From Plantactinospora alkalitolerans (GTDB lineage: Bacteria; Actinomycetota; Actinomycetes; Mycobacteriales; Micromonosporaceae), in the NCBI RefSeq assembly GCF_015690345.1, contig NZ_JADPUN010000093.1, positions 1 through 44,724 of the forward strand: a stretch of DNA of 44,724 nucleotides. The letters run 5' to 3'. The translations under genes and the position numbers were made by a program. The notes under the pieces were generated by a model. It saw only the letters and a list, made by a program, of their open reading frames with translations, was not told the origin of the DNA and did no database searches. The first letter of the stretch is position 1. Each line of letters opens with the position of its first letter. Shown piece by piece: positions 1 through 44,724 of this stretch.

Positions 1-62
1 GTCGCGGGGGCTGGGCCGTCGTACGCCTGGGCCATGAGATCCGGTCTTCCCTTCGTCGCCAT
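1..62 (-). CDS. Start of a downstream gene, probably ABC importer ATPase (partial)
   Basis: An ATG (62-60) lies 2 nt beyond the permease stop codon (67-65) on the same strand. It opens a frame, MATKGRPDLMAQAYDGPAPA, that runs off the window edge. A second in-frame ATG (35-33) is also possible. Too little is present to show any domain. In importers of the nitrate/sulfonate/taurine type the ATPase gene usually accompanies the permease and binding-protein genes, and no ATPase is seen elsewhere in this operon. The ATPase call is therefore inferred from context only. Confidence 0.4.
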   Translation of the reverse strand, partial: MATKGRPDLMAQAYDGPAPA

Positions 63-64
63 GG

Positions 65-865
65 TCACGCCGCCCTCGACGCGGCGTTGCGCTGGCTCTC
101 GTGCCAGTGCAACAACCGCCGCTCGATCGCGGTGAAGACCGCCGTCACGACAACACCGAGGATGCCGGTCACGATGATGAACGAGTACATCGCCGGAAGC
201 TGGCTCGGGCCGGCGTTCTCCGCGGTCAGGACGCTCAGCCCCAGCCCCGCCGAGCCGCCGATCAGCTCCGCGATCACCGCGAGAATGAGCCCCACCGCCG
301 CGGCGACCCGAACCCCGGTCGCCAGGAACGGCGCGGCGCTGGGCAGCGTCACCATCGCGAACCGGCGTACACCGCGTACCTGCATGACCGTGGCGGTGTC
401 CCGGATCACCGGGTCGACCGCCCGTGCTCCGTAGATGGCCTGGATCGTCAACGGCCAGAAGACCCCGAACGCGACAAGGAAGATCTTCATCTCCGGAGTC
501 GGGCCGAACACGACGACCGCCAGCGGCAGGATCGCGATCACCGGTACGGTCTTGAGGAACTCGATCACCGGGATGACGCTGCGGTAGGCGAACCGGTTGA
601 GCCCCAGCAGGGTACCCGTGGCGATCGCGAGCGAACCCCCGATCAGCAGGCCGAGCGCCCAGCCGCGCAGGGTCTGTCCGACCGCGAGCCACAGGTCGGA
701 CGAGCCGAGCTGGCGCCCCAGCTCGGTCATCGTGCCGACCATCGTCGGGAACGAGTCGGTGGGCAGCGCACCGGTCGTGGTCAGCAGTTGCCACGTACCG
801 AGTGCGGCGGCGAAGACGGCCAGCTTCGTCAGCAGCCGGAACCACCTGGCGTCCAACACATCCAT
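65..865 (-). CDS. ABC transporter permease, SsuC/TauC-like
   Basis: This 266-aa integral membrane protein is the channel subunit of an importer in the nitrate/sulfonate/taurine (BPD_transp_1) family. Several hydrophobic segments are visible: residues about 12-35, a run near LGLLIGGSLAIATGT, PVIAILPLAVVVFGP, a long C-terminal GLILAVIAELIGG segment, and a final one before ERRLLHW. The cytoplasmic EAA-like loop that docks the ATPase reads around MQVRGVRRFAMVTLPSAAPF. Length is normal for the family. It lies 25 bp after the aldehyde dehydrogenase gene and downstream of the binding-protein gene on the same strand, so one transcript is likely. The substrate cannot be read from sequence; the neighbourhood suggests an aromatic or other organic acid. 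Confidence 0.88.
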   Translation of the reverse strand: MDVLDARWFRLLTKLAVFAAALGTWQLLTTTGALPTDSFPTMVGTMTELGRQLGSSDLWLAVGQTLRGWALGLLIGGSLAIATGTLLGLNRFAYRSVIPVIEFLKTVPVIAILPLAVVVFGPTPEMKIFLVAFGVFWPLTIQAIYGARAVDPVIRDTATVMQVRGVRRFAMVTLPSAAPFLATGVRVAAAVGLILAVIAELIGGSAGLGLSVLTAENAGPSQLPAMYSFIIVTGILGVVVTAVFTAIERRLLHWHESQRNAASRAA

Positions 866-890
866 TCTGGAGACCTCCTCTCCCCCGGGC

Positions 891-2378
891 TCAGCGTGGC
901 CCCGGCCCGGGGAACCCGGACACGTCGACGTAGTCGGCCACCGCCTGCAACTCGGTGCACGCGTCCAGCGAGTACATCCCGTGCCCGCGACCGATCCCGC
1001 TGCCCTTGAAACCGCCGAACGGCATCGACATGTCGGATGCGCCCAGCCGGTGCACGTTGAGGAACACGCTCCCGCACTCCAACCGCCGGGCGAGAGCCAG
1101 CGCGTGTTCCCGGTCCTCGCTCCAGATCGATGCGCTCAGACCGAACTCGGTGTCGTTGGCGAGCGCGATCGCCTGCTCGTCGGTCTGGTACGGCAGCACC
1201 GGCACGACCGGGCCGAATTGCTCGCAGCCGACGATCTCGGCGCCCGGTTCGACGTCGGTGACCACCGACGGCAGGAGGAACAGGCCACGGTCCCAGCCCA
1301 CCGGGTCGAGCTTCGTACCGACGGTGTGCACGGTCGCGCCGGCCGTCCGGGTCCGATCGAGCAACCCCTGGATACGTTCGAACTGCGGCCGGTTGTTCAC
1401 CGGACCTATCGTGGTCCGCGGGTCGAGGCCGTCACCGACGACGATGCGGTCGACGGCAGCGACGTACTGCTCGACGAAGTCGGCGTAGTGCGACTCGTGC
1501 ACGTAGATCCGCTTCACGTCGAAGCAGATCTGGCCGCTGAGCGTGAACACGGCGCGCACCAGCTCGTCGACGAGCCGCTCGTCGATCCGGGCGCTCGCCA
1601 GCACGATCGCCGGGTCGTTACCGCCGAGTTCGAGGCTCAGGTTCTTCAGGTTGCCGGCGGCGGCTCGCATCACCTGCTGCCCGGTCGCGGTGCTTCCGGT
1701 GAAGAAGACCTTGCGGACCCGGGGATGCGCGACGAGGGCCGAGCCCGCCTCGGCGCCGCCCGGGACGGTGTTGACCACTCCGGGCGGCAGGTGCGCGGCG
1801 AGTACCTCCAGGATCCGGCCGAGCGCGAGCGGGGCGTACTCGGATGGTTTGACGACGACCGTGTTGCCGGCGAGCAGCGCCGGCGCCAGGCCGAGGAAGG
1901 CGAGGTAGACCGGGCTGTTCCAGGGAACGATGATCCCGGTGACGCCCACCGGCCGCCGGCCGACGTAGATGGTGCCGCGTTCGTCCTGGCGAAACACCTC
2001 GTCGGCGGCGAGCCGGTCGGCCAGGCCGGTGTAGTACCGCAGGATCTTCGCGGCCCCACCGACGTCGATGACCGACTCCCAGCGGACCTTGCCCTGTTCG
2101 CGGGTGAGCAGGGTGGCCAGGTCCTCGACGTGGCCGGCGAGTTCGTCGGCCGCCGCCAGCAGGAACGCGGCCCGCTCCTGCACCGGCATAGAGGACCAGG
2201 CGCGGAAGGCGGCCGACGCCGCGGCGACGGCCTGCTCGACGTGCTCCGCGGTGCCGACGGCGACCTCGCCGACGACCTCGTCGGTGCGGGCCGGGTTGTA
2301 GACCGGCTGGAATTCCGACGCCAACGCCTCACCGGCGACGACGACGCTCGCGCGGGCCGTGCTGACCAGCTGACTCAT
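891..2378 (-). CDS. NAD(P)-dependent aldehyde dehydrogenase
   Basis: A 495-aa member of the aldehyde dehydrogenase superfamily, oxidising an aldehyde to the acid with NAD(P)+. Visible landmarks in order are PWNSP and the nearby VVVKPSEYAPLA cofactor segment, FTGSTATG of the Rossmann fold, LELGGNDPAIV with the general-base Glu, and SGQIC with the nucleophilic Cys at about residue 290. The C-terminal FGGFKGSGIGR segment is also typical. The ATG (2378-2376) follows a purine-rich site and gives the normal length; a longer upstream reading frame runs through the binding-protein gene and is a shadow. It sits inside the importer operon, between binding protein and permease. It may convert an imported or internally formed aromatic aldehyde to the hydroxybenzoate used by the neighbouring ring-cleavage genes. 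Confidence 0.9.
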   Translation of the reverse strand: MSQLVSTARASVVVAGEALASEFQPVYNPARTDEVVGEVAVGTAEHVEQAVAAASAAFRAWSSMPVQERAAFLLAAADELAGHVEDLATLLTREQGKVRWESVIDVGGAAKILRYYTGLADRLAADEVFRQDERGTIYVGRRPVGVTGIIVPWNSPVYLAFLGLAPALLAGNTVVVKPSEYAPLALGRILEVLAAHLPPGVVNTVPGGAEAGSALVAHPRVRKVFFTGSTATGQQVMRAAAGNLKNLSLELGGNDPAIVLASARIDERLVDELVRAVFTLSGQICFDVKRIYVHESHYADFVEQYVAAVDRIVVGDGLDPRTTIGPVNNRPQFERIQGLLDRTRTAGATVHTVGTKLDPVGWDRGLFLLPSVVTDVEPGAEIVGCEQFGPVVPVLPYQTDEQAIALANDTEFGLSASIWSEDREHALALARRLECGSVFLNVHRLGASDMSMPFGGFKGSGIGRGHGMYSLDACTELQAVADYVDVSGFPGPGPR

Positions 2379-2416
2379 GGGGATGCCCTCCGCTGCGGGG
2401 TCACGATCGGGACGGT

Positions 2417-3379
2417 TCAGCCCTGAGGAGTCCAGACGACGTCCTCGGGGTTGACCTTCTTCTTGATGGCGCCCTGCTGCTCCATCACGTTCTGGATGTC
2501 GCCGATAGAGGCCACGTTGAGCTCGGGGAGGTAGTTGGTGGGCAGGATCTGCTTCTGCGCCTCCTCCGGCGACAACTTCAGGTACTTCTCCAGCGTCTTC
2601 TTGATCTCGGCCTCGTTGTTCTTGCCGAACTCGATCGCCTCGATCATCGCGTCGCGGAACTTCTTCGCGACGTCCGGGTTCTCCTTGAGGTACCTGTCCG
2701 TGGCGCCGTAGCAGTAGATCGTGCCGCCGGGCCACAGGTCCGAGCTCGGGTGGGCGAGGGCCTTCGCGCCCGCCGCCAGGGCCGTCTCCAGGTACGGCGA
2801 GGTGATCACCGCGCCGTCCACCCGGCCGTCGGCGAGCGCCTGCGGCATCTGCGGGAACGGGATGGCGACCCATTCGATATTGGTCGCGCCGGCCTCCTCG
2901 GCGAGTTTCTTGGCGCCGATCAGGTTGATGCTGGAGAGCTGGACGACGGCGACCTTCCTGCCGGTGAGGGCCTTGATATCGGTGATGCCGCTCTTGGGAG
3001 AGGCGACCAGGGCGCTGGCGTCGCGCTCCTTGCTGATCTGGCCGTCGACCGGCGTCACGCACTTGACCGCGGTGCCCTCGGCGTTGACGTTCAGCAGTAC
3101 CGGGGTGGTGACGAAGCCGAACTGCTGCTGGCCGCTGACCATTGCCGCGACGATCGGCGTGGGTGCGGCCGCCGAGACGGTGCTGACCTTCAGTCCGTGC
3201 TTCTCGAAGATGCCACCTTCGATCGCGTGGAAGAGGACGGCGTTGGGCGTGAAGGGCACGATGCCGACCTTGACGCTGGTGAGGCCGTCGGCGTCCTTGC
3301 CGGCCGGATCACCGCCGCAGCCGGTGGCGAGTACGGCTGTCATCGCCGCGGCGATGACAGCGATCGCAGTCTTTCGCAT
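2417..3379 (-). CDS. ABC importer substrate-binding lipoprotein (NMT1/SsuA-like)
   Basis: This 320-aa extracytoplasmic solute-binding protein has a lipoprotein signal: a basic start (MRKT), a hydrophobic run and the lipobox LATGC with the lipidated Cys at residue 21. The mature part opens with SVKVGIVPFTPNAVLFHAIE and continues GGIFEKHGLKV, typical of the NMT1/THI5/SsuA class of periplasmic binding proteins that feed nitrate/sulfonate/taurine-type permeases. It is first in the order binding protein, aldehyde dehydrogenase, permease, probable ATPase. The upstream 231-bp gap (3380-3610) separates it from the FAH gene and is the likely promoter region. Ligand specificity is unknown; several such proteins bind aromatic acids, and the catabolic neighbours make that plausible here. 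Confidence 0.88.
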   Translation of the reverse strand: MRKTAIAVIAAAMTAVLATGCGGDPAGKDADGLTSVKVGIVPFTPNAVLFHAIEGGIFEKHGLKVSTVSAAAPTPIVAAMVSGQQQFGFVTTPVLLNVNAEGTAVKCVTPVDGQISKERDASALVASPKSGITDIKALTGRKVAVVQLSSINLIGAKKLAEEAGATNIEWVAIPFPQMPQALADGRVDGAVITSPYLETALAAGAKALAHPSSDLWPGGTIYCYGATDRYLKENPDVAKKFRDAMIEAIEFGKNNEAEIKKTLEKYLKLSPEEAQKQILPTNYLPELNVASIGDIQNVMEQQGAIKKKVNPEDVVWTPQG

Positions 3380-3610
3380 CTTGAGCCTCCGGTGGGAGTT
3401 GACAGTGCTGGTGGTGGGGGGTGGAGTGGTGGCGGGGATGGCTCGTCGTCGTGCCTGCCACTTCGGCGACGGCGTGGCCGGCCCTGTCCGCTGTCGGGAT
3501 CAATCACCAGTTCGACGTACCGTAAGCAGGGGCTATGGCAACTGTCCAGCCTGTGGAACTCTTTGCCCGTAGGATTCCTCGTCACGGAATTCAACGTCGG
3601 ACATTGTTGA

Positions 3611-4477
3611 TCATTTCACCTGTATCCGCATCTCGCCGAGCCGACTGATCGACGTGTCGAGTACGTCCCCGGACACGATCGGCCCGACGCCGGGTGGCGC
3701 GCCGGTGAAGATGACGTCTCCGGGCAGCAGCGTCATGACCGACGAGGCATAGGAGACGATGGCCGGAACCGAGGTGATCAGGGCAGACGTGTTCACCTTC
3801 TGCCGTAGCCGCCCGGAGCACGTCAACTCGATGTCGAAGTCCGCCGGATCGCCGGCCTCGTCACTGGTGGTGATCCACGGTCCGACCGGGCTGAACGTGT
3901 CGTAGCTCTTACGGCGGGAGCGGTCGCCGTCGCTTCGTACCGTGATGTCCAGCCCGATCGCGTAACCGAAGACGTGCTCGAGCGCCGTGGACTCCGGGAT
4001 GTCCCTGCCCCCCGGCCCGATGACGACGACCAGTTCGGACTCGTGGTGAACCTCGTGCCCGGCCTCGACCACGTCGCGCGGCAGCACGATGTCGTCGGAC
4101 GGGCCGACCAGCGACGACGGCGACTTCAGGAACACGTCGAAGTCCATCATCCACTGCTCGACCCGGCCGAGCGTACGCTCCTGGACGTCGTGCATCTCCG
4201 CGACGTGCTCGGCATAGTTCGACGCCGCCGCCACCAGCTTCGACGGATTGAGCACGGGGGCGCGCAGCCGCACCCGGTCCAGCGGCACCGGCGCGCCATC
4301 CTGGGCGGCGGCCCGCAGCCGGTCACGGACCTCGGCGAAGTTGCCGCACAGCCGCCGCCACCAGCCGGCCGTCACCGGATCCGGGTCATGCGCCCAGGGC
4401 AGGGCGTGGGTGACGTCCACGACGCCGCCGTCCACCACGGCCCCGAGCCGCGACTCATCGAAGATCACGAACTTCAT
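3611..4477 (-). CDS. Fumarylacetoacetate hydrolase (FAH) family protein
   Basis: A 288-aa enzyme of the FAH family, which hydrolyses C-C bonds in acylpyruvates using a divalent metal. The metal-binding E-x-E motif is in HHESELVVVIG and the third acidic ligand in GYAIGLDITVRS. The following RRKSYDTFSPVGPWI segment and the C-terminal LLPGDVIFTGAPPGVGP are family hallmarks. The start is preceded by GGAGGAGC with good spacing. Next to a gentisate-dioxygenase-like gene, the natural role is hydrolysis of fumarylpyruvate or maleylpyruvate to pyruvate plus fumarate or maleate. No maleylpyruvate isomerase is visible in the window, so direct maleylpyruvate hydrolysis is one option. Product assignment is inference; family membership is clear. 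Confidence 0.9.
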   Translation of the reverse strand: MKFVIFDESRLGAVVDGGVVDVTHALPWAHDPDPVTAGWWRRLCGNFAEVRDRLRAAAQDGAPVPLDRVRLRAPVLNPSKLVAAASNYAEHVAEMHDVQERTLGRVEQWMMDFDVFLKSPSSLVGPSDDIVLPRDVVEAGHEVHHESELVVVIGPGGRDIPESTALEHVFGYAIGLDITVRSDGDRSRRKSYDTFSPVGPWITTSDEAGDPADFDIELTCSGRLRQKVNTSALITSVPAIVSYASSVMTLLPGDVIFTGAPPGVGPIVSGDVLDTSISRLGEMRIQVK

Positions 4478-4511
4478 TGGCTGCTCCTCCGGTACGGGTG
4501 CGTCTTGGCGA

Positions 4512-5624
4512 TCACGGCAGTTGGTCGGGCGCGAACACCCGGTGCACGTCCTGGGGGCCGTCGAGTACCTGCTCGCGGTAGAGGTTCAAGGCACGCAGCA
4601 CGGGCGCGTCGCCGAGACTGAACAGATCCGCGGTCTCCCCCGCCAGATGCTCGACCGCGGACCAGGACGGAGCGACGAACACGTCTCCGGCAGACCAGTC
4701 CAACCGCACGCCGTCGATGACCGAACTGCCACTGCCCCGGTACACCACGAAGATCGTGTTTCCGGTGCGCCGGACCGCCTCGGTACGCCGGCCCGGCAGT
4801 ATGCGGTGCATGCCGCAGCTCAGCGTCGGCAGCACGCTCGCGCCGGTGCTCGGGTTCACGAACTCCAGGCTGACCATCGCGGTGTCGCGGGCCGCGCCGA
4901 GCCGGGTCAGCTCCGCGTCCGTGTCCGCCCAGCGGTAGACCAGCAGCGGCGAGTGCCCGGGGTCGAGCGCGGTGGTGACGGCGCCTTCGACATGCCGCTG
5001 CCCCGTACCGGCGAACCGCGCCTCGGACAGGTTGTGCTCGGCACTGTCCGGCTGCCGGTCCCGCGGGTACGGCTCGAAGAAGATCGCGTCCAGCGCCTCC
5101 ACCATCGGCAGGTCGAGCCCGTCGAACCAGAGCATCCGGGAGCTGCCGTTGCTGGTGTGCTCGTGCCAGTTCCAGCCCGGGGTGAGCACCAGGTCCCCCG
5201 GGTTCATGTCGCACGCGTCGCCGTTGACCGTGGTCCAGACGCCGCTACCCTCCAGCACGAACCGGATGGCGCCGGGCGAGTGCCGGTGCGCCGGCGCGGT
5301 CTCTCCCGGGCCCAGGCACTGGATGGCTCCCCACAGCGTGCCCGCCGCATACGGCAGGCCACCCAGCCCGGGATTACCGAAGCTCAGCACCCGCCGCTCA
5401 CCGCCCCGCTCGACCGGCACCAGGCGCAGCGCGCGCTCGGCGAGCGGGGTGAGCGTGCTGGCCGGCCACAGCCACGGCACCGACCGTGGCTGTGGGGTGG
5501 CCGTCAGCAACTGCTTGGTGATCGTCCACAGCGGGTGGAGGTGGACGGCCGACAGGTCGGCGTAGAGCGCGGCCAGCTCCTGCTCGACGGTCGGGGAATC
5601 GGAAATTGACTGCTCAACGGTCAT
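4512..5624 (-). CDS. Gentisate 1,2-dioxygenase-like bicupin
   Basis: A 370-aa two-cupin protein. The N-terminal cupin carries the iron-ligand pattern APAHRHSPGAIRFVLEG followed by GWNWHEHTSNG, matching the His-x-His...His triad of gentisate/salicylate ring-cleaving dioxygenases. The C-terminal cupin has VFVAPSWSAVEH. Length matches gentisate 1,2-dioxygenases. The ATG at 5624-5622 is preceded by GGGAGAAG; an upstream in-frame extension is Arg-rich shadow sequence. Gentisate dioxygenase opens the ring between C1 and C2 to give maleylpyruvate. The gene lies between the FAD monooxygenase and the FAH gene on the same strand, the order expected for a gentisate route. Salicylate or 1-hydroxy-2-naphthoate cleavage are alternatives within the same family. 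Confidence 0.82.
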   Translation of the reverse strand: MTVEQSISDSPTVEQELAALYADLSAVHLHPLWTITKQLLTATPQPRSVPWLWPASTLTPLAERALRLVPVERGGERRVLSFGNPGLGGLPYAAGTLWGAIQCLGPGETAPAHRHSPGAIRFVLEGSGVWTTVNGDACDMNPGDLVLTPGWNWHEHTSNGSSRMLWFDGLDLPMVEALDAIFFEPYPRDRQPDSAEHNLSEARFAGTGQRHVEGAVTTALDPGHSPLLVYRWADTDAELTRLGAARDTAMVSLEFVNPSTGASVLPTLSCGMHRILPGRRTEAVRRTGNTIFVVYRGSGSSVIDGVRLDWSAGDVFVAPSWSAVEHLAGETADLFSLGDAPVLRALNLYREQVLDGPQDVHRVFAPDQLP

Positions 5625-5674
5625 GGCGCTCTTCTCCCTCGGTTCATCGCTGCTGCTGTCCGGTCGTCGCCGGG

Positions 5675-6964
5675 TCACGACCCACGGTGGCCGGTTGCCG
5701 GCGCCCCGGCCGGCAGCCCCACGCGTGCCCGACCGTCCCCGCCGGGCGGCTTCCCGATACCGAACTCGTGCACGGACTCGAGCAGCGACGCCCGCCGGCA
5801 CCAGGCGCGGGCCCGGTCGACATCACCGGCGATGGCGCGCATCTCGGCGTGCTGCGCCTGCCGCTTGGCCTCGTCCCGCTCGTTGAGCCGCTCGGTGTTG
5901 CGGCGGGTGTCGGCCTGCACGTACTCGACGGCGACCCGGCGGCGCACCTCGGCGAAGAGGTCCAGCTCCGCGTCCGGGTCGGCGCCGTGCCGCAGGATCC
6001 GGACCAGGCGGCGGGTCAGGTCCATCGCGTCGTGGATCCCGCTGTTGAGGCCGACCCCGCCGAGCGGGCTGTTGATGTGTGCCGCGTCGCCGATCAGCAG
6101 GCAGTTGCCCTGCCGGAACGTGGACGCCACCCGCTGGTGCACGTTGTAGAGCTGAAAGTCCTCGATCGGGTACCCCGGGGCGTACGGGGCGATGCCCTGC
6201 AGGTGCGACTGGATCTCGTCGAGGTCGACGGCCTGTTCCCGGGTCTGCCCGGACGGGACCGGATAGACGGCGCGCCACGATTCGGGGGTACGGAGGAGGA
6301 ACAGCCATTCCTCCGGGTCGGCGATGTAGTTGACGTCGGCGATGTCCGGCAGCAGCTCGCGGATGTCCACCGGCGTGCTCGCGATGAGGAAGCGCTCGGG
6401 ATAGGTGAAGCCGTCGAAGTCGATGCCGAGCAGACTGCGGACCGTGCTACTGGCTCCGTCCGCGCCGATCAGGTACGCGCAGCGCAGCCGCTCCACCCCA
6501 TCGGCGGTTTCGACGGTCAGCGTCACGCTGTCCTCGGCCGGCTCGACCGCGACTGCCCGGCAGCCGAACCGGACGTCGGCGCTGGGCAGGTCCTCGAGCA
6601 CTCCGGCCAGCATCCGCACCAGATGCTGCTGGTTGAGCTGCAGCCGGTACGGGTACGACGTCTCGTCGCGCAGCAGTCCGAAGTCGAACTCGGCGACCAG
6701 CCCGGCGCGGCGGTCCCGGAACTGGTACCGGGGGACGGCCAGCCCTTCGGCATGCATCCGGTCGACGACCCCGAGCTCCCGCAGCAGTTCCAGAGTCGGC
6801 GGGTGGAAGGTCGAGGCGCGCCAGTCCGTCTTCGCCACCGGCTCCGCCTCGACGACCACGACCGGGATGTTCTGCCGCGCGAGGGCCACGGCCGCGGTCA
6901 TTCCGACCGGGCCACCGCCGACGATGGCCAGGGGGAGCTGATTTCCTCCAGGCGACACAATCAT
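5675..6964 (-). CDS. FAD-dependent aromatic hydroxylase (MhpA/3-hydroxybenzoate hydroxylase-like)
   Basis: A 429-aa class A flavoprotein monooxygenase. The FAD dinucleotide fold GGGPVG is at residues 16-21, the DG motif is in LIGADGASSTVR, and the GD motif is in CLLIGDAAHINSPLGGVGLN. The segment FHPPTLELLRELGV resembles MhpA-type enzymes and other phenol hydroxylases acting on 3-hydroxyphenyl compounds. It would use NAD(P)H and O2 to hydroxylate a phenolic acid. With gentisate-dioxygenase-like and FAH genes immediately downstream, 6-hydroxylation of 3-hydroxybenzoate to gentisate is the simplest inference. The C-terminal tail of about 25 residues is Gly/Ala/Arg-rich and looks dispensable. It is divergent from the IclR gene and shares the palindromic promoter region; no strong ribosome binding site is seen close to the start. 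Confidence 0.87.
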   Translation of the reverse strand: MIVSPGGNQLPLAIVGGGPVGMTAAVALARQNIPVVVVEAEPVAKTDWRASTFHPPTLELLRELGVVDRMHAEGLAVPRYQFRDRRAGLVAEFDFGLLRDETSYPYRLQLNQQHLVRMLAGVLEDLPSADVRFGCRAVAVEPAEDSVTLTVETADGVERLRCAYLIGADGASSTVRSLLGIDFDGFTYPERFLIASTPVDIRELLPDIADVNYIADPEEWLFLLRTPESWRAVYPVPSGQTREQAVDLDEIQSHLQGIAPYAPGYPIEDFQLYNVHQRVASTFRQGNCLLIGDAAHINSPLGGVGLNSGIHDAMDLTRRLVRILRHGADPDAELDLFAEVRRRVAVEYVQADTRRNTERLNERDEAKRQAQHAEMRAIAGDVDRARAWCRRASLLESVHEFGIGKPPGGDGRARVGLPAGAPATGHRGS

Positions 6965-6988
6965 GCCGCTACCCTAGACACGGCTTCC

Positions 6989-7025
6989 ACATGGAGGAAG
7001 AGTTTGGTTTATTCTTCCTCCATGT
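6989..7025. promoter_or_regulatory. Perfect 13-bp inverted repeat, probable IclR operator
   Basis: Arms ACATGGAGGAAGA (6989-7001) and TCTTCCTCCATGT (7013-7025) are exact reverse complements separated by 11 AT-rich bases. The repeat lies between the divergent monooxygenase and IclR genes, and its right arm contains the IclR ATG. It could act as an operator for both directions and, in the transcript, as a hairpin hiding the start codon. The left arm would overlap the -35 region of a monooxygenase promoter whose -10 may be TAGGGT (6976-6971, minus strand). Confidence 0.7.
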
Positions 7026-7861
7026 CGAATCCCCCGGCGACCCATCGCGGCGATTCCGGCCGCTCGGCCACCGACACCACGCCCCCAACTCCGCGAACGA
7101 ACGACGCCGGACTGTCATCGGTCGACAACGCGCTGCGTCTGCTGCAGCTCATCGGCGAGCGCCGCGTGCTGCGGGTCGCCGAAGCGGCCGAGGACCTGGG
7201 CGTCGCCCGGTCCACGGCACACCGCCTGCTGTCGGCCCTGCGCGTACGGGGCTTCGTCATGCAGGACAAACCGAACGGCGTCTACCGGCCCGGCTCCGCG
7301 TTGAACGAGATCGGGCTGGCCGCGATCGGACGCATCGACATCCGGCGCGTCGCCCGGCCGATCATCGAGCAGCTGCGCGAGGAGACCCAGGAGACCGTCT
7401 CGCTGCTCCTTCTGGAGGGCCAGAACGTCCGGTTCATGGACTGCGTCGAAAGTCCCCGATCGGTCCGGGTCGGCAGCCGCACCGGACTGATGCTGCCCGC
7501 CCACTGCACCGCCGGTGGCAAGGCGATCCTCGCCGCGCTGCCCCGGACCGAACTTCTCCGGCGGTACCCGGACGGCACGCTGGAGAGCCGTACCGAATCG
7601 TCGATCCAGACCTGGGAGCAGTTGGAGGCGGAACTCGCCACCGTCCGAGAGATCGGGTACGCGGTCAACATCGAGGAGGGCGAGAATGGCATCAGCGCCG
7701 TCGGCACCGCCGTACGCGACCTGATCGGGGCCCCGCTCGCCGCGCTGGCCATCGCGATACCGACCAGCCGGATGCCGACCGCCGACGGAGCCGGACAGTT
7801 CGCGCCCGCGCTCGCTCAGGCCCAGGCCACGGTCACCGAACTGCTGCGCGCCGAGCTGTGA
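7022..7861 (+). CDS. IclR-family transcriptional regulator
   Basis: A 279-aa regulator with an N-terminal winged helix (SSVDNALRLLQLIGE ... LGVARSTAHRLLSALRVRGFV) and a C-terminal IclR effector domain. The domain contains the signature LMLPAHCTAGGKAILAALP and a cysteine in MDCVESP. About 30 low-complexity residues precede the helix-turn-helix. The ATG at 7022 is the only reasonable start, but it lies inside a perfect inverted repeat and lacks a classic ribosome binding site, so the gene may be autoregulated or leaderless. It is divergent from the monooxygenase/dioxygenase/FAH genes and overlaps the MFS gene by 4 bp. The likely ligand is the aromatic substrate or an intermediate of the left catabolic arm. 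Confidence 0.92.
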   Translation: MSNPPATHRGDSGRSATDTTPPTPRTNDAGLSSVDNALRLLQLIGERRVLRVAEAAEDLGVARSTAHRLLSALRVRGFVMQDKPNGVYRPGSALNEIGLAAIGRIDIRRVARPIIEQLREETQETVSLLLLEGQNVRFMDCVESPRSVRVGSRTGLMLPAHCTAGGKAILAALPRTELLRRYPDGTLESRTESSIQTWEQLEAELATVREIGYAVNIEEGENGISAVGTAVRDLIGAPLAALAIAIPTSRMPTADGAGQFAPALAQAQATVTELLRAEL

Positions 7862-9441
7862 GTCGCCGCCGGGCCGGCGCCATGTGCGGTGGCCAGGGAC
7901 CGCTGTCCCGCCGGCACCTCGCCGTGCTGCCCGCGGCCCTGCTCGCCATCGGGCTGGTCACCGCCGTCATCAGCAGCCTCGGCGCGCAACTGGTCCCGAC
8001 CGTCGCGCGCGCCTACGGCGTCTCGGTCAGCACCGCCCAGTGGTCGCTGACCGTGGCGCTGCTCGCCGGATCGGTCGCCACCCCCGCGATGGGGCGCCTC
8101 GGCGACGGGCCGCGCCGCCGCCAGGTCATCCTCGGCTGCCTCGGGCTCTCCCTCACCGGCGGCGTGCTCACCGCCGCGTCGGCGAGCCTCGTCCCACTCC
8201 TCGCCGGGCGTACCCTGCAGGGTGTCGGCCTCGGGATGGTCCCGCTGGTCATCGCCGTCGCCCGGGAACACCTGCCGGCCGGCCGGGCCAGCTCCACGAT
8301 CGCCGCGCTGTCGGTGGTCACCGTCTCCGGTGTCGGCGTCGGCTACCCGATCACCGGCCTGATCGCCGACAACCTGGGCCTACGCGCGGCGTTCTGGTTC
8401 GGTGCCGGCATCAGCGCCGCTGTCCTCGCCCTCGCCTGGCTGGTCATCCCGGCCCGCTCGGCCGCCCCGCGTCGCCGGTTCGACCTGCTCGGCGCCGCCG
8501 CACTCAGCGCCGCGCTGGCGGCGCTGCTGATCGGGCTAAGCCAGGGCGAGCAGTGGGGCTGGTCGTCCCCGCCGGTGGTCGGACTGCTGGCCGGATCCGG
8601 GATCCTGTTCGCGCTCTGGGTGATCCGCGAACTGCGCTGCCCGTACCCGATCGTCGACCTACGCCTGATGCGCGACCGGACGGTGCTGACCGCCGACCTC
8701 ACCGTCCTGTTCACCGGGGTCGGCATCTACCTGCTGATGTCACTGGTCATCAGGTTCGTGCAGACACCGCCGGCCGCCGGGTACGGCTTCGGCGCATCGG
8801 TGGTGGTCGCAGGGCTCGTCCTGACGCCCTTCTCCGCCGGCAGCGTGCTGGGCAACCGGATCACGCCGCCGCTGCACGGGCGGGTCGGCGCGGTCGGGGC
8901 GATCACCATCGGGACGGTGCTGTTCAGCGCGGCGATGGCACTGCTCGCGCTGCGCCGCGACCAGTTGTGGCAGCCGTTCGCCAGCATGGGCCTGGCCGGA
9001 ATCAGCGTAGGCATCACCTTCGCCGCGGTCCTCGGGCTCATCGTCGACGCCGTACCGGCCGCGGAGACCGGCAGCGCGACAAGCTTCAACCAGGTGCTCC
9101 GCAGCATCGGGTACTCGATCGGCAGCGCGTTGAGCGCGGTGATCCTCGACGCGCACACCGGCCGGGGACAGTCACTGCCGACCGACGAGGGGTACACGGT
9201 CGCGTTCACCGTCGGCGTCGGCGTGTGCGTGCTGGCGGCGCTGCTCAGCCTCATCCCGGTCGTCGGGCGGAGAAAGCCCGAAGCCATCCGGTCACGACAC
9301 GGACCCGTGGCCGCCGCCGGAAAGCGCCGGAACGAGAACGTCCCCGGACGGCGCGAGCACGAGGACGTTCCCGGACGGCGCGAGCACGAGGCCGCCGCTG
9401 GACAGCGCCGGCGTTCAGCCGAGCCGGACGGTGACGCGTGA
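7858..9441 (+). CDS. MFS transporter, drug:H+ antiporter-like (14-TM type)
   Basis: A 527-aa membrane protein of the major facilitator superfamily. The loop after TM2, GRLGDGPRRRQVILG, is the conserved MFS motif A; RTLQGVGLGMVPLVIAVAREHLP matches the TM4-TM5 region of EmrB/QacA-type exporters; about 14 hydrophobic segments fit the length. The GTG at 7858 overlaps the IclR stop as GTGA, favouring translational coupling; an ATG at 7882 would remove eight residues. The C-terminus is a charged tail with a duplicated VPGRREHE unit. The 3' end overlaps the convergent MaoC gene by 27 bp, so antisense transcription is likely. Co-expression with IclR suggests export of a toxic aromatic intermediate or uptake of substrate; the family signature favours export. 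Confidence 0.88.
   Translation: MSRRRAGAMCGGQGPLSRRHLAVLPAALLAIGLVTAVISSLGAQLVPTVARAYGVSVSTAQWSLTVALLAGSVATPAMGRLGDGPRRRQVILGCLGLSLTGGVLTAASASLVPLLAGRTLQGVGLGMVPLVIAVAREHLPAGRASSTIAALSVVTVSGVGVGYPITGLIADNLGLRAAFWFGAGISAAVLALAWLVIPARSAAPRRRFDLLGAAALSAALAALLIGLSQGEQWGWSSPPVVGLLAGSGILFALWVIRELRCPYPIVDLRLMRDRTVLTADLTVLFTGVGIYLLMSLVIRFVQTPPAAGYGFGASVVVAGLVLTPFSAGSVLGNRITPPLHGRVGAVGAITIGTVLFSAAMALLALRRDQLWQPFASMGLAGISVGITFAAVLGLIVDAVPAAETGSATSFNQVLRSIGYSIGSALSAVILDAHTGRGQSLPTDEGYTVAFTVGVGVCVLAALLSLIPVVGRRKPEAIRSRHGPVAAAGKRRNENVPGRREHEDVPGRREHEAAAGQRRRSAEPDGDA
9339..9392 (+). repeat. 27-bp tandem duplication in the MFS gene tail
   Basis: Two adjacent 27-bp copies (9339-9365 and 9366-9392) differ at two positions and stay in frame. 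They encode repeated VPGRREHED/VPGRREHEA in the hydrophilic C-terminal tail. It looks like a simple slippage duplication. Confidence 0.8.
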
Positions 9442-9834
9442 CCGCTTGCCGTCGACGACCGGGGCGCCGTCCGGCAGCTCGGCGCTGACCGCCAGCACCG
9501 CGGTCCGGGCCTGCTCGTCAACCTCGACGACGTGTCCGCCGAACGAGACGAGCGCCCCGACCGGGCAGGGCGCGCGCAGGCTCACCGAGGTCGAGACGAT
9601 CCGGTCGTCGCCACCCACCCAGTCGCCGACGACCCGCAGCAGCACCGCGATGTTCAGCATCCCGTGCACGATCACGCCGGACGTCGGGCTCGCCGTCGCG
9701 GCGTACCCACTGTCCCAGTGCAGCCGGTTGAAGTCGCCGCTCGCGCCGGCGTACCGGATCAGGTCGAGCTGCTCGATCCGCTGCTCGTGGCGTCGCATCG
9801 CAGCACCGGTCACCAGCTTCTGGTCCGCGCTCAC
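9415..9834 (-). CDS. MaoC-like (R)-hydratase subunit, catalytic type
   Basis: A 139-aa single hot-dog protein. The hydratase motif appears as YAGASGDFNRLHWDSGYA, with the Asp (D34) and His (H39) that form the catalytic dyad of MaoC/R-specific enoyl-CoA hydratases. The GTG at 9834-9832 overlaps the stop of the upstream gene as GTGA. That partner is also a hot-dog protein but lacks the dyad, so the two probably form a heteromer, as described for ChsH1-ChsH2 in steroid side-chain degradation. The role would be hydration of the enoyl-CoA produced by the two acyl-CoA dehydrogenases encoded upstream. It is last in the right catabolic operon and converges on the MFS gene with a 27-bp overlap. Confidence 0.85.
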   Translation of the reverse strand: MSADQKLVTGAAMRRHEQRIEQLDLIRYAGASGDFNRLHWDSGYAATASPTSGVIVHGMLNIAVLLRVVGDWVGGDDRIVSTSVSLRAPCPVGALVSFGGHVVEVDEQARTAVLAVSAELPDGAPVVDGKRSRVTVRLG

Positions 9835-10271
9835 TTGGCATCCTCCTCGACGACGGCCGCCGCGTTCAGGTAGACGATCGTCTGCCGGCTGGTCACCACC
9901 GGGGCGCCCGAGGCAGCGTCCACGCATTCGATCGCGAGGGTGAGGTACGTGTGCCGGCCCCGATCGACGATGTCCACGACGTACGGGCTGCAGTCCACGA
10001 CGTCGCCGCTGGCGACCCGCCGGTGGAAGTCGTAGTCCTGTCCGGCGTGGACGACCGGACCCGACCCGCCCAGCTCGGCGTCCTCGCGGAGCAGCCGCGC
10101 GCCGTACATCACCGTGAAACAGGCGGCGAACATGTTCGGAGCGACCAGTGCGGCACCTGGCACGTCATTGAGCCGGTAGCCGGTCGCCGCGGCGTATTCC
10201 TCGATTTTGACCCGGCTCACCTCGTAGCGGTAGCCCGCATACCGGTGACCGACTCTGCCGTTATTGATCAC
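9831..10271 (-). CDS. MaoC-like N-terminal hot-dog protein (non-catalytic partner)
   Basis: A 146-aa protein resembling the N-terminal half of double hot-dog (FAS1-like/MaoC_dehydrat_N) dehydratases: VGHRYAGYRYEVSRVKIEEY, then APNMFAACFTVMYGARLL, then VHAGQDYDFHRRVASGDVV. The last stretch is the typical VHGGQDFEFHRPL-like strand. The catalytic GD..N..H motif seen in the adjacent gene is absent. The GTG at 10271-10269 is chosen because GGAAGGGA lies at a good distance upstream and a nearby ATG is closed by a stop within four codons. Its 3' end overlaps the catalytic MaoC gene by 4 bp, so stoichiometric co-translation of a heteromeric hydratase is expected. Confidence 0.82.
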   Translation of the reverse strand: MINNGRVGHRYAGYRYEVSRVKIEEYAAATGYRLNDVPGAALVAPNMFAACFTVMYGARLLREDAELGGSGPVVHAGQDYDFHRRVASGDVVDCSPYVVDIVDRGRHTYLTLAIECVDAASGAPVVTSRQTIVYLNAAAVVEEDAK

Positions 10272-10296
10272 GCATTGTCCCTTCCTACCGTGTTGG

Positions 10297-11364
10297 TCAG
10301 ATGTGCGGACGCGGGGGCCGGCCGCGCGGTTGCTGCCCGGTCCGGGCGAGCAGCCGTTCGCCGAGTTCGGTTTCCAGGTCGCGCCGAAGTCCGTACCTCG
10401 CGGCGAAGGTTGCGCCGCGCTTGAGCCAGACGTGCAGCGGGTGCTCCCAGGTGAAGCCGATGCCGCCATGCGTCTGCAGGCAGTGCCGGTCGGCCTCGGC
10501 AAAGGCCCGCCTGGCCGCCACGCTCGCGCAGGTGATCGCGACCGGAGCGGCCGGATCACCCTCCGCCACGTCGCAGGCGGCGCCCCACACCGCGCTGCGC
10601 GCGAACTCCAGCTCGACGTACGAGTCGGCCAGCCGGTGGCGCACCGCCTGGAATGCGCCGATCGGCCGGCCGAACTGCTCGCGCAGCCTCGCGTACGAGA
10701 TGCTCTGCTCCAGCAGTCCGCCCGCGACTCCCACGAGGTAGGCCGCGGCACCGAGCCGGCCGCGATCGAGCACCCGCAGCCCGTCCGTCAGGGGCAGCGG
10801 CTGCGCCGCCGAGCCGCCCCCGTCCGGGCCGCGCGCGATCCGGAAGGACCGCTCCAGCCTGTCCTGTGTGGACACCCGTAGCGTCGCACCGAGCCGGTCG
10901 GCGGCACACAACAGGTCGGATCCGTCGGCCGGCACCACGACATACGACGCGACATCGAGGTCCGGGCCGCGCAGCGTCGCGTCGACCGCGGCCGCGACCC
11001 GGTCACCGTGCAGCGTCGCGGCCAGCGCCGGCGCCCACTCCTGGCCGAGCGCGGCCAGAGCGGGCGCCGCGATCCAACTCGTCTCGACGACCGGGCCGGG
11101 CAGCAGTGCCCGGCCGGCCTGTTCGGTCAGCACCACGAGGTCGGGTACGGACAGCCCGAGCCCGCCGGCCCCCTCGGGCACCGCCGCACCGAGCAGGCCC
11201 GTTCCGGCCAGCTCCGTCCAGCGACCACGGTCGAAGTCGCCCTCCGGGCCGGCGTCCACCCGCTCGTCGCGGTCCGGCCGGAAGAACATCCCTGCGGCGG
11301 AGGCGGCAAGTTCGCGCTGCTCGGCGGAGGGCGCGCGCAGCCGAACCTGCTCTGCCGTCAACAC
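10297..11364 (-). CDS. Acyl-CoA dehydrogenase, small subunit type
   Basis: A 355-aa acyl-CoA dehydrogenase-like flavoprotein. The C-terminal domain is recognisable: YARLREQFGRPIGAFQAVRH, DVAEGDPAAPVAITCASVAARRA-like helices, then THGGIGFTWEHPLHVWLKRG. The N-terminal half is degenerate compared with canonical enzymes, with a poorly conserved FAD/substrate loop. Start is GTG at 11364 or TTG at 11361, both overlapping the stop of the upstream dehydrogenase gene. In heterotetrameric acyl-CoA dehydrogenases of sterol and cyclic-acid degradation, two adjacent short genes encode unlike subunits that share active sites; this pair fits that plan. The likely step is alpha,beta-dehydrogenation of the CoA ester made by the ligase in the same operon. 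Confidence 0.85.
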   Translation of the reverse strand: MLTAEQVRLRAPSAEQRELAASAAGMFFRPDRDERVDAGPEGDFDRGRWTELAGTGLLGAAVPEGAGGLGLSVPDLVVLTEQAGRALLPGPVVETSWIAAPALAALGQEWAPALAATLHGDRVAAAVDATLRGPDLDVASYVVVPADGSDLLCAADRLGATLRVSTQDRLERSFRIARGPDGGGSAAQPLPLTDGLRVLDRGRLGAAAYLVGVAGGLLEQSISYARLREQFGRPIGAFQAVRHRLADSYVELEFARSAVWGAACDVAEGDPAAPVAITCASVAARRAFAEADRHCLQTHGGIGFTWEHPLHVWLKRGATFAARYGLRRDLETELGERLLARTGQQPRGRPPRPHI

Positions 11365-12473
11365 CGGGGCAACCCGAGAATTCGATCGGCCACGACATTG
11401 CGCTGGATCTCTGCCGTGCCGCCGTAGATCGACCCCGCCCGGGAGTGCCAGTAGTCGAGGAACTCGGGTGCCCGCTCGGCGAGCCGTTCGTCACCGAACA
11501 ACTCGACACCGAGCTGCACGATGTCGGCGTCGAGCCGGGCAGCGAAGAGCTTCACCAGGCTCGACTCCGCGCCCACCGGCTCGCCGGCCAGGCGCGCCCC
11601 GACCCGCCGACACGTGTACGCCTGGAAGGCGGACAGCCGGGCGTACAGGTCACCGAGGTCGCGAACCGTGCCGGGCGAACCACCGGCCTCGACGATGTCG
11701 CCGACGAGCGCGTCGAGCCGACGCCGGGTGCGTACCGGGGCACCGGCGTCCGGCCCGCGTTCGAAGGACAGCAGTGTCATCGCGACATCCCAGCCCTCGT
11801 CCCGTGGCCCGACCAGGTTCCCGGCCGGCACCGCCACCGAGTCGAAGAAGACCTCGGCGAAGCCGGTCTGCCCGTGCGCCTGCCGCACCGGGCGCACCCG
11901 AACGCCGGCACCACGCATGTCGATCACCAGGCAGCTGAGGCCCCGGTGCCGCCCGCCCGGCTCCCCGGTACGGGCGAGCGTGAACATCCGGTCGCCGAAC
12001 CGCCCGTACGTGGTCCAGGTCTTCTGGCCGTCCACTACGAACCGGTCGCCGTCCCACCGGGCTCGGGTCCGCACCCCGGCCAGGTCACTGCCGGCGTCCG
12101 GTTCGGAGAACCCCTGGCACCAGATGTGGTCGGCGCGGAGCATCCCGGGCAGCCACCTCCGGCGCTGCTCGGCCGAGCCGTAGCGGATCAGCGTCGGGCC
12201 GAGGAAACGCTGCGCCGGGCGGGTGATCCGCACCGGAGCGCCGGCGAGTTCGTACTCCTCGGCGAAGATCGCCTCGTGCAGCACGTCGCCACCACGCCCG
12301 CCGTACTCGGTCGGCCAGGAGATCCCGCTGTAGCCGGCGTCGTACAACCGCCGTTCCCAGTCGCGATGCGCCCCGAACCCGTCGTCGGTGTCCGGGTCCG
12401 GTAGATCACCGGCCGGTACGTTTCCGGCCAGCCACGCCCGCACCTGCCGGCGGAACTCCTCGTGGTCGGTCAC
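11358..12473 (-). CDS. Acyl-CoA dehydrogenase, larger subunit type
   Basis: A 371-aa acyl-CoA dehydrogenase. Hallmarks include GYSGISWPTEYGGRGG near the N-terminus, the FAD/substrate loop WCQGFSEPDAGSDLAGVRT, DGQKTWTTYG, and the C-terminal YGGTAEIQRNVVADRILGLP. The last motif has Gly where short/medium-chain enzymes carry the catalytic Glu (YEGT), so the base must sit elsewhere or in the partner subunit. The GTG at 12473-12471 overlaps the ligase stop as GTGA and is preferred over an ATG at 12503, which would overlap the ligase by 34 bp. Together with the downstream gene it probably forms an alpha2beta2 enzyme. Confidence 0.88.
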   Translation of the reverse strand: MTDHEEFRRQVRAWLAGNVPAGDLPDPDTDDGFGAHRDWERRLYDAGYSGISWPTEYGGRGGDVLHEAIFAEEYELAGAPVRITRPAQRFLGPTLIRYGSAEQRRRWLPGMLRADHIWCQGFSEPDAGSDLAGVRTRARWDGDRFVVDGQKTWTTYGRFGDRMFTLARTGEPGGRHRGLSCLVIDMRGAGVRVRPVRQAHGQTGFAEVFFDSVAVPAGNLVGPRDEGWDVAMTLLSFERGPDAGAPVRTRRRLDALVGDIVEAGGSPGTVRDLGDLYARLSAFQAYTCRRVGARLAGEPVGAESSLVKLFAARLDADIVQLGVELFGDERLAERAPEFLDYWHSRAGSIYGGTAEIQRNVVADRILGLPRC

Positions 12474-13984
12474 GACGGGCTCCCGGTGCCGGACAGTCTC
12501 CACTTGGCCACCTTGCCGGTGGCCGTCCTGGGCAGGTCAGTCACGAAGTGGACAACCCGCGGCTTCTTGAACGACGCGACCTGGCTCGCGGTGAAGTCGC
12601 GCAGCTCGTCGGCGGTGATCCCCGGCCCGTACGCCGGTTCGGTGACGATCCAGGCGACGACGCGCTCACCGAACCGCTCGTCCGGCTCCCCGGTGACGGC
12701 GGCGTCCCGCACCGCGGGGTGCCGCCGTAGCACGCCCTCCACCTCCTGGGCGGCGATGTTGAAGCCACCGGAGAGGATCATGTCCTTGCTCCGGCCGGTC
12801 ACCGCCAGCCAGCCGTCCTCGTCGATCCGCCCGATGTCGCCGGTGTGGAACCACCCGTCCGCGTCGACGAACGCGGCGCCGGCCGCGTGCCCGATGTATC
12901 CGCCGCCGACGGCGAAGCTGCCGGGCGGTCCGGAGCGAACCAGGATCTGGCCCTCGCCGACCGGTTCGGCGGCTCCCGTCGGCCCGAGCACCGCAATCTC
13001 GACGCCCGGCAGCGACCGTCCCGACGAGGTCGGCCGGCGGATGAACTCACTGGGCGGCAGCGCGGTGGCCAGTCCGGTCTCGGTCGACGCGAAGAAGGTC
13101 CACAGGTCGGTGTCCGGAAGCATCCGCGCCACCGTTTCGCGCAGCTCGGCGCTCATCGCCTCGCCGGTGACGCTGAAGACGCGAAGGGAGGCGAGCCGGT
13201 CGCCGACCGTACCGGACATGGCGATGTCGCGGGCGATCGTCGGGACCATGCCGGTGACCGTGGCCCGGTACCGCCGCACGGCGTCGACGAACGTGCCCGG
13301 ACGGGCATCGGCGCACAGCACCGTCCGGCAGCCCGTGAGGATCCCGCCGAGCAGCCGGACCTGGCCGACCCGGTGCGCCAGCGGGGTCGTGATGAGGACG
13401 GTGTCCGCCGCCGTCAGGCCCAACAGGATCGACGGTCCGAGCCAGGTGCCCAACGCCTGGTTCGCCTGCGTCAGCCGTACCCCCTTCGGCAGCGCGGTGG
13501 TCCCGGAGGTGTAGAGCACCGAGGACTCCACGTTGGGTGGGCGCCGCGCCGCGGTCGCCGAGCCGTCCAGCGCCCGCTCGTAGTCCGGTCCGACCGGAAG
13601 GACATCGACGTCGCCGCGCAACTCGGCCAGCACGTCGCCGCGATGCGCGGCCCGGTCCGACACCAGCAACTCGATGCCGGCGTCCTCGATGATGTGCCGG
13701 ATCTCCTGGCCCTGGTACCGCTCGTTCACCGGCACCACCCCGATACCGGCGAGTTGCCCGGCGAGGAACGTTTCCGCCCACTCCCGCCGGTTCGACACGT
13801 AGATGCCGACCCGGCCGCTCCCGACCACCGCGCCGAGATGGCCGGCGAGCGCCTCGACGCGGCGGAACAGCTGCTCGTACGACTGCTCGCCGGCCTCGTC
13901 GACGAGCGCCGTCGACCGGGGGTGCCGGCGCGCCATCCAGCCGAACTGCTCGGCGACGGTCCAGGTGAAGGGCGCGGCGTTCAT
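12470..13984 (-). CDS. AMP-forming acyl-CoA ligase
   Basis: A 504-aa ANL-superfamily enzyme that activates a carboxylic acid to acyl-AMP and then the CoA thioester. The P-loop-like motif is YTSGTTALPKGV, the adenine-binding region ends in FASTETGL, the hinge region is GWFHTGDIGRIDEDG with GRSKDMILSGGFNI, and the catalytic lysine motif is PRTATGKVAKWRL at the extreme C-terminus. The length is typical. It opens the tightly overlapping block of ligase and two acyl-CoA dehydrogenases. It should make the CoA ester that feeds the dehydrogenases and MaoC hydratase. Substrate could be an aryl-alkanoic, cyclic or fatty acid; the sequence alone does not decide. Confidence 0.9.
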   Translation of the reverse strand: MNAAPFTWTVAEQFGWMARRHPRSTALVDEAGEQSYEQLFRRVEALAGHLGAVVGSGRVGIYVSNRREWAETFLAGQLAGIGVVPVNERYQGQEIRHIIEDAGIELLVSDRAAHRGDVLAELRGDVDVLPVGPDYERALDGSATAARRPPNVESSVLYTSGTTALPKGVRLTQANQALGTWLGPSILLGLTAADTVLITTPLAHRVGQVRLLGGILTGCRTVLCADARPGTFVDAVRRYRATVTGMVPTIARDIAMSGTVGDRLASLRVFSVTGEAMSAELRETVARMLPDTDLWTFFASTETGLATALPPSEFIRRPTSSGRSLPGVEIAVLGPTGAAEPVGEGQILVRSGPPGSFAVGGGYIGHAAGAAFVDADGWFHTGDIGRIDEDGWLAVTGRSKDMILSGGFNIAAQEVEGVLRRHPAVRDAAVTGEPDERFGERVVAWIVTEPAYGPGITADELRDFTASQVASFKKPRVVHFVTDLPRTATGKVAKWRLSGTGSPS

Positions 13985-13987
13985 CGC

Positions 13988-14734
13988 CTAGACCGTCCGT
14001 CCACCGTCGATGGACAGAATGCTTCCGGTCATGTAGTCCGAGTCGGACGAGGCGAGGTAGACCACGCTGGGCGCGATGTCCTCGGGGGATGCCCACCGGC
14101 GCAGCGGGATCATGCTGAGGAACCGCTCTTCGAGTTTCGGGTCCTCGCGTACCTTCGCCGACATCGCCGTCGCCGCGATCGGCAGCAGCGCGTTGGCGGT
14201 GATCCCGTACCGGGCCAGCTCGACCGCGGCCGTCTTGACCAGCGCGATGACTCCGCCCTTGGCCGCCGCGTAGTTGCCGCCGCCGACCTGTCCGCGCACG
14301 CCGGCCGGGGAGGTGACGCCGATGAACTTGCCGCGTTTGGCCTCGATCCAGTGCGGAAGTACCGCCTTGAGACAGATGAAGGCGCCGGTCAGGTTCACCG
14401 AGACGACCCGCTCGAAGGACTCCAGCGTCATGTCCTTGAGCATCGCCGGGGCGACGACTCCGGCGGAGTGGAACAGTACGTCGACGCCGCCGGCCCAGTC
14501 CCGGGTTCCGTCGACGGCGGCTGTCATCTCGTCGGGCGAGGTGATGTCGGCCCGCCAGGCGCGCGCCTCGCCGCCAGCACCGGTGATCTCCCCGGCAACC
14601 TCGTCGGCGAGCTTTCCGTCGATGTCGAGCACGGCGACCCGTGCGCCCTCCGCAGCCATGGCGATCGCGCCGGCCCGGCCGATCCCGCTGCCGCCTCCGG
14701 TCACCATAACGGTCACGTTGTCCAAACGGCCCAT
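13988..14734 (-). CDS. SDR-family oxidoreductase
   Basis: A 248-aa classical short-chain dehydrogenase/reductase. The cofactor motif TGGGSGIG is at residues 12-19, an acidic residue after the second strand (VLDID) favours NAD(H), the structural motif appears as HSAGVV, and the catalytic Ser and YxxxK are in GVTSPAG and NYAAAKGG. The C-terminus ends with the usual TGSILSIDGG. The gene lies 3 bp upstream of the ligase start, so they are co-transcribed. In a beta-oxidation setting it would oxidise the 3-hydroxyacyl-CoA formed by the MaoC heteromer. No thiolase is encoded nearby, so the 3-ketoacyl product or a retro-aldol route must be handled elsewhere. Confidence 0.9.
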   Translation of the reverse strand: MGRLDNVTVMVTGGGSGIGRAGAIAMAAEGARVAVLDIDGKLADEVAGEITGAGGEARAWRADITSPDEMTAAVDGTRDWAGGVDVLFHSAGVVAPAMLKDMTLESFERVVSVNLTGAFICLKAVLPHWIEAKRGKFIGVTSPAGVRGQVGGGNYAAAKGGVIALVKTAAVELARYGITANALLPIAATAMSAKVREDPKLEERFLSMIPLRRWASPEDIAPSVVYLASSDSDYMTGSILSIDGGRTV

Positions 14735-14811
14735 GTGGTCCTCACTATCTGCGCTTGAGCTTCTGCTCGGGTCTGCTGGTGGCTGCGGTGGCGGAAGTCG
14801 GTCGCGGGAAC

Positions 14812-15723
14812 TCAGTCCTGCCCGGCGGTGCTGTTCGCGCCGCCGAGCACCCGCAGGGCGTTGCCCCTGAGCACCTTGCGCGTCACGTCCTCGTCGAAGC
14901 CGAGCCCGGCGAAGTCGTCCAGCCACCGCTGCGGGGTGATCAACGGGTAGTCGCTGCCGAACATCACCTTGTCGGTCAGCAGCCGCTTCACGTACGTGAC
15001 GAGCTTCGGTTCGAAGTACTTCGGCGACCACCCGGACAGGTCGATGTACACGTTCTGCTTGTGCAGGGCGACCGCCAGCCCTTCGTCCTGCCACGGCACC
15101 GACGGGTGCGCCATGATGATGGTCAGGTCGGGGAAGTCGGCGGCGACGTCGTCGAGCAGCATCGGGTTGGAGTACTTCAGCCGGATGCCGCCCCCGCCGC
15201 GCATCTTCGCCCCGATACCCGTCTGTCCGGTGTGGAACACGACCGGCAGCCCGGCCGACTCGATCAGCTCGTACAGCGGGTAGAACCGGGTGTCGTTCGG
15301 CTCGAAACCCTGGGTCGAGGGGTGGAACTTGAAGCCCTTGACGCCGTAGTGCTCGATGAGCCGGCGGGCGGACCGCCGGGCGACCTCGCCCCGCCACGGG
15401 TCCACGCTGCCGAACGGGATCATCACATCGGCATGCTCGGCGGCGAGTTCGGCGATCTCCTCGCTCGCCACCGGTTTGCGGCCCGTCGTGCTCTCGCTGT
15501 CGACCGCGAACACCACGCACGAGATGTCGATGCGCCGGTAGTAGTCGGCGATGGCGCCGACGGTGGTCTGCGCGTCGCTGCCGAAGTACGACGCGGCCGC
15601 CTGCTGGAACGACCGGCTGGCCGCGTCCCGCCCTGCTTCGCCGGTGCCTTCCGTCACGTGCACGTGCATGTCGATGGCGGATCGTGCGGCAAACCGGCGG
15701 GGGCCGTCGCCTTCAGAGATCAC
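14812..15723 (-). CDS. Amidohydrolase (Amidohydro_2) family metal-dependent hydrolase/decarboxylase
   Basis: A 303-aa TIM-barrel metalloenzyme of the Amidohydro_2 family. Metal-ligand positions are visible as DMHVHV near the N-terminus, FKFHPSTQGF, VVFHTGQTG, IIMAHPSVPW and FGSDYPLITP. Relatives include ACMSD, resorcylate decarboxylases and lactone hydrolases, so decarboxylation or ring-opening of an intermediate is plausible. The GTG at 15723-15721 follows AAAGGAACG with good spacing and gives a compact N-terminus; an upstream ATG frame would run through the palindromic promoter. It is first in the right catabolic operon and divergent from the second IclR gene. Confidence 0.85.
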   Translation of the reverse strand: MISEGDGPRRFAARSAIDMHVHVTEGTGEAGRDAASRSFQQAAASYFGSDAQTTVGAIADYYRRIDISCVVFAVDSESTTGRKPVASEEIAELAAEHADVMIPFGSVDPWRGEVARRSARRLIEHYGVKGFKFHPSTQGFEPNDTRFYPLYELIESAGLPVVFHTGQTGIGAKMRGGGGIRLKYSNPMLLDDVAADFPDLTIIMAHPSVPWQDEGLAVALHKQNVYIDLSGWSPKYFEPKLVTYVKRLLTDKVMFGSDYPLITPQRWLDDFAGLGFDEDVTRKVLRGNALRVLGGANSTAGQD

Positions 15724-15748
15724 CCTGTCCGTTCCTTTCGGTAAATTC

Positions 15749-15777
15749 TTGATAGCAGAACTGAGTTCTGCTATACA
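15749..15777 (+). promoter_or_regulatory. Promoter with embedded 23-bp palindromic operator
   Basis: TTGATA (15749-15754) and TATACA (15772-15777) are separated by exactly 17 bases, close to the housekeeping sigma consensus, reading toward the second IclR gene. The perfect palindrome ATAGCAGAACT-g-AGTTCTGCTAT (15752-15774) fills the spacer and overlaps both boxes. It lies 29 bp from the divergent amidohydrolase start. This is the expected geometry of a repressor operator controlling both directions. Confidence 0.8.
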
Positions 15778-15829
15778 CAACATGCGACCATATGGTTCGC
15801 GCGTCCGTCAAGCGGGGCGAGGACATCCA

Positions 15830-15875
15830 CCGCCAGGCGAACCCGAGGAAGGCCGCCAGGCGAACCCGAGGAAGG
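15830..15875 (+). repeat. Perfect 23-bp tandem repeat in the iclR leader
   Basis: Two identical adjacent 23-bp units (15830-15852 and 15853-15875) lie between the promoter and the IclR start. Each ends in GAGGAAGG; only the second is followed by AGG, forming the GAAGGAGG ribosome binding site. The first copy may be a decoy site or a slippage product. Confidence 0.85.
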
Positions 15876-15883
15876 AGGCCTGC

Positions 15884-16657
15884 GTGACGCAGGACGAAGA
15901 GGCGCGCGGCGGGCCCGCCTATCCGATCGAATCGGTCAGCAACGCCCTTCGACTGCTGCTGCTCCTGCGCGACCGCGACGAGCTACGCGTGATGGACTGC
16001 GCGGCCGAACTCGGCGTCGCCCGGTCCACCGCGCACCGGCTGCTCGCCATGCTCGACCACCACGGATTCCTGCGCCGCGATCCGGCGACCCGCACCTACC
16101 GCACCGGCGAGGCGCTGCTGGCACTCGGCCTGAACGCCATCCGCGGCCTCGACATCCGCACCCGGGCCCGGCCCTACATGCAGGCGCTGTGCGACGAAGT
16201 CGGGGAAACCGTCAACCTCGTCGTACTCGAAGGCGACGGCGTACGTTTCGTCGACGCGATCGAGACCCCACAGGCGCTGCGGGTCGGCGGCCGGATCGGG
16301 CTGCGCCGGCCGGCGCACTGCACCTCGGCGGGCAAGGCCATCCTCGCCGCGCTGCCGCCCGAGGAGCTGCGCAGGCTCTACCCGAAGGAGGAGCTGACGG
16401 TGATGACCGACGACTCCCTGTCCAGCCGGACGGAGCTGCAGAAGGCGCTGGTCGAGATCCGGGAAGTCGGCTTCGCCCTGGCCCGCACCGAAAGCGACCC
16501 CGACATCGTCGCGGTCGGGGTGCGGATCCCGCAGGACCCGGGCCGGACAGAGGCGGGCATTGCCGTCTCTGCCCCGGCCAGCCGGATGACCGCCGAGGAG
16601 ATCGAGCGCTGCGGGCGGGCCGCGATCCGCACCGCCGCGCTGATCGCCAGCGGATGA
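15884..16657 (+). CDS. IclR-family transcriptional regulator
   Basis: A 257-aa regulator. The winged helix covers ESVSNALRLLLLLRD to LGVARSTAHRLLAMLDHHGFL, and the effector domain contains LRRPAHCTSAGKAILAALP. The GTG at 15884 is preceded at ideal spacing by AAGGAGG. It is clearly paralogous to the IclR protein encoded at 7022 (the STAHRLL and HCT.GGKAILAALP regions are close), so each catabolic arm has its own copy. The divergent palindrome with -35/-10 boxes suggests negative autoregulation and control of the amidohydrolase-ligase-dehydrogenase operon by a pathway intermediate, perhaps a CoA ester or ring-opened acid. Confidence 0.92.
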   Translation: MTQDEEARGGPAYPIESVSNALRLLLLLRDRDELRVMDCAAELGVARSTAHRLLAMLDHHGFLRRDPATRTYRTGEALLALGLNAIRGLDIRTRARPYMQALCDEVGETVNLVVLEGDGVRFVDAIETPQALRVGGRIGLRRPAHCTSAGKAILAALPPEELRRLYPKEELTVMTDDSLSSRTELQKALVEIREVGFALARTESDPDIVAVGVRIPQDPGRTEAGIAVSAPASRMTAEEIERCGRAAIRTAALIASG

Positions 16658-17177
16658 CCGAGGTGATCGTCGTGGCGGTGCCTGCCAGCGACGGACGCCC
16701 ATTGATCCGCTGGGACTGACCGACACCGACCGCACGGCGGTACGTCAACGGCTCGACCATCGGGACGAAGCCCGTTGATCGGCTGCGCCGCCCGGGTTCT
16801 GCTCCGCCAAGCTGGCCCGGGTACGCCTGCCCAGCCGAGCGGACATATTCGGTACCGGTCTGAAAAATGCGACGCGATACGTTTTCCGCTCTTCCCGACC
16901 TGATCGACGGAATTACGTTGGACAATTCCTCCGGCGTTCCGACCGATCGGAGTCGCTACGCCGACAGTTCGGCGACCGCCCCCTCGTCACATGCAACGAT
17001 GACACCGGCTAACCCCCGGCCGGGCGCCGAAAAGTGCAATTCCCGACCACTCATGTCATGGCCGCCGTCCTGTTCAGAGCAGGACGGCGAACCCATTCGC
17101 GCAGTGCGGCGGGACCATTCGGCGCAACCGGTCAGCCATCTGCCAGCAGCACTGATCCAGCAGGGGGGATGGACCAC
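16658..17177. other. Intergenic stretch of about 520 bp
   Basis: No gene is supported here. A 21-codon frame begins in an ATGA overlap at the IclR stop (16654-16719) but has no recognisable content. The middle part (about 16860-16930) is less GC-rich than its surroundings and may hold the promoter of the following two-gene unit. A hairpin lies at 17063-17089. Confidence 0.5.
17063..17089. terminator. Hairpin, possible terminator or leader structure
   Basis: Perfect 10-bp arms CGCCGTCCTG and CAGGACGGCG flank a 7-base loop. There is no T-tract. It lies 89 bp before the GTG start of the Tat-signal gene and 406 bp after the IclR stop, so it may be a leader hairpin rather than a terminator. Confidence 0.45.
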
Positions 17178-18218
17178 GTGACAGATCATCAGAAAGGCCT
17201 GCCAGTTTCCCGGCGGGACCTCATCCGCATCTCCGGCGGCACCACGCTGGCCGCCGTGGCACTCGGCTCGCTCGGCGTACCCGTGCGGGCCGGGACGGCG
17301 GCGGGCGCCGCACCCCGCGACATCGGCCCGGCCGCCGACGGCGCGGGCTCGGCCTGGGCGAGTTCCGGGGCCGGCAGCCGGCTCCGCTCAACCGGGGCCG
17401 ACCTGCTCATCCGGGACGGCTCGCCGCACTGGTGGCTGAGCCCGGACATCTGGGCCGTGCCCGGCACCGACCCGAACGGCGCCGCCGGGACACCGGCCGC
17501 CGGTGACGTCGCCTACGTCTGGGCCCGGATCCAGAACACCGGCCGGGAGGACGCCGTCGGCATCGAGGTGAGGTTCTACTGGGGCAACCCGTCGGTGCAG
17601 ATGCTCTACAGCACCCTCAACCCCATCGGCACGGCGTTCGCCGACATCGCGGCCGGCGACACCCAGGAGGTGCTCTGCCTCGTGCCGTGGAACGTGGTGG
17701 CGGTGAACGACGGGCACGAGTGCCTCGTCGCCGTCGCCGTCCTGCCCGGCGATCCGGCGCTGCCCGACGCCGTCGACCCGCCCGGCTATCCGAACGTGGC
17801 TCAGCGCAACCTGACGCTGGTCAGCGCCCAAAAGGCCGACTTCAAGCTGACCCTGACGGTCAGCGCGCCGAAGCGGGCACCGAAGCAGATCAGGATCGGC
17901 GCCGAGGTCGGCGGCGAACTGTCCAAGGAGGCCCTGCTCACGCTGGGTCTCGACGGGCGGCGGCCGGTCGGCAAGCCGGTGGTCGAGGTGGGCTTCTCGG
18001 CCAAGCCGATCACCGATCCGGGCGACGGGATCGGCGACCCGGAGCTGGTCGTGGAGGTGCCGGCCGGGCGCAGCGTCCCGGTGCATCTGACGGTACGCGG
18101 CGCCACCGGGCTGGACCCCGGCGAGTACCAGCTCGTGGAGGTCCTGGAACGGGACGGCGAGCGGCTGCTCGGCGGCATCTCGTTCGCCGTCGTCGCCGGG
18201 AAGGAGGGGCAGAAATGA
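17178..18218 (+). CDS. Tat-exported protein of unknown function with beta-sandwich-like domains
   Basis: A protein of 346 aa from the GTG at 17178 (349 aa from an ATG at 17169; the GTG is better spaced from the GGGGGG at 17163-17168). The N-terminus is a twin-arginine signal, SRRDLIRISGG followed by a hydrophobic run, so it is exported folded. The mature part has an Ala/Gly-rich linker, then a region with DVAYVWARIQNTGREDAVGIEV, resembling CARDB/Ig-like beta-sandwiches that handle strand-rich repeats, and a second beta-rich half (KLTLTVSAPKRAPKQIRIG ... VPVHLTVRGATGLDPGEYQLVEVL). No catalytic motif is seen. It overlaps the next gene as ATGA, and the two resemble each other in beta-sandwich content. 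Function unknown; a surface or envelope role is likely. Confidence 0.8.
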   Translation: MTDHQKGLPVSRRDLIRISGGTTLAAVALGSLGVPVRAGTAAGAAPRDIGPAADGAGSAWASSGAGSRLRSTGADLLIRDGSPHWWLSPDIWAVPGTDPNGAAGTPAAGDVAYVWARIQNTGREDAVGIEVRFYWGNPSVQMLYSTLNPIGTAFADIAAGDTQEVLCLVPWNVVAVNDGHECLVAVAVLPGDPALPDAVDPPGYPNVAQRNLTLVSAQKADFKLTLTVSAPKRAPKQIRIGAEVGGELSKEALLTLGLDGRRPVGKPVVEVGFSAKPITDPGDGIGDPELVVEVPAGRSVPVHLTVRGATGLDPGEYQLVEVLERDGERLLGGISFAVVAGKEGQK

Positions 18219-19726
18219 GCGCGACACCGATGCAGGTACAGACCCGCCCCTTTGCCATCGAACCGCTGACCAGCACCATGCTGCCGGACGGCATATTCGA
18301 CAACGCGCTCTACAAGCTCCGGATCGCCTGCCACTACACCAACACCTCCGGCGCCGACCTGACCAACGTCACGCTCTATCTGGAGAGCATCGGCGACCCG
18401 GGGATCGTGGTGACCGGGCAGACGTACACGTTCCCGAAGATTCCGGCCGGGGCGTCGGTGCTGGTCTCCTGGGCGGCCGACTTCCAGCACGCGTCACCGG
18501 GCAAACCGCTGGTCAGCTTCGTGGCCCGGGCCGACGGGCACAGCCCGGCCCGGTCGATCCGGCAGATCTTCGTCTCGCAGACCCGCTACGACCAGGCCAC
18601 CGACACCTACTCGGTAACCATCCCGGAAGGGCGGCTCGAACTCTCCAAGCCGATCGTCGTACCACCGGCCAAGGGCGGCTGGTGGCCGGGCGACAAACCC
18701 GGCGACGACAAGGAACGGCCACCGTGGACCGGACCGTACGTGCCGACCGGCGCCACCATGGTCTGGGTGCCGAATCCGGCGTACCCGGGGACGCACGGCG
18801 AACTGCCGTTCGACGATCCCTGGTGGAAGATCCTCGGCTGGATCGTCTTCGCCATCGCCAGCCTGGTCGGGATCATCGCGGCGGCGATCGGCACCGGAAC
18901 CTTCAACGTCGGGATCAAGGGCAAGTTCGAGGAGACCGATCCGGGGCTCGTCGTCGAGTGCTGCAAGCCGGCACCGGGTGACGGGCTCAAGGGCGGGGTC
19001 ACGGTCGCCGGGGTGGCCGGGGTGATCGCCTCCGTCGCCCTGGTGGTGGGGCTCGCCGACGACGCCGACCCGCACTGGCGGGGCCAGAAGGCGACTCCGC
19101 CGGCCCCGGGCGAGTTGACCACCGCCGAACGGGTCGACGCGCACTGGCGGCTGCTCGACGAACCGCACGCGGGACGGGCGTACCGGACCGAGGTCGAGTG
19201 GTCGTACCAGCGGGTCACCACCGGGGCGACGTACCAGCACTCGGTGTCGGAGCAGCAGACCAACGTGCACGTCACCGAGGAGGTCAAGGTCGTCACTCCG
19301 GACACCGTGGCCTCGCCGGGACTGCTGTGGGCCCGGGCCACCTTCACCCGCCCCGGCGGAACTCCCTACTCCGGTCCGCAGTTGTACGCGTTCGCCCTGT
19401 TCCGGGCCCCGCAGGGGCTCTACTTCCTGGTGCCGCTGACCGACGACGGGGTCGGCCACGACGGCCGGGCGGGCGACGGCGAGTACACCGCCGGACTGCC
19501 GCTCCGGGACGTGCTCAAGGACCTGGAGAAGGCCGGACAGCAGCCGCAGGGCATCTGGAAGGTCTTCGTCTTCGCGCAGGACGTCAACCTGGTTCCGCCG
19601 GGCACCCCGGCCGAGGTCGCCGCGCAGACCGTCGGCGGCGTCTTCGTGGCCAGTGCCGTCCAGATCACCTTCGACTCCAGCCAGCCCTGCCCGCTGGAGG
19701 CGCAGAGCAGCATCAAGGTCGTCTGA
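18215..19726 (+). CDS. Membrane-anchored beta-rich protein of unknown function
   Basis: A 503-aa protein that overlaps the Tat-protein gene by 4 bp and has a strong GGAGGGG ribosome binding site. The N-terminal 160 residues form a CARDB-like region (LRIACHYTNTSGADLTNVTLYL). After a Pro/Trp-rich linker come two hydrophobic segments, WKILGWIVFAIASLVGIIAA and GGVTVAGVAGVIASVALVVG, separated by a short loop with a CC pair. The C-terminal domain contains LTDDGVGHDGRAGDGEYTA, a pattern like the calcium-type DDG...DG.AGDGxYT segment of choice-of-anchor X domains. No signal peptide is seen. The two proteins are probably made together and interact at the membrane. I do not recognise a named family for the whole protein. 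Confidence 0.8.
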   Translation: MSATPMQVQTRPFAIEPLTSTMLPDGIFDNALYKLRIACHYTNTSGADLTNVTLYLESIGDPGIVVTGQTYTFPKIPAGASVLVSWAADFQHASPGKPLVSFVARADGHSPARSIRQIFVSQTRYDQATDTYSVTIPEGRLELSKPIVVPPAKGGWWPGDKPGDDKERPPWTGPYVPTGATMVWVPNPAYPGTHGELPFDDPWWKILGWIVFAIASLVGIIAAAIGTGTFNVGIKGKFEETDPGLVVECCKPAPGDGLKGGVTVAGVAGVIASVALVVGLADDADPHWRGQKATPPAPGELTTAERVDAHWRLLDEPHAGRAYRTEVEWSYQRVTTGATYQHSVSEQQTNVHVTEEVKVVTPDTVASPGLLWARATFTRPGGTPYSGPQLYAFALFRAPQGLYFLVPLTDDGVGHDGRAGDGEYTAGLPLRDVLKDLEKAGQQPQGIWKVFVFAQDVNLVPPGTPAEVAAQTVGGVFVASAVQITFDSSQPCPLEAQSSIKVV

Positions 19727-19744
19727 CCGGCCTTGGACGTGTGG

Positions 19745-19778
19745 GTACGGCGGGGGCCGAGCGAGGCTCCCGCCGTAC
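19745..19778 (+). terminator. Strong hairpin terminator
   Basis: Arms 19745-19758 and 19765-19778 pair over 14 bp (one G-U) around a 6-base loop, 18 bp after the stop of the membrane-anchored protein. There is no U-tract, as is common in actinomycetes. Confidence 0.75.
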
Positions 19779-19856
19779 GGCGCCACGGAACACCCAAGCG
19801 CCCAGTTCTCGATCTTGCCAGCCGCCCCTACTCTGGCCGCATGTGTCGAACTGGCA

Positions 19857-20357
19857 GTGTGCGCCATCCCTAACAACACCACCCCGTCGTTCCGAAGCGC
19901 GGTGATCATCTTCTGTCTCAGTGCGGCACCGCTGCTCCTCATCTTCGGTCTGACGGCCGATCCGGCGCCGAAGCCGCTCGGGGTGCTGCTGGACGGCACC
20001 GTGGTCGACCACGCGCCCCCCGGGCCGGGAGACGCCAACGCGGCCATCGTCTCGGTGCAGACGCCGGAGGGTCGGGTCATCTGCGGCGTCGAGCGGGTCC
20101 TTCTCCCCAACGGCCGGCTGCCGGTGGTCGGCGCGACGATCACCGTTGACTACGCCGACGGTAGATGCCGCCCGGCGGCGGAAGACAACACCGGCATCCG
20201 AGTGGGTCTGGTTCTGATCGGCGCGACCGGCGTCATCGGGGTGAGTACGTACTACTGGCGCAGGTCCGGGCCGGGTCGACGGTTCCGGGCCGCACGGAAG
20301 GCCGCGACTCGACCTGACCGAAAGCGCGGCGCCGTCAGGCCATCGCGGGGAGGATGA
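19857..20357 (+). CDS. Small membrane protein, DUF3592-like
   Basis: A 166-aa protein with an N-terminal transmembrane segment (SAVIIFCLSAAPLLLIFGL), a short extracytoplasmic beta-rich domain and a second membrane segment (IRVGLVLIGATGVIGVSTYYW) followed by a basic tail. The middle domain (LDGTVVDHAPPGPGDANAAI ... VVGATITVDYADGRCRPA) has the layout of DUF3592: a VxGxV strand, a quoted-length loop, then a vGdxVxVrYd strand. The GTG at 19857 is the best placed start; no strong ribosome binding site is visible. The 3' end overlaps the convergent serine hydrolase gene by 23 bp. Function unknown. Confidence 0.65.
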   Translation: MCAIPNNTTPSFRSAVIIFCLSAAPLLLIFGLTADPAPKPLGVLLDGTVVDHAPPGPGDANAAIVSVQTPEGRVICGVERVLLPNGRLPVVGATITVDYADGRCRPAAEDNTGIRVGLVLIGATGVIGVSTYYWRRSGPGRRFRAARKAATRPDRKRGAVRPSRGG

Positions 20358-21318
20358 CCCGCTCCAGCACCGTGCGCGGGGTCTGCCCCTGCTCGGGGTC
20401 GTTGTAGTTGCCTGCGGTGATGGCCACGGTGAGATCGAGATCGGGCAGGACGTACAGGCCCTGGCCGCCGTTACCCATGCCGGCCACCAGCCGATGACTG
20501 TCAAGAGAGTCGATGTACCACTGATAGCCGTACTGCGCGCCCCAAGCGGTCTGCAGGCGTGGCTGGAGCATGGTGTGGATCCAGTCGGCGGAGACGATCC
20601 GTTGACCGTTCCAGGCTCCCTTGGCCAGCATCAGCTCACCGATCCTGGCCAGGTCGCGGGGCGCGAGTCGCAGCCCGGACGCGGCGGAGGCCACGCCGTC
20701 CGCACCGGTCATCCACTCGCTGCTGTCGATGCCCAGCGGCGCGAACAGCACGGCCTGCCCGTACTGCGGCAGCGACCGCCCCGTGCCGTCGGTGATCAGC
20801 CGGCCGAGCAGGGCCGTGGCACCGCCGCAGTAGTTCCATCGGGTGCCGGGCGGCTCGAGGATCGGCCGCTCCAGGATGAACCGGCACCGGTCCGGCGCCA
20901 GTTCCATTGCGATCTCGGCGTTGGCGGGGCTGTCGTAAGGGAGATCTTCGCGCCATTCCACGCCCAACGACATCGTCAGCGCGTGCTCGACGGTGAGCCG
21001 GGCACGCTGGGAGTCGGCCGCCAGGTCGGGATACTGCGGAAACTGCCGCAGCAACGGCTCCGCCGGCGGTGGAACCAGCCCTTCGCCGAGCGCGATGCCG
21101 TACAACAGCGCGGTTACGCTCTTGGTGACCGACCGGATGTCGTGCAGTGTCTCGGGCCCGAACTCGACGACGCCCAGCGAGGCGTTCCAGGCAAAGTCCT
21201 CACCGGCGCTGTAGTACTCCAGCAAGGGGCGGCCGCCGCGAACCGCCACGACGCCGTGCAGACCGCTGATCTGGCCAATCTCGAGCATTTTGCCGAGCCG
21301 GTCGCGCAACCGCGTCAT
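20335..21318 (-). CDS. Serine hydrolase, beta-lactamase class C/EstB family
   Basis: A 327-aa serine beta-lactamase-fold hydrolase. The nucleophile motif SVTK is at residues 63-66 (DIRSVTKSVTALLYGIALGEG), the second motif is YCG in RWNYCGGATALLG, and the C-terminal motif is MGNGGQGLYVLPDLDL. No signal peptide is present, so it is probably a cytoplasmic esterase or amidase rather than a secreted beta-lactamase. The start has GGAGTG upstream. It is divergent from the SARP regulator gene across 328 bp and convergent with the DUF3592-like gene. Substrate unknown. Confidence 0.88.
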   Translation of the reverse strand: MTRLRDRLGKMLEIGQISGLHGVVAVRGGRPLLEYYSAGEDFAWNASLGVVEFGPETLHDIRSVTKSVTALLYGIALGEGLVPPPAEPLLRQFPQYPDLAADSQRARLTVEHALTMSLGVEWREDLPYDSPANAEIAMELAPDRCRFILERPILEPPGTRWNYCGGATALLGRLITDGTGRSLPQYGQAVLFAPLGIDSSEWMTGADGVASAASGLRLAPRDLARIGELMLAKGAWNGQRIVSADWIHTMLQPRLQTAWGAQYGYQWYIDSLDSHRLVAGMGNGGQGLYVLPDLDLTVAITAGNYNDPEQGQTPRTVLERVILPAMA

Positions 21319-21646
21319 GGGGCACTCCAGAAGGTCGCCGGGCAGCGGAACAGCAGACGACTCGTTATACCGGAATTGCCGCTCTCAAGCGACCCGAGTA
21401 GAAGGGGTCCAACTGTCAGTGGCAAGCGCTGGAGCGCAGGCACAAGCGCCCGACCACAGCGCATCCGGCAAAGTTCGGCGTCAGCGACGAGGCCGAGTGG
21501 CCCGGGCCGCTACCGCGCCGATCCCTGTATTGGGGAATGATCTTCCGTTCGCCGCCGTACCAACCGCCCCCGGCCCCAACGCGCCATGCGGCATCATTGA
21601 TGCCGTCCGATAGGTCAGTTCTGGTCCGGTCGCGGGAGGCATACAG
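21319..21646. other. Divergent promoter region (328 bp)
   Basis: This gap separates the serine hydrolase and SARP gene starts. An AT-richer patch TTATACCGGAAT (about 21364-21375) could hold a promoter toward the hydrolase. GGGAGG at 21633-21638 is the ribosome binding site of the SARP gene. No ORF or repeat of note was seen. Confidence 0.5.
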
Positions 21647-24475
21647 GTGGAGCTGCGCGTCCTGGGATCGCTGGAGGTCCGCGTGCGTGGCATTCCGGTC
21701 CGGCTGGGCGGCCCGCGCGAACGCAAACTGCTGGCACTGATGCTGGTTCACGCCGAACGCGCGGTACCGCTGGCCGCGCTGGTCGACGGGATGTGGGACG
21801 AGGCGCCACCGGCGACCGCCAAGCGCCAGGTGCAGAACCTCATCTCGGCCCTGCGCCGGCTGCTGGCCGACGGGTCGGACCGGAATGCCAGGTCGCCCAC
21901 GATCGTGGCCGAGCGGGACGCCTACCGGCTCCGCCTCGGCGACGCCGAGCTCGACGCGCGGCTGTTCCTGGCCCAGGTCGGGCGCGCACAGGAGCTGGCC
22001 GAGGCGGGTCAGACGGGCGCCGCCGCCGCCGAGCTGCGTGCCGCGCTGCGGCGCTGGCATGGCCCGCCGCTGGCCGGGCTGACCGGCCGGGTGCTGGAGG
22101 CGGCCGCGGCGCGGCTGGAGGAGCAGCAGCGCGCCGCCGTCGAGGAGTGCGTCGACCTGGAGCTACGGCTCGGTCGCCACGGCGAGCTGCTCGGCGAACT
22201 GACCGAGCTGGTCGCCGTGCACCCGCTTCGCGAGCGGCTGGTGGGGCAGCTCATGCTGGCGCTCTACCGGTCCGGTCGGCAGGCCGACGCGCTGCACGCG
22301 TACCGGCGGCTGCGCAAGGGTCTCGCCGACGAGTTCGGGCTCGATCCCGGCCCGCGGCTGCAGGAGCTGCACGCCGTGATCCTGGCCAGCGATGCGGCCA
22401 CCCGGACGCCGGACACCGCCGAACCGCCGGCCGCGGTGGGCACACCTGCCCACCGGGCCGCGCCGGTCGTTCCGGCCCAGTTGCCCGCCGACGTCGCCGG
22501 CTTCGCCGGCCGCGCGGAGCAACTCAAGGAACTGGACCAGTTGTTGCCCGGCGATCCCACCGGAACGACCACCGTGGCGATCGGCGTGATCGCCGGCACC
22601 GCCGGGGTCGGCAAGACGGCGTTGGCAGTGCACTGGGGCCAGCGGGTCCGCCACCACTTCCCGGACGGCCAGCTCTACGTCGACCTGCGCGGCTTCGAAC
22701 CGGCCGGCGCCCCGGTGGATCCGGCAGACGCGCTGCGCGGATTCCTGGACGGGCTTGGCGTGCCGGGCGAACGGATGCCGGTCGACCTGCCGTCCCGGTC
22801 GGCCCTGTACCGCAGTCTGCTGGCGGATCGACGCATCCTGGTGGTGCTGGACAATGCCCGCGACGCCGAGCAGGTCCGTCCGCTGCTGCCGGGCAGCCCC
22901 ACCTGCCTGGCCCTGACGACCAGCCGCCATCTGCTGCCGGGTCTCGTCGCGGCGGAGGGCGCCCGGCCGATCCCGCTGGACCTGTTCGATCCCGGCGAGG
23001 CGCGCCAGATGCTGGCCGGTCGGCTCGGCGAGCGGCGCCTGCTCGCGGAGCCGCAGGCGATCGACGAGATCATCACCCGGTGCGGCAGGCTCCCGTTGGC
23101 ACTGGCGGTGACGGCGGCCCGGGCCGCCATCCATTCGGGGTTTTCGCTGGCCACCCTCGCCGCCGAGCTGCGGGCCGCCCGCAGTCGCCTGGACCCGTTC
23201 GCCGGCGCCGACCGGGCAACCGACGTACGGGCCGTTTTCTCCTGGTCGTACCAGCAACTCAGTGAGCCGGCGAAACGGCTGTTCCGGCTGCTCGGGCCGG
23301 CACCCGGCCCGGACATCGCGGTGCCGGCGGCGGCCAGCCTCGTCGGCGTCGCGGCGGCCCTGGCCGCCCCGGTCCTGACCGAGTTGGCCGACGCGCATCT
23401 GGTCACCGAGCACGCACCGGCCCGGTACGCCTGCCACGACCTGCTGCGGGCGTATGCCGGCGAGCTGGCGGACGCCGTCGACCCGCTCGCGGACCGGCGT
23501 GCGGCCCTGCACCGCCTGGTCGACCACCACCTGCAGAGCGCATGCGAGGCCGACCGGCGGCTCGATCCGTATCGCGATCCGATCACCATCGCACCGGCCC
23601 GGCCCGGGGTGACCAGCGAACGGTTCGCCGACCACGACGCCGCGATGAACTGGTTCACCGTGGAGCTTCCCGGGATGCTCGCCGCCGTCGAGCGGGCCGC
23701 GGCGACCGGCTTCGACGCGCACGCATGGCAGCTCGCCTGGGCGATGGCCTACTTTCTGGAACGTCGAGGGCACTGGCGCCAGTGGGCGGCCGTCCAGGAC
23801 ACCGCACTCGACGCGGCTCGGCGGCTGGACGACCGCGCCGGTCAGGCGCACGCCCACCGCAGCCTGGGGCGGGTACACGTCCATCTGGGCCTGATCGCCG
23901 AGGCGACCGCCCACCTCCGGCTGGCGAGGGAGCTGTACCGGGCTGCCGGCGACGTCGTCGGCGAGGCGCGCGTCCACTTCGACCTCTGTTGGCTGGCCGT
24001 CCGACGCAGCGGTTACCACGATGCGCTGGACCACGCCCGGCAGGCGCTGGAGCTGTTCCGTACCACGGACAACCGCTCCGGCCAGGCGAGGGCGCTCAAC
24101 AACATGGCCCTGGCGCACAGCCTTCTCGGCGACCACGAGCGCGCCCTGGTCGCCGGCACGGACGCGCTGCGGCTCAACCAAGATATCGGCGACCGGTTCG
24201 GCGAGGCGAACACCTGGGACACCCTCGCCCAGGCCAACCTGGAGCTCGGCCACCACGAGGACAGCATCAGGTGCTACCGCCAGGCGATGGACCTGCACCG
24301 GGATCTCGGCCATCCGTGGGCCGAGGCCGACGTACTCACCCAACTCGGTGACGCGTACGAGGCCGCCGGCGAACCGGGCGCCGCCGAGGACGCCCGGCAG
24401 CGTGCGGTCACCATCTTCGACGACCTCGGTCACCCGGACGCCGACCTCGTCCGGGCCAAACTCACCCGACGCTGA
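21647..24475 (+). CDS. AfsR/SARP-family regulator with NB-ARC and TPR domains
   Basis: A 942-aa pathway regulator. Residues 1-90 form an OmpR-like winged helix (MELRVLGSLEVRVRGIPVRL), 95-245 the bacterial transcriptional activator domain (LDARLFLAQVGRAQELAEAG to LADEFGLDPGPRLQELH), then an NB-ARC ATPase starting at about 285 with P-loop GTAGVGKTALA near 317-325 and LVVLDNARDAEQVRPLLPG (Walker B region). The C-terminal 250 residues are TPR-like helices (GQAHAHRSLGRVHVHLGLI and later units). This is the AfsR architecture, whose members bind direct repeats before -10 boxes and activate secondary metabolism. GTG start after GGGAGG. No classical biosynthetic cluster lies directly beside it; the export locus downstream is a possible target. 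Confidence 0.93.
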   Translation: MELRVLGSLEVRVRGIPVRLGGPRERKLLALMLVHAERAVPLAALVDGMWDEAPPATAKRQVQNLISALRRLLADGSDRNARSPTIVAERDAYRLRLGDAELDARLFLAQVGRAQELAEAGQTGAAAAELRAALRRWHGPPLAGLTGRVLEAAAARLEEQQRAAVEECVDLELRLGRHGELLGELTELVAVHPLRERLVGQLMLALYRSGRQADALHAYRRLRKGLADEFGLDPGPRLQELHAVILASDAATRTPDTAEPPAAVGTPAHRAAPVVPAQLPADVAGFAGRAEQLKELDQLLPGDPTGTTTVAIGVIAGTAGVGKTALAVHWGQRVRHHFPDGQLYVDLRGFEPAGAPVDPADALRGFLDGLGVPGERMPVDLPSRSALYRSLLADRRILVVLDNARDAEQVRPLLPGSPTCLALTTSRHLLPGLVAAEGARPIPLDLFDPGEARQMLAGRLGERRLLAEPQAIDEIITRCGRLPLALAVTAARAAIHSGFSLATLAAELRAARSRLDPFAGADRATDVRAVFSWSYQQLSEPAKRLFRLLGPAPGPDIAVPAAASLVGVAAALAAPVLTELADAHLVTEHAPARYACHDLLRAYAGELADAVDPLADRRAALHRLVDHHLQSACEADRRLDPYRDPITIAPARPGVTSERFADHDAAMNWFTVELPGMLAAVERAAATGFDAHAWQLAWAMAYFLERRGHWRQWAAVQDTALDAARRLDDRAGQAHAHRSLGRVHVHLGLIAEATAHLRLARELYRAAGDVVGEARVHFDLCWLAVRRSGYHDALDHARQALELFRTTDNRSGQARALNNMALAHSLLGDHERALVAGTDALRLNQDIGDRFGEANTWDTLAQANLELGHHEDSIRCYRQAMDLHRDLGHPWAEADVLTQLGDAYEAAGEPGAAEDARQRAVTIFDDLGHPDADLVRAKLTRR

Positions 24476-24616
24476 GGCGCGAACGTCATTGGCCGGCCAC
24501 CGGTACGCCATCCAGGGTGCCCCCGCCCTGTCGTACTCGTAGATCCGGATCGCGCTGCCCGCCGGTACCCGCCGATCGGTTCGTACCTGATCGGATGTTG
24601 TTGGATGCGGCCGGGC

Positions 24617-25825
24617 TCAGCGGCGCAGCGCGGCGGCCGGCTCGATCCAGGCGGCGCGCAGCGCGGGATACACGCCGGCGACGAGCCCCACGCCGGCACC
24701 GATGGCCGGGGCGGCGGCCACCGTCCACGGGGCCAGTACGGCGGTCCAGTCCCGCAGCACTGCGGTGCCGACCACCGCGGCCACGGCGACGCTGCCCCCG
24801 ACCAGGCCGCCGAGCAGGCCCAGTGCGGTCGATTCGGTGAGGAACTGGGCGGCGATGTGCATCGGCCGGGCACCCAGGCAGCGACGCAGACCTATCTCGT
24901 TGGTGCGTTCCAGGACCGCGACGAGGCTGGTGTTCGCGATCCCGACGGCACCGATCACCAGCGAAATGCTGGCGAGCAGCAGGAACAGCGAGTTGAGGTC
25001 GCCGGTCACGCCGGCGCGCAGCGACTGCGGGTCGGGCGGCGCGATGACCCTGAACCGCCCGGGCGCGTCCGGTCGCAGGGCCAGGGCCGCCTGCGACGCG
25101 ACCAGCGCGGCGGCGCCGAGCCGTGTCTCGATCAGCATCTTCGCCCGCTGCTCGTGCGGCGGCTGGTACGCGCGCAACGCGGTCCCGGTCGGGATGATCA
25201 CGGAGAGCAGCAGGTCCGGCAACCGCTGGACGTCACCGATGATCCCCAGCACGGTGTACGGGGTGCCGTTGACGAACACGGCAGGGTGTCCGTCCAGACG
25301 CGTGATGCCGAGCCGGCCGGCCGCCGCCGCGCCGAGCACCGCGACGTTCTCCCCGCGTCCGGCGTGGAACCGGTCGTAGAGCCGGCCGGCCCGCAGCGTC
25401 GGGCGGGCAGCGGCCAGAGCGGACGGTTCCGCGGCGACGAGCGTGAGCTCATCCTGATCGGCCGCCGCACCGGGCGCGGCGGCGAACCGGGGCGCGGACA
25501 GCGGCACCGGCCAGTACACACCCGCATGCCGCACCCCGTTCAGTCCGGCAATCCGCGCCGCGGCGTCCGGTGGGAAGGACGCGGCTGTGTCCGCCGGGTC
25601 GGCCCCGCCGATGTCCTCCACGGTCACCTCGGTGGCAGTCAGCGCCGTGAACCGGCTGTCGATCTGCCCGGCGGCGGTGGCGGTCAGCCCGAGGATCGCC
25701 ACGAACGCCCCGGTGCCGAGCACCGTGCCCAGCATGGTCAGCACCGACCGCGCCGGCCGCTGCGCCAGGCCGGCCAGCGCCTCGCCGAGCAGGTCGCGCA
25801 GCGACGGCCGGCTGCCCTTACTCAT
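24617..25825 (-). CDS. ABC transporter permease, MacB/FtsX family
   Basis: A 402-aa permease with the MacB/FtsX topology. TM1 near residues 24-46 (SVLTMLGTVLGTGAFVAILG), a large extracytoplasmic domain of about 230 residues (VTVEDIGGADPADTAASFPP onward), then three C-terminal TM segments starting at LNSLFLLLASISLVIGAVGIA with the characteristic cytoplasmic loop RTNEIGLRRCLGARPMHI. The ATG at 25825 overlaps the ATPase stop by 8 bp. MacB-type systems are mechanotransmitters that work with an adaptor and push peptides or lipoproteins outward. Here the adaptor and ATPase genes are directly upstream, so a tripartite-like exporter is complete. Confidence 0.92.
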   Translation of the reverse strand: MSKGSRPSLRDLLGEALAGLAQRPARSVLTMLGTVLGTGAFVAILGLTATAAGQIDSRFTALTATEVTVEDIGGADPADTAASFPPDAAARIAGLNGVRHAGVYWPVPLSAPRFAAAPGAAADQDELTLVAAEPSALAAARPTLRAGRLYDRFHAGRGENVAVLGAAAAGRLGITRLDGHPAVFVNGTPYTVLGIIGDVQRLPDLLLSVIIPTGTALRAYQPPHEQRAKMLIETRLGAAALVASQAALALRPDAPGRFRVIAPPDPQSLRAGVTGDLNSLFLLLASISLVIGAVGIANTSLVAVLERTNEIGLRRCLGARPMHIAAQFLTESTALGLLGGLVGGSVAVAAVVGTAVLRDWTAVLAPWTVAAAPAIGAGVGLVAGVYPALRAAWIEPAAALRR

Positions 25826-26486
25826 CCAGGACCCCGTCCCGGATGGTGAGGGTACGTTGCCCGCGCGCCGCCACCTGCCGATCGTGCGTGATGACCACCA
25901 GGGTGAGGCCGTCGCCGCACAGCTGGTCGAGCAGTTCGAGCAGGTTCTCGGCGGTCGCGGAGTCCAGGTTGCCGGTCGGCTCGTCGCACAGCAGCAGACT
26001 TGGCCGCTGGGCCAGGGCGCGGGCGATCGCGACGCGCTGGCGTTCGCCGCCGGACAGGACCAGTGGCAGCGCGTCCCGGCGGTGCGCCAGGCCGACCCGG
26101 TCCAGGGCCTCGACCGCGGTAGTCGCCCGCTGTCGACGGGGGACACCCGCGTACAGCCGGGCCAATGCGACATTCTCCGTCGCGGTTCGGTACGGCAGCA
26201 GGTGAAACGACTGGAACACGAACCCGATCCGTTGCCCACGCAGCGCCGCCCGCTGCCGCTCACGCAGCCGGCTGACGTCGACACCGTCCAACTCGTACAC
26301 GCCCTCGGTGGGTCGGTCGAGCAGCCCCGCGACGTTCAGGAACGTCGACTTGCCGGAGCCGGACGGGCCGACGACGGTGACGTACTCCCCCGGCCGGACT
26401 GTCACGCTGGCATCGCGCAGCGCCCGCACCGGAGGTGGCCCCGGGTAGGTCAGCCCCACCCCGCTGAACGAGATCACCGGCGTCAT
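25818..26486 (-). CDS. ABC transporter ATP-binding protein, MacB/LolD type
   Basis: A 222-aa ATPase. Walker A is GPSGSGKST, Q-loop FVFQSFHLLP, signature LSGGERQRVAIARAL, Walker B LLLCDEPTGNLDS and H-loop VVITHD; all catalytic elements are intact. The EPTGNLD wording is typical of the MacB/LolD/FtsE branch. The ATG at 26486 overlaps the adaptor gene stop as ATGA, and its own stop overlaps the permease start, so the three proteins are translationally coupled. It powers the exporter encoded by its neighbours. Confidence 0.94.
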   Translation of the reverse strand: MTPVISFSGVGLTYPGPPPVRALRDASVTVRPGEYVTVVGPSGSGKSTFLNVAGLLDRPTEGVYELDGVDVSRLRERQRAALRGQRIGFVFQSFHLLPYRTATENVALARLYAGVPRRQRATTAVEALDRVGLAHRRDALPLVLSGGERQRVAIARALAQRPSLLLCDEPTGNLDSATAENLLELLDQLCGDGLTLVVITHDRQVAARGQRTLTIRDGVLDE

Positions 26487-27820
26487 CCGCTGACCACCAC
26501 CCGGTCGCCGTCCCGCAGCACGCCATCCACCGGCGCAACCTCCACGAACCCGTCGCCGGAGACACCGGCGCGGACCTCGATCCGGCGCGCCGCGCCGGAA
26601 CCGGACAGCACCGACACGCTCGTGCGCCCGTCGGCGCCGGCGGATACCGCGGACAACGGCACCACCTGTACGGCGGCCGTGGTGCGTGCCGCGGTCAGCG
26701 CCACCCGTACGTCGCCACCCGACCACGGCGCCGGCAGCGGCTTGTCGGACGTCACCGTCATGGGGTGGTACGCGGCCTCGGTTCCACCCTCGGCGGGGCC
26801 CTCGGCGATCGGGGTGGTCAGGGTGCCGACCCCTTCGATCCGCCCGCTTGCCTGCTGGTTGAGCATCTCGGCGGTCATCTGCGCCGGCATGCCCGGCCGG
26901 ACCAGGGCCGCCTGGTCCGGCCGCAGCTTGACGACCACCTGGAGTGGCCCGGCCGCGATGTTGACCAGCGACCCCTTCACCTGGTCGCCTACCCGGGCCG
27001 CCACCGCGGACACCCGCGCCGGGAACGCCGGCACGAACACGAACTCGTTCAGCGGCAGCATCGGACCGGTGTGTGCGACCAGGTCGGCCTCCTTGCGCTG
27101 GGCCCGGGCCAGCCGATCCTGCGCCTGCGCCAACTGCTGGGCGAGCGGCTGCTCGCCCGGTTCGGCGGTGTCGTCCGCGGCGATCCGCCGCCGTAGCGCG
27201 TCAACCTCCCGCCGGACGCTCGCCACGGCGTCTGCGGCCGCGTCGAGTGCCTCCAGGTCGCCCCGGCCGGCGAGTCCGCCCGTGTCCGGGACGTCGTAAC
27301 CCAGCCGCGCGTAGAGCCGCCGCACCGCCGCCTTGGTACCCGGTCCGAACACCCCTGCGCGGTCGCCGCCGGTGTCCAGGCCGAGCCGGCGCAAGGCCGT
27401 CTGGGCCTGCCGCACGTCCGGGCCGGAGTCACCGGGCTTCAGGTCCCGGTACGCCGGTACCGCCCCGGCCAGCACGATCACCGGCCGGCCCGACACGGCC
27501 AGCAGAACCCGGCCGACCTGTACCTCGTCGCCGGGGCGCACCCGCACCGCCGTCACGACCTGGATGGTGGCACCCTGCGCCGCGACCGGGCTGACCTCGA
27601 TCGTGGTGGCCGGGGCCACCTGACCGCGGGTCACCAGCGTGCTCTCCAGCACCCGTCGCTCCACCACGGCGGTGATCAGCGACGGTTGCGGCGCGCGGGC
27701 ATTCGCGGCCATCTGCTGCGGTGACCGCACGAACGTCGAGGCGACCAGGCCCCCGGTGGACAGGACGGCGCTGCCGATCGCGACCACCAGCACGCTGCGC
27801 CGCCCGCTTCGCCCGATCAT
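26483..27820 (-). CDS. Exporter adaptor with peptidoglycan-binding domain (HlyD/RND-MFP-like)
   Basis: A 445-aa periplasmic-adaptor-type protein of Gram-positive exporters. An N-terminal signal anchor (SVLVVAIGSAVLSTGGLVAS) is followed by a biotinyl-lipoyl-like half (VVERRVLESTLVTRGQVAPA). A peptidoglycan-binding domain 1 is inserted around residues 128-180 (LKPGDSGPDVRQAQTALRRL ... GVFGPGTKAAVRRLY). A coiled-coil hairpin follows (DAVASVRREVDALRRRIAAD and LAQAQDRLARAQRKEADL), then beta-barrel strands. The order signal anchor, lipoyl half, PG-binding, coiled coil is common in actinobacterial MacA-like proteins. It is the first of the three coupled exporter genes and follows the lipoprotein gene by 14 bp. 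Confidence 0.87.
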   Translation of the reverse strand: MIGRSGRRSVLVVAIGSAVLSTGGLVASTFVRSPQQMAANARAPQPSLITAVVERRVLESTLVTRGQVAPATTIEVSPVAAQGATIQVVTAVRVRPGDEVQVGRVLLAVSGRPVIVLAGAVPAYRDLKPGDSGPDVRQAQTALRRLGLDTGGDRAGVFGPGTKAAVRRLYARLGYDVPDTGGLAGRGDLEALDAAADAVASVRREVDALRRRIAADDTAEPGEQPLAQQLAQAQDRLARAQRKEADLVAHTGPMLPLNEFVFVPAFPARVSAVAARVGDQVKGSLVNIAAGPLQVVVKLRPDQAALVRPGMPAQMTAEMLNQQASGRIEGVGTLTTPIAEGPAEGGTEAAYHPMTVTSDKPLPAPWSGGDVRVALTAARTTAAVQVVPLSAVSAGADGRTSVSVLSGSGAARRIEVRAGVSGDGFVEVAPVDGVLRDGDRVVVSG

Positions 27821-27834
27821 TGTCTTCCCACCCG

Positions 27835-28734
27835 TCAGCCGGCCGTGACGACTTTGGCGGCGTTGCGCTGGACCGCGTCGTGGTAGTCCTTGACCGCTTG
27901 CAGCCGGGCGGCGTTCTTCTCTATCGCCCGCGTCTGGTACGCCACCTCGGCGGCGTACCAGACGCCCACCAGATTGGTCTCCAGCTTGCAGGCGACGTCG
28001 GCCTTGGCCGTCTCGATCTCGGCCGGCGTGGCGTGCTCGGTGTTCCACCGGGGATCGTCGTTGGCGGCCGACGGCTTGCGGTAGTCGAATCCACGCTGGC
28101 TCATGCACCGGCTCCACCGCTCGAACGTGGCGATCATCCGGCTGTGTTGCTCGGCCCGCTGATGCGCCTCGTCGGCCAGCAGTTCGACCCGGGTCTCGGG
28201 CGGCTGCTCGATACCGCCGGCCAGCGCCCGCAGCGCCTCGGCGCCGCAGCCACCCTCAGGAACCGGCAGCCCGTTGACCTTGCTCTCGCCGCGCCCCGTC
28301 CACACCGCTGTCTCCACCTCGGTCGGCTCGCGCTCCTGCCGCGGCCCCTCCTCGCCGCCGGCCGATGCCGAGTTCGCCGGGGGCAGCGGTTTGTAGCCGT
28401 GACGGGCCGCCCGGTCCGCGTCGAAGATGCCGTACCGCCGGCCGTAGCGGGGAGCGGTCGAGTCCGGCGGAACGAGGCCGATGACGGGCCAGTCCAGCCC
28501 GAGCCGGCGCATGCAGTCCCGGCCCAGCCGGTTGATCGCCAGATCGGGCACGTGCCACTTCAGCGTCACCGCCAGGTAGGCGTCCAGCGGAAGGGTGATC
28601 TCCCGCGCGTCGCCAATGGTCGGCACCGGCCCGAGCGGCGGCTCGCCGGCGGCCGAGGACGGCTCACCCTGGCATCCGCCCAGCCCGAGCAGCAGCGCCC
28701 CGGCGAGGCTCAACAACACTCTCTCTCGGCGCAT
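27835..28734 (-). CDS. Lipoprotein of unknown function in the exporter operon
   Basis: A 299-aa predicted lipoprotein: basic start MRRER, hydrophobic run and LGGC lipobox with Cys at 21. The mature protein has conserved-looking Cys pairs (RDCMRRLGLDWPV, EGGCGAEAL, WSRCMSQRGFDYRKPSA, ADVACKLETN). The last two resemble actinomycete lipoproteins described only as hypothetical, with a CM...G(F/Y).Y..P segment repeated near N- and C-terminal ends. A C-terminal helical region (VAYQTRAIEKNAARLQAVKD) follows. No enzymatic motif is evident. Its position directly before the adaptor gene suggests that it is a substrate, sensor or accessory of the exporter. Confidence 0.8.
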   Translation of the reverse strand: MRRERVLLSLAGALLLGLGGCQGEPSSAAGEPPLGPVPTIGDAREITLPLDAYLAVTLKWHVPDLAINRLGRDCMRRLGLDWPVIGLVPPDSTAPRYGRRYGIFDADRAARHGYKPLPPANSASAGGEEGPRQEREPTEVETAVWTGRGESKVNGLPVPEGGCGAEALRALAGGIEQPPETRVELLADEAHQRAEQHSRMIATFERWSRCMSQRGFDYRKPSAANDDPRWNTEHATPAEIETAKADVACKLETNLVGVWYAAEVAYQTRAIEKNAARLQAVKDYHDAVQRNAAKVVTAG

Positions 28735-28762
28735 CAGTCCGTCCTTCTCGAGGTGGGTCGGC

Positions 28763-28790
28763 GCGTGTGGGAGGCGGACCTCCCACACGC
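28763..28790 (-). terminator. Hairpin terminator with UNCG-type tetraloop
   Basis: Perfect 12-bp arms (GCGTGTGGGAGG / CCTCCCACACGC) enclose CGGA on the plus strand, which reads UCCG on the minus-strand transcript, a member of the stable UNCG tetraloop class. It sits 16 bp after the stop of the small secreted protein gene and before the lipoprotein gene. Confidence 0.8.
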
Positions 28791-28806
28791 ACACGACTGG
28801 CGTTGA

Positions 28807-29247
28807 TCAGCAGGATTGGGAGCTCGAGTGGGAGCTGGCCTTGTTGTTCAGAAAGCCGAGGCTCGAGTACGACGAGCCAACGGTGGGCGTGGTCGGCTCA
28901 AGCCGCCCCAGATGCGTGACCAGGCTGCCTTCACAGCTCGAGTGCTCGTACAGGTAGATCCGGTGGGTGTGTCCGTTCCTCGAGCTGTCGGGCGAGTCGT
29001 TGATCGTGGTCGGGGTGTTGATGTACCTCTCGCCGGAGTTCTGGTAATGGGCGATCACGTTCAGCGAGGTGTCGTAGACGCCTCCGCCGAAATTGCCGAA
29101 CTGGTAGACGACGAACTCGCCCGTGTTGTAGCTGCCGTCCTCGTCGGCGAGGGCGGCCGTGGCCGTGCCGCCGACCATGGCGCCTGCGGCCAACGCCACG
29201 ATCGCCCCACGTTTGGCGGCTCGCGCCACGAGATCGGATACCTTCAT
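28807..29247 (-). CDS. Small secreted protein, peptidase inhibitor I36/crystallin-like
   Basis: A 146-aa secreted protein. The Sec signal peptide has a basic region (VARAAKRG), a hydrophobic run and a probable cleavage after ALA at residue 34. The mature part begins EDGSYNTGEFVVYQFGNFGG and continues GVYDTSLNV, a pattern like the beta/gamma-crystallin fold of the Streptomyces metalloproteinase inhibitor (I36) family, in which an FCVYxxxNFGG strand is typical; the usual Cys of that strand is absent here. Two Cys remain (HSSCEGSL and the C-terminal one). The C-terminal SSHSSSQSC tail is Ser-rich. It is separated from the exporter operon by a strong terminator, so it is probably expressed at its own higher level. 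Family assignment is tentative. Confidence 0.72.
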   Translation of the reverse strand: MKVSDLVARAAKRGAIVALAAGAMVGGTATAALADEDGSYNTGEFVVYQFGNFGGGVYDTSLNVIAHYQNSGERYINTPTTINDSPDSSRNGHTHRIYLYEHSSCEGSLVTHLGRLEPTTPTVGSSYSSLGFLNNKASSHSSSQSC

Positions 29248-29416
29248 GAGTCCTCCTTGTGTTCGGGCCCGATGTGGTCCGGGCCCGCGTGGTGTGTCCG
29301 GTGAGCCGCTCAGATCCGGTGCACTGCGGCCGCTCATCTGTCGCAAACCATGGCACCCGTGCCGGCTGTCCGGCTGGATCCGGGAGGACTCCGGACACCC
29401 GTCAGACAGGCCGACG

Positions 29417-31747
29417 TCAGACCAGCTCGACAGACAATCGTGGGTCTACGCGGTCCTGCTCGACCGGGTCTACGCGGTCCTGCTTGACCTGGACCGTGGC
29501 CAACTGCCCGGCCCGGCCGGCTCGGTCGAGCAGCTCCGCCGCACGCCGCCAGGTGTCCCGTGCCGCGTCCAGGTCGCCCGCATCCGCCAGTACGTCGCCG
29601 AGGTGGCCGAGGGTGACGCCCTCTTCCGGCTGGTTGTACGCCGCGCCGTTCCGGTCGCTCAGCCCCAGATGCAGGTCGAGGGCCTCGCGGCAGTAGCCGA
29701 CCGCCTCCTGGTGCTGGCCGAGCTGGCTGAGGCTCCAGCCGATGCTGTTCAGCGCCCTCGCCTGCCCGGCCGGATGGTCGGCGGCCCGGTAGCCGTCCAG
29801 GGCGAGCCGGCTGTGCCGCAACACCATCTGGTGCTGGCCGGACTGGTCGAAGACCTCGGCCAGGCTGAGCTGGGTGTGCGCCTGCCCGATCCGGTCGCCG
29901 AGTTCGGCGTACCGGTCCAGCGCCAGCCGGAGGTGGGCGAGCGCCGTCTCCCCGCGGTCGAGTCGCAGGTGGACACGGGCCAGGCCGCGGTGGGCAACTG
30001 CCTGCTCCCGGCGGTCGCCGCTGCGCTGGGCGGCCCGCAACGCGGCCTCCTCCACCAACACCCAGTCGGGCCACTTCCCCGCCTGATACAGGTAGGTCGA
30101 GAGCGTCCTCGCCAACCGGTGGGTGTACAGATCGAAGCCGGCGTCCTCCTGAGCCACGACGGCCAGCAGCACCCGGTGCTCGGCGTTGAACCAGGTCAGC
30201 GCCTGTACGGTGTCCGCCACCTCCTCCGGTGACGCGCCGGCCGACGGCTCGGGTGGTTCGAGCACGGCCCGGTACGGATCCACCAGCCGAGCGGCCCGGT
30301 CGGCGGTGCGCAGATAATGGTCCAGCATCCGGTGGGTGGCCGCCCGTTGGTCTTCGGCGCTGTCCAGTTCCTCGGTCAGCTCCGCCGCGTACACCCGCAG
30401 CAGGTCGTCGCAGACGAACCGGCCGGGCCGGTGCTCGGCGAGCAGGTGCGCGTCGGTGAGGTCCCGCAGCAACCGACGCGCCTCGCGGGCCGACACCTCC
30501 GCCAGACTGGCGGCGGCCGCGGTGCCGATGTCCGGACCCGGGTGCTTGGCCAACAACCGGAACAGCCGGGCGGCCGGCGGATCCAGACCGCGGAACGACC
30601 AGGAGAACACTCGGCGCGCGTCCACCGCCTGATCGCCGCCGGCAAACGCGTCCAGACCGCGGGCCCCGGTCAGCTCGCCGGCCAGGTCGGCGAGCGGAAA
30701 GCCGGGATGGGTGGCGGCCCGCGCGGCCACGATCGCCAGGACCAGGGGCAGGCCGGTACAGGCGGCGATGATCCGATCCACGGCTTCGGGCTCGGCCCGG
30801 ACGCGGTCCGGCCCGACGCGGTCCGCGAGCATGCTGCGCGACTCGGCCGGGGTGAGCAGGTCCAGTCGCAGTGGGTGGGCACCCTCCACCGCGATCAGAC
30901 TGGCGAGCCGATCGCGGCTGGTCACCAGGGCCAGGCACCCCGCCGAACTGGGCAACAGCGGCCGGACCTGCTCGGCGTTGCGCGCGTTGTCCAGCACCAC
31001 CAGCATCCGCTTGCCGGCGAGCAGGCTGCGGTACAGGCCGATCTGCCCGTCGAGGGTCGTCGGAATCTCCGACGGGGGCACCGCGAACGCCGCCAGGAAG
31101 CCGCGCATCGCCTCGGCAGGCGTCAATGGTGCGCCGGGACCGTAGCCGCACAGGTTGACGTGGAGATGTCCGTCCGGGAAGCGGCCCGCCGCCCGGCGCG
31201 CCCAGTGCAGAGCGAGCATGGTCTTGCCTATTCCAGCCGTCCCGCTGATCGCGGAGACCACCCCGGTGCCGCCCGGTGCGACGGCCGCCAGCGCAGTCCG
31301 ATCCAGCGCTGCCAGCTCAGCCGTCCGCCCGGCGAACTGCTGCGGGGCCGCCGGCAGCTGTCGTGGTACGACCGGTCCCGGGGCGTGCCGGTCAATCTCG
31401 GTCCGGGCGCGAGCGGCCAGCCGGTCGGCGGCCAGTGCACCCTCGACCGCGCGCAGCATCCGCACGTGCCGGGTGGACCACTCGCTCAGGTCGACCGCCT
31501 CCGCCGGCAGCGGTGCCCCGGCCCGGTCGGCGTGCGCGGCGCAGGCGTTCACGAACGACGCGACGAACTCCCAGTCCGGCAGCGACCGGACGTTCAGCTT
31601 GTCGCTGATCGTGGAGCGGGGCAACGGATGCGGCAGGTTCGCGGTGAGGAACACCACTCTGTTCAGTGAGGGCTCGCCGGCTCGGCGCCGCAGCACCTTC
31701 AGCTCGTCGACGAACTGGATGATTGCCGTACGTCCGGCTATGGTCAT
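29417..31747 (-). CDS. NB-ARC/TPR regulator with N-terminal XRE-like domain
   Basis: A 776-aa STAND-type protein from the ATG at 31747-31745, preceded by GGAGGGACG; a GTG start 39 bp further up is possible. The first 75 residues (IIQFVDELKVLRRRAGEPSL, then RSTISDKLNVRSLPDWEFVA) match the degenerate helix-turn-helix often fused to NB-ARC in actinomycetes. The NB-ARC core has P-loop GTAGIGKT at 169-176, MLVVLDNARNAEQVRPLLPS and a winged-helix region (DLTDAHLLAEHRPGRFVCDD). TPR units fill the C-terminus. Unlike the protein encoded at 21647 it lacks the SARP activator domain. It is on the same strand as the secreted protein and exporter genes and directly upstream, so it may regulate them. Confidence 0.9.
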   Translation of the reverse strand: MTIAGRTAIIQFVDELKVLRRRAGEPSLNRVVFLTANLPHPLPRSTISDKLNVRSLPDWEFVASFVNACAAHADRAGAPLPAEAVDLSEWSTRHVRMLRAVEGALAADRLAARARTEIDRHAPGPVVPRQLPAAPQQFAGRTAELAALDRTALAAVAPGGTGVVSAISGTAGIGKTMLALHWARRAAGRFPDGHLHVNLCGYGPGAPLTPAEAMRGFLAAFAVPPSEIPTTLDGQIGLYRSLLAGKRMLVVLDNARNAEQVRPLLPSSAGCLALVTSRDRLASLIAVEGAHPLRLDLLTPAESRSMLADRVGPDRVRAEPEAVDRIIAACTGLPLVLAIVAARAATHPGFPLADLAGELTGARGLDAFAGGDQAVDARRVFSWSFRGLDPPAARLFRLLAKHPGPDIGTAAAASLAEVSAREARRLLRDLTDAHLLAEHRPGRFVCDDLLRVYAAELTEELDSAEDQRAATHRMLDHYLRTADRAARLVDPYRAVLEPPEPSAGASPEEVADTVQALTWFNAEHRVLLAVVAQEDAGFDLYTHRLARTLSTYLYQAGKWPDWVLVEEAALRAAQRSGDRREQAVAHRGLARVHLRLDRGETALAHLRLALDRYAELGDRIGQAHTQLSLAEVFDQSGQHQMVLRHSRLALDGYRAADHPAGQARALNSIGWSLSQLGQHQEAVGYCREALDLHLGLSDRNGAAYNQPEEGVTLGHLGDVLADAGDLDAARDTWRRAAELLDRAGRAGQLATVQVKQDRVDPVEQDRVDPRLSVELV
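29442..29489 (-). repeat. 24-bp tandem duplication at the NB-ARC gene 3' end
   Basis: Two 24-bp units (29442-29465, 29466-29489) differ at one base and encode QDRVDPVE/QDRVDPRL-like octapeptides at the extreme C-terminus. Probably slippage. Confidence 0.75.
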
Positions 31748-31969
31748 CGGCTCGCGTCCCTCCACCATTGTGGAGGCCAGCGTCACAGTCCGGCTTCATC
31801 GAAGTCGCATCGGTTCGCTCATCGGTCCAGCTCGCCGGCCGATGACTCGGTGCGGAAGCTTCGTCGACCGGCGGGGCGTACCTGCTGTCGCGGTCACGGA
31901 TCAGGTACCTGAACTGAGTGACCCGGTCACCATCGTCCACACGGTGCCCGCCGGACCAGGTAACCCAGG

Positions 31970-32145
31970 TTGAAGAGTTCGCCCTGCACTCGGGGGCGAC
32001 CCTCGACGGCCGCGTCATCCCGCTCGACCACCCCGTCCTGGCCCGACTGGTCGGCCCACCTCGACTACCGTGCCGCCACCTGGCCGCGCACCGCCAACCC
32101 GCATCTGTTCATCCAGACGCGCACCGCGCCCGGGGCCTCCCGACG
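31970..32145 (+). pseudogene. Remnant of a tyrosine-type site-specific integrase
   Basis: Two adjacent plus-strand frames together give DGRVIPLDHPVLARLV and then, after a shift near 32055, HLDYRAATWPRTANPHLFIQ. The WPxTANPHLFI phrase is characteristic of actinomycete phage-type integrases in the core region. Only about 60 residues survive; the catalytic Arg/His/Tyr segments are not present. The rest of the 31748-32210 gap shows nothing else. It marks the left edge of an accessory region containing the cysteine-rich peptide genes. Confidence 0.6.
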
Positions 32146-32210
32146 CAACTCCCGACAACCCACCAACGGACTGTCCGGACAGCCGGGCGCGACCGACGCC
32201 ACAGAGCCAT

Positions 32211-32678
32211 TCAACGACCGCCGTCCGACGAGTTGTGGCTCGACATCCGGCGAACGACCACACCGAGCAGGGTGTCGGCGCTGAAGTAGCCGGCACGCCG
32301 CGAGTCGAAGCTGCGCAGAATGTTGTCGCCGAGGATGACGAACCGGTCGGCGGGCACTCTTCCGTCGTCAGTCTCGGGCAGCGCCGGCATCTCGGAAGGC
32401 ACCGGTTCCCCCGGAAGGGCGACGGCTCGCTTCACCAGCCAGGGCGGGTTTTCCGGCATCGGCAGCCCTCGGGCCGGTGACTCGATGACGACCAGTTGGC
32501 CCCGGCGGACACGACGCAGCGGCACTCGGCGGACCAGGACCCGGTCTCCGGGGCGCAGGGTCGGCAACATGCTTTCTCCGGACACGGTGACCACCACGAA
32601 GGTGCGGCGCAGCAGCAGGACGGCGACGGCGACGGCGACAGCGATGCCGATGCCGATGCCGAGCCAGGGGACGCTCAC
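32211..32678 (-). CDS. Small S26-family signal peptidase I
   Basis: A 155-aa membrane-anchored protease. An N-terminal TM segment (WLGIGIGIAVAVAVAVLLL) is followed by SGESMLPTLRPGDRVLV with the nucleophile Ser (about S36), WLVKRAVALPGEPVP with the general-base Lys (about K83), and the C-terminal box FVILGDNILRSFDSRRAGYF. All signal peptidase I boxes are present in a minimal form. The GTG at 32678 overlaps the stop of the 42-aa ORF as GTGA and is preferred over a TTG 18 bp upstream. It lies in an operon with the TlpA-like gene and downstream of a cysteine-rich peptide gene. A dedicated leader peptidase for these peptides, cleaving after A-x-A, is the favoured inference. Confidence 0.87.
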   Translation of the reverse strand: MSVPWLGIGIGIAVAVAVAVLLLRRTFVVVTVSGESMLPTLRPGDRVLVRRVPLRRVRRGQLVVIESPARGLPMPENPPWLVKRAVALPGEPVPSEMPALPETDDGRVPADRFVILGDNILRSFDSRRAGYFSADTLLGVVVRRMSSHNSSDGGR

Positions 32679-32803
32679 CTCACCACCACGGCCCAACCGT
32701 CATCGAGCTCGTCGCGGCACCGGTCGAGGCGTACCACATGGCCGAGGTCGGGCACGGAGCCCCGCGGCCCGACCGTGGCGGCGGTTGGTGTCACGTCAGG
32801 CAC
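32675..32803 (-). CDS. 42-aa ORF coupled between TlpA-like and S26 genes
   Basis: The GTG at 32803-32801 overlaps the TlpA-like stop (32798-32796) and the TGA (32677-32675) overlaps the S26 GTG as GTGA. The predicted protein (GHVVRLDRCRDELDDGWAVV near its end) is acidic with one Cys and no signal or TM segment. Overlapping starts at both ends argue for a real, translationally coupled gene, perhaps a small scaffold or binding protein. A second in-frame GTG (32794) would give 39 aa. I do not recognise it. Confidence 0.5.
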   Translation of the reverse strand: MPDVTPTAATVGPRGSVPDLGHVVRLDRCRDELDDGWAVVVR

Positions 32804-33350
32804 TGGCACCGACGGTGGACAGGTCGGGTATCGCGGAGCCGCTGGCGAGTACCACGCCGGCGCTGTCGACCAGCGCGAACGCCGGGTACGCGTCAACGCG
32901 GAACGCCGTGGGCAACTCGCCGGTCGGCAACTGCCGTACGACCCGCGCCACCGGCGTGAGTTCGTCGAGATAGGGCATCACCTCGCCGTCGCCGTCGTCG
33001 CCGACCACCACGGCGAGCACCCGGTCGCGGCCACCCGGGTGCTCCCGCGCCCGCCCGGCGAACACCGGTCGCTTGGCGGTACACGGCTGGCAGCCGAGCG
33101 AGAAGAAGCCGACCAGCAGCAGGCCGTCGTGCTCGGCACTCGAGACCGGTGTGCCGTCGACGGCCGTCGCGGCGTACGCCCCGACCGACCGGCCCGGGCC
33201 GAGCATGTTGCGGCCGGCACGGGCGTCGTCACCCAGTTGGTCGAGGATCGTGGTGTGCTCGCGCAGCCGCCGGACCACGCCGAGGGTGAACACCAGGTTG
33301 ACGAGGGCCACCACCGCGATCAGGACGGTGAAGGGCACCAGAATATTCAT
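32796..33350 (-). CDS. TlpA-like membrane-anchored thioredoxin-fold protein
   Basis: A 184-aa protein with one N-terminal membrane segment (ILVPFTVLIAVVALVNLVFTL), a linker and an extracytoplasmic thioredoxin fold. The active site is GCQPC (C87, C90) in VGFFSLGCQPCTAKRPVF, and the cis-Pro region is in VDAYPAFALVDSAGVV. GAGGAG lies upstream of the ATG. TlpA-type proteins reduce or isomerise disulfides outside the membrane. The neighbouring peptide genes encode 12-Cys and 8-Cys products, so a role in their disulfide formation or proofreading is the obvious inference. The membrane partner often paired with such proteins (MauE/DoxX or VKOR type) is not evident in the window. Confidence 0.87.
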   Translation of the reverse strand: MNILVPFTVLIAVVALVNLVFTLGVVRRLREHTTILDQLGDDARAGRNMLGPGRSVGAYAATAVDGTPVSSAEHDGLLLVGFFSLGCQPCTAKRPVFAGRAREHPGGRDRVLAVVVGDDGDGEVMPYLDELTPVARVVRQLPTGELPTAFRVDAYPAFALVDSAGVVLASGSAIPDLSTVGASA

Positions 33351-33698
33351 GCGGCTCCTCGGGATGACGCTGACGGATGGGCCGGGATGCCGGCCCGGGC
33401 GTGCAGAGGCCGTCCAGATGGACGGCGGCCGCGCCGGCCATCACGGCCACCGGCGCTTCCCAGGTGCGGCGGGAAGACCGGCACTGGCCACCGCGATTGG
33501 CACACCGCCTGGGCGATCAGCAGCACCACGTGCCACACCGGACGGCCAACGTCGCGCGGTTGCTTCGTGGTGCCGAATCAGACGTGGTCTCGCCCGAACC
33601 GCGCCGCAGTGCCAGCGCGACGGCCCGCAGGCCGGTCGGCAGGCGGCGGCGTGGGGCTCGGAAGGGCACCCTCAGCGCGATCATGTGTTTGAGAGCGA
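33351..33698. other. 348-bp gap between Cys-rich peptide 1 and the TlpA-like gene
   Basis: Minus-strand frames here are short and Arg/Pro-rich; one has a hydrophobic patch (HVVLLIAQAVCQSRW) but no supported start. A decayed membrane gene (for example MauE-type) cannot be excluded. No clear terminator was found. Confidence 0.4.
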
Positions 33699-33902
33699 TC
33701 AGCAGTACTGCGATGGGTATCCGCAGCCGGAGCAGGTCGTGCTGGTGCAGTTGCAGTTGGTACAGCAACGCCGGCAGCCGCCGAAGCCAGGGCTGACGCA
33801 CGAGGTGTAGTAGCAGTCGTTACACGGGCAGGCGCCCGCCGTGGTCTTCGGCACGAATGCCGTAACCAGCCGATCGGCCAGGCTTCCCAGCATCTTCGTC
33901 AT
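33699..33902 (-). CDS. Cysteine-rich secreted peptide precursor 1 (67 aa)
   Basis: A 67-aa product with a strong ribosome binding site (GGAGAGGAG) and an ATG at 33902. Residues 1-24 form a Cys-free amphipathic leader (MTKMLGSLADRLVTAFVPKT followed by TAGA). The core, residues 25-67, has 12 Cys (25, 27, 30, 35, 43, 46, 47, 50, 52, 57, 60, 67) with YTS, a CCT and a TTCSGC motif and C-terminal Cys. The leader is shared with the divergent gene at 34190 (GSLxDRL...FVPKT.A.AC), so the two are paralogues. The A-G-A before Cys25 satisfies the -3/-1 rule of signal peptidase I. Even Cys number fits disulfides. No classical hydrophobic signal is seen. RiPP-like, but no modification enzyme is visible; the family is not one I recognise. 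Confidence 0.8.
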   Translation of the reverse strand: MTKMLGSLADRLVTAFVPKTTAGACPCNDCYYTSCVSPGFGGCRRCCTNCNCTSTTCSGCGYPSQYC

Positions 33903-34189
33903 GGCCGTTCTCCTCTCCGCCGCATCCCCGGGCCGCGGCCCCGTGAGCGCATCCGACGTGCTGATATCGATATGGAATTCGCTATCCGTGGTCCGAGTGA
34001 TTCTGATCGTGACCCTACCGATCTTCCTGGTGATGACGGTAGGCGTTCGCCCGTCCGCGTTCGTACGAATCCGTTCGGGTTTTCCGGACGATTTCGAACG
34101 GTCCCGAACGACACGACGGCTTCTCAACGAGGTCGTCGATCGGGTTTACTCAATTCCTGATCACCTCTGTTCTCCCATAAGGAGTTTTC
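33903..34189. promoter_or_regulatory. Divergent control region of the two Cys-rich peptides
   Basis: This 287-bp region separates the two precursor starts. It contains perfect palindromes ATATCGATAT (33964-33973) and TTCGTACGAA (34060-34069), an inverted repeat CCTACCG/CGGTAGG (34014-34020, 34037-34043), and five GTTCG/CGAAC half-sites within about 65 bp (34044-34109). The sequence CCGGACGATTTCGAACG (34084-34100) recurs with one change at 36779-36795 upstream of the exporter. No canonical -35/-10 pair stands out. Confidence 0.6.
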
Positions 34190-34369
34190 ATGCGGCACAT
34201 CGGTTCGCTCGGCGATCGGTTGCTCAGCTTGTTCGTACCCAAGACCGTCGCGGCCGCCTGCGCGGTCGGATGCAGTTACACCAGCTCGGGTTGTGGGCCG
34301 GGCAAGGTGCGGCAGTGCTGCACCGACTCCACCTGCCGGACCACATGTGGCGGCTGTTTCGTCAACTAG
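34190..34369 (+). CDS. Cysteine-rich secreted peptide precursor 2 (59 aa)
   Basis: A 59-aa product from the ATG at 34190, preceded by AAGGAG at good spacing. The leader (MRHIGSLGDRLLSLFVPKT plus VAAA, residues 1-23) lines up with that of precursor 1. The core has 8 Cys (24, 28, 35, 43, 44, 49, 53, 56) and shares with precursor 1 a C-x2/3-C-x-Y-T-S start, a CCT and a TTCxGC ending; it stops FVN instead of Cys. A-A-A precedes Cys24, again a signal-peptidase-like site. It is followed by a strong terminator and then by the convergent ABC exporter gene. The clear homology between two divergent tiny genes, each with a ribosome binding site, is the main evidence that both are real. Confidence 0.82.
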   Translation: MRHIGSLGDRLLSLFVPKTVAAACAVGCSYTSSGCGPGKVRQCCTDSTCRTTCGGCFVN

Positions 34370-34389
34370 TCGTTTGCCGTCGCGTTGCT

Positions 34390-34435
34390 GTCGGCGCCGT
34401 GCTCGGGACGGCGCCGACGTGACCGTCGGCGCCGT
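34390..34435 (+). terminator. Terminator with two mutually exclusive hairpins
   Basis: GTCGGCGCCGT (34390-34400) pairs perfectly with ACGGCGCCGAC (34408-34418) over 11 bp around a 7-base loop. A second copy of GTCGGCGCCGT (34425-34435) can pair with the same middle arm around a 6-base loop. It lies 20 bp after precursor 2. The rest of the gap to 34601 shows no supported gene. Confidence 0.75.
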
Positions 34436-34601
34436 CCGGCGGTCGCGGGTGTTCACTGTGAGGCTCCCATCCGTGGGCGGGGCCACCCGGTGGACTCCGG
34501 AGGCCGGCGTGGCCGAACCACACGAGGTCGTAGGCTTCCCGTACCGACCGACCTGTGCGGGCCGTCGGTCAACCGAAATGGTCACCGACCGCGCGAGGCC
34601 G

Positions 34602-36521
34602 TCATTCCGGCGGCTCGTTCTGATAGCCCGCGGCCTGCATGTTGAACAGGCGGGCGTACAACCCGCGGGCTGTCATCAGTGTGAGGTGATCGCCCTGTTC
34701 CGCCACCTGGCCGTCAGAGAGGACGACGATGTGTTCGGCGTCGCGGACAGCGCTGAGTCGGTGCGAGATCAGCAGGCTGGTCTGCCCGTCGCGGTACTTA
34801 CGCAACGACGAGTAGATCTGGTATTCGGCCTCGGCGTCCAGTCCGGCCGAGGGTTCGTCGAGGATCATTAGGTCGCGTCGGTCGCGTAGGAACGCACGGG
34901 CCAGCGCGAGCCGCTGCCACTGGCCCCCCGAGAGCACCACTCCGGTCTCGGGGTTGCCCTTCTCGGATTCCATGAAGAAGATCCGGGACAGCAGGGTCCG
35001 GTATCCGTGCGGCAATGCCGTCAACGTGTCATGGATACCGGCGTGCCGAGCTGCCTTCTCGATACGTGCCAGGTCGTCGAGGCTCTCGAGGTCGCCGACT
35101 CCGACGTTTTCCGCCGCTGTCATGTCGTAGTGCATGTAGTCCTGGAAGACAGCGCTGATCCTGCGGCGTAGATCCGCCACGTCCACCGTCCGGATGTCCA
35201 CACCATCCCAGGTGATCGACCCCCGGGTAGGGTCGTAGAAGCGGCAGAGCAGCTTCACCAGGGTGGACTTTCCGGCGCCGTTCAACCCCACCAGGCCGAG
35301 CGCCTGGCCGTGTGGGATGTACAGGTCGACGCCGCGCAGTACCCAGGGATGCTCGTCGGAGTAACGGAACCACACGTCACGCAACTCGACGCCCCGGCGC
35401 AGTACCGGCAGATGCTGCGGCACGTCAGCCCCGGGAAGGTCCGGCCCGGTGGTGGTCACGGTGAGATAGTGGTCGAACAGCAGAAGCGCCTGGTGGGAAC
35501 GGGCGACGTCGCCCGCGATGGAGGTCAGGGCCGCCTGTACGCCCGCGACTGCGGCGATGAAGATGGCGATGTCGCCGACGGTGAGCCCGCCCTCCTGGGC
35601 GGCACGGACCGCCCACAGCAGACCGGCGCCGGACACCACCGTCGCGATCAGGCTCAACCCGGCCTGTACGACGACCTCGTGCCGATCGACCGCCCGCTTC
35701 GCCGAGTTGGTGGTTCGGCGATCAGCCAACATGCGGCCACGCAGGAACGGCCCGATTCCGAACAGCCGCACCTCCTTGGCGGCCTCGACGCTGGACAACA
35801 GTTGGGCGTAGAACAGTTCCCGCCGCTCGGCCGGCCCGATGTCCCAGAACATCCGGGCCCGTCGGCGGGATAGCGTGATCTCGCCGGCCAGCGTCGGAAT
35901 TCCGCCGACGAGAACCAGTCCGGCCATGATCGGACTGAGCAGAAGCAGCGAGCCAAGGAACCCGGAGAGCGTGATCGCCGACCGGACGACGCCGAGAAGC
36001 CCCTCCACGGTCTGGTTGGGTGCCATCTCGCCTGCCCGCTGAGCCAGGCGCATCCGGTCCAGGAAGTGCGGATCCTCGAACCGCGGCAGTCCGACGAAAC
36101 GGTCGACCGCGGTGTACAGGCGGTCCTGGGCCAACAGTCCGACGGATCGTTCCAGCTCACCCCGGAGGTATTGGGCGAGGTGCGGAACCGTCCCGGCGAC
36201 GATCCCGACCGCGGCGAGACCGGCACCGAGCGCGATCACCATGGACAGTTCGGTGTCGTTGACGAGCCGGTCCAGTACGAGCTTGGTGAGCCAGGCGGCA
36301 GCCACCGGCACGATCCCCGCGGTGAGCGTCAGCGCGGCGCACCCCGCGAGCACACCGGGCGCCGCCTTCGCGGCCAACAGCAGGGCGGCAGTCAGCCGCC
36401 GCGTCGTGCCGTAAGCCGCGGCGGGTGGGCCGGCGGGCGAGGCACCGCTCGAGCGGTCGCTCCATGCCTGGGTGGTGCCCTCGCCGTCATCTGGCGGAGC
36501 AACGTCGGAGGACCCGTTCAT
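34602..36521 (-). CDS. ABC exporter with fused TM and ATPase domains, peptide-type
   Basis: A 639-aa half-transporter that should dimerise. About 40 hydrophilic residues precede a six-TM ABC exporter domain (LTLTAGIVPVAAAWLTKLVL, GFLGSLLLLSPIMAGLVLVG and others). The ATPase has Walker A GLNGAGKST near residue 416, Q-loop AVFQDYMHYDMTAAENVGVG, signature LSGGQWQRLALARAF, Walker B DLMILDEPSAGLD and H-loop LLISHRLSAVRDA. There is no C39 peptidase domain, so leader removal must be done by another protease, consistent with the nearby S26 enzyme. It converges with precursor 2. Export of the cysteine-rich peptides is the favoured role; lipid or drug export is the alternative. Confidence 0.88.
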   Translation of the reverse strand: MNGSSDVAPPDDGEGTTQAWSDRSSGASPAGPPAAAYGTTRRLTAALLLAAKAAPGVLAGCAALTLTAGIVPVAAAWLTKLVLDRLVNDTELSMVIALGAGLAAVGIVAGTVPHLAQYLRGELERSVGLLAQDRLYTAVDRFVGLPRFEDPHFLDRMRLAQRAGEMAPNQTVEGLLGVVRSAITLSGFLGSLLLLSPIMAGLVLVGGIPTLAGEITLSRRRARMFWDIGPAERRELFYAQLLSSVEAAKEVRLFGIGPFLRGRMLADRRTTNSAKRAVDRHEVVVQAGLSLIATVVSGAGLLWAVRAAQEGGLTVGDIAIFIAAVAGVQAALTSIAGDVARSHQALLLFDHYLTVTTTGPDLPGADVPQHLPVLRRGVELRDVWFRYSDEHPWVLRGVDLYIPHGQALGLVGLNGAGKSTLVKLLCRFYDPTRGSITWDGVDIRTVDVADLRRRISAVFQDYMHYDMTAAENVGVGDLESLDDLARIEKAARHAGIHDTLTALPHGYRTLLSRIFFMESEKGNPETGVVLSGGQWQRLALARAFLRDRRDLMILDEPSAGLDAEAEYQIYSSLRKYRDGQTSLLISHRLSAVRDAEHIVVLSDGQVAEQGDHLTLMTARGLYARLFNMQAAGYQNEPPE

Positions 36522-36564
36522 GCCGATGCCGGTTCGGGCCCCTTTGGGCGCGGCCTGTCGGCCG

Positions 36565-36645
36565 TCATGACAACACGGCCGCAGCGGATCGACTTGACGG
36601 ACGACAGCGTCGGAAGGCCTGGAAGCTGTCCAACTCGCTGGCCAT
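36565..36645 (-). CDS. 26-aa ORF upstream of the ABC exporter gene
   Basis: An ATG (36645-36643) with GGGAGAG seven bases upstream opens MASELDSFQAFRRCRPSSRS followed by AAAVLS and a stop, 43 bp before the exporter start. It has one Cys and no TM segment. Its good ribosome binding site and position could mean a leader peptide, a third tiny precursor or a decayed one. No homology to the two Cys-rich leaders is seen. Low confidence. Confidence 0.35.
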   Translation of the reverse strand: MASELDSFQAFRRCRPSSRSAAAVLS

Positions 36646-36680
36646 GTTGCGTCTCTCCCGTCCAGGAGTCAGCGTCCGGT

Positions 36681-36700
36681 GCCCACCCACGTGGGTGGGC
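36681..36700. promoter_or_regulatory. Perfect 20-bp palindrome upstream of the exporter
   Basis: GCCCACCCAC (36681-36690) is directly followed by its reverse complement GTGGGTGGGC (36691-36700) with no spacer. It lies 36 bp upstream of the 26-aa ORF and about 160 bp upstream of the exporter ATG. A dimeric repressor operator is likely. CCGGT and ACCGG flank it at slightly unequal distances. Confidence 0.65.
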
Positions 36701-36778
36701 CAGAACCGGTTCGTCAGATCAGATTTCTGGAGTAACCGTGCCCTCGCCCGAATGACCGGACAAGACCCCCGGACGAAG

Positions 36779-36795
36779 CCGGACGATCTCGAACG
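36779..36795 (+). promoter_or_regulatory. Shared motif CCGGACGATYTCGAACG, second copy
   Basis: This 17-bp stretch matches 34084-34100 in the precursor control region at 16 of 17 positions. Both copies lie in non-coding DNA upstream of genes of the same proposed system. Confidence 0.45.
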
Positions 36796-36900
36796 TTGTC
36801 GGCACCCAGGTTGGACGGTAGGGCGCTGATGCCTTCTCGAGTCGGTAGACATGTCGAACCTCGGATGCCGGTCGAGATTCAGATCGCTCGGGCGAGTCCG

Positions 36901-36975
36901 GTGAACGCCGCGGCGAGGCGACAGAACTCCGCCCGGGCCCGCGCCGAGGATCACCAGGTCGAACTGTTCGGTTAC
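36901..36975 (-). pseudogene. N-terminal remnant of an FAD/NAD(P) oxidoreductase
   Basis: Reading from a GTA codon at 36975, the frame gives VTEQFDLVILGAGPGGVLSP, a textbook start of a dihydrolipoamide dehydrogenase/mercuric reductase-like flavoprotein with the GxGxxG fold. Similarity is lost after about 25 residues. The presumed GTG start now reads GTA and overlaps the HAD stop codon. It is therefore a truncated remnant. Most of the remaining gap (36646-36900) holds only the palindrome and motif listed separately. Confidence 0.6.
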
Positions 36976-37622
36976 CTCGCTCCTGGTCGAGTCCTGTTCA
37001 GCCAGTCGGTGAGGAAAGGGACCGTGTCGCTGAGGGTGTCGACTCGGTGGTGTGCGCCGGTCAGTTCCTCGGCAGGGTGTGTGGTGCGGACGGCAATGAC
37101 CGTCATGCCGGCAGCCCGGCCTGCTTCGATGCCGGCGGGAGCGTCCTCGATCACCAGGCAGTTCGCCGCGGGGGTGTCGAGAAGGTGAGCCGCACGCAGG
37201 TAGCCTTCCGGGTCCGGCTTGCCGCGCCGGACCTGGCCGCTGTCGACCAGGACGGGAGGATCCGGTAGCCCGCCCGCGCGCAGCCGCTGCATCACGGTCG
37301 GGGTCCGGCCCGACGTGACCACACCCCACCGGTGACCGTCGAGCAGGCTCAGCACGGCGGGGACGTAGGGGTAGACGGGAAAGGCGTCGCCTTCGGCGGC
37401 CATGATTTCTCGAACGAGGCGGTACTCGCCGGCAGCATCCAGGTGCGGGGCCACCACCCTAATGGTGTCGACAGGCCGGCGGCCGTGGGTGTGGGACCAG
37501 ACGAGGTCCGGGTCGAGGTGGCGGAGCGTCGCCCACCGGCTCCAGATCCGACGGTATGCCGGATAGGAGTCGACCAGCACGCCGTCGACGTCGAACAACA
37601 CCGCGGCTCGAACGGGCATCAC
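36972..37622 (-). CDS. HAD-superfamily phosphatase, beta-phosphoglucomutase-like
   Basis: A 216-aa haloacid dehalogenase-type hydrolase. Motif I is DVDGVLVDS with the nucleophilic Asp, motif II is in VVTSGRTPTV, motif III Lys in RRGKPDPEGY and motif IV in LVIEDAPAGIEAGRAAG. A helical cap lies between motif I and II. GTG at 37622 overlaps the nitronate-monooxygenase-like stop as GTGA; an ATG one codon later is possible. Such enzymes dephosphorylate sugar phosphates or small metabolites. Co-translation with the flavoenzyme upstream suggests a shared, unknown pathway. Confidence 0.88.
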   Translation of the reverse strand: MMPVRAAVLFDVDGVLVDSYPAYRRIWSRWATLRHLDPDLVWSHTHGRRPVDTIRVVAPHLDAAGEYRLVREIMAAEGDAFPVYPYVPAVLSLLDGHRWGVVTSGRTPTVMQRLRAGGLPDPPVLVDSGQVRRGKPDPEGYLRAAHLLDTPAANCLVIEDAPAGIEAGRAAGMTVIAVRTTHPAEELTGAHHRVDTLSDTVPFLTDWLNRTRPGAR

Positions 37623-38623
37623 GTGGCCGCGCTGTGCAGCAGGCTGACGGTGGCGGCGGCCCGATCGGCGATGTCGTGGAGCAGGCGGGCGGCAGGGAGG
37701 ACCTCGTGGACGAGGTTCACGGACTGGCCCGCGTACAGGGCCATGGCGGTCAGGTCACCGGTCATCCCGGGCAGCGGCATCAGGTCCTCGTATCGATGAC
37801 GACTCCTGCCAGACGCGTCGACGGCGACGACCTCACCTTCGCCGGGTCGCAGTGGTGCTGGCGGCGAGCCGGCCGCCAGCCAGTGCTGGAGGGTCGTGTT
37901 GCGCAGCGCTCGGTGCGGGGCGTTCGGCCAGCCGCCGTCGAAGCAGGTGGTGTGCACGGTGTCCGTGCCGGCGGCGGCGATCAGGTGCTGTCGGTACACC
38001 TCGTGGGTGGCGGCTTCCGCGGCGGCCAGGAAGCGGGTGCCGAGCATGGCGCCCTGGGCGCCGAGCGCGAGCACCGCCGCGACGCCGCGCCCGTCCGCGA
38101 TTCCTCCCGCGGCCACCACCGGCACCGGATCGACCGCATCGACGACGGCTGGCACCAGGGACATGGTGGTCGTGCCGCCGCGGACGTGGCCGCCCGCCTC
38201 CCAGCCTTGGGCCACGACGACGTCCACCCCGGCCGTGACGGCGTGCACGGCTTCGGCGACGTCACCGACCGTGTGCAGGTGCAACGCGCCGGCCCGGTGG
38301 ATACGGCCGTGCACCGGCGACGGGTCTCCCCAGAAGGTGGAGATGATCGGCAGCTTCTCCTCCAGGCACACGGTGAGCAGATCGTCCACCGGGAAGTCGA
38401 GAACCAGGTTCGCGCCGAACGGGCGGGTGGTGAGCTCCCGGGTCCGCCGGATGCTCCGCCGTGCCTCATCGGGACTCTGCCACGTCAGCGCCAGCATGCC
38501 GAGACCACCGGCCTCCGACACCGCCGCCACCAGGTCCGGTCCCGCCGCAGAACCCACGGGCGCCTGAACGACCGGCAGGTCAACGCCCAACCGGTCACAC
38601 AACGCAGTGCGTAATCTCCTCAC
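37619..38623 (-). CDS. Nitronate monooxygenase-like FMN enzyme
   Basis: A 334-aa TIM-barrel flavoprotein of the nitronate monooxygenase (2-nitropropane dioxygenase) family. Typical stretches are LPVVQAPVGSAAGPDLVAAV, VVVAQGWEAGGHVRG, VPVVAAGGIADGRGVAAVLA and GAQGAMLGTRFLAAAEA. Catalytic His-type residues are in the GHVRG segment. GTG start at 38623. It oxidises alkyl nitronates such as propionate 3-nitronate in characterised members; many paralogues have unknown substrates. It is divergent from the HxlR regulator gene, with a candidate operator between them, and coupled to the HAD gene. Confidence 0.88.
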   Translation of the reverse strand: MRRLRTALCDRLGVDLPVVQAPVGSAAGPDLVAAVSEAGGLGMLALTWQSPDEARRSIRRTRELTTRPFGANLVLDFPVDDLLTVCLEEKLPIISTFWGDPSPVHGRIHRAGALHLHTVGDVAEAVHAVTAGVDVVVAQGWEAGGHVRGGTTTMSLVPAVVDAVDPVPVVAAGGIADGRGVAAVLALGAQGAMLGTRFLAAAEAATHEVYRQHLIAAAGTDTVHTTCFDGGWPNAPHRALRNTTLQHWLAAGSPPAPLRPGEGEVVAVDASGRSRHRYEDLMPLPGMTGDLTAMALYAGQSVNLVHEVLPAARLLHDIADRAAATVSLLHSAAT

Positions 38624-38638
38624 GAAGCCACCCCGATC

Positions 38639-38655
38639 GCTTCGGAAATCGAATC
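38639..38655. promoter_or_regulatory. Candidate HxlR operator, copy 1
   Basis: GCTTCGGAAATCGAATC matches GCTTCGGAAGCCGAATC at 39081-39097 at 15 of 17 positions. This copy lies 16 bp from the nitronate-monooxygenase-like start and 58 bp before the HxlR start. A GATCGAAGC element (38682-38690) nearby is partly inverted to it. Confidence 0.6.
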
Positions 38656-38712
38656 AACGCACCGGACGGTACTGTATCGGAGATCGAAGCATCAAGAGGG
38701 GCGGCACAGGCG

Positions 38713-39057
38713 ATGACGGCACCCCGGCCGGGCCAGCCGGTACGTGGATCGAGCACCGGACGGCCTCTCATGGCCGCCCTCGACCTGTTCGGGCGTCGCT
38801 GGAACCTGCGCATCGTCTGGGAGTTGCAGCACGGGCCGGTCGGCTTCCGCGCGTTGCAGCAGCGTTGCGACAACATGTCCTCCAGCGTCCTGCGGCAACG
38901 GCTGACCGAACTAGTTGACGCCCGCCTCGTCGCTCAGCAGCCGGACACGGCCTACGCGCTCACCGACCTCGGCCGCGGCGCCTACCAAGCACTGCGCCCG
39001 CTCGTCCGCTGGACCGACGCGTGGGCCTCGGCCCTGAGCGAGGACGGCAAGGGCTGA
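38713..39057 (+). CDS. HxlR-family transcriptional regulator
   Basis: A 114-aa winged-helix protein. MAALDLFGRRWNLRIVWELQ is followed by GPVGFRALQQRCDNMSSSVL, RQRLTELVDARLV and YALTDLGRGAYQALRPLVRW, the standard HxlR order. The usual Cys near the N-terminus is not seen, so redox sensing through it is unlikely. ATG at 38713; a weak GAGGGG is about 15 bases upstream. It sits between the divergent nitronate-monooxygenase-like gene and the downstream CMD remnant/PhzF genes, both preceded by the same 17-bp motif. Confidence 0.9.
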   Translation: MTAPRPGQPVRGSSTGRPLMAALDLFGRRWNLRIVWELQHGPVGFRALQQRCDNMSSSVLRQRLTELVDARLVAQQPDTAYALTDLGRGAYQALRPLVRWTDAWASALSEDGKG

Positions 39058-39080
39058 ATCGCGAAGCACCGCCCTCTGGC

Positions 39081-39097
39081 GCTTCGGAAGCCGAATC
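39081..39097. promoter_or_regulatory. Candidate HxlR operator, copy 2
   Basis: GCTTCGGAAGCCGAATC, 41 bp upstream of the CMD remnant start. It is followed at 39104-39123 by GTGCTTC and GAAGCAT as an imperfect inverted pair around GGATCC. Confidence 0.55.
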
Positions 39098-39137
39098 GCT
39101 ACCGTGCTTCTGGATCCGAAGCATCCGGAGGGTGGCC

Positions 39138-39494
39138 ATGGCTCGTATCCCGGCGCTCGAACCGCCGTTCACGCCGGACGTGGGGGCACAACTCGCCACG
39201 ATGATGCCGGCCGGCATGCGGCGCGTCAGCCCGCACACCTGCGCGCGCTGCGGCTACGAATATGGGTGGGGCGTCCACGTGATGGTCTTCGCCGACCGAT
39301 CCGGACTCACGCCGGCCGAGATCACCTCGCTCACCTGTGGATCCCCTGATGATCCGTGCTGGACGACCGGCCGCGAAGCCATGATGATCCGGATGGTGGA
39401 TGCCCTGCACGACTCGTCCGACGTCAACGACGAGCTGCGGCGGGGCGCGCGGGAATTGGTCGACGAGCGCTTCGCCGACGTCACGGCCGGCTGA
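39138..39494 (+). pseudogene. Carboxymuconolactone decarboxylase-family gene, internally deleted and truncated
   Basis: The 118-aa frame starts like a CMD/AhpD-type protein (MARIPALEPPFTPDVGAQLA, then MMPAG). It then jumps directly to HTCARCGYEYGWGVHVMVFA and DPCWTTGREAMMIRMVDALH. Full-length relatives of about 180 residues have some 40-45 residues between those two blocks and about 30 more at the C-terminus (the YHTVSFLANG-like region), both missing here. The CxxC and His of the AhpD site remain. It may be a nonfunctional remnant still transcribed with the PhzF-like gene, which begins at its stop codon (TGATG). Confidence 0.7.
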
Positions 39495-40351
39495 TGGTCG
39501 GCCCACCAGTGACGGTGGTGAACGCCTGTACCCGCTATGGCCAAGGCGGCAGTCCCACCGCAGTCGTGATCGAGGACGCCACGCTCACCGACGACACCCG
39601 GCACGCCATTGCTCGTAGGACCGACACCTCCCATACCGCCTTCATCGACACCAGCGCAGCGGATACGCCCGGGGTGCGTTTCTTCACCAGCGCCGGGGAA
39701 CTCACGAACTGCGGCCATGGCATCATCGCCGCGCAAGCCGTCCTGCTGCACCGCAGCGGCGCCACGAAGCACCACGGCCGCCAGCGCAGCGGAGACCGCA
39801 CCTTCGCCACGACCGCCATCCAGCGCCACGACGGCATCGAGGTCTGGTTCGACCAAGGCGTCATCGCCCTGACGGACCACGCCGACAGAACCGGCGGTGG
39901 CATCATCGCGGCCCTCGGCCTGGAACGAGCGGACATCGCCGCCGACGTACGGGTCGCCTCGCCCGGCACGCCACGACTCCTCGTCCCCCTTCGGGATCGC
40001 CGGACGCTGCTGTCCATGCGGCCCGACTTCGTCCGGCTGGCAACCGAGTGTCGCCGACTCGGGTACCTCGGCTGCTTCATCTACACGCTGTCACCGACCG
40101 CGAGAACGGGCACCGCCCGGATGTTCGCCCCAGCGATCGGCGTCGCCGAGGACATCGCGAACGCCAACAGTGTCGGCTGCCTCGCCGCCCACCTGCTCGA
40201 CACATCCGGCAACGGCGAAATCGAAATACACCAGGGCGACACGCTCCAAAGCCCATCGTCGGTTCTCGCCAGCGCGACGTACACCGGATCCGGCATCGTC
40301 GCCAGAATCGGCGGGTTGGTTGACCTCGGCCCGCCCGTCGATCTCGGCTGA
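39494..40351 (+). CDS. PhzF-family isomerase-like protein
   Basis: A 285-aa protein of the PhzF/diaminopimelate-epimerase-like fold. Recognisable are the N-terminal TVVNACTRYGQGGSPTAVV, RRTDTSHTAFI, FFTSAGELTNCGHGIIAAQA with the GxxxxxCGHGT-type block, and ARMFAPAIGVAEDIANANSV followed by GCLAA. In PhzF the Glu that acts as base lies in a conserved NLSET-type segment; here the region reads RRTDTSHT, so catalytic competence is uncertain. The ATG shares one base with the CMD remnant stop. Substrate unknown. Confidence 0.85.
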   Translation: MVGPPVTVVNACTRYGQGGSPTAVVIEDATLTDDTRHAIARRTDTSHTAFIDTSAADTPGVRFFTSAGELTNCGHGIIAAQAVLLHRSGATKHHGRQRSGDRTFATTAIQRHDGIEVWFDQGVIALTDHADRTGGGIIAALGLERADIAADVRVASPGTPRLLVPLRDRRTLLSMRPDFVRLATECRRLGYLGCFIYTLSPTARTGTARMFAPAIGVAEDIANANSVGCLAAHLLDTSGNGEIEIHQGDTLQSPSSVLASATYTGSGIVARIGGLVDLGPPVDLG

Positions 40352-40446
40352 AACGGGCATCAATCACCGGGCGCGGGTAGCGGCGACCTCTTCGCTCGGA
40401 TCGAGCGAACGAGCCCATTCAATGGGACCGGCTCCGTAGTCGGAGG

Positions 40447-40681
40447 TTGTCTGCGAATGGATTACCACTGGCGAACAACAGACTGTTGAAACCGTCGCTA
40501 CTCTGCACCACGGCCGTACTGAGCACGACCGCCCTGGTAGGCACATCGCCGGCGCTCGGCGCCGAAGCCGCACAGCAGCCGGACCTGCCACCGGCACTCG
40601 CTCCGATGACCGCGATGTACGAGACGGTCGACTGCGATCCCGGCGGCACCACCGCCACGGATGCGGCGCTGGCAGCTAAGG
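40447..40681 (+). pseudogene. 5' fragment of a secreted protein gene, interrupted
   Basis: From a TTG the frame encodes a signal peptide (KPSLLCTTAVLSTTALVGTS then PALGA) and about 40 further residues (PPALAPMTAMYETVDCDPGG). It then runs into an IS256-type transposase fragment in another frame near 40680. The mature protein cannot be assigned. It is likely a secreted protein truncated by an insertion and later deletion. The true start is uncertain; a later TTG (40488) would give a compact signal peptide. Confidence 0.5.
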
Positions 40682-40885
40682 AGCTACGGGGCTTCGGTGT
40701 CGAAGGAGACGATCTCGCGGATCACCGACAAGGTGGTCGAGGAGATGACCGGCTGGTCCCACCGACCCCTCGACGAGATCTATGCGGCGGTGTTCGTTGA
40801 CGTGATCGTGGTCAAGGTCAGGGATGGGCAGGTCGCGAACCGGCCGTTCTACGCCGCGATCGGGGTCACCCTCGACGGCGAGGAG
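40680..40885 (+). mobile_element. IS256-family transposase fragment
   Basis: The frame reads YGASVSKETISRITDKVVEE, MTGWSHRPLDEIYAAVFVD and RDGQVANRPFYAAIGVTLDG, a central part of Mutator/IS256 transposases including the first DDE Asp region. Both ends of the transposase are gone and no terminal repeats were seen. It joins the truncated secreted protein on its left and the repeat protein gene on its right. Confidence 0.85.
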
Positions 40886-40892
40886 CCAGCGG

Positions 40893-41933
40893 TCACGGAG
40901 TCAGCAGTCGGAACGTGGCGGTGCCGGTGGAGGCGAGGTACGGATCGAGTACGACGGTCCAGGTGCCGGTGACGCCGAGCGTGTAGTCACCGTAGGTCGG
41001 GCCGGCGTTCATGGCGAAGACACCGACCTGGTGGCCGCTGGGCGAATAGAGACGCATGCTAGCGCTGCCCGTACCCCAGCTCGAAGCGCCGACGTCCAGG
41101 GTGATGTGTTGCCCACTGACACCGGCGAAGGTGTAGGCGGCGTTCTGACCTCGGGAGCTGATGGTGACACCGGTGGAGGTACCGGGGGTGAGCGTCCCGC
41201 CGATGATGTCGGTGGCGAGCGTGAACGTGGCGGTGCCGGTGGAGGCGAGGTACGGATCGAGTACGACGGTCCAGGTGCCGGTGACGCCGAGCGTGTAGTC
41301 ACCGTAGGTCGGGCTGGCATTCATGGCGAAGACACCGACCTGGTGACCGCTGGGCGAATAGAGACGCATGCTAGCGCTGCCCGTACCCCAGCTCGAAGCG
41401 CCGACGTCCAGGGTGATGTGTTGCCCACTGACACCGGCGAAGGTGTAGGCGGCGTTCTGACCTCGGGAGCTGATGGTGACACCGGTGGAGGTACCGGGGG
41501 TGAGCGTCCCGCCGATGATGTCGGTGGCGAGCGTGAACGTGGCGGTGCCGGTAGAGGCGAGGTACGGATCGAGTACGACGGTCCAGGTGCCGGTGACGCC
41601 GAGCGTGTAGTCACCGTAGGTCGGGCTGGCATTCATGGCGAAGACACCGACCTGATGGCCGCTGGGCGAATAGAGACGCATGCTAGCGCTGCCCGTACCC
41701 CAGCTCGAAGCGCCGACGTCCAGGGTGATGTGTTGCCCACTGACGCCAGCGAAACTGTAGGACACGGATTCTCCGATGACGGCGATCGTGGCCGTCGTGG
41801 CGACGCCCGACGTGAGCGGAATCGGGTCGGCTGCCGGGCGCGCGACTGGCGGGGGTACGGCGTTGGCTGGCCCGGCGAGGGCCAGCGCGGCCAGCGCCGA
41901 GGACAAGGTGAGCACGATGAGACGGCGCAACAT
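40893..41933 (-). CDS. Secreted protein of near-identical PPC-like repeats
   Basis: A 346-aa secreted protein. The signal peptide (RRLIVLTLSSALAALALAGP then ANA) is followed by a short Pro-rich linker and three copies of a ~104-aa beta-rich unit (AGVSGQHITLDVGASSWGTG, SASMRLYSPSGHQVGVFAMN, YGDYTLGVTGTWTVVLDPY). These resemble bacterial pre-peptidase C-terminal domains, which often decorate secreted enzymes. No catalytic domain is present. The last unit ends abruptly in TATFRLLTP, 7 bp from the IS256 fragment, so a longer protein may have been truncated. AGGGAGAAG is a good ribosome binding site. Only a handful of substitutions separate the copies. Confidence 0.82.
   Translation of the reverse strand: MLRRLIVLTLSSALAALALAGPANAVPPPVARPAADPIPLTSGVATTATIAVIGESVSYSFAGVSGQHITLDVGASSWGTGSASMRLYSPSGHQVGVFAMNASPTYGDYTLGVTGTWTVVLDPYLASTGTATFTLATDIIGGTLTPGTSTGVTISSRGQNAAYTFAGVSGQHITLDVGASSWGTGSASMRLYSPSGHQVGVFAMNASPTYGDYTLGVTGTWTVVLDPYLASTGTATFTLATDIIGGTLTPGTSTGVTISSRGQNAAYTFAGVSGQHITLDVGASSWGTGSASMRLYSPSGHQVGVFAMNAGPTYGDYTLGVTGTWTVVLDPYLASTGTATFRLLTP
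40911..41760 (-). repeat. 312-bp tandem repeats, about 2.7 copies
   Basis: Copies begin at 40911, 41223 and 41535; the third is partial (to about 41760). The copies are nearly identical at nucleotide level including synonymous positions, indicating recent duplication or active homogenisation. Confidence 0.9.
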
Positions 41934-42197
41934 TCGCTGCTTCTCCCTGTGTGAGGATCGGTGCGGGACGAGCTGCGGGCCGGCTGGAGCACTCGCTAGT
42001 GGCGTTGAAGACGTTCACCGAAAGACCCGATCACCCATTGTGCGTAGCCGACTACAGATCTGGGCACCCGTCGAGTGGCCGGGTTCTCCGCCCGATCGGG
42101 TCACCGCCCTGGGCTCGGATCCCGGCAGGCCCAGCCGGCCGGGCGCTGTTGCGTTACGGGATCAAGGGCCATGCCGAACCCCTTACGGGTCCGGCGG

Positions 42198-42296
42198 TCA
42201 GATCGCCTGGGCCAGCTCGGTAAACGCGGCAGCGACCCTCTTCGCTGGCGGGGTGTCGACGGTGAGTTCGTAGTGGCCGCGTCGTAGGTTCTGCAT
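42198..42296 (-). pseudogene. C-terminal remnant of a transposase-like gene
   Basis: A 32-codon frame (MQNLRRGHYELTVDTPPAKR then VAAAFTELAQAI and stop) looks like the C-terminus of an actinomycete DDE transposase or integrase. The family is not certain. Nothing convincing was seen in 41934-42197. Confidence 0.4.
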
Positions 42297-42318
42297 GACC
42301 GGATCGTGGGCAGGTCGA

Positions 42319-42381
42319 CCACCGCTCGAGATCCGGACGGCTGACCTGCCGACGCAGGACCGCAACCTCATGACGCAGCAC
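42319..42381 (-). pseudogene. N-terminal remnant of an integrase-core type transposase
   Basis: The frame VLRHEVAVLRRQVSRPDLER matches the start region of common actinomycete integrase-core transposases (LRHELAVLRRQVxRP). It breaks off after about 21 residues and abuts the unrelated C-terminal remnant. Confidence 0.55.
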
Positions 42382-42807
42382 AGGATCTCGAACTGGAGAA
42401 CATCGATCTTTGCCCTCGCTGTCGTCGCAACATGCCTGGTCGTCGGGCTGGTTGTCTATGCCCGGTCCAGCGGTCCGGACGGCGCCGCCTCGCCCGAGGC
42501 GGTGGTCGCCGACTACGTGACGGCCCTTCGCGACAAGAACTGCGGAAGGCTGGCTGATATAGCGGATCCGGAGAACGATTCGGCGACAGAAATCAACCGG
42601 CGGATCAGCGAACTTGGCGGTGATCGCCTTGTCATCTCGGATCGACGGTTCGACGAGACAGCGTCCGCCGCCGAGGTGCGGGTGACCCTGTCCGGGCAGT
42701 CGGACGCGTCACCATACTCTGATGTTATCTGGCTTCGTCGCATCGACGACGCGTGGTTCGTCGCACTGGGACCTCATCAGAACTCGAACCCGAAAGGCAC
42801 GTTATGA
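42370..42807 (+). CDS. Membrane-anchored protein with NTF2-like extracytoplasmic domain
   Basis: A 145-aa protein with one N-terminal TM segment (SIFALAVVATCLVVGLVVYA) and an extracytoplasmic domain opening ASPEAVVADYVTALRDKNCG, then EVRVTLSGQ and WLRRIDDAWFVALGPHQ. This helix-then-sheet layout is that of small NTF2-like/DUF4878-type lipoprotein or anchor domains. ATG at 42370, with AGGA about 10 bases upstream. It partly overlaps the integrase-core remnant on the other strand and is flanked by IS remnants on both sides, yet the frame is intact. Function unknown. Confidence 0.72.
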   Translation: MTQHRISNWRTSIFALAVVATCLVVGLVVYARSSGPDGAASPEAVVADYVTALRDKNCGRLADIADPENDSATEINRRISELGGDRLVISDRRFDETASAAEVRVTLSGQSDASPYSDVIWLRRIDDAWFVALGPHQNSNPKGTL

Positions 42808-43045
42808 GAATTGGAAGGTTTTCTTCCTGGTCTTGGTGACGCCGGCGGTGCGTAGAGCGCCGATGGCGGCGTTGCGTAGGCGGCCATGACTTGTGGTCCG
42901 GTCCCGGTGCGAATCTGGGAGCGGTCTTCGTCGTAGGTGACGTCTCGCACCCAAGTGGACGTCGTTCTCGATCGACCAGTGGCCGCGGATCCATTGGGCC
43001 AGTTGGCCGGGGCTGGTCTGGCGCGCGCTCCGGCCGTGGCCGCGG
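42802..43045 (-). pseudogene. ISAs1-family transposase C-terminal remnant
   Basis: Minus-strand frames give QTSPGQLAQWIRGHWSIEN, then after a shift VRDVTYDEDRSQIRTGTGPQ, then after another shift LRNAAIGALRTAGVTKTRKK. This is the order of ISAs1-type transposase C-termini with two frameshifts. The upstream part is not recognisable. The stop lies 6 bp inside the end of the membrane-anchored gene. Confidence 0.75.
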
Positions 43046-43263
43046 TCGGATTCGCGGGTGGCGTCGGGGACGGCCGGGTGGCCAGCCAGCCGCTGACGAC
43101 GGCGCTGAGTAAGCCCGGGTACCGAGCATGCCGATTGAACCGCGTGGACGAGGTTTCGGCAGGGACAACGTCGGTAGGGTCCGCCTTTCGTACGGGGTGC
43201 GGAACGTGCCCGTGCGGCTACGATGAGAGATCCGTTGGTGTCGATGTAATTTGAGATCGATCG

Positions 43264-44724
43264 ATGACCGTTACCCGAGCGGACGATGCGTCCGCTGTCC
43301 TGCCCGACCCCAGTCGGGCTCGTACGCTCGACGAGCTCGTCGCGGGACTGCGGTCCTTGAAGGTGTGGGCAGGTAACCCGTCCTACGAATGGATCACCAG
43401 CCAGGTCAACAACGCGTGGCGGGCCGCCGGTCGCCCGGCCAGCGAGTTGACCAAGCGACCCACGGTCGTGGACTGCTTCAAGCCCGGTCGGCGACGACTG
43501 AACACCGACCTCGTCACCGCGGTCGTGCAGGCACTGCACCCGGACGAGGGATATGTGCACCAGTGGCGCCAAGCGCTACGGGTGGTCGGCGGGGAGGCCC
43601 AGGCAGCCACGGTGGTACGAGTCCAGGACCGGCTCCCACCCGACCTGGCTGGGTTCACCGGCCGTGCCACCGAACTCGACCAACTCCGCCACGCCCTCAG
43701 CCAGGGCCAACGCAACAACGGCACGATGGCGATCTCGGCGATCGAGGGGATGGCCGGTGTCGGCAAGACCCAACTCGCCGTCCACGCCGGGCACCTCCTC
43801 ATCCGGGAACACCGCTTCGATCGGGCGCTCTTCGTCGACCTGCGCGGATTTCACCCTGACCCCGCTCGGCCTCCCGCAGACCCGGCCGCGGTCCTGGACG
43901 GCTTCCTGCGCCTGCTCGGCGTACCGGCCCAGCAGATCCCCCACGATCTCCACGCCCGCACCGCGACCTACCGGGAACATCTCGCCGGCAGCCGTACCCT
44001 GATCGTGCTGGACAACGCCGCCGACGTCGACCAGGTCCGGCCGCTGCTTCCCGAGGTTCCCGGCTGTTTCACCCTGATCACCAGCCGGCGGATCCTGTCC
44101 GACCTGCACGCAGCCACGCACCTGGCGGTCGAGGTGTTCGCTGCGGACGAGGCCGTCGACTACCTTGCCCAGGCCGCCAGCCACATCCCCATGGGCGACG
44201 ATCCCGCCGCGGCCGCCCGCATCGCGCGGCGCTGCGGCTACCTGCCGCTGGCCCTCGACCTGACCGCCGGACACATGCGGGCCACACCGGGCTGGACACT
44301 CACCGATCATGCCGACCGGCTCGACGAACGCCACCACCAACGACGCCTGGACACCGGCGTCGAACTCGCCCTCGACCTCTCCTACCATCACCTGCCCGCC
44401 GACCAGCGCCGGCTGCTGCGGCTGCTGGCGCTGCACCCGGGACAGGACAGTGACGCCTACGCCGCAGCCGCCCTGACCGACGCCGACCTCGACACCACCC
44501 TCGCCCAGTTGGACCACCTGTGCCACGACCATCTCCTGCAGCAGTCTGCCTCGGGCCGGTACGCCTTCCACGACCTCGTCCGGGCATACGCCACCACCCG
44601 CGCCCACGACGAGGTCCGCCCGTCCGACCGTCGCGCAGCCCTGACCCGCCTGTTCGACCATTATCTGGCCACAGCCGCCGCCGCGATGAAGGCCCTCTAC
44701 CCCGCCCAGGCGCACCTGCGACCC
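43264..44724 (+). CDS. NB-ARC/TPR regulator with XRE-like N-terminus (partial)
   Basis: An open frame of 487 codons running off the right edge. Residues 20-110 (RTLDELVAGLRSLKVWAGNP ... VNNAWRAAG ... VVDCFKPGRRRLNTDLV) are the helical DNA-binding-like domain found before NB-ARC in actinomycetes. The ATPase has P-loop GMAGVGKT at 162-169, TLIVLDNAADVDQVRPLLPE, CGYLPLALDLTAGH and the winged-helix part (FHDLVRAYATTRAHDE). The C-terminal sensor repeats would lie beyond the window. ATG at 43264; no strong ribosome binding site. It is similar in plan to the protein encoded at 29417-31747. Confidence 0.9.
   Translation, partial: MTVTRADDASAVLPDPSRARTLDELVAGLRSLKVWAGNPSYEWITSQVNNAWRAAGRPASELTKRPTVVDCFKPGRRRLNTDLVTAVVQALHPDEGYVHQWRQALRVVGGEAQAATVVRVQDRLPPDLAGFTGRATELDQLRHALSQGQRNNGTMAISAIEGMAGVGKTQLAVHAGHLLIREHRFDRALFVDLRGFHPDPARPPADPAAVLDGFLRLLGVPAQQIPHDLHARTATYREHLAGSRTLIVLDNAADVDQVRPLLPEVPGCFTLITSRRILSDLHAATHLAVEVFAADEAVDYLAQAASHIPMGDDPAAAARIARRCGYLPLALDLTAGHMRATPGWTLTDHADRLDERHHQRRLDTGVELALDLSYHHLPADQRRLLRLLALHPGQDSDAYAAAALTDADLDTTLAQLDHLCHDHLLQQSASGRYAFHDLVRAYATTRAHDEVRPSDRRAALTRLFDHYLATAAAAMKALYPAQAHLRP

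Follow-up and report, generated by a model that had tools for sequence, protein, structure and literature searches.

A probable actinomycete cassette for disulfide-rich secreted peptides in Plantactinospora alkalitolerans

The genome of Plantactinospora alkalitolerans carries two small, divergent genes for Cys-rich peptides beside genes for a thioredoxin-like protein, a peptidase, and an ABC exporter. Do these genes form one system, and what would such a system make? A preliminary description had proposed an unrecognized secretion locus with two homologous precursors, perhaps a two-component bacteriocin or signaling pair. The locus was followed up computationally with regard to precursor homology, leader and cleavage-site pattern, Cys parity, codon constraint, gene co-occurrence, and catalytic residues. 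The window is the whole stretch of DNA that was analyzed (44,724 nucleotides of contig NZ_JADPUN010000093.1), and its features of interest are listed in Table 1.

Table 1. Positions of the features of the locus within the window
Feature	Position	Strand	Description
NB-ARC/TPR protein, AfsR/HaaT type	29417..31786	-	below NCBIfam cut-offs
Small S26 peptidase (signal peptidase I type)	32211..32696	-	PF10502, E 1.2e-20
TlpA/ResA-like thiol-disulfide oxidoreductase	32796..33350	-	184 aa; active site C87-Q-P-C90
Precursor P1	33699..33902	-	67 aa, 12 Cys; homologous to P2
P1 leader MTKMLGSLADRLVTAFVPKTTAGA	33831-33902	-	12-Cys core (43 aa) follows at 33702-33830
Precursor P2	34190..34369	+	59 aa, 8 Cys; homologous to P1
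P2 leader MRHIGSLGDRLLSLFVPKTVAAA	34190-34258	+	8-Cys core (36 aa) follows at 34259-34366
ABC exporter, membrane domain fused to ATPase domain	34602..36521	-	639 aa; PF00005, E 2.1e-29

Both small ORFs were found where the preliminary description had placed them, head to head with 287 bp between them, and direct reading of the DNA revealed a Shine-Dalgarno-like sequence 5' of each (in P2, AAGGAG immediately 5' of the ATG). The P1 frame, which starts at the ATG at 33902, is also contained in a longer, 142-aa frame with a TTG start. Every Cys lies beyond residue 24 in P1 and beyond residue 23 in P2, and the shared Cys-free leader that had been described was seen in both ORFs. In searches of the whole 9.2-Mb host genome, P1 recovered P2 (54% identity, E = 8.8e-10) and P2 recovered P1 (56% identity, E = 4.7e-8), a homology that exceeds chance. 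No Pfam or NCBIfam model matched P1 or P2, a PDB profile search with the precursors returned 0 matches at E ≤ 1, and the AlphaFold model of P1 gave no confident fold for the core (pLDDT 60).

When examined by Pfam and by AlphaFold and PDB comparison, the flanking genes also agreed with their first characterization. The sequence of the TlpA-like protein matched under the Pfam cut-off only; its AlphaFold model (pLDDT 89) matched DsbE/ResA/StoA-type structures in the PDB, its CxxC was kept in 56/56 aligned loci, and its long N-terminal helix is probably a membrane anchor. The S26 peptidase, which starts at either 32696 (TTG) or 32678 (GTG), contains an N-terminal hydrophobic segment and aligned catalytic residues Ser42 and Lys89, with the Ser and Lys kept in 47/47 aligned loci; its best model was signal peptidase I (TIGR02227, 79.3 bits; cut-off, 47). 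The ABC exporter had no Pfam match to a C39 peptidase at E ≤ 1, and its relatives in related cassettes were mostly 44 to 67% identical. Among 25 window ORFs tested besides P1 and P2, no lanthipeptide, YcaO, radical SAM, or lasso enzyme was found by Pfam, as had been noted. The NB-ARC/TPR protein is a possible regulator of the cassette; as raw counts, relatives (E ≤ 1e-20) were found in 28 of 66 fetched neighborhoods (25 of 63 after removal of duplicates).

The grouping of these genes was found again at other loci. A scan for cassette thioredoxins, with a three-sequence alignment that included the Asanoa gene recovered as L108 as the query, yielded 26 actinomycete loci, two of them (L111 and L115) in one genome and another (L110) in a metagenome-assembled genome. 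A precursor was present at all 26, three of which (Asanoa, Rhizocola, and Longispora) contributed genes to the training set of the precursor model, and ABC, S26, and MauE genes were present at 22, 20, and 19 of them, respectively. In the controls, a single reversed-sequence match fell below an E value of 1 and none below 0.05, and a precursor was found at 0/7 distant thioredoxin loci. Across 56 distinct TlpA loci, S26 genes were found in 46, ABC genes in 47, and MauE genes in 34; co-encoding of a protease and an exporter is a feature expected of loci for ribosomally synthesized peptides of the RiPP type. Six of these 56 loci had no detected precursor, and a hand pattern applied there gave implausible frames only.

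The host genome itself contains eight precursors at six places, each less than 1 kb from a TlpA-like gene, and six of its seven cassette-type TlpA copies lie within 1 kb of precursors. One copy (C69) has no S26 match and a TlpA detectable by profile only, and another (C243) includes MauE. These paralogous cassettes were absent from the preliminary description. Together with the 26 of 26 loci, they strongly support its proposal that precursor, TlpA-like, S26, and ABC genes form one system. The preliminary description had also held that homologues apart from all of these neighbors would count against it. This objection was borne out in part: at 7 of 20 precursor-anchored loci, the roughly 10 kb around the precursor contained neither TlpA-like nor S26 genes nor a close relative of the ABC gene (three had distant ABC matches only, at 29 to 32% identity), but their genomes have TlpA-like copies elsewhere.

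MauE was recognized in relatives by PF07291 (83.9 bits; cut-off, 27), and its occurrence there was absent from the preliminary description. The MauE profile found nothing in the window, and a decayed MauE gene at 33350-33700 was rejected on that basis. Clustering of ORFs of ≥90 aa around the cassettes revealed no frequent modifying enzyme besides MauE, which itself belongs to a disulfide pathway.

The leaders were examined in 91 distinct precursors, from which frames of >110 aa had been dropped and in which identical proteins had been merged. V/A/I/L/F-P-x3-A-x-A stood at the leader end in 86/91, the five without the motif being left out of the 86 considered below, and the leader was Cys free in 85/86. 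These statistics lean towards the V-P-x3-A-x-A pattern because 30 sequences reached through P1 and P2 served to train the precursor profile. The typical leader reads L-G/A-D-R-L-L-x3-V-P-x3-A-x-A, with D-R conserved in its middle and D10, P18, and A22 invariant across 30 precursor sequences. A conserved leader before a core that varies outside its Cys residues is characteristic of RiPP precursors in the broad sense. The A-x-A at the leader end, absent from the preliminary description, resembles a signal-peptidase-I-type site, and cleavage is predicted there from sequence. No GG/GA-type site was found before the core, the V-P-x3-A-x-A pattern standing there in the 86 of 91; the P1 leader ends in T-A-G-A and that of P2 in A-A-A, and the lone GA of P1 is therefore not common to both. 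A Sec signal peptide was considered and rejected, as no hydrophobic h-region precedes the A-x-A: by hydropathy, the Kyte-Doolittle mean was <2.0 in every 12-residue stretch of 85/86 leaders. The longest uncharged run in the leaders had a median of 7 and a maximum of 21 residues.

The number of core Cys residues was even in 80/86 precursors and odd in 6/86, and Cys parity was no selection criterion for the precursor profile. Codon-level constraint, whose lack the preliminary description had named as an argument against its reading, was present: P1 and its closest relative (L009, genome G102) differed with a pS of 0.58 and a pN of 0.21, with 12/12 Cys residues and 16/28 other core residues kept. 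Across 53 related precursor pairs at 55 to 98.5% identity, a nonindependent set in which a few of the ORFs (from L054 and L058) are doubtful, pS exceeded pN in 52, and Cys was kept in 458/485 cells versus 1,015/1,646 other core cells. Even Cys numbers and the accompanying TlpA-like and MauE proteins predict disulfides in the cores, and the earlier suggestion that disulfides are perhaps the sole modification agrees with the parity and the enzymes found around the cassettes.

Alternatively, the Cys residues could bind Cu or Zn in secreted peptides like metallothioneins or chalkophores, with the TlpA-like protein maintaining their reduced state. TlpA/ResA-type proteins are frequently reductants, and C-x-C, CC, and C-x-x-C motifs are frequent in the cores. 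However, the cores often contain aromatic residues, their Cys spacing varies, and an even Cys number prevails. MauE in many relatives likewise points to oxidation, a role that PMC7794033 calls speculated for the disulfides of methylamine dehydrogenase. Metal binding is accordingly regarded as improbable.

A joint action of P1 and P2 against other bacteria, as in a two-component bacteriocin, would be in line with the homology and arrangement of the two genes and with the two or more precursors at 7 of 50 fetched precursor loci (L050, L053, L054, L058, L123, L153, and L159; window excluded). The other 43 loci have exactly one precursor, though, and the nearest cassette, L052 (TlpA 75% identical), contains a relative of P1 and no second precursor. 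An obligate two-peptide system was rejected on these grounds, and the "two-component" part of the preliminary description found no support. The bacteriocin reading is further weakened because no conserved immunity gene was seen, either among ORFs of ≥90 aa around the cassettes or among the 30 best matches between the window and L052. There seems little chance that P1 and P2 work in this way.

The products might instead serve hyphae or spores as structural peptides locked by disulfides, and not as antagonists, with SapB and the chaplins as analogues in spirit. Such a cell surface or developmental role would suit the lack of a conserved immunity gene in those comparisons, the occurrence of multiple paralogues within certain genomes, and the restriction of the cassettes to actinomycetes in scans that reach close relatives. 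The distribution is patchy, however, with at least 77 cassette-bearing genomes among 200 sampled from the family, and the patchiness and the variable cores do not fit a conserved structural role, which is therefore considered rather unlikely. The precursor profile found matches in 2 of 396 genomes of the phylum, the host included, an under-count given by scoring 15 candidates per genome.

The locus is thus quite likely one copy of a widespread, uncharacterized, RiPP-like cassette with which actinomycetes would secrete disulfide-rich peptides of ribosomal origin. Both P1 and P2 would be synthesized as precursors with a short leader. The dedicated ABC exporter may recognize this leader and take the precursor through the membrane by a Sec-independent route. 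Cleavage after A-x-A would fall to the membrane-bound S26 peptidase, so that the core would start with its first Cys or close to it. The core Cys residues would be oxidized or isomerized by the membrane-anchored TlpA-like oxidoreductase, whose electron partner in many relatives is likely MauE, to form up to six disulfides in P1 and up to four in P2. The mature products would be compact miniproteins of 43 (P1) and 36 (P2) residues, released extracellularly. Strong variation of the cores at non-Cys positions, together with the several different cores found in several genomes, suggests an outward-facing role, for example, antagonism of other microbes or signaling.

More broadly, and with slightly less than even confidence, such cassettes may represent a large, experimentally uncharacterized class of actinomycete secreted miniproteins that combines ABC export on a Sec-independent leader, signal-peptidase-type trimming, a TlpA/MauE disulfide relay, and hypervariable cores with 4 to 12 Cys residues, with as many as 17 TlpA-like cassette genes in a single genome assembly. 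These would be a bacterial counterpart of disulfide-rich defensin and venom libraries, and some genomes would scatter extra precursors along the chromosome and share the machinery in trans. The recognizable leader and fixed gene set would then open a way into a large and sparsely studied reservoir of disulfide-rich peptides made by soil actinomycetes, a type that family libraries leave unnamed. An ABC transporter and an S26 peptidase, both working on an A-x-A leader that is not of the Sec type, would replace the usual C39/double-glycine pair, and TlpA- and MauE-type proteins would be coupled with very small substrates.

Parts of this arrangement are known elsewhere. Pediocin and sublancin are bacteriocins that contain disulfides, leave the cell through ABC exporters, and have thiol oxidases of their own; as in the window, a small precursor, an ABC exporter, and a thioredoxin-like oxidase share one locus. 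Exporters of that type cleave after a double glycine with a C39 peptidase, whereas in the window the exporter has no C39 match, the leaders end in A-x-A, and the S26 peptidase is encoded separately. The nickel-SOD maturation peptidase SodX is likewise a small S26 peptidase that takes the leader off a small protein; the window S26 scored 42.1 bits against its model (TIGR02754), under the cut-off of 63.25, and the signal peptidase I model scores better. The MauD/MauE pair of methylamine utilization, a thioredoxin-like and a membrane redox protein, has its likeness in the related TlpA loci that include MauE but not in the window.

The closest candidates are the Streptomyces mauE/mauD RiPP families proposed computationally by decRiPPter in 2020 (PMC7794033), so that "unrecognized" is right only in part; no characterized member of the P1/P2 family was recognized in titles and abstract starts of the open-licence literature, and PMC13252029 concerns a different, transmembrane RiPP. 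According to PMC7794033, the decRiPPter clusters carry MauE, one of them also MauD, with precursors of at least 8 Cys residues. P1 and P2 share that Cys content, but the window lacks MauE. The words "S26," "thioredoxin," and "redoxin" are absent from the main text of PMC7794033, and the leader, the A-x-A site, and MauE-less cassettes are not described in its section 7 or the other passages considered. One example strain given in that paper is S. viridosporus T7A, and in S. viridosporus NRRL 2414, a 10-Cys precursor of the P1/P2 family was found with MauE, TlpA-like, and ABC genes (L117). Compared by description, the decRiPPter mauE/mauD families are probably identical with the P1/P2-type cassettes.

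P1 and P2, the 67-aa and 59-aa peptides encoded in the window, recovered each other in a whole-genome search (E values of 8.8e-10 and 4.7e-8), and neither matched any Pfam or NCBIfam model at E ≤ 1. The preliminary description of these frames as mutually homologous precursors with 12 and 8 Cys residues and Cys-free leaders was confirmed by their coordinates and this search, as were, by Pfam and NCBIfam, the neighboring S26 peptidase, TlpA-like thioredoxin protein, and ABC exporter without a C39 match. P1, TlpA, and S26 lay on the minus strand, and P2 was the sole cassette gene on the plus strand. An AfsR/HaaT-like NB-ARC-TPR protein was encoded downstream of S26 (29417-31786, minus strand), with relatives in 25 of 63 distinct fetched neighborhoods.

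Precursor and exporter genes of the cassette in the window
Feature	Coordinates	Strand	Description
P1 precursor	33902-33699	-	Open frame, Shine-Dalgarno-like sequence, 12 Cys, leader without Cys
P2 precursor	34190-34369	+	Open frame, Shine-Dalgarno-like sequence, 8 Cys, leader without Cys
ABC exporter	34602-36521	-	Beyond P2; without C39 match

Matches were found in 14 of 151 genomes with P1 as the query and in 13 of 249 with P2, the host included in both; a match in genome G234 (E = 9e-4, within a 370-aa frame and among the weakest) was probably spurious, because that genome had only a generic thioredoxin match. Across 30 aligned precursors, D10, P18, and A22 did not vary, whereas R11, A24, and C35 were almost invariant. 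The motif V/A/I/L/F-P-x3-A-x-A was present in 86 of 91 distinct precursors; among these 86, leaders were 23 or 24 residues long in 76 and free of Cys in 85, and cores (median length, 40) contained 4 to 12 Cys, an even number in 80. An A-x-A motif that directly precedes the core corresponds to a site of the signal peptidase I type. A Sec-type leader was rejected, as the leaders were unlike Sec signals. Codon-level constraint, whose lack would have spoken against the peptides, favored real genes: pS exceeded pN in 52 of 53 related precursor pairs (0.58 and 0.21 for P1 and its relative in genome G102). All 12 Cys but 16 of 28 other core residues were kept between P1 and that relative, compared with 458 of 485 Cys cells and 1015 of 1646 other cells across the 53 pairs.

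All 47 loci aligned for the cassette S26 peptidase retained its catalytic Ser and Lys, and all 56 aligned for the TlpA-like protein retained its CxxC. In the predicted TlpA model, a long N-terminal helix preceded a thioredoxin domain with structural matches to DsbE, ResA, StoA, and CcmG. Clustering of ORFs ≥90 aa near cassettes revealed one further frequent gene, encoding a PF07291 MauE membrane protein (83.9 bits; cutoff, 27), which sat between the precursor and TlpA in nine chromosomal Streptomyces loci (L111, L113-L118, L128, and L129). MauE was absent from the window; of the five host MauE genes above the cutoff, one belonged to the C243 set. In the host genome, an assembly of 441 contigs and 9.2 Mb, eight precursors were spread over six places (two in the window, two on contig C33, and one each on C311, C219, C69, and C19), each with a TlpA-like gene <1 kb from a precursor; on C69, TlpA was detected by profile only and S26 had no match. 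A seventh set (S26, MauE, TlpA, and ABC), with no precursor detected, lay on C243, a contig of just 7.8 kb.

Precursor, TlpA-like, ABC, and S26 genes occurred together in 13 of 20 neighborhoods anchored on precursors. Homologues without the neighboring genes, which the preliminary description had named as evidence against one system, made up the other seven (L057, L059, L061-L064, and L066): TlpA-like and S26 genes were lacking, and ABC matches were at most distant (29 to 32% identity, in three). Because the genomes of these loci (G079, G013, G032, and G045) carry TlpA-like copies elsewhere (E of 2.1e-47 or better), these precursors could possibly use machinery in trans. When loci were instead anchored on thioredoxin (three cassette TlpA sequences against a one-genome-per-species collection; 33 loci), the proposed co-occurrence was upheld: the 26 actinomycete loci (L108-L133) contained a precursor in every case (three belonging to the training set), ABC in 22, S26 in 20, and MauE in 19. 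The seven distant thioredoxin loci (L134-L140) contained no precursor, ABC, S26, or MauE, and a reversed-sequence control gave one match at E < 1 and none at <0.05. Twenty further TlpA-anchored loci, including three host loci already known to hold precursors, had a precursor in 14 (weak in L154; E = 3.9e-3) and none in six. Overall, 56 distinct TlpA-bearing loci, some fetched on account of their precursor, contained a precursor in 50, ABC in 47, S26 in 46, and MauE in 34, with precursor, ABC, and S26 together in 40.

A two-component pair, as suggested earlier for P1 and P2, was not borne out: L052, the G102 cassette with the closest TlpA (75% identity), had a P1 relative only, and 43 of 50 loci had a single precursor. 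Seven loci had more than one; the surplus precursors of L054 and L058 were weak matches (E between 4.5e-4 and 6.3e-3), and a clear leader motif was present in most of them. For P1 and P2, the preferred reading is that a single machinery has both as substrates. At about 11.2 to 14.8 kb in L054 and L058, a second, divergent MauE/TlpA/ABC set faced the main cassette; it adjoined additional precursor-like genes that form a subtype with longer cores and an identical leader end. L063 (G013:C2:881701-901700) contained four consecutive precursor-like genes (10032-11409; 6, 6, 7, and 4 Cys) without adjoining cassette genes, and a TlpA-like copy lay on another G013 contig.

The mature peptides probably face outward, with antagonism, signaling, and a surface role as candidate functions. 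In the 30 best-matching protein pairs from the window and L052, no gene outside the cassette resembled a shared immunity gene, a mild argument against a classical bacteriocin.

The window TlpA was closest to that of L052 and its S26 to those of L058 and L052, whereas its ABC was closest to Streptomyces cassettes (61 to 67% identity versus 54% in L052); by these best hits, the locus may be a mosaic assembly. Elsewhere in the window were a Mutator-family transposase fragment (PF00872; 40661-40972, plus strand) and a gene for a 346-aa predicted secreted protein (40893-41933, minus strand) consisting mostly of near-identical repeats, three visible in translation, which suggests recent tandem duplication. 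The TlpA profile (E ≤ 1e-25) matched at least 77 of 200 family genomes (from 29 of 44 genera) and at least 15 of 296 in the class, the host included in both; these are lower bounds, as 17 and 11 candidates, respectively, were scored per genome. Genome G079 (14.1 Mb, 10% contamination) had 17 such TlpA genes, one stop-broken and one truncated by a contig end. A precursor, TlpA, ABC, and S26 cassette adjoining transposases and a group II intron was located on a mobilizable linear plasmid of Streptomyces sp. NBC_00376 (L167; NZ_CP107962.1), a setting that may point to horizontal spread.

decRiPPter, a 2020 computational survey, describes three candidate RiPP families from Streptomyces, S. viridosporus T7A among the strains, that carry mauE and a precursor with 8 or more Cys; one of the three has mauD in addition (PMC7794033). 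Since S. viridosporus NRRL 2414 has a P1/P2-family cassette with MauE (L117), these candidates, likened by description rather than precursor sequence, probably belong to that family. This kind of locus, initially considered unrecognized, is thus not wholly so, and searches of open-license papers recovered no characterized product of the cassette. Leader-directed, ABC-exported disulfide peptides are a known kind, with C39 and a double glycine; in the window cassette, C39 gives way to an S26 peptidase and the double glycine to A-x-A at the leader end, and it is therefore this S26/A-x-A variant that we call new.
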